The notes beneath the pieces were generated by a model. The model was not told the origin of the DNA and did not search any database. It was given only the letters and a program-made list of their open reading frames with translations. This document shows, piece by piece, positions 1-24,004 of a stretch of DNA of 24,004 bases. A program made the position numbers and the translations under genes. Origin of the DNA: a virus. The stretch is from IMG/VR virus record IMGVR_UViG_3300006735_000254, positions 1 through 24,004 of that record, one strand, 5' to 3'. Within the stretch, counting starts at the first letter, position 1; every line of letters begins with the position of its first letter.

Positions 1-329
1 ACTTCGGGGAAGAGTTGAGCGTTTGCTTGCTCGATATAATCTAGAAGCATTTGCGATACTTCCATTTGCTGTTCGTGCCACGTTCTGTTGTTGGCTAGTT
101 GAACCCAATCTGGTTCAGTTTGTGCGCCAGTTTCAGAATCGAATGTGTGACCCTGTTGTACAATCTCGTCAATCTCTTCAATCTTTGATAACTTTGTATT
201 GATTGACCAGTGAAGGTTGTTAATCATTCTACCAAATTCATAGTTTAGTTGGTTGTTTACTGTACGATTTGTCAGTACATGGTCACGCTGAATGTCAGCT
301 ACAAGGTTGTTGGTTACTTTCTTAGACAT
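1..329 (-). CDS. Leftward phage protein of unknown function (partial, C-terminus beyond left edge)
   Basis: An open frame on the minus strand runs from an ATG at 329-327 to the window edge without a stop. The protein starts MSKKVTNNLVADIQRD and continues for 109 codons. An AAGGAG ribosome-binding site lies about 7 bases upstream of the ATG, which fixes the start. The visible part is polar and mostly helical-looking (NRTVNNQLNYEFGRMINNLHW), with no membrane segment and no motif I recognise. It is the only gene in the window read leftward, so it probably begins the other transcription unit of the genome. Function unknown. Confidence rests on the clean start signal and the uninterrupted frame, not on homology. 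Confidence 0.75.
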   Translation of the reverse strand, partial: MSKKVTNNLVADIQRDHVLTNRTVNNQLNYEFGRMINNLHWSINTKLSKIEEIDEIVQQGHTFDSETGAQTEPDWVQLANNRTWHEQQMEVSQMLLDYIEQANAQLFPE

Positions 330-409
330 CTTATTCTCCTTATGGTGATGACAGGGACAGCCCCTGCCGATAACTCCCAAGGTCACGGCCACTGTGCTAT
401 GCCGACAAG

Positions 410-425
410 CCCCCTTGCGAGGGGG
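410..425 (+). repeat. Short GC hairpin (6-bp stem, TGCG loop)
   Basis: CCCCCT at 410-415 pairs with AGGGGG at 420-425 around a four-base loop. No T-run follows on either strand, so it is not a standard intrinsic terminator. It sits 8 bases before the 13-bp inverted repeat. Confidence 0.55.
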
Positions 426-433
426 TGCAGGAG

Positions 434-518
434 CATAAGTAAAGCCCAGCCACGGTAGACAGATATCAAACCAGATAGGCACAGTGTTTGCAGGGTGCGG
501 CCTGCGGCTTTACTTATG
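434..518. repeat. Perfect 13-bp inverted repeat with 59-base interior
   Basis: CATAAGTAAAGCC at 434-446 is the exact reverse complement of 506-518. The interior ends with a second hairpin, GCAGG 490-494 with CCTGC 501-505, stacked directly against the outer stem. A 13-bp perfect match within a 412-base region would arise by chance only about once in a thousand such regions by rough count. It may be the closing stem of a structured RNA or a long operator. No protein-coding frame uses it. Confidence 0.7.
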
Positions 519-673
519 ACAGGGGTTGCTGACCTGCTAGGAGTTTCGCGCAGGGGAAGTCGCTGTTAGACCCATTAGGAGATTGTCTAAGACAGTGACC
601 TACTACCTTCTGACAATCAGCTGACCATGCACTGACTAATCCTTTTAGATGTTCTTTAGATGTGAATTGTGAG

Positions 674-703
674 TTGACAAGCAGTTTTCAAATGAGCCAT
701 AAA
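674..703 (+). promoter_or_regulatory. Candidate sigma70-type promoter before the small terminase
   Basis: A perfect TTGACA at 674-679 is followed after 18 bases by CATAAA (698-703, four of six to TATAAT). It lies about 40 bases upstream of the small terminase ATG and faces the rightward operon. The -10 is imperfect, so this is a candidate only. Confidence 0.3.
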
Positions 704-741
704 AAGGGGGGAACACAAGGGGGGTTCATTCAGGTTGTGCA

Positions 742-1113
742 ATGACAGACATAGTTAAACTCACCGACAAACAAACTGCACTTGTGGATACGCTCGTAGC
801 AGAAGGATGTACCATCAAAGAGGCCGCGCACAAAGCAGGATATGCAGAGGGCGAAGCTGGAAGAGTGACAGCCAGTAAGGCTTTGCGCTTGCCTCACGTG
901 CAACAGTACATGATGCAGAGAGTGGGAGAGAGCCTCGGTCTTAACGCTACGACAGCCGCCGCCAAGTTGCTGAACTTAGCCAAAGGGGCTAAGTCCGAGT
1001 ATGTCCAGCTAGAAGCTAGCAAGGACATCCTCGATCGGGCTGGCTACAAGCCGCCCGACAAGCAACTGCATATGCACGCTGGGGAAATTAAGGTGAGTAT
1101 AGACCTCGGCTAA
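742..1113 (+). CDS. Terminase small subunit
   Basis: DNA-recognition subunit of the genome-packaging motor; it selects phage DNA and hands it to the large terminase. The 123-residue protein opens with LTDKQTALVDTLVAEG followed by a helix-turn-helix-like stretch (CTIKEAAHKAGY, about residues 23-34) and LRLPHVQQYM, the typical pattern of the Terminase_2/small-terminase family. Its middle is helical and suited to oligomerisation. Length fits the family. The ribosome-binding site is weak (AGG about 7 bases upstream), and the ATG is the only sensible start. Unusually, the large subunit does not follow directly: 2.4 kb of small genes lie between them. Family assignment is by pattern recognition and is fairly secure. 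Confidence 0.85.
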   Translation: MTDIVKLTDKQTALVDTLVAEGCTIKEAAHKAGYAEGEAGRVTASKALRLPHVQQYMMQRVGESLGLNATTAAAKLLNLAKGAKSEYVQLEASKDILDRAGYKPPDKQLHMHAGEIKVSIDLG

Positions 1114-1134
1114 GTAGCAGGGGGGTCAAAAACC

Positions 1135-1161
1135 GCGACACTATGGTCACTAGTAGTCCAT
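1135..1161 (+). promoter_or_regulatory. Candidate phage RNA polymerase promoter (SP6/T7 type)
   Basis: GCGACACTATGG (1135-1146) matches the SP6 promoter core GTGACACTATAG at 10 of 12 positions. It lies in the 153-base gap after the small terminase and faces the rightward genes. A related block occurs before the capsid gene (8392-8418): both share GCGAC, then CTA, GG, ACT and AGT in the same order with one gap. The phage's own polymerase is not in the window, so its existence is inferred. Confidence 0.35.
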
Positions 1162-1266
1162 CACAAACATTATAGCCGAAAAAAGTCCGATGCTTCACAA
1201 GCGGCGGATAATGGCTTATGCTATATATGCGAAGCTCAGAATTATTTTTTTATGGAGAAGTCCGTC

Positions 1267-1518
1267 ATGTGTGTTGGTTCTGCTACTGTTGCTGACATTG
1301 GCTCTAGAGATACAAGCAATGAATTGGTTAAAAGCAACTATGAGTTATCAGAAGAGAACAAGAAGAAGAACGCAGAGATAAGGGCTAGGAACAAAGCTAG
1401 GTCTCTTGTTTCATTCAGTGGTGGCGATGATGGTGGGCCTATAGTTGATGGCATACCATTTAGTGGCAAGACCAAAAGTAGCACTAACAGTGGCTATGAT
1501 TTTACAAACACAGCGTAG
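1267..1518 (+). CDS. Small phage protein with MCxG N-terminus, unknown function
   Basis: An 83-residue protein beginning MCVGSATVADIG. I choose the ATG at 1267 over the in-frame ATG at 1252 because GGAGAAG at 1254-1260 then stands 6 bases upstream as a good ribosome-binding site, and because the resulting Met-Cys-x-Gly start matches another small protein of this phage (gene at 5093) and many short podophage proteins near connector genes. The middle is charged (ELSEENKKKNAEIRARNKAR, probably helical); the C-terminus is rich in Gly, Ser and Asp. No enzyme motif is visible. It starts the block of short genes between the terminase subunits. Function unknown. Confidence 0.6.
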   Translation: MCVGSATVADIGSRDTSNELVKSNYELSEENKKKNAEIRARNKARSLVSFSGGDDGGPIVDGIPFSGKTKSSTNSGYDFTNTA

Positions 1519-1524
1519 GTAATT

Positions 1525-1830
1525 ATGGCAACAACACCAGCATGGACTAGGGCCGCAGGAAAGAATCCAAAGGGCGGTTTAAATCAAAAGGGTAGGGACT
1601 CTTATAAGGGCGGCACATTAAAGCCTCCTGTTAAGGGTGGGGATAACCCACGCAGGGCATCCTTCTTAGCTCGTATGGGCAACATGAAAGGCCCAGAGCG
1701 TGACGAGAAAGGTAAGCCTACTCGCTTACTGAAGTCTCTACAAGTGTGGGGTGCAAGCAGTAAGGCTGACGCAAGAGCGAAAGCCAGAGCAATATCTAAG
1801 AGAAATAAAAACAAAAAGGACAAAGCATAA
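1525..1830 (+). CDS. Small basic phage protein (DUF6321-like signature)
   Basis: A 101-residue protein, about 27% Lys plus Arg. The N-terminal 70 residues carry a pattern I recognise from a widespread short phage protein family: PAWTRAAGKNPKGGLN, then KGRDSY, LKPPVKGGDNPRRASFLARMG and GKPTRLLKSLQVWG. I believe this is the family named DUF6321, but the number is from memory. The tail (KADARAKARAISKRNKNKK) is a highly basic helix. The start has AGGT 5 bases upstream, and the stop overlaps the next gene as TAATG. The family often sits near terminase genes in environmental phages. Its role is unknown; DNA or RNA binding is a fair inference from charge alone. Confidence 0.75.
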   Translation: MATTPAWTRAAGKNPKGGLNQKGRDSYKGGTLKPPVKGGDNPRRASFLARMGNMKGPERDEKGKPTRLLKSLQVWGASSKADARAKARAISKRNKNKKDKA

Positions 1831-2120
1831 TGGTTGACAAATTACCTAAAGCTCCTCCATCAGTTATAAAAGCCAGAGCTAGAAAAGTTGAAGAGATGAT
1901 GGCTGTGTTTGAAGCAAGACAGCAGTCAATTCAAAATGAACAAGAAAAAATTGCCTATGAAGAGAAATTAAGAAAAGAAGCAATTAAAATAAATGAAGCA
2001 AGAAGGTTAAACGACCAGCAGTTTGACCAAGCTTTAGAGAGAGCTGAAGTAGCTTTGAAGATACAGGAAGGTAAAATAAAACGAATTAGAAAGCGTAGCC
2101 TTATTGCAAAAGGAGATTAA
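1830..2120 (+). CDS. Small coiled-coil protein, unknown function
   Basis: A 96-residue protein dominated by one long charged helix: from about residue 14 to 90 it is rich in Glu, Lys, Arg and Gln with regularly spaced hydrophobic residues (KVEEMMAVFEARQQSIQNEQ), which suggests a coiled coil. The C-terminus is basic (GKIKRIRKRSLIAK). It starts on the TAATG overlap with the preceding gene, so it is probably translated by coupling. No recognised family. Its place in the basic-protein block between the terminase subunits suggests a packaging or virion accessory role, but this is inference. Confidence 0.65.
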   Translation: MVDKLPKAPPSVIKARARKVEEMMAVFEARQQSIQNEQEKIAYEEKLRKEAIKINEARRLNDQQFDQALERAEVALKIQEGKIKRIRKRSLIAKGD

Positions 2121-2121
2121 T

Positions 2122-2259
2122 ATGCCAATGGGTAAAGGAACATACGGCTCACAGAAGGGTCGTCCAAAGAAAGCTAAGTCACTGTTGTCTGCAAAGCAGA
2201 AGACACTGCCTGAAGCTATTAAAAAGAATATTCTTAAGAAGAAGATAAAGAATGCCTAA
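2122..2259 (+). CDS. Very short basic protein, MGKGTYGS type
   Basis: A 45-residue frame that fits the gap between its neighbours exactly. It begins MPMGKGTYGSQKGRPKKA, a start I associate with a family of tiny phage proteins (M-x-x-GKGTYGS-x-GRPxK). It has a strong AAAGGAG ribosome-binding site about 7 bases upstream (2109-2115) and ends with an 8-base overlap into the next gene. About 31% of residues are Lys or Arg, with a poly-basic tail (NILKKKIKN). The combination of good start signal, gap-filling position and family-like N-terminus supports a real gene despite its size. Function unknown; nucleic acid contact is likely from charge. Confidence 0.7.
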   Translation: MPMGKGTYGSQKGRPKKAKSLLSAKQKTLPEAIKKNILKKKIKNA

Positions 2260-2515
2260 GTATCAGTTTAGGGATGGCACACCCTATGATGGCCCTACAA
2301 TTAAAACACCTGATGGGCGTGTCTTGTCAGGTGCTACATACACCAAAGACTCTAAAAGACTAGTGGAGATTAAAGATGGCGGTGAACGCGGCAGGGAACT
2401 ACACCAAGCCAGCCCTGAGAAAGAGGCTGTTCAACCAAGTAAAACGAGAAGCAAAGGGGGGAAGAAGCGGTCAGTGGTCAGCAAGAAAAGCCCAAAGACT
2501 CGCTCTACTCTATAA
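2252..2515 (+). CDS. Small phage protein with conserved-looking N-terminal half, unknown function
   Basis: An 87-residue protein. The first 40 residues look like a small beta-rich fold (YQFRDGTPYDGPTIKTPDG, then VLSGATYTKDSKRLVEI), similar to short phage proteins that pair a GTPYxG motif with SGATYTxxSxRL. The rest is a disordered, Lys/Arg/Ser-rich tail (SKGGKKRSVVSKKSPKTRS) typical of DNA-contacting extensions. It overlaps the preceding 45-residue gene by 8 bases, which suggests translational coupling. I cannot name a function. Confidence 0.65.
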   Translation: MPKYQFRDGTPYDGPTIKTPDGRVLSGATYTKDSKRLVEIKDGGERGRELHQASPEKEAVQPSKTRSKGGKKRSVVSKKSPKTRSTL

Positions 2516-2542
2516 GAAAGCTGGCGGAGGATATACAAACTA

Positions 2543-2905
2543 ATGTCTGATAAAAAATTTGAATCTAATTTAAGAATGTTAACATTGTCGCAATTTAATG
2601 CGGCTGTTAATCGTGGTATTGAGTCTCGTCAAGAAAAAATACCTTCTAAGCTAAGAATTATCGCTAGAAAATTTATTGCTGGCGCGTCAGCCCCTACAGG
2701 GTCAAAACAACAAAGTGACTTAATAGCTAATGTTGACGAAAGCAAGAAAAAGCAAATAAAAGAACTTGCTAGTTATCAAAAGAGAATGGACAAAAAGCGT
2801 CAGTCATTACTAAGTTTGGGCAAAAACGCAACACAGATGCAGTATTTAGATGCTGGTTTGCCGCTTGTAAACAAAGACGCAATCGAGAATTATACGTTTA
2901 GATAA
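2543..2905 (+). CDS. Small basic helical protein, unknown function
   Basis: A 120-residue protein starting MSDKKFESNLRMLTLSQFN. A GGAGG lies 12 bases upstream of the ATG, a little far but usable. Most of the sequence looks helical with many Lys and Arg (SRQEKIPSKLRIIARKFIAG; ESKKKQIKELASYQKRMDKK). There is no membrane segment and no cysteine. It ends in a TAATG overlap with the next gene. No family recognised. It may be a minor structural or packaging accessory judging only by position. Confidence 0.6.
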   Translation: MSDKKFESNLRMLTLSQFNAAVNRGIESRQEKIPSKLRIIARKFIAGASAPTGSKQQSDLIANVDESKKKQIKELASYQKRMDKKRQSLLSLGKNATQMQYLDAGLPLVNKDAIENYTFR

Positions 2906-3156
2906 TGGCACTCGCACCCTCACAGAAATCCTTACGCGCTTGGACAAAGCAAAAGTGGCGCACTAAATCAGGCAAGCCTAGCACTCAAGGAAGCAAGGCT
3001 ACTGGTGAGCGTTACCTACCAGAATCTGCTATAAAATCTTTATCGGCCTCAGAATACTCTCGCACTACTAAGGCAAAGCGAGCCGCACTGCGTAAGGGCA
3101 AACAGTTTAGCAAACAGCCAAAAGACATAGCCAAAAAGACAAGGGGGCATAGATAA
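2905..3156 (+). CDS. Small very basic phage protein (DUF5872-like)
   Basis: An 83-residue protein with 23 Lys or Arg (28%). It carries the pattern LRAWTKQKWRTKSGKPSTQG, then ATGERYLPESAIKSLS, EYSRTTKAKRAALRKGKQF and QPKDIAKKTRGHR, which I recognise from short conserved phage proteins found mostly in marine phages; the pattern resembles the family called DUF5872, named here from memory. It is translationally coupled at both ends (TAATG overlaps at 2903-2907 and 3154-3158). The W/K/G-rich N-terminus may be a small nucleic-acid-binding fold. Function not established to my knowledge. Confidence 0.75.
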   Translation: MALAPSQKSLRAWTKQKWRTKSGKPSTQGSKATGERYLPESAIKSLSASEYSRTTKAKRAALRKGKQFSKQPKDIAKKTRGHR

Positions 3157-3374
3157 TGAAAAAAGCACCAAACAAACCAAAAGCTAAAGGCTCTCTTCTG
3201 AAGAAGGATGTTCGCCTTAAATATACTCGAAATAAAGTCAAAGACCTTGCTGATGCTTACATGGAATCAGGAAGATATAGTCGTCTGGGTGCTTTTAAGG
3301 CGGCTATTAAAGAATTGAAAATTGATGAAATGCAAGAGGAATATTTAAGAAGTTTACCAGACTTTCCAGATTAG
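3156..3374 (+). CDS. Small protein with basic N-terminus, unknown function
   Basis: A 72-residue protein. The first 28 residues are strongly basic (KKAPNKPKAKGSLLKKDVRLK); the remainder is a predicted helical segment (VKDLADAYMESGRYSRLGAFKAA) with an acidic end (SLPDFPD). The start overlaps the upstream stop as TAATG. The charge split, basic front and acidic back, could suit bridging DNA and a protein partner, but no family is recognised and this is speculative. Confidence 0.6.
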   Translation: MKKAPNKPKAKGSLLKKDVRLKYTRNKVKDLADAYMESGRYSRLGAFKAAIKELKIDEMQEEYLRSLPDFPD

Positions 3375-3382
3375 GATTTGAT

Positions 3383-3577
3383 ATGAGTTTCCTGCATACC
3401 TTGAATGTAGAAGAGCGTGACATACTTCGCAAAGTGGTGAAGAAGGTACACCTTGCTCACCATCCCAAAGACTTCTGCACAGACTATGAAGCTGACAAAG
3501 TTATATCCTCTATTGGCCCTGAGACTGTTGATAAGATGATTAGATTCGGTAAGGACAAAGGCGTTGAGCAACTTTAA
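3383..3577 (+). CDS. Small conserved-looking protein directly before the large terminase
   Basis: A 64-residue protein starting MSFLHTLNVEERDILRKVVKKVH. It contains LAHHPKDFCTDYEADKVI, a His/Cys/Asp-containing stretch, and a final helix (GPETVDKMIRFGKDKGVEQL). An AGGA ribosome-binding site stands about 6 bases upstream. It overlaps the large terminase start by 14 bases, so the two are probably co-translated. I recall similar short proteins just before terminase genes in other marine phages, but cannot name a family. The HH...C...D cluster is too sparse to call a metal site with confidence. Confidence 0.65.
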   Translation: MSFLHTLNVEERDILRKVVKKVHLAHHPKDFCTDYEADKVISSIGPETVDKMIRFGKDKGVEQL

Positions 3578-5084
3578 CTACAAGCCAGATGGTAACGTAT
3601 TAAAAGCCTTTATGAGAGATGATATATTCTTTCGTGGCATTCGTGGCCCTGTAGGTTCTGGAAAGTCAGTTGGTTGTTGTGTCGAGGTGTTTCGTAGGGC
3701 CTTGATGCAGGAGAAAAACAAAGATGGTATTCGGCGTAGTCGTTGGGCGATTATTAGAAACACCAACCCCCAACTCAAAACCACCACTATTAAAACGTGG
3801 CTGGATTGGTTTCCTGAAAATGAGTGGGGCAAGTTTCATTGGTCTGTACCTTTTACTCATCATATTAAAAAGAACGACCTTGACCTCGAAGTGCTATTCC
3901 TTGCACTCGATAGACCCGAAGATGTAAAGAAACTACTTTCACTTGAACTTACTGGCATCTGGATTAACGAGGCACGAGAAGTGCCTAAGTCTATCATTGA
4001 TGCGTGTACAATGCGCGTGGGTCGCTTCCCTTCCATGCGCGAGGGTGGGCCATCATGGTCAGGTGTAATAGCCGATACCAATGCTCCCGAAGAAGACCAC
4101 TGGTGGCCCATCATGTCTGGCGAAGTTCCTGTGCCTGACCACATCCCACGCGAGCAAGCAAAGATGTTGGTAAAGCCAGATAACTGGAACTTCTATACAC
4201 AACCCGCTGGCATGGTAGAAGTTACTGCCAACAATGGTGAGGTGCAAGATTACCAGCCTAATGATAAGGCTGAGAATAAAAAACATATGCTGAAGACCTA
4301 TTACTCCAACTTGGTAAGAGGTAAAACAAAAAGCTGGATTGATGTATATGTTATGAATCGTCTTGGCTCTGTGCAGGATGGCAAGCCTGTATATCCTAGC
4401 TTTGTTCCTGAAACACACATAGCAAGAGAAGAGATACCTATTGCAGATGGTGTGCCACTATATATTGGTATTGACTTTGGCCTGACCCCTGCGGCTGTCT
4501 TTGGGCAAAAGGTTCGTGGTCGCTGGCTTATACAGTCAGAGATTGTAGCTATTGATATGGGCATTGTGCGTTTTTCAGAACTGTTACGTCAGGAGATTGC
4601 TACACGCTTTTCCCACTTAGAGGTGCATATATTTGGAGACCCTGCTGGTGACTTCCGCGCACAAACAGATGAAACAACTCCATTTCAGATTATGCGTGGT
4701 GCTGGTCTTCGCGCTATACCTGCACCTAGCAACTCGGTTGACTTGCGGTTGGAATCAGTATCTGCTTCATTAAATAAAATGGTTGACGGAAAGCCAGCTT
4801 TTCTTATTGATAGGCGTTGTCCTAGCTTGATTAAAGGCTTTGAAGGTGGGTATCAGTATAAACGTATGGAAGTCTCTGGTGAGAGATATGCTGACAAACC
4901 AGATAAAAATATGTATTCTCATATACATGATGCACTACAATATCTAATGTTGGGTGCAGGTGAGGGTAGACAGTTGATGCAAAATCAAAAGCCAACGCCT
5001 ACTTTCTCCGCAAGAAAAGAATATGATGTCTTTGCTAGAAAGCCCAAGCAAAGGGGTCGCCAAGGTTTGTGGGCTAGAATGTAG
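3564..5084 (+). CDS. Terminase large subunit (packaging ATPase/nuclease)
   Basis: Motor that pumps DNA into the prohead and cuts it. The 506-residue protein shows the N-terminal ATPase with Walker A GPVGSGKS (residues 28-35), Walker B GIWINEARE (131-139, Glu136 the likely catalytic base) and a DTN coupling motif (171-173). The C-terminal RNase H-like nuclease has acidic residues Asp304 (YIGIDFGLT), Asp359 (IFGDPAGD) and Asp456 (IHDALQYLM). All key residues are present. The start is TTG at 3564, supported by AAGGA 8 bases upstream and by the N-terminal FNYKPDG stretch, which fits the family and would be lost from the next ATG at 3612. Length fits podophage large terminases. Confidence 0.95.
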   Translation: MSNFNYKPDGNVLKAFMRDDIFFRGIRGPVGSGKSVGCCVEVFRRALMQEKNKDGIRRSRWAIIRNTNPQLKTTTIKTWLDWFPENEWGKFHWSVPFTHHIKKNDLDLEVLFLALDRPEDVKKLLSLELTGIWINEAREVPKSIIDACTMRVGRFPSMREGGPSWSGVIADTNAPEEDHWWPIMSGEVPVPDHIPREQAKMLVKPDNWNFYTQPAGMVEVTANNGEVQDYQPNDKAENKKHMLKTYYSNLVRGKTKSWIDVYVMNRLGSVQDGKPVYPSFVPETHIAREEIPIADGVPLYIGIDFGLTPAAVFGQKVRGRWLIQSEIVAIDMGIVRFSELLRQEIATRFSHLEVHIFGDPAGDFRAQTDETTPFQIMRGAGLRAIPAPSNSVDLRLESVSASLNKMVDGKPAFLIDRRCPSLIKGFEGGYQYKRMEVSGERYADKPDKNMYSHIHDALQYLMLGAGEGRQLMQNQKPTPTFSARKEYDVFARKPKQRGRQGLWARM

Positions 5085-5092
5085 AGGTACAA

Positions 5093-5317
5093 ATGTGTGC
5101 GGGGCCATTTAAGCCAAAGTCTCAGCCTGTAGCAAGAAACGAAGCGGCTGAAGCGCAACAAGCAGAAGCAAAGGCGGCGGCAACAGAAAAAGCTAAGACT
5201 CAAAAATCTCAGCGTTTAGACGAGAGTGTTTCAAGAATGCGTGGTGGTACAGGTCGCCGTTCTCTTATTCAGTCTTCTCGTGGTGGCATGGGTTTTTATA
5301 ATGAGTATATGAAATAA
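5093..5317 (+). CDS. Small Ala/Lys-rich protein with MCxG N-terminus, before the portal
   Basis: A 74-residue protein beginning MCAGPFKPKSQPVARNEAAE. The central part is an Ala/Glu/Lys/Gln helix (AEAQQAEAKAAATEKAKTQ); the C-terminal part, RMRGGTGRRSLIQSSRGG followed by MGFYNEYM, looks like a conserved tail. AGAGGT stands 5 bases upstream. It ends in a TAATG overlap with the portal gene. Short Met-Cys-start proteins of this kind are common next to connector genes in podophages; the role is unknown. A possible minor head-tail component is inferred from position. Confidence 0.65.
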   Translation: MCAGPFKPKSQPVARNEAAEAQQAEAKAAATEKAKTQKSQRLDESVSRMRGGTGRRSLIQSSRGGMGFYNEYMK

Positions 5318-6927
5318 TGATAAATTATAACACACCGATTATACCTACTGGTGCTGACGATGTTTCTAAAGCGTTCTTAAAAAAGTACGAAAAGGCAAAG
5401 CATCATCGGCAAAACTTTGTTGATTTGTTTGAGGAGTGTTATGAATATGCGCTACCACAAAGAGAGTCTTTCTATTATGAAACTTCGGGTGAAAGACGTG
5501 ATGACAAGATATTTGACGAAACTGCGGTGGTTGGCGTTCAAGAGTTTGCGTCTAGGCTACAGCAGGGTCTTGTTCCCAATTTTGCTCGCTGGGCAGATTT
5601 TACAGCGGGGAGTGAAGTCCCTAATGAAGAGCGTGATACAGTTAATAACGAGTTGGACGAAGTAACTGAATATGTATTTGAAGTAATACAGAACTCTAAT
5701 TTTGGTCAAGAAGTACATGAATCTTTTATGGATTTGGCTGTAGGCACTGGCGTACTTGCTGTGTCAGAGGGTGATGCTATTAACCCTGTAGTTTTCTCAG
5801 CAATACCCTTGCCTCATGTTGTGTTAGACAGTGGAGCGGATGACCGCATTGACCACGTTTATCGTGAACGTATGGTTAGGTATTCTGATATTCCGCATAT
5901 GTATAAGAAGAATAAAATATCATCAAAGATGGCTGACCGCATCTCTAGAAGTCCAGATGATAAAACAAAGATTCTTGAAATTGTGTGTAAAGATTATAGC
6001 AAACCTAATCAAGAAGCTAATAAATTTTATGCAATAGAAACTTCTTTAGGCGAGTGCATAGCTGAAGATAACTATACTGGCGTAGGCTCAAATCCATTTA
6101 TTTGTTTTCGTTGGTCAAAGTGTTCAGGTGAGATTTATGGGCGTGGCCCACTAATTAATGCACTTAGCGCAATTAAAACTACCAACCTCACTATTGAGTT
6201 AATACTTGAAAATGCACAGATGGCTATCTCTGGCATCTATCAAATGGAAGACGATGGTGTTGTAAACCCTGATACAATCAATCTCGTTCCAGGAACTGTT
6301 ATACCTAAAGCTGTAGGTTCAGCAGGATTGCAACCAATAAGAGCGGCTGGTAGCTTTGATGTTGCTAACCTTGTCCTGTCGGACATGAGGCTAAACATTA
6401 AACGCGCATTGTATAATGATATGCTGGGCAACCCAGATAGAACACCTGCATCTGCAACAGAGGTTGCGGAACGTATGGCTGACTTGTCTAGGCGTATTGG
6501 TTCAGCATTTGGAAGATTGCAAGCAGAGCTAGTTCAACCTGTACTTCAGCGTGTAGTTTACATACTGAAAAAGCAGGGCAGGATTGAACTGCCTACTATT
6601 AACGGCAGAGAAGTAAAGGTACGGTCTGTATCTCCTTTGGCTCAAGCGCAAGCAAACCAAGACATTACATCTGTTGCTAGATTCTTAGAATTAGTACAGG
6701 GTCGTTTTGGGCCAGAGATTACAAACATTCTGATTAACTCAGAAGAGACTGCCGTGTATCTTGCGAAAAAGTTTGGCGTTCCAGACAATCTAATTAGGGA
6801 TTTGAATGAGCGTCAACAGTTGGTGCAGATGGCGCAACAATATGCCATGCAACAACAGATGATGTCGCAACAAACACAGGAGCAAGTAGTTGGCGGAAAC
6901 CAAGGGCCGCAAGCACCTCAGTCTTGA
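5317..6927 (+). CDS. Head-tail connector (portal) protein, T7 gp8-like
   Basis: Forms the dodecameric ring at the single vertex through which DNA enters and leaves the head. The 536-residue protein fits the bacteriophage head-to-tail connecting protein family in length and pattern: LFEECYEYALPQRESFYY near residue 40, KIFDETAVVGVQEFASRLQQ, LVPNFARWADF, then a wing region with GTGVLAVSEG, a clip/stem region around CFRWSKCSGEIYGRGP (about residues 264-279) and PASATEVAERM in the C-terminal part. The end is Gln-rich (QQYAMQQQMMSQQTQEQ), as often in this family. Start overlaps the previous stop. The Bbp19-like gene begins inside its last codons. Confidence 0.93.
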   Translation: MINYNTPIIPTGADDVSKAFLKKYEKAKHHRQNFVDLFEECYEYALPQRESFYYETSGERRDDKIFDETAVVGVQEFASRLQQGLVPNFARWADFTAGSEVPNEERDTVNNELDEVTEYVFEVIQNSNFGQEVHESFMDLAVGTGVLAVSEGDAINPVVFSAIPLPHVVLDSGADDRIDHVYRERMVRYSDIPHMYKKNKISSKMADRISRSPDDKTKILEIVCKDYSKPNQEANKFYAIETSLGECIAEDNYTGVGSNPFICFRWSKCSGEIYGRGPLINALSAIKTTNLTIELILENAQMAISGIYQMEDDGVVNPDTINLVPGTVIPKAVGSAGLQPIRAAGSFDVANLVLSDMRLNIKRALYNDMLGNPDRTPASATEVAERMADLSRRIGSAFGRLQAELVQPVLQRVVYILKKQGRIELPTINGREVKVRSVSPLAQAQANQDITSVARFLELVQGRFGPEITNILINSEETAVYLAKKFGVPDNLIRDLNERQQLVQMAQQYAMQQQMMSQQTQEQVVGGNQGPQAPQS

Positions 6928-7162
6928 TGGGTATGAACGCCCAGCAAAAGTGGACGAAACCATTTCTTTAAATGTAGCCGCTTTGTTTAGCAGTGAGTTA
7001 GGCAAAGAGGTATTGAAATATCTTCGTTCAATAACTATTGAATCAGTACATGGAGCAGGTGTATCTGATGCACAGTTACGCCATGCAGAGGGTCAAAGAT
7101 ATATCGTTGGTATTATCGAAGGCAGAGTTAAACACGCACATAAGGTGAAAGAAAATGAGTGA
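6890..7162 (+). CDS. Bbp19-like phage protein
   Basis: A 90-residue protein with no internal Met, so it must use a non-ATG start. TTG at 6890 has AGGAG 6 bases upstream and is the best choice; the gene then overlaps the portal end by 38 bases in another frame. Residues 30-85 match the Bbp19-type pattern: LFSSELGKEVLKYLRSIT, a variable loop, then AEGQRYIVGIIEGRV. This family sits between portal and scaffold genes in many podophages, as here. Its function is not settled as far as I know. Family call moderately sure; start codon inferred. Confidence 0.75.
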   Translation: MAETKGRKHLSLDGYERPAKVDETISLNVAALFSSELGKEVLKYLRSITIESVHGAGVSDAQLRHAEGQRYIVGIIEGRVKHAHKVKENE

Positions 7163-7877
7163 AGAAGCACAAGTTGAATCTACCGAAAGTGCTGAACCAA
7201 CAGAGGCAGTCCAGACTGAGACTGCGGTTGAGCGTCCTGAGTGGCTTCCTGAAAAGTTTGGAAATGCAGAAGACCTAGCTAATGCTTACTCTTCTTTGGA
7301 AAGTAAGTTGGGTCAAAAAGAAGAAGACTTTAGAAAATCTTTTATGGAACAGATTGAGTCGGAAGCCTATGCCAATCGTCCAGAGTCTGTTGGCGATTAT
7401 GAATTGCCAGAAGGCATTGACGAAGAATCATCTACTGACAACGAACTCTTGCAGTGGTGGGCTAATCACGCTTATGAAAACGGCTTTAATCAAGATGAGT
7501 TTTCAGAAGGCATTAATATGTATTTGAGTGCGCTAAACGAGGGTGTGCCTGATTATGAAGAAGAGCTAGGTAAATTAGGAGACAATGCTTCTGCTCGCAC
7601 AGAAGCTGTGTCTTTGTTTGCTAATCAATTTTTCCCAGAGGAACAACTAGGCGCAATAGAACGTATGTGTGAAACTTCTGAAGGTGTGCTAGCTTTAGAA
7701 ACAATTATGAACGCAATGCGTGATACCACACCACTTGCAGGCAACACACCATCTGGTCAAGTGTCTGAAGATCAGTTGCGTCAGATGATGATGGATGACA
7801 GATATCATAATCCTGCAAAACGCGACCCCAACTTTATTAAAATGGTTGAGGATGGTTTTAAAAAGATTTATGGCTAA
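7155..7877 (+). CDS. Capsid assembly scaffolding protein, T7 gp9-like
   Basis: Temporary core around which the capsid shell assembles; it leaves before DNA fills the head. The 240-residue protein is strongly acidic and Glu/Ser/Thr-rich at the N-terminus, followed by ERPEWLPEKFGNAEDLANAY (residues about 26-45), the hallmark of T7-type scaffold proteins. The centre is helical and acidic. The C-terminus has a basic helix (DRYHNPAKRDPNFIKMVEDG, then FKKIYG), which fits the known capsid-binding end of scaffolds. T7 gp9 is about 300 residues, so this one is shorter. It overlaps its neighbours by 8 bases at each end. Confidence 0.88.
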   Translation: MSEEAQVESTESAEPTEAVQTETAVERPEWLPEKFGNAEDLANAYSSLESKLGQKEEDFRKSFMEQIESEAYANRPESVGDYELPEGIDEESSTDNELLQWWANHAYENGFNQDEFSEGINMYLSALNEGVPDYEEELGKLGDNASARTEAVSLFANQFFPEEQLGAIERMCETSEGVLALETIMNAMRDTTPLAGNTPSGQVSEDQLRQMMMDDRYHNPAKRDPNFIKMVEDGFKKIYG

Positions 7878-8391
7878 TATCATAAAACGAGTTGGGCGGC
7901 TCTCGTTAATCAAAAGTCGCCCCGAAGATGCTGATGAACTAGCACCCTACTTGCGTTTAAATGACAAGAGAGAGTGTTTAATTATGGGGCTAGAGCCTTT
8001 AGAAGCATTGCGTGAGCCGTTAGCTATTGATGGCGCATTTACTTACACAATTAGATTTGATGAAAATCCCATTGCCATGTGTGGCACTGTGCCTGTAACA
8101 GGTGACACCGCTAGAGTGTGGATGTTAGGCACTGGCGGCATCAACAACAATTTTCGTCCGTTCTTGCGTGGGTGCAAAGAGGTTATACGCATCCTGCAAG
8201 GCAACTATGATATGATTGAAAATTTTGTTCCTGTTGACCACACAGAGACAATTATGTGGTTAAGTTGGTGTGGGTTTACGTTTGATGATGATTTGTTTGA
8301 AATCAACGGACATACGATGATGAGATTTGTACGTTGCATTAATCAGAAAAATAATGTTTACTATCTACAACAACGGCCTGTAATGCACTGA
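7870..8391 (+). CDS. T7 gp13-like protein with acetyltransferase-type fold
   Basis: A 173-residue protein when started at ATG 7870 (MANIIKRVGRLSLIKSRPED), which gives the usual 8-base overlap with the scaffold gene; in-frame ATGs at 7795 and 7852 would put more sequence inside the scaffold gene. The pattern matches phage gp13-like/GNAT-fold proteins: an N-terminal strand-helix, then DENPIAMCGTVPVTGDTARVWML, a helix with FRPFLRGCKEVIRIL, and NFVPVDHTETIMWLSWCGFTF, which parallels the W-NYV..NT.HIRFLK..GA.F region of T7 gp13. T7 gp13 is needed for virion morphogenesis. In T7 the gene follows gene 12; here it lies between scaffold and capsid. The canonical acetyl-CoA loop is not obvious, so catalysis is doubtful. 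Confidence 0.7.
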   Translation: MANIIKRVGRLSLIKSRPEDADELAPYLRLNDKRECLIMGLEPLEALREPLAIDGAFTYTIRFDENPIAMCGTVPVTGDTARVWMLGTGGINNNFRPFLRGCKEVIRILQGNYDMIENFVPVDHTETIMWLSWCGFTFDDDLFEINGHTMMRFVRCINQKNNVYYLQQRPVMH

Positions 8392-8418
8392 GCGACCCTA
8401 ACGGATACTCGCAGTGAG
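8392..8418 (+). promoter_or_regulatory. Candidate phage RNA polymerase promoter before the capsid gene
   Basis: GCGACCCTAACGG (8392-8404) begins immediately after the stop of the gp13-like gene, in the 79-base gap before the capsid gene. Together with the next 14 bases it aligns with 1135-1161, sharing GCGAC, CTA, GG, ACT and AGT in order with one gap. A promoter here would give the capsid gene its own strong transcript, as in T7. Only two sites support the motif. Confidence 0.35.
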
Positions 8419-8470
8419 GATGCCAAGCAGACAACCGCAGTAAAATTAACTTAACTCAGAAGGACTGAAA

Positions 8471-9283
8471 ATGGCTAATACTATTGATGTAGCATTTATC
8501 AAACAGTTCGAATCTGAAGTTCACATGGCTTATCAGCGCATGGGTTCTAAATTGCGGAACACTGTTCGTATGGCAAGCAATGTATCAGGTTCAACTGTAC
8601 GTTTCCAAAAAATTGGTACAGGCGCGGCTTCTACCAAATCACGCAACGGCAATGTAACTCCTATGGAACTTGCACACACACAAGTGGAAGCAACAATGGA
8701 AGACTTCTATGCCGCAGAATACATTGACAAGTTGGATGAACTGAAGACAAACATCAACGAGCGTTCAGCCGTTGCACAATCTTCAGCCGCCGCACTTGGT
8801 CGCAAGACTGATGAAATCTTGTATACTGCAATGGACGCTGGTGCAAATTCAACACAGATTCATGATACTAACTCGGCTCTTCAGCTTGCAGATATCTTGT
8901 CTTTGTTTGAAACATTTGGTTCAGCAGACATTCCTGAAGACGGTAATCGCTATCTTGCTATGCACCCAAAGGGTTATGCAGACCTGTTCAACATTACTGA
9001 ATTCGCATCTAGCGATTTCGTTGGTGAGCAGAACCTGCCTTTCGCTGGCGGCATGACAATGAAAGAGTTTATGGGCTTCAAGATTTTCTCAACTTCAGCA
9101 GTAACTGCTGGTAAGAATATGGCTTACCATACGTCTTCTGTTGGTCTGGGTGTAAACTCAGACGTATCAACTGAGATTAACTATGTCGCAGAAAAAGTAT
9201 CACACCTTGCAACATCAAGTATGTCAATGGGTGCGGTAGTCATTGATGCCAACGGCATCTATGAAGTTCTAGACAATAACTAA
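8471..9283 (+). CDS. Major capsid protein
   Basis: Builds the icosahedral shell. The 270-residue protein follows the scaffold module and begins MANTIDVAFIKQFESEVHMA, with QRMGSKLRNTVRM and GSTVRFQKIGTG typical of a capsid family in marine and other podophages with HK97-type folds. Later segments KTDEILYTAMDAG, HPKGYADLFNITEFASSDFV, FMGFKIFSTSAV and the final SHLATSSMSMGAVVIDANGI fit that family better than T7 gp10. It has a good ribosome-binding site (AAGGA, 6 bases upstream) and a 79-base leader with a candidate promoter. No frameshift signal for a longer minor form is seen at its end. Confidence 0.9.
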   Translation: MANTIDVAFIKQFESEVHMAYQRMGSKLRNTVRMASNVSGSTVRFQKIGTGAASTKSRNGNVTPMELAHTQVEATMEDFYAAEYIDKLDELKTNINERSAVAQSSAAALGRKTDEILYTAMDAGANSTQIHDTNSALQLADILSLFETFGSADIPEDGNRYLAMHPKGYADLFNITEFASSDFVGEQNLPFAGGMTMKEFMGFKIFSTSAVTAGKNMAYHTSSVGLGVNSDVSTEINYVAEKVSHLATSSMSMGAVVIDANGIYEVLDNN

Positions 9284-9297
9284 AAGGAGTTAGCATT

Positions 9298-9567
9298 ATG
9301 GCATATTCAGCATCTGGCCTAACCCTTATTGGTGGCTCATCAGCACAGCGTATGTGGATTTATACTAGCGCAGACACTATTGCTGATATTAATACTGAAG
9401 ACTACTTCCTGAAAGCAATTGGCATGATTAACAAAAATTATGTTATGTTTATTGTTTCTTCAACAGGCGGTACGCCAGCAGTATCAACTGCATATTGCAA
9501 TCAGTCTGATGGCACAAACATCGACATCGTAAACGGTGTTGCTGTTACTGCTACTGATAGCGATTAA
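9298..9567 (+). CDS. Small protein downstream of the capsid gene, possible head decoration protein
   Basis: An 89-residue, beta-rich, low-charge protein starting MAYSASGLTLIGGSSAQRMW, followed by IYTSADTIADINTEDYF. This GLxLIGG...RxWxYxxxDxxAxIxxxxYF pattern recurs in short proteins of many phages, usually next to capsid or tail genes. It has a strong AAGGAG ribosome-binding site 8 bases upstream, a sign of high expression like the capsid gene before it. No enzyme motif. Position, size and expression signal suggest a shell decoration or fibre-like protein, but this is inference. Confidence 0.7.
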   Translation: MAYSASGLTLIGGSSAQRMWIYTSADTIADINTEDYFLKAIGMINKNYVMFIVSSTGGTPAVSTAYCNQSDGTNIDIVNGVAVTATDSD

Positions 9568-9574
9568 AGGATTT

Positions 9575-9606
9575 GGGAGAGGCTAAGGTATCAACTTGCT
9601 TCTCCC
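9575..9606 (+). promoter_or_regulatory. Hairpin at the head-tail gene junction
   Basis: GGGAGAGGC (9575-9583) pairs with GCTTCTCCC (9598-9606), nine pairs including one G-T, around a 14-base loop. It sits between the capsid companion gene and tail tubular A, where T7 carries its late terminator. No T-run follows, so it is more likely a leaky attenuator, an RNA processing site or a stabiliser than a full terminator. Confidence 0.5.
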
Positions 9607-9616
9607 ATAACCTACA

Positions 9617-10210
9617 ATGGCAGTAAGTAGCACCCACGCAAATACACCGATTGATATCTGTTCCAGAGCATTAATTTTGATTGGGGCAAACACAATCACT
9701 TCGTTTGAAGACGGTACAACCGAGGCTCTTGTCTCGGTAAATATGTATGAGGACGTTGCTCGTACAGCATTGGTAAACTCACGCTGGCGTTTTGCAACCA
9801 ATCAAACAGAACTTAATTTACTTACAGCACCGCCCACTGGAAGATATGACAGAGCATATCAACTGCCATCAGACTATTTGATGACTCACGCGGCTACTGT
9901 AAATGATAATCTGATTGAATATCAGTTATATGGTGACAAGCTGTTTGCCAATACATCACCATTAGACAAAGTAATTCTAGACCACACATTCCGTGTAGAT
10001 GAAGTTTATTGGCCTTCTTACTTTACCATTGCTGTTGAGTATGCTTTGGCTACTGTCTTTTCAACATCAGTTGCTAGAGACACTGCATTAGCTGGTTTAA
10101 TGAACACACAAGCACAGCTAACAATGACTAAAGCTAGAACGTTAGATTCACAGCAACAGACAACTCGTAAGCTGGCAACATCGAGGTTTATTACGAATAG
10201 GCGTAGCTAA
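9617..10210 (+). CDS. Tail tubular protein A (T7 gp11-like gatekeeper)
   Basis: Forms the ring joining portal to nozzle. The 197-residue protein starts MAVSSTHANTPIDICSRALI, then LIGANTITSFEDGTTEALVS and YEDVARTALVNSRWRFATNQ, and contains RYDRAYQLPSDYL (about residues 75-87), the signature of the T7 gp11 family, whose usual length is close to 200. No Shine-Dalgarno is visible within 12 bases of the ATG; the nearest purine-rich stretch lies inside the hairpin loop 20-30 bases upstream. The end overlaps tail tubular B as TAATG. Confidence 0.92.
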   Translation: MAVSSTHANTPIDICSRALILIGANTITSFEDGTTEALVSVNMYEDVARTALVNSRWRFATNQTELNLLTAPPTGRYDRAYQLPSDYLMTHAATVNDNLIEYQLYGDKLFANTSPLDKVILDHTFRVDEVYWPSYFTIAVEYALATVFSTSVARDTALAGLMNTQAQLTMTKARTLDSQQQTTRKLATSRFITNRRS

Positions 10211-12474
10211 TGGCAAGGATTAGAGTTCCCATTTCAAACTTTCAGTTTGGTGAAGTCAGTCCTTCTATGCTGTCTCGCACTGATACTAAAGTCTATGCCG
10301 CCGCCGCTAAGAAAGTTGAAAACTTTTTTATAAGAAATGAGGGTGGCATTCTAAAGAGGTTTGGCACGCGCAAGGTGTATGAGTTTGACACAACTGTTAA
10401 CTCATCAAAGCGTATGCAACACCGCATCATTCCGTTTATATTTTCTGACGATGAGCGTTACATTATTTCTCTTGAACATGAGAAGATTAGATGCTTTAAG
10501 ATAGACCCATCTACTGGTAATGTTACTCTTGTAGAAACAATTACACAGGACGTTGACTCGGCAACTTTGCCTATCAATGATAGCATTCTTGATGAGATTA
10601 CATTTGCTCAATCAGGCGATGTAATGTTTCTTTGTCACAATACATTTAAGATTCGCAAACTTGTACGAACAAGCCTTAATGACTTTGAGGTGAGTACATT
10701 TGCATTTGGTACAGATGCTGACCAAAACTACATTCATCAACCATACTATTCGTTTCACGACCCTTCTGTAACACTAGACCCCTCTAAGACTAGTGGGGCT
10801 GGTGCTACGCTTACAACAAGCGCAAACTATTGGGACACAACAGGAACGCAATCAAACGGCAATTATTCAAATTCCAAACACATTGGCATTACTATTCGCT
10901 TTCATGGGCAAGAAATTGAAATTAAATCTGTGCAATCTGCGACACAAGCAACTGGTGATATTGTAGATAAGTTAGAAGTGCATCTTGATACAGATGCTAT
11001 TGAAACAACTGATGGCATTGCTGACATAGAAATAACTATGGCTTTGCATGGGCTAACTACTGGAGACAGTGTTATTATTTCTGAGGCTGGTGCTGTAGGT
11101 GGTATTTCGTCTAATCAAATAAATGGCACAAGAACTGTGCAAGATGTTGTTAATCAGAATGTGTTTATTGTTACCGCTGGTGCAAATGCAAATGCTTCTA
11201 CTGTAGGTGGCGGCACACCTAAGATTGAAACACATGCTCCAAGTTCACAATGGGAAGAGCAATCATATAGCGGATTGAGGGGCTTTCCTGCGGCTGTAAC
11301 GTTTCATGAGAATCGTTTGTGGTTTGGAGGCACTATTGCACAGCCAGACGGAATCTGGGCAAGTAAGAGTGCTAACTACTTTAACTTTGATGTGGGCGGT
11401 GCAGAAGATGATGACGCATTAGACCTTACGGCTAGCATTGGTGAGATTAATAGTATACGCCACATTGTATCAAATCGTGACTTACAAATTTTTACTAGTA
11501 CATCAGAATTGTATATTCCTGCGGTTTCAGAAAAACCTATTACGCCAACAAATGCACAAATTAAAAGACAAACACCATTTGGTGCAGGGTTTGTAAAGCC
11601 GCAGTCACTCGATGGCGCAACTATATATGTGCAAAAGAATGGGTCAGTAGTTAGAGAATACATCTACTCTGATGCAGAAGCGGCATATGTATCCACCTCT
11701 ATTAGCCAGCTTTCAGCGCATTTAATTAACGACCCTGTTCAAATGACCATCTTGCGCGGTGCAATTAATCGACCAGAATCTTACGCATTTGTTCTAAACA
11801 GTGATGGTACAATCGCGTTGTTCACTTCTAACAGGGCTGAACAACGTGCAGGTTGGTCACAGTTTACTACTAAAGGTAAGTTTCATTCTATCTGCACTGT
11901 TGATGACAGGGTGTTCTTGGTGGGTCAGTATGATAAGGGCGATGGGACAAATAAGTTTATTCTTACAGAGTTTAACTCAAGTCTTAACATGGACTTCTCT
12001 GACAACTTTACTGGCACTGCTGGGGTGTTTAATGTATCTAGTCACTTTGCTAATGATGCAGTTGTATCTGTGGTGGATGGGGATAATTATCTTGGCCAGT
12101 TTACTGTAGCTAATGGTCAGGTAAATGTATCTGCTGTGCAACAAATAACAAGCGCAGAAATTGGTTATGAGTTTAATTTAGAGTTTGAAACACTGCCTAT
12201 TGATGCGTCAGTACAAAATGGCCCATTAACAGGCAATCCAAGAAGAGTAAATCGTGTTATACTAGATTTAGTAGATACACTGTCTGTATCTGTAAACAAT
12301 AACAGGTTAGTAATAAGACAGGTAAATAGTAACTTTGCAGTTAGTAGAGAGCCTGTAACAGGCAAGGAAGAGTTTAGGTTGCTTGGTTTTAGTAAAGACC
12401 CAACAGTAAAGATAACGCAGTCTGCGCCTCTTAAAGCGCAAGTAAATGGTATTATAGCAGAGGTATCGTTCTAA
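10210..12474 (+). CDS. Tail tubular protein B (T7 gp12-like nozzle)
   Basis: Makes the tail nozzle below the gp11-like ring. The 754-residue protein (T7 gp12 is about 790) starts MARIRVPISNFQFGEVSPSM and has the family hallmarks RNEGGILKRFGTRKV (residues 42-56), RGFPAAVTFHENRLWFGGT (357-375) followed by GIWASKSANYFNF. Residues about 265-340 form a Gly/Thr-rich insert with HGLTTGDSVIISEAG, a small beta domain seen as an add-on in related nozzle proteins. The C-terminal 120 residues have strands and a NPRRVNRVILDLVDT motif. Ends in a TAATG overlap. Confidence 0.92.
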   Translation: MARIRVPISNFQFGEVSPSMLSRTDTKVYAAAAKKVENFFIRNEGGILKRFGTRKVYEFDTTVNSSKRMQHRIIPFIFSDDERYIISLEHEKIRCFKIDPSTGNVTLVETITQDVDSATLPINDSILDEITFAQSGDVMFLCHNTFKIRKLVRTSLNDFEVSTFAFGTDADQNYIHQPYYSFHDPSVTLDPSKTSGAGATLTTSANYWDTTGTQSNGNYSNSKHIGITIRFHGQEIEIKSVQSATQATGDIVDKLEVHLDTDAIETTDGIADIEITMALHGLTTGDSVIISEAGAVGGISSNQINGTRTVQDVVNQNVFIVTAGANANASTVGGGTPKIETHAPSSQWEEQSYSGLRGFPAAVTFHENRLWFGGTIAQPDGIWASKSANYFNFDVGGAEDDDALDLTASIGEINSIRHIVSNRDLQIFTSTSELYIPAVSEKPITPTNAQIKRQTPFGAGFVKPQSLDGATIYVQKNGSVVREYIYSDAEAAYVSTSISQLSAHLINDPVQMTILRGAINRPESYAFVLNSDGTIALFTSNRAEQRAGWSQFTTKGKFHSICTVDDRVFLVGQYDKGDGTNKFILTEFNSSLNMDFSDNFTGTAGVFNVSSHFANDAVVSVVDGDNYLGQFTVANGQVNVSAVQQITSAEIGYEFNLEFETLPIDASVQNGPLTGNPRRVNRVILDLVDTLSVSVNNNRLVIRQVNSNFAVSREPVTGKEEFRLLGFSKDPTVKITQSAPLKAQVNGIIAEVSF

Positions 12475-12944
12475 TGGACTATCTTACAATGGCACAACTT
12501 GCTGGCACTGGTTTAAAGTTTGTGTCTGCTTTGCAGGGTGGACAGGCCGCACAAGATCAGGCCGCTTTTGATAACTACCAAACAGAGCTAAAAATCAATC
12601 AAGAAAAGATTGTTGGTCGCCAAAGAATGAACCAGCGCAACGCACAGTTTGCGGCAAATGAATCTATTAACAGAGCTACGTTTCTTAGCGGCATGAATCG
12701 TGATGTGAGTGACAGAAGCTTTAGAGCCTTTATGGAACGTCAACGTGAGATAGCGTCAGAAGATGCAGAGGTTATTTCTGGTCAAACAATAATGAGTACG
12801 TCACAGTTGCGAGTGGCGCAAAAAGCAACCTCACTTAGAGCCGACCAAGCAAAGCAAGCCGCATTGTTAGGTGCTGGCTCTGCTCTTGCATCTGGTTTGT
12901 TTAGGTACGAACAGTATCGCGTTGGTGAAAGTTTATTTGATTAG
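12474..12944 (+). CDS. Internal virion protein, T7 gp14-like
   Basis: A 156-residue helical protein starting MDYLTMAQLAGTGLKFVSAL, rich in Gln and Ala (QGGQAAQDQAAFDNYQTELK), with a hydrophobic Ala/Gly/Leu segment at 129-143 (AALLGAGSALASGLF) that could insert in a membrane. T7 gp14 (196 residues) is an ejected core protein that forms an outer-membrane channel; the position after gp12 and before two giant core proteins fits exactly. Sequence similarity is of the loose kind usual in this family. Translation is coupled to the nozzle gene. Confidence 0.78.
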   Translation: MDYLTMAQLAGTGLKFVSALQGGQAAQDQAAFDNYQTELKINQEKIVGRQRMNQRNAQFAANESINRATFLSGMNRDVSDRSFRAFMERQREIASEDAEVISGQTIMSTSQLRVAQKATSLRADQAKQAALLGAGSALASGLFRYEQYRVGESLFD

Positions 12945-12953
12945 GTATTAATA

Positions 12954-15794
12954 ATGGCAGTGATTAGAGAAAAGCGTCAATTTTTATCACAGCCTATTGG
13001 TGTGGTTAAAGCACAGGTTGGCAATGTTGAAGGTGCAAGGTCATTAGGCCAGTTTGCAGATACTTTGATTGAGGGTTCTTTTAAGACCCTTATTGAAGAC
13101 GCACAGCAAGCAGGTCAAGAAGGAGGTGTATCTGCTACCAGCCAACAGATAAGAACAATCAATCCAGAGACAGGACAGCCTGAAGCATTTGCAGTGCCGC
13201 CACAGTTTGGTCGCGCGGCATCTCGTGCATATCAGCAGGTAGTAGAACGAAGGTATGTTACTGAGGTTGAGCAAGACCTAAAGACAGAGTCTGCTAAAAT
13301 TTTTGCAGAAGAAATGCTAAAGCCTGATGGTTATGCAAACTATTCAAAACGTATGCGTTCATATGCAGAGGGGATTACAGAATCTGCTCTGCCTAGATTT
13401 GAAAATATTGTAAGTGGCATTTCTTCTTCTCTTATTGCAAGTACAGAAGTTGATTTTATTAAGCGCAATGCACAAAGAGATTTAGAGGATAATCTTTTTG
13501 CTTTGCAAGAAGGTGGTGATGCCAATTCTTTAACCCTTACCAACACTGGGGCTGTTCTAGATTTTAGCAATGAAGGTCAGGTTGAAGATTTTCTTGGTAC
13601 ATTTGATGGGTTTATTGAAGCTCAAAAAGCAGGCTTAACAGCAAGAGTGCATAGCTCTGAAACATATTCACAACAAGAAAACAATCTTGTTAACGGGGCT
13701 GGCGTAGGTATTGCTCGCAATATTGGTTCTGTATATGAGCAATCATTAAATACTACCAACCCATTAGAGCCATCTGACTTAGTTAGCTTACAGCAAGCAA
13801 TACGCACTGGTGTTGGCGCAGATAAACTAGACCCAAGACTGCAAAAGTTTGTTGGCATTGCGGATAGGTTTACATTCCAAATAGGCGAAGAAGGCAAAGA
13901 AGTTACTCGCAATTATAAAGGGATGATAAACTCTTCTATAAGTACAGAGCTAGATTCTATACATTCTAATGCTGTAAGAATTAAAGCGGCACAAAAAGCT
14001 ACAGCTACAGAGCAAGAGCAAGATTCGCTTTATGATTGGGTTGGCAATATGCTTAACCCAGATTCACAAACTGGCTTCAATGGATTAACACAATCTCTCA
14101 GAGAAAAAATTGACAATGGCGATATATTAGGTGCTATTGCAGAGTTTGAAAGTAATGAGCAACGCATTAGAAAAGAGGGCCAAAAACTAAACGTTCCTTC
14201 TGAAACTCTTGAAAACGGTATAATGCGTTATCGCAAAGGTCTTTCTTCTGGCCTTTTGTCTGTAATATATGGTTCTCCAATTAAAACTAAAGACAATAAA
14301 GGCAGAGAGGCTATGCGTCCCTTACTGCCAAGCGAATCAAATCTAGTGGAAGTGTATTTAAGTGGCAATAAAATGAGCGTAACACTCCAAGACTTGCCAA
14401 AAGAAATACGACCTGTTGTTAAACAATTAGAAAGTTTGCAAACAAATAGAAGCCGTGAAGAATTTAATCGTGAGGTTGAGGGGGCAAATCAAGAGTTGCA
14501 AAGCTTTTACGAGGCTAAGAAAAAACAAGCAGAAATAATACAAAGTGGGCAAACAGCTTTAAGCGGTGGTTCATTAAGCACTAAAAAAAATCGTGAAAGC
14601 GTTGACGCATTCACTATTGGCGATAATGCAAATACTCCTTTGTATTTTTTAACAGCCGAAGGGTACGCACAGTTTGATGCCTTTGCACCAAGTATGGTGG
14701 TTGCTGGTTTTGTTGGGCAAAACCTTGTTGACACATACAAAGTTATTGCTGGCGGGAAACAAAACTTATCAGAAACTGAAATAAACAGAGCCTTTGACAT
14801 ATGGGCTAGGCTTGAATCAAGGCCTGATAAAGTAGGCGGCACGTTTAATGTGTGGTCTAATTCAGACTTAGGTAAAGATACATTTGATATGATGACCTCT
14901 ATGAGTCATGTTGTAAAAAATTTACGAGGCGGTCAGAACGCCGCGCAAGTGTATCAAACTATGCGCTTTAATTTAGACCCAGATAATAGAGAAGCATTTG
15001 GGGACAAGATGACATTTGCTTTGGGCGGAAAGACTGTTGACAGTTTTATTGCTAATAAAGTTGGTGAAGGTAATTTTGAAGCAAGAGAATACTTTGAGCC
15101 TTTAGTTGGGTATTTTGTAGCGGCAGGTATGGCCCCAGATACTATTGATGAAACCATTGATACAATGATGGACGAACATTTTGTTGATACAGAGGGTTAT
15201 GTTATCAATAGCGGTTCAGGCGAGCCATTTAAGTCTGCATTTGGTTTGTCTAAGTTTATGGATAAGGGCGGTAGAATTAAGGCCATCGCTAACTTCAATG
15301 AGTTTCTTGCAAAGTCAGGTGCTAATGCTCGTATATCTAGAAAAGAAAAAACGCTTATAGAGGTTCTTGCTTTTCCAATTGGGGGATTGCTTGGAACTAG
15401 CATGATAGATTTAGAAATTTTAGATAGAGGTGCTGACTCATTGCAAACAGGTAATGAGCAAGAAGTTTACCTTACCGCCATTGCTGGCGAATCAACTGGC
15501 ACAGGTGAAGATGTTATTTATCAATTATCTGTTATTGAAAATGGAACTATACAACCATATCAGCACCCAAAGACGAGTGAGTTTATCTATGTAAATCTTA
15601 AAGATTTAAAGAAAAGTGTTGCCCCACCACAAGACTATAGCGGTGATGACTGGCTGTTTATGGAGTATCAGCGTCAACAACAAATTAAGCAGGGTACAAC
15701 AAGCCCAGTACTTGAAAGTGATATGTCTACTATTTCGTTGAATCCAGAACTTAGTAACAGCTTTTTACAATTCTTAGAAAGCAAGAGTAACTAA
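12954..15794 (+). CDS. Internal virion protein, T7 gp15-like
   Basis: A 946-residue protein in the gp15 slot between the gp14-like and gp16-like genes; T7 gp15 is about 750 residues. Such proteins form the inner head core and the tube that carries DNA across the periplasm. The sequence is mostly helical and soluble, starting MAVIREKRQFLSQPIGVVKA with SLGQFADTLIEGSFKTLIED. I see no lysozyme, transglycosylase or peptidase motif. AGGT near 12944 serves as the ribosome-binding site, about 7 bases upstream. The end overlaps the next gene by TAATG. The role is inferred mainly from gene order and size. Confidence 0.8.
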   Translation: MAVIREKRQFLSQPIGVVKAQVGNVEGARSLGQFADTLIEGSFKTLIEDAQQAGQEGGVSATSQQIRTINPETGQPEAFAVPPQFGRAASRAYQQVVERRYVTEVEQDLKTESAKIFAEEMLKPDGYANYSKRMRSYAEGITESALPRFENIVSGISSSLIASTEVDFIKRNAQRDLEDNLFALQEGGDANSLTLTNTGAVLDFSNEGQVEDFLGTFDGFIEAQKAGLTARVHSSETYSQQENNLVNGAGVGIARNIGSVYEQSLNTTNPLEPSDLVSLQQAIRTGVGADKLDPRLQKFVGIADRFTFQIGEEGKEVTRNYKGMINSSISTELDSIHSNAVRIKAAQKATATEQEQDSLYDWVGNMLNPDSQTGFNGLTQSLREKIDNGDILGAIAEFESNEQRIRKEGQKLNVPSETLENGIMRYRKGLSSGLLSVIYGSPIKTKDNKGREAMRPLLPSESNLVEVYLSGNKMSVTLQDLPKEIRPVVKQLESLQTNRSREEFNREVEGANQELQSFYEAKKKQAEIIQSGQTALSGGSLSTKKNRESVDAFTIGDNANTPLYFLTAEGYAQFDAFAPSMVVAGFVGQNLVDTYKVIAGGKQNLSETEINRAFDIWARLESRPDKVGGTFNVWSNSDLGKDTFDMMTSMSHVVKNLRGGQNAAQVYQTMRFNLDPDNREAFGDKMTFALGGKTVDSFIANKVGEGNFEAREYFEPLVGYFVAAGMAPDTIDETIDTMMDEHFVDTEGYVINSGSGEPFKSAFGLSKFMDKGGRIKAIANFNEFLAKSGANARISRKEKTLIEVLAFPIGGLLGTSMIDLEILDRGADSLQTGNEQEVYLTAIAGESTGTGEDVIYQLSVIENGTIQPYQHPKTSEFIYVNLKDLKKSVAPPQDYSGDDWLFMEYQRQQQIKQGTTSPVLESDMSTISLNPELSNSFLQFLESKSN

Positions 15795-18700
15795 TGCTTT
15801 ACGACCCATTCTCTACAAACAAAAGATTTTATGGCGAGACAGACTTTAGTCCTTCGCCTGATTTCTTTGATACTGTAGGCGCGACAATGGGCTACCAGTA
15901 TGCTCCTATCATAGATTACATATCCAACAAGATTAAGTATGGTGATGAAGTAGACCCTAACTATGTCTCTACAAATGACATGGAAGGGTATGAGATGTAT
16001 CGCAATGAGTTGATACTCGCTCAAAATGCAAACCATATGAAAGACCTTAAGGCATCTTTAGATGCAAACATTAAGCGCAGGAAGACACTCGCTCGCTCAC
16101 CAATTATGTCTCAGTTTTTTGCAGGTATGTTTGACCCTGTAAACTTTGTTGCACTGCCTTTTGGTGGTGCTGGTATTGGTATTGCTCGCTCCGCCCTCAG
16201 AACAGGCGCGTCAGTAGCCGCAATACAAACAGTGCAAGAAGCCTACCGCGCACCACTAGACCCCCTCTCTACGCCCACAGAAAGCGTATTAAACATAGGT
16301 TCAGCTTTTGCCGCAGGTGCATTGTTAGGTGGTGCTATCTCAATCCCTGCTACACGCAGGTCACAAGCGACTGTATCTACAAGACAACAGCTTGAAGAAA
16401 TTGGCTCAGAGTTTGTGCCTGTAGCTGACCCCAAGCGTCCTGCCGCTACCCAAGAGCGTCCGTTCTCACAGTTAATACCAGAACAGCTTGAGGCTATCAT
16501 TCAAGGCGCACCAAAGAAAATAAAAGCAACGCAAGAGTTTATTAACAAAACAAACGAGCGATTAAATGCTGTTAATGCAAAGCTAAAAGAAAAGCTAACG
16601 CCAGAAAAAAAAGAACAAGGTCAAAAAATCAAAGCTAAGTTAGAGGCTGGTGTTAAAACAGCAGAAGAAACATTAGACAGAACACGCAAAGAGTTAGGTA
16701 ACGCTGATGGTGAGCGTATGCTTCGTGTGCGTGAAGTTGCAGAAGGCACAGGCCCAGATAATTTTAGCATTGCTAAGTCTGCTTGGACTGACAGTGTGTT
16801 CTATAAATTTGTTACTACACCTATGAAACGTGTATTGCAGAACAAAAAGCTGGGCGATGTGAGTAAAAAAGCTATGCTTATGATGGGTGGCGACTCAGGC
16901 ATCTTGGTTAATGCAGTTAAAAATGGCGCAAAACTTGGTGCGTCAGTGTATCAAAAAGCACAGATGCGTAATGGTGAGTGGGTACAGGTACACGACAACC
17001 TTATGAAACTGTATGAGCGTGAGTATAAGTTAGGTGAGCAAACCTTTGCTGATGTTGACTTGCGTACTGTAAATCAAAAGTTACAGGGGTTTGGTGGCAA
17101 GCGAGTGCAAACTTATCAAGAGTGGATTGCTGAAGTAAACCGCAAGCGTATTACAGGCGAAAAGCCAAAGACAGATGCTGAGACAGAAGCAATAGCCGCT
17201 ATTGATGATTACTATAAAACATGGTCTGAGCGTCTTGAAGCAGTTGGTATGCTCGGCGGTGAGCAATATTATACACGACAATTAACATGGATAGATAGTC
17301 AAATAGACGAACTAGAAGCGGACATTTCTAAGTTAGTTAAAACAGTAAAAGACCCACGCGGCACAAACATATCTGAAAAAGATATGACTAAAAACCAAAG
17401 AAAATTATTCTATAGAAATCAAAGACTTGTTGAGCTACGCAAAAGGAAAGATGAGCTAGAAGCAGAAATTCAGTTTCAAAAAGACAATGAAATCATGCCT
17501 CCTAATGAGAAGGTCTTTAACCCTAGATATTGGGACTTGATTGCTATTTCTGAAAATCAACAGAAGTTCGCAGATATATTGTTTAAGTGGTACAAAGAAA
17601 ACCCAGAGGTGTATGTCTTTGATGAGGCGGCTGGTAAGTTTGTAAAGAAAACTTTATCTAAAGAAAATGATGCAGTACGAGGACGTGTTAATAGCACTAT
17701 TGATACCATTCTTGGCAGACGAGATGTAACGCAAGAAGAGCAATCATACTATGGTGGTGGTAAGTCTAAACACCTGCGTCATCGTGAGATTGATATCCCA
17801 AATGCTTTGGTAGTGGACTTCATTGAAACAAATCCCATCAATGTAATGAAGGCGTACAATCAACGTATTGCCCCTATGTATGAATTTGAGTCACAGTTTG
17901 GTCGCTCTATTGACGATGTGCTTGCAGACCAAGATATGTTTATGGTTGATGATGGCCTGTCACTAGCGGAGCGTAATGCTGTGTTGCGTGATATGCGTCA
18001 TATGTATGACCGCGTAACTACTAGAGTGTTGCGTGACCCTAACTCATGGGATCAAACGACTGCTACAGTTCTTAAAGACCTTGCAATGCTTAACTATCTT
18101 GGCTCTGCTGGTTTGGCTACATTGCCTGACTTTGCTAAAATTATGATGGAGCATGAGTTAGGCACAGTGATGAAGAGCTTGTTTGGTGTAATGAATGACC
18201 ACAAGGTTAGGCTCTCATCTAGAGAAGCGCGTATTGCAGGTGAGGCTATCGAGATATTGATGGGGGATGCTCACCTGCGCCTTACTGAGTATATGACCAA
18301 CAACCCATTGAACAATGGATTTATGAACAAAGTTCGTTCTGGGTTCTTTATGCTCAATGGTTTAGCTCCAATGACTAACATCTTTAAGCGTATGGATGCT
18401 ATCATGCGTGGTCATACTTTAATTGATTATTCTGTACGTTGGACGCAAGGCAAGGCTACTAAGATGGAGCAAGAGTATTTGCTTCGCTATAACATTAACT
18501 TAGAAGACGCAAAAAAAATTGCTGACTCTACTTGGGAAAAAACTGAGGCTGGATTGTACCTGCCTAATACATCTAAGTGGGACGATATAGGCATTAGAGA
18601 TAATTTTAGAACTTCTATGAATAGCGGTATTATGAATACTGTTCTTATGGGTACGCCTGCTGATAAGCCCATTGCTGTAGATGGTGTGTTTTATGTTCCT

Positions 18701-19303
18701 ATGCACGTTGCACAACGCTTTGGAATGCAAGAAGACCCTAAGTTTAGAGGCTATGCGCGTGTTGAGAATGGATTGCTTGGCTTGCCATTTCAGTTTATGT
18801 CTTATAGCTTTGCCGCCGCAAACAAAATTACAGCGTCACTTGCACATGGACAGATACGCAACAGAGCCGTTGCTCTTACCGCATCAGTAGGTCTTGGGTA
18901 TATGTCCTTGTCTTTGAAACAACCAGACTTTGTTATGGATAAAATGTCATTCTCAGATAAACTAGCACGTTCAATAGATGCGAGTGGTGTAATAGCTTTG
19001 CATGGTGATTTATTTTACACAGCAATGAATACAAGCCTTGCATTGGGTGGCCCTGACATTGGCATGGGTATTATTAGCCCAAAATTTCCACAAGAAAAAA
19101 GTGTTGTTGACGCAGTTACAGGTCTTACAGGAGCAGGTACATCATATGCTGTAGATGTAAGCAGGGCTGTGGGTAAAATGGTAAGTGGCGACTTCGACCA
19201 AGGTTTATATGAGTTTACTGGAAGGTTGCCATTTGCTAGCGCACTGCTGTGGAAAGAAGAGATGCAGGAGATGCGCCAAGCCTTGCGTGGCGGCAGGTAT
19301 TAA
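15794..19303 (+). CDS. Internal virion protein, T7 gp16-like (DNA ejection)
   Basis: The largest protein in the window, 1169 residues, in the gp16 slot; T7 gp16 has about 1320. It should be the core protein that crosses the inner membrane and leads DNA entry. Residues 101-185 are hydrophobic and Gly/Ala-rich (FAGMFDPVNFVALPFGGAG; SAFAAGALLGGAISIP), a pattern common to ejection proteins and a likely membrane-active part. Two coiled-coil-like stretches follow (about 235-300 and 495-570). T7 gp16 carries a lytic transglycosylase at its N-terminus; no such E-S-G-N motif is visible here. Role inferred from order, size and the hydrophobic region. Confidence 0.8.
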   Translation: MLYDPFSTNKRFYGETDFSPSPDFFDTVGATMGYQYAPIIDYISNKIKYGDEVDPNYVSTNDMEGYEMYRNELILAQNANHMKDLKASLDANIKRRKTLARSPIMSQFFAGMFDPVNFVALPFGGAGIGIARSALRTGASVAAIQTVQEAYRAPLDPLSTPTESVLNIGSAFAAGALLGGAISIPATRRSQATVSTRQQLEEIGSEFVPVADPKRPAATQERPFSQLIPEQLEAIIQGAPKKIKATQEFINKTNERLNAVNAKLKEKLTPEKKEQGQKIKAKLEAGVKTAEETLDRTRKELGNADGERMLRVREVAEGTGPDNFSIAKSAWTDSVFYKFVTTPMKRVLQNKKLGDVSKKAMLMMGGDSGILVNAVKNGAKLGASVYQKAQMRNGEWVQVHDNLMKLYEREYKLGEQTFADVDLRTVNQKLQGFGGKRVQTYQEWIAEVNRKRITGEKPKTDAETEAIAAIDDYYKTWSERLEAVGMLGGEQYYTRQLTWIDSQIDELEADISKLVKTVKDPRGTNISEKDMTKNQRKLFYRNQRLVELRKRKDELEAEIQFQKDNEIMPPNEKVFNPRYWDLIAISENQQKFADILFKWYKENPEVYVFDEAAGKFVKKTLSKENDAVRGRVNSTIDTILGRRDVTQEEQSYYGGGKSKHLRHREIDIPNALVVDFIETNPINVMKAYNQRIAPMYEFESQFGRSIDDVLADQDMFMVDDGLSLAERNAVLRDMRHMYDRVTTRVLRDPNSWDQTTATVLKDLAMLNYLGSAGLATLPDFAKIMMEHELGTVMKSLFGVMNDHKVRLSSREARIAGEAIEILMGDAHLRLTEYMTNNPLNNGFMNKVRSGFFMLNGLAPMTNIFKRMDAIMRGHTLIDYSVRWTQGKATKMEQEYLLRYNINLEDAKKIADSTWEKTEAGLYLPNTSKWDDIGIRDNFRTSMNSGIMNTVLMGTPADKPIAVDGVFYVPMHVAQRFGMQEDPKFRGYARVENGLLGLPFQFMSYSFAAANKITASLAHGQIRNRAVALTASVGLGYMSLSLKQPDFVMDKMSFSDKLARSIDASGVIALHGDLFYTAMNTSLALGGPDIGMGIISPKFPQEKSVVDAVTGLTGAGTSYAVDVSRAVGKMVSGDFDQGLYEFTGRLPFASALLWKEEMQEMRQALRGGRY

Positions 19304-19345
19304 TTGTGCGTTGAGTGAGTCTTTAATTTAAGTTAGGATACGAAC

Positions 19346-20635
19346 ATGACTATTAACTTAGCAGATAATGACCCAAGAGACAGTTACACCGTTGCGAATG
19401 GTAATTCGCAGACTGTGTTTACTATGTCTTTTGAAATCTTTGATGATGAAGACTTAAATGTTTATGTTGATGGCACGTTAAAAACATTAACTTCACATTA
19501 CAAAATTTCTGATTCTGCGTCTGATGCTAATGCTGGTCATACAAGCGGCACTACAGGTCATGTACACTTTACAAGTGCAGTAACCGCTAGTGGCTCAAAT
19601 AAAATTGTTGTTTTAACTAGAGACATTAAACACAAAAGAACAACAGATTTTCCTGCATCTGGCGCATTCCAAATTAATTCTTTAAATGCAGAGCTTGATA
19701 AATTAATTGCTATTGCCGCCGACCTCAATGATGAGATTGGTCGTTCACTGCGTCTTACAGATTACGATACTTCTGTGTCTCTTGTGTTGCCTGATGTAAA
19801 TAGCCGCAAAGGTACTGTGTTAGCATTTGATTCAAGCACAGGCGCGGTAGTAGCTGGCCCAGCTACAAGCGGTGTAAACACATTGTCAAGCATAGCAACC
19901 GACATAGCAACGCTGGCAGACATACAAGATGGAACTGTAGCTACAAATGCAATATCTGGTTTAGCTTCTATTTCTAGCAATGTAACAACGGTAGCAAATA
20001 TTTCTGCTAATGTAACAACAGTAGCTGGCAATACATCAAATATAGCAACAGTAGTTTCGAATATTACATCTATTCAAAATGCTTCTGCTAATGCCACACT
20101 TGCTCAAAATTGGGCTATAAAAGTAAATGGTGAAGCGGCAACAGGACAAGGTTATTCATCTAAAGCATGGGCAACAGGCGGCACTGGTGTAACAGATTCA
20201 TCTGGTGCTGGTTCTGCAAAAGAGTGGGCAACAGATACTACCAATACTTGTGATGGCACAGAGTTTTCAGCAAAAGAATACGCTATTGGCTCACAAACTG
20301 GTAATACTAACGGTTCTGCAAAGCAGTGGGCGTTAGGTGGTGGTGGTTCATACTCATCTAATACAGCAGTATCAGGTAGTCTTTATTCTGCAAAGTATTG
20401 GGCAGAGCAAGCCGCCGCAAGTGCTTCTGATTTTAATAATAAATATCATGGCCCACAATCATCAGATCCAACAGCAGACCCAGATAGTTCAGCATTAGAA
20501 GCTGGCGATCTTTATTTTAGTACAACATCAAACATACTTAGAGTTTATGACGGTTCTGCATGGAATGATGCTGTTGTAAGCACAACTGGCTTTGCCTCTG
20601 CTGGCTTTTCTATAGCCATGAGTATTGCGTTATAA
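19346..20635 (+). CDS. Tail fibre anchor protein, T7 gp17 N-terminal-like
   Basis: Residues 1-150 match the T7 tail fibre N-terminal domain that binds the tail: DPRDSYTVANGNSQTVFTMS, FEIFDDEDLNVYVDG, LTRDIKHKRTTDFPASGAF and LNDEIGRSLRLTDYD. Residues 180-255 are a low-complexity shaft (NVTTVANISANVTTVAG). From 271 to 353 a motif S-[SA]-K-x-[WY]-A recurs five times at 16-24 residue spacing (271, 290, 308, 324, 348). The end (GDLYFSTTSNILRVYDGSAW) is a small capping motif. At 429 residues it lacks a receptor-binding tip (T7 gp17 has 553), so it probably anchors other fibre proteins encoded next. AGGA 8 bases upstream is the ribosome-binding site. Confidence 0.88.
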   Translation: MTINLADNDPRDSYTVANGNSQTVFTMSFEIFDDEDLNVYVDGTLKTLTSHYKISDSASDANAGHTSGTTGHVHFTSAVTASGSNKIVVLTRDIKHKRTTDFPASGAFQINSLNAELDKLIAIAADLNDEIGRSLRLTDYDTSVSLVLPDVNSRKGTVLAFDSSTGAVVAGPATSGVNTLSSIATDIATLADIQDGTVATNAISGLASISSNVTTVANISANVTTVAGNTSNIATVVSNITSIQNASANATLAQNWAIKVNGEAATGQGYSSKAWATGGTGVTDSSGAGSAKEWATDTTNTCDGTEFSAKEYAIGSQTGNTNGSAKQWALGGGGSYSSNTAVSGSLYSAKYWAEQAAASASDFNNKYHGPQSSDPTADPDSSALEAGDLYFSTTSNILRVYDGSAWNDAVVSTTGFASAGFSIAMSIAL

Positions 20636-20646
20636 AGGAGTAAATC

Positions 20647-20982
20647 ATGGCGCAGAATTTTAGACGTTACACATTAAACGCTGTAGGAACTTCAGCCGCA
20701 GATATACCAGACGGTGCAAACTTTGACAGCTTTGACACACTGGTTGGTATTCACTGCACTAACATTACTTCCAATGCGGTGAATGTTGATGTGTACATTA
20801 ACGATGGCACTAACAATATTTATCTTGTCAAAGGTGCGCCTATAGCGGCTGGCGGTGCATTACAGATAATGGATGGCGGCGCAAAAATTGTAGTGCAATC
20901 AGGTGACAGGCTTTATGTGCAGTCAGATACAGCATCGTCTGTTGATGTATGGGTATCGGCTGTTGACGCAATCAGTACATAG
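20647..20982 (+). CDS. Small tail-associated beta protein
   Basis: A 111-residue beta-rich protein starting MAQNFRRYTLNAVGTSAADI, with LVGIHCTNITSNAVNVDVYI, NNIYLVKGAPIAAGGALQIM and KIVVQSGDRLYVQSDTASSV. This pattern is familiar from short phage tail proteins (an MAQNF.RYT.R.VGTS start and an IPxGGSL...DGG.KIV.Q.GD core) found in tail fibre clusters of marine phages. It has a strong AAAGGAG ribosome-binding site. It is likely a trimer or ring component of the fibre base, but its exact role is not known. Confidence 0.75.
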   Translation: MAQNFRRYTLNAVGTSAADIPDGANFDSFDTLVGIHCTNITSNAVNVDVYINDGTNNIYLVKGAPIAAGGALQIMDGGAKIVVQSGDRLYVQSDTASSVDVWVSAVDAIST

Positions 20983-20989
20983 GTGAAGC

Positions 20990-22177
20990 ATGGGTTATGT
21001 AGGCAATCAAACATCTAACAGCTACTCCTCAATGAGCAAGCAGACCATCACTGGCAACGGTGGTGCAAGCTACACATTGACCCACGCTGTAGCTAACGCT
21101 CAAGAAATTGAGGTGTTTGTAAACAATGTGCGTCAGGAAGCTGGCGTTGCATACACAGTGGCTGGCACTGCATTGAGCATGACAGGCAACGTGGCAAACA
21201 CAGATGACTTCTACGTTATCTATCAGGGCAAAGCATTGCAAACCGTAGTGCCGCCTGATGGTTCTGTTACCAACGATAAAATAACCACTATGGCGGCAAG
21301 CAAACTAACTGGCGCACTCCCTGCTATTGATGGCAGTAATCTGACTAATCTGCCTTCTGGCGGCTCTAACTATTTAGCGGTAAATTCTAGCGGCACAGCA
21401 TCTTCAGCGACAGGCACTGAAGCAATTGCTATAGGTGCTGGGGCAACAGCTAAAATTAACGATTCAATTGCTATCGGCAGAAATGCAGGGCAAGACCAGA
21501 ACGCTGGTCATTCTGGCGTTTCTATCGGTCTACAGTCCTATGTTGGTAGTTATCAAGGTGTAGCCATCGGTGAGTATGCAAGAGCGGATGGCTATGGTGT
21601 TGCCATTGGTTCTTATTCAGATGCCAATAATAACTACGCCGTAGGCATTGGTAATAATGCACAAGCCACTCAAAATAATGCAGTTGCTTTAGGCTATCAG
21701 GCATCAGCAACAACAGCAAATAAATTTGTTCTAGGCAATAGCAGTATTAGCGATTTGCGTTGTCAAGACACAAGCATCACAGCCGTATCGGACAGACGAG
21801 ACAAAACACAAATAGAACCATTGTCAGTAGGGCTAGACTTTGTAAATGCTATTGAGCCTAAAGCCTACTATAAAAATAATCGTAACGAATACTATGATTC
21901 TGATGATAATTTCAACCAATCAGATTATGAAGCGGCTACTAAAAAATATACTAAACGTGAGTTTGGTTTTGTTGCACAGGATGTAGCCGCACAACTTCCT
22001 AATACATACTCAGATGCTCGTCTTAGTTTTACAGAAACAGATGATGTGCAAGGTTTTGAGGTTCAGCAATTCACAATGGGTGATATGACACCAATACTTT
22101 GGAAAGCTCTGCGTGAACTTTCAGATAAATATGATGCTTTGTTAGCTAGAGTATCTGCTTTAGAGGAGGCGAACTAA
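20990..22177 (+). CDS. Tail fibre/spike with YadA-like repeats and S74 self-cleaving chaperone domain
   Basis: A 395-residue adhesin in four parts. Residues 1-100 are a beta domain (MGYVGNQTSNSYSSMSK; IEVFVNNVRQEAG) paralogous to that of the gene at 23062. Residues 100-140 are a flexible linker (LTGALPAIDGSNLTNLPSGG). Residues 145-250 hold YadA-head-type repeats (AIAIGAGA, VAIGEYA, VAIGSYS, AVGIGNNA, AVALGYQA), predicted to form a trimeric left-handed roll. Residues 260-395 are a peptidase S74 intramolecular chaperone: VSDRRDKTQIEPL, with Ser267 and Lys272 as the likely cleavage dyad, FGFVAQDV at 325-332 and a final coiled coil. The chaperone should trimerise the fibre and then cut itself off before Ser267. 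Confidence 0.88.
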   Translation: MGYVGNQTSNSYSSMSKQTITGNGGASYTLTHAVANAQEIEVFVNNVRQEAGVAYTVAGTALSMTGNVANTDDFYVIYQGKALQTVVPPDGSVTNDKITTMAASKLTGALPAIDGSNLTNLPSGGSNYLAVNSSGTASSATGTEAIAIGAGATAKINDSIAIGRNAGQDQNAGHSGVSIGLQSYVGSYQGVAIGEYARADGYGVAIGSYSDANNNYAVGIGNNAQATQNNAVALGYQASATTANKFVLGNSSISDLRCQDTSITAVSDRRDKTQIEPLSVGLDFVNAIEPKAYYKNNRNEYYDSDDNFNQSDYEAATKKYTKREFGFVAQDVAAQLPNTYSDARLSFTETDDVQGFEVQQFTMGDMTPILWKALRELSDKYDALLARVSALEEAN

Positions 22178-22776
22178 TGGCATTAAGTAAAATACAAGCA
22201 GAAAGCATGAACCTCGCTGATACCTATGCGTTTACTGGTACTGTGAGCGGTGCTGGTAAAATGGAATTGATTTCGTCTGACACCACAGGCGCATCTGGCG
22301 TTAGTTCCGCAGATATTTCGCTCAGCCAAAGTACAGATTATCATCACCAGATTTTAGTGGTTAATGGATATTTTCATAGTTCGGCTGTTGATACTGCTTT
22401 TAGGTTGATTGAAGGTGGTTCTGTAATAAGTGCTAATGGGTCTTATAATTCCCAAAGAATTGGTAGAAAAGATAGTATAAATACAAACGGAAGTAGTAAT
22501 CAAAATGTTGATTATATGCGTTTTCAATGGTATTCAGCGGGTGATTCTAGTAGTGAACCATCTGACGTATATTTAAAAATTTTTAACAGTACAAGTTCAT
22601 CACTAAAAACAACAATTACTGGAGAAATTAATGGTCTAGATAATAATGGAGACATTAGCACTAATTTTGGTAATGCTGTTAGATTGGCAAGTGCTGTTGC
22701 AGAGGGGATTAGATTAAGGGCGGCCTCTGGAAATATAAGTTACGCAAATTATGCTTTATACGGAGTTAAACTATGA
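22177..22776 (+). CDS. Short tail adhesin-like protein
   Basis: A 199-residue beta-rich protein starting MALSKIQAESMNLADTYAFT, a start common in fibre clusters of marine phages. From about residue 55 it looks like a jelly-roll or beta-sandwich tip: YHHQILVVNGYFHSS, VDTAFRLIEGGSVIS, DYMRFQWYSAG and VYLKIFNSTSSS. It is Ser/Asn-rich and low in charge, as usual for receptor-binding tips. GAGGAGG 8-9 bases upstream is a strong ribosome-binding site, and the start overlaps the previous stop. Base composition drops from about 48% GC at the front to about 30% in the tip, a sign of a swapped C-terminal module. Confidence 0.7.
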   Translation: MALSKIQAESMNLADTYAFTGTVSGAGKMELISSDTTGASGVSSADISLSQSTDYHHQILVVNGYFHSSAVDTAFRLIEGGSVISANGSYNSQRIGRKDSINTNGSSNQNVDYMRFQWYSAGDSSSEPSDVYLKIFNSTSSSLKTTITGEINGLDNNGDISTNFGNAVRLASAVAEGIRLRAASGNISYANYALYGVKL

Positions 22777-23051
22777 CCAGATATAAAAGAGTAGATGGTC
22801 AAACAATAGCTTTGACTGATGAAGAAGAAGCTGTAGTTGTTTCAGAAGAACAGGCATGGGCAGATGGTCAAGCAGACCGCGACCTTGCCGCCCTTCGTGC
22901 AGAGCGTGACCAGCGACTAGCTGAGACAGATTACTTAGCGTTATCTGATAACACATTATCTTCTGAGATGACTACATATCGTCAAGCATTGCGTGACATA
23001 ACCAACAGCTACACATCACTGGATGATGTTGTATGGCCTACAAAACCATAA
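22773..23051 (+). CDS. Tail assembly chaperone-like small protein
   Basis: A 92-residue protein. The second half reads as the phage tail-assembly-chaperone-like (Phage_tail_APC) pattern: ALRAERDQRLAETDYLALSD, then EMTTYRQALRDITNSY and DDVVWPTKP at the end. The first half is acidic (LTDEEEAVVVSEEQAWADGQ). It starts on an ATGA overlap with the adhesin gene before it. Members of this family often accompany variable fibre genes and are thought to help fibre assembly; here it lies between two adhesins. The family call is fairly sure, the function less so. Confidence 0.78.
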   Translation: MTRYKRVDGQTIALTDEEEAVVVSEEQAWADGQADRDLAALRAERDQRLAETDYLALSDNTLSSEMTTYRQALRDITNSYTSLDDVVWPTKP

Positions 23052-23061
23052 GGAGAAATAG

Positions 23062-23904
23062 ATGCCATACATAGGTAAATCCCCAGTAAGCGGTGGCTTC
23101 CATAAGCTAGATGCTCTTACTGCTTCTGCTACAGCTACCTACGCACTGACGCTAGGTTCTGCGGCATACTTTCCAGAGACAGCCAACCAGCTACTTGTAT
23201 CTTTGAACGGTATTATTCAAGCACCACAGGATAGCTTTACAGTATCAGGTTCTAACCTAGTGTTTGACACGGCTTTGACATCTAACGACAGCATTGACTT
23301 TGTTGTTGCGCTGGGTGATGTGCTGGGTGTTGGTTCGGTTACTGATGGTGCTATTACGGCTAACAAGATAGGCAATGGTGCGGTTACAAAAGCCAAGATG
23401 GGTACGACTGAGTTGGACTTGGCTACCATCAAGGATAGCACTGGTACTAATACTGCGATGAGCATTGATAGCAGTGGGCGTATTCTTACACCTCAAGTCC
23501 CCTATTTTTATTTTAGGGGATATGCTGGTCTTGCAACAAACGCAATCGCGGCAACAGATAAGCCAGTATATTTTGATGCAATTGAAGAAAGTCGTGGGGG
23601 TGGCTTAGACAACTCCTCAACTCTTGGGGCTAGTTATACAGTTCCTGTTGCTGGTGTATATTGCATTTGGGCAAATGTCGGGCTTACGAATTCAGCAGAT
23701 TATTTAGGTCTAGCACTATATCACGGAACTACCTTAAAACAAAAAGGTTGGTCAGGTAATGATTTAGCACATTATTCAAATCATGTGCAGGTTGTAATGA
23801 ATTTAGCTCAAAACGATGTGATAAGATGCACAATTGATATAAGTTATAATGTTCCAAATACAGACCCTCAATACATGAATTTTTGTGGCTACTTAATAGG
23901 GTAG
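23062..23904 (+). CDS. Short tail fibre with C1q-like receptor-binding tip
   Basis: A 280-residue adhesin. Residues 1-90 (MPYIGKSPVSGGFHKLDALT; LLVSLNGIIQAPQDSFTVSG) are a docking-type beta domain paralogous to that of the gene at 20990. Residues 93-115 are an SVTDGAITANKIGNGAVTKA linker. Residues 121-145 hold TNTAMSIDSSGRILTPQ, a junction sequence common in marine phage fibres. Residues 146-280 fit a C1q-like beta-sandwich: KPVYFDAIEESRGGGLDNSS, ASYTVPVAGVYCIWANVG and YLGLALYHGTTLKQKGW. An AAGGAGA site 5-9 bases upstream sets the start. The last 200 bases are much AT-richer than the front, suggesting module exchange. Confidence 0.75.
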   Translation: MPYIGKSPVSGGFHKLDALTASATATYALTLGSAAYFPETANQLLVSLNGIIQAPQDSFTVSGSNLVFDTALTSNDSIDFVVALGDVLGVGSVTDGAITANKIGNGAVTKAKMGTTELDLATIKDSTGTNTAMSIDSSGRILTPQVPYFYFRGYAGLATNAIAATDKPVYFDAIEESRGGGLDNSSTLGASYTVPVAGVYCIWANVGLTNSADYLGLALYHGTTLKQKGWSGNDLAHYSNHVQVVMNLAQNDVIRCTIDISYNVPNTDPQYMNFCGYLIG

Positions 23905-23913
23905 GAAACTGAC

Positions 23914-24004
23914 ATGGCACTAATTAAACTAAACAATCAGTCTCTGTCTGCTGTATCTGCATTGCCAGCAGGGGTTGGCGGTAAAGTGTTGCAGGTTCAA
24001 AGCA
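23914..24004 (+). CDS. Start of a further tail fibre-like gene (partial, runs off right edge)
   Basis: An open frame from ATG 23914 continues to the window end for 30 codons. The start MALIKLNNQSLSAVSALPAG is the kind of N-terminus seen on fibre proteins in this genome type, and it resembles the MALSKI start of the gene at 22177. A TAGGA stretch overlapping the previous stop lies 7-10 bases upstream as a ribosome-binding site. Only the N-terminus is visible, so the tip type cannot be judged. Confidence 0.65.
   Translation, partial: MALIKLNNQSLSAVSALPAGVGGKVLQVQS

Follow-up and report, generated by a model that had tools for sequence, protein, structure and literature searches.

We report a long quasi-palindromic hairpin (rod) directly upstream of the terminase small subunit gene (terS) in a 24,004-base virus fragment with podovirus-like genes, IMGVR_UViG_3300006735_000254; the whole stretch analysed is called the window. 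The element is real, widespread and conserved in structure. A functional folded element is strongly supported, because stability beyond that of shuffled sequence is combined with compensatory base changes among relatives. The best single reading is a structured plus-strand RNA at the early/late gene junction, a reading drawn from sequence comparison to which we give a probability of a little under one half (about 0.48). The labels 'early', 'late', 'podovirus' and 'marine' are used here as gene content and relatives suggest.

A long hairpin at a divergent gene junction

Besides terS, the window encodes a terminase large subunit, a portal-like connector, a major head protein, tail and internal virion proteins (features in Table 1). 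The leftward gene has no PHROG match, and GC content is 0.56 for 340-600 vs 0.42 for the window. Among isolates, the closest one found was the SAR11 phage Hodr (Pelagibacter phage EXVC031P Hodr), with 56% identity in terS and 63% in the connector. Its circular, 34-kb record has a leftward-type operon, holding replication and recombination genes, which points away from the terS operon at the corresponding position; elsewhere the two run towards each other, and this divergent junction is the only one in the record. The ten Hodr proteins scanned gave matches to anti-restriction, replication-initiation-like, RecE-like exonuclease, SSB and RusA proteins. GC skew in Hodr (L116) changes sign at the junction, at ~11-13 kb; an origin would give this pattern, and so would divergent genes alone.

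Table 1. Features at the junction, in positions of the window
Feature	Position	Strand	Remarks
Whole long quasi-palindromic hairpin (rod)	~266-641	+	minimum-energy fold of 260-660
Conserved core (covariance model R1)	375-542	+	43 pairs
Side hairpin, 7 bp, loop TGCG	409-426 (409-415/420-426)	+	7/8 helix-2 pairs with double changes
Apical stem	434-518	+	13-bp perfect repeat 434-446/506-518, extended by 447-453 with 495-504
Conserved internal-loop strand CAGCCACGG	447-455	+	no or hardly any variation among the ten sequences of alignments A1 and A2
Conserved internal-loop strand GCAGGGTGCGGCCTGC	490-505	+	alignments A1 and A2; pattern scan
Octamer ATTGTGAG (consensus TTTGTGCG)	666-673	+	directly before the -35 element; conserved in the G-tract clade
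Sigma70-like terS-operon promoter	674-704	+	TTGACA 674-679, weak -10 CATAAA 698-703
Twin G tracts G6-AACACAA-G6, equal length	706-724	+	just after the terS promoter
Terminase small subunit (terS)	742-1113	+	phrog_2538, E 1.5e-14
Leftward gene, truncated by contig end	3-329	-	ORF; start within the rod's left arm

The rod consists of helices 266-298/610-641, 303-328/584-609, 335-345/572-582, 349-377/540-568, 380-395/519-535 and 434-456/494-518. An earlier note on this DNA had the element begin at 330, which is wrong: since the rod helices start at 266, the structure extends into the leftward gene, and its outer helices pair ~21 codons and the ribosome site of that gene (start 329) with the sequence preceding the terS promoter. 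In folds of L071, L027, L026 and L017, long pairing likewise reaches the start of the left gene. The perfect 13-bp inverted repeat described in the earlier note is present and forms the apical stem of this one long hairpin, in whose fold the 434/518 pair has a probability of 0.69. It is the only perfect 13-bp inverted repeat in the window with a spacer of at most 100, and none occurred in 20 mononucleotide shuffles of the window. The GC hairpin placed ahead of it also exists, as the side hairpin of Table 1. For two further claimed stem-loops, 533-554 and 563-595, the complementary ends are there, but the tested pairs had an ensemble probability of 0.00 each; these local hairpins were replaced by the 3' arm of the rod, whose bases pair with the left arm instead.

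Three other candidates were discarded. A local hairpin GCAGG/CCTGC (490-494/501-505) in the initial RNAalifold drawing was given up in favour of a longer apical stem: in L017 the hairpin is disrupted, whereas the stem survives through a C-G to A-U change (A2 columns 78-136). A pseudoknot 390-397/479-486 is lost in L071 and others, judged by eye in A2, and was left uncounted. A universal ACGG...GNGCG internal-loop motif, under strict search, matched 3/56 loci on the plus strand, 0 on the minus strand and 34/1120 shuffles.

Folding stability in the window and in relatives

Folding on both strands against shuffled controls, which the earlier note had proposed as a check, revealed excess stability. 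For 340-640, the plus strand folds with -127.2 kcal/mol (z -5.2) and the minus strand with a z of -3.2, and 0/100 shuffles were as good on either strand. In a scan of 170 fixed 280-nt segments, none of which contains the whole rod, the rod region reached a z of only -2.97 and other places scored lower, so the folding excess requires the rod taken whole. The strongest segment of that scan, 9381-9660 (z -6.6), lies at the end of gene 9298-9567 and holds a GGGAGA/TCTCCC inverted repeat near 9576-9608, as seen by eye.

Relatives were gathered with terS patterns, for which at least 598 of 600 matching viral stretches encode a relative, and 80 loci were taken; loci short of upstream sequence were excluded from both fold tests below. 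In the first set, 320 nt upstream was folded for 72 loci, with close copies kept and L002, the same virus as the window, included. Mean z was -4.64 on the plus strand (52/72 below -3) and -4.23 on the minus strand (49/72 below -3), and coding controls, run for this set only, gave a mean z of 0.22 with 0/38 below -3. The second set, from two further terS queries that returned some loci again, added 55 new distinct loci; 44 of these had z below -3, and about half of the 55 reached -8 or lower. Values not below -3 were obtained for 20/72 loci in the first set and 11/55 in the second, with essentially no folding excess in L061, L067 and L076 (first set) and in L215, L217 and L223 (second set). L018 had a z of 0.15, but here the core lies further upstream, where the covariance model detects it, and so outside the tested stretch. 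The Hodr upstream region folds into a long version, on the fold alone and without shuffle comparison. At least 20 expected pairs spanning more than 200 nt were present in 28/54 loci vs 20/54 shuffles; not every relative, then, has a single long rod. In MEP301, terS lies inside an operon with no preceding gap; other gaps were folded, without shuffle comparison.

Covariation and spread of the element

The earlier note had also looked to covariation among relatives, and compensatory changes proved abundant. By blastn, only L002, L071, L027 and L026 align over more than 300 nt with the window's upstream region. The core alignment was made by sequence alone from sequences with the apical loop strands in common, namely the window plus nine relatives, i.e. 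10 of 13 sequences after exclusion of L091, L093 and L094 as near copies. Double compensatory changes were found in 42 of 54 predicted pairs. In the hand-refined core structure, at least one occurs in 32 of 43 pairs, amounting to 78 cells, a count reached by 0/500 shuffles; the 13-bp apical stem has double changes in 11 of its 13 pairs. Paired cells make up 93.7% of the total vs 28-44% with partners slid 1-3 columns, a comparison in which the core structure is favoured since it was derived from the same ten sequences. With compensatory change and excess stability both present, the element is a conserved structured nucleic acid.

A covariance model of the core (R1) found it in 23/85 sources at E < 1e-7; ten of these built the model, and several are near copies. 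New finds beyond the model builders were L005, L022, L113/L114 and L080, and the left gene of L113/L114 is 39% identical to that of the window. In the remaining loci, the apices differ from the R1 core. A second group, found by pattern search, has its own conserved loop strands: 17/18 of its stretches carry a pair of G tracts downstream, and its stems change too, by eye only. Four matches to the loop pattern of the 490-505 strand that had neither G pair nor terS (L084, L085, L100 and L104) were excluded from the analysis. Nine aligned rods of the Hodr group appeared too divergent for pair counts. Among individual loci, L026 and L027 share outer arms and have different centres. The apical loop of L005 (2589-2789) and of L022 (516-720) holds an additional GC-rich hairpin, as though helices were swapped as modules, and in L018, L094 and L095 additional sequence separates the hairpin from the terS promoter or from terS.

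Mismatch bias towards the plus strand

Composition aside, a palindrome in DNA would be expected to carry as many G.T as A.C mismatches, whereas a functional plus strand tolerates G.T. Both strands were folded without wobble pairs and the union was taken; mismatches were counted where three Watson-Crick pairs flank each side. Purging close copies reduced the sets used for strand and promoter analysis from 91 to 56 loci, and dropping the mis-sliced L004 and L057 left 54. In these 54 loci G.T outnumbered A.C by 49:11 (mononucleotide-shuffle null 0.58, p 2e-4), and in a second set of 55 further loci by 39:9 (null 0.59, p 0.0017). Loci with more G.T than A.C numbered 25 vs 3 for the reverse in the first set and 24 vs 5 in the second. 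The first-set ratio was 29:5 in the outer arms and 20:6 in the inner part, and selection for A-rich gene starts in the coding-overlapping outer arms could mimic the G.T excess in this set. For the second set, inner helices only gave 27:7 (p 0.015).

Other mismatch classes that an RNA should tolerate lent weak support in the first set and none in the second. In the first set, T.T exceeded A.A (p 0.045) and G.G exceeded C.C (p 0.033), the excess of A.G over C.T was not significant, and no other class leaned significantly to the plus strand in the second set. The energy difference between the strands is mostly composition, with p 0.04 beyond composition. As G.T outnumbers A.C inside stems in two sets, the plus strand is probably the one that folds. 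G.T is also tolerated in single-stranded DNA hairpins, so this test cannot separate RNA from single-stranded DNA.

Promoters, terminators and twin G tracts

Scanning ~900 nt in 50 of the 54 distinct loci of the first set, every one selected for having a G pair, we found the terS promoter to be the only conserved promoter-like position, with a score above 7 in 86% of loci vs 20% for the next-best plus-strand bin. A strict consensus promoter scan of the window left this promoter out of its results. The octamer preceding it (consensus TTTGTGCG) is a possible regulator site. For the Hodr group, the best site of a 220-nt stretch at about the end of the rod closely resembles the sigma70 consensus, with a score of at least 14 in 12 of the 14 loci listed, out of 45. 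Neither the rod nor the leftward operon showed a conserved promoter in the G-pair loci or the Hodr group: plus-strand sites at the rod's 5' end had a frequency of 0.49 vs 0.42 in shuffles, and in the Hodr group they occurred in 11/23 vs 0.50 in shuffles, with minus-strand sites in 2/23. The window has no intrinsic terminator (GC stem with immediate T run) at the rod's 3' end, and its only plus-strand terminator candidate, 488-507, lies inside the rod. A search for T7-type RNA polymerase gave no match in 18 records, where controls were equally silent.

The twin G tracts follow the terS promoter. Their pattern had 2 overlapping matches in the window, both at 706-724, vs 0.03 expected. The 81 loci examined included 79 with a G pair, and the last pair before terS had tracts of equal length (5/5, 6/6, 7/7 or 8/8) in 77 of them and in 21/23 distinct forms; 0 of 100,000 permutations were as good, uncorrected for kinship. 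Counted from the first T of TTGAC, the tracts start 29-32 nt downstream in 76/77 loci, which places them over the likely start site. A G pair is present in 15/80 Hodr-query loci and 74/80 third-query loci. Distinct loci without it still fold with z < -3 in 35 of 45 cases, so the hairpin is independent of the G pair. PMC3905843 defines PHQS as at least two non-template-strand tracts of at least three G, separated by 1-7 nt; G6-AACACAA-G6 at 706-724 falls within this two-tract definition as a putative hybrid G-quadruplex motif. In bacterial genomes, 18 stretches with the G-tract motif had no terS match and, by eye, no such promoter, and were set aside as chance. A Bacteroidales contig (L121) has tandem G6-7-AACACAA-G6 copies 45 bases apart and no terS match.

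Comparison with known elements

The earlier note saw no match to a tRNA, a tmRNA or a known riboswitch, and this held: no tRNA or tmRNA was found, and Rfam at gathering score gave 0 matches in the window and 0 in 15 related loci. At permissive scores, the window region (three matches) and 8 loci yielded only chance-like matches. In literature on pelagiphage RNA, Hodr, terS-linked structure and marine-phage RNA, with few subscription papers included, the hairpin is undescribed among the matches listed. GOLLD and ROOL have Rfam models. According to PMC12286853, they are large, structured, phage-borne RNAs of unknown function, often located close to tRNA islands, and many of the GOLLD RNAs are longer than 800 nt; being large, structured and phage-borne makes them the nearest kind to the present element. 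A glutamine riboswitch in another phage is treated in PMC9004378. Unlike GOLLD and ROOL, the hairpin here is rod-like, 300-400 nt long, located beside terS, overlapping a gene start and without an Rfam match.

Three DNA elements also bear comparison. The ssoA-type single-strand origins of rolling-circle plasmids have a long imperfect hairpin with changing stems and conserved loops, act on one strand and contain no gene. The rod resembles them as a long imperfect hairpin with changing stems and conserved loop sequences, and differs in that no rolling-circle replication gene was found among the ten Hodr proteins scanned. The pac sites of the SPP1 and P22 type are double-stranded DNA signals, and the element shares with pac regions the position in noncoding DNA directly upstream of terS. 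Mitochondrial CSB II and hybrid G-quadruplex elements consist of a promoter followed by non-template G tracts, according to PMC5027508 and PMC3905843, and the same order is seen at terS. The tracts here differ from CSB II in overlapping the likely start site and in matching each other in length.

A proposed structured plus-strand RNA and its rivals

The earlier note had suggested a functional RNA or a complex control element. The functional fold is strongly supported; for an RNA, which is a proposal, no conserved plus-strand promoter was found, and the window has no terminator at the rod's 3' end. Under the preferred reading, the plus strand of the divergent junction would function as a single strand of ~300-400 nt that folds into a long hairpin built of modules, with a side hairpin and with conserved sequences in the apical internal loops; selection may act on its pairing and not on its sequence. 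Most likely it would be a structured noncoding RNA. As to transcription, start site and function, we infer that rightward transcription would begin within the 5' end of the leftward gene, which would make the RNA antisense to that gene's ribosome site; the RNA may end at the terS promoter or run into it. Its likely job would lie at the early/late switch, competing with or masking the start of the leftward mRNA during rightward late transcription.

The main and serious rival to this plus-strand RNA, although unlikely in our estimate, is a DNA element of a replication origin. On unwinding of the junction, the plus strand would form the hairpin, at which leftward synthesis would be loaded or primed, and the RNA primer would come from the strong rightward promoter, perhaps via an R-loop or hybrid G-quadruplex in the G-tract clade. 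Such an origin needs no promoter of its own. The lack of a conserved rod promoter is what weakens the RNA reading most, and it is also the strongest point in favour of the DNA one. The location is suitable too: the hairpin sits at Hodr's only divergent junction, where cumulative GC skew turns, although skew also simply tracks gene direction, and the plus strand would template leftward leading-strand synthesis. Hodr also has a protein with partial replication-initiation and repressor-like matches, together with the RecE-type exonuclease, SSB and RusA, and the twin G tracts at the transcription start fit the two-tract rule for hybrid G-quadruplexes (PMC3905843). Most Hodr-query loci, however, are without the G pair, yet the pair-less loci fold in the proportion given above, and conserved internal loops with side hairpins are more typical of RNA.

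Distinctly less probable is a minus-strand mRNA leader. An early leftward transcript would start right of the rod, the hairpin would hide the ribosome site and first codons, and translation of the leftward gene would wait for a trigger or RNase III. This accommodates the pairing of the ribosome site and ~21 codons by the window's outer helices, the similar folding of several relatives with different gene starts, and a minus strand far above shuffles (mean z -4.23 in the first set). The mismatch counts in both sets favour the plus strand, however, and no conserved minus-strand promoter was found right of the rod.

A two-part single-strand switch would combine several of these elements, and we regard it as a long shot. 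In this scheme the fast-evolving plus-strand hairpin would launch leftward replication, and the transcript of the back-to-back promoter would prime rightward replication, in one clade locked into a hybrid G-quadruplex by the matched G tracts. If true, a large group of marine phages would have an equivalent of the two mitochondrial origins.

Very improbable, finally, is a mutational by-product, in which template switching or conversion between inverted arms perfects quasi-palindromes and leaves compensatory changes without function: the arms are strikingly perfect despite fast sequence turnover, and L026 and L027 share outer arms and differ in their centres, but such a process predicts no strand bias and no conserved unpaired strands, both of which are observed, and leaves unexplained why both groups of relatives retain the element at one and the same position.

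Whichever of RNA or DNA it acts as, folding far above chance is seen in about three-quarters of the loci whose upstream sequence is long enough (52/72 with close copies included; 44/55 distinct). An element that keeps its pairing despite replaced sequence, overlaps a gene start and occupies the junction would represent a novel class of control or origin structure in phages. The isolate Hodr, whose host is Pelagibacter HTCC1062, carries a version of it, which makes the element open to testing.
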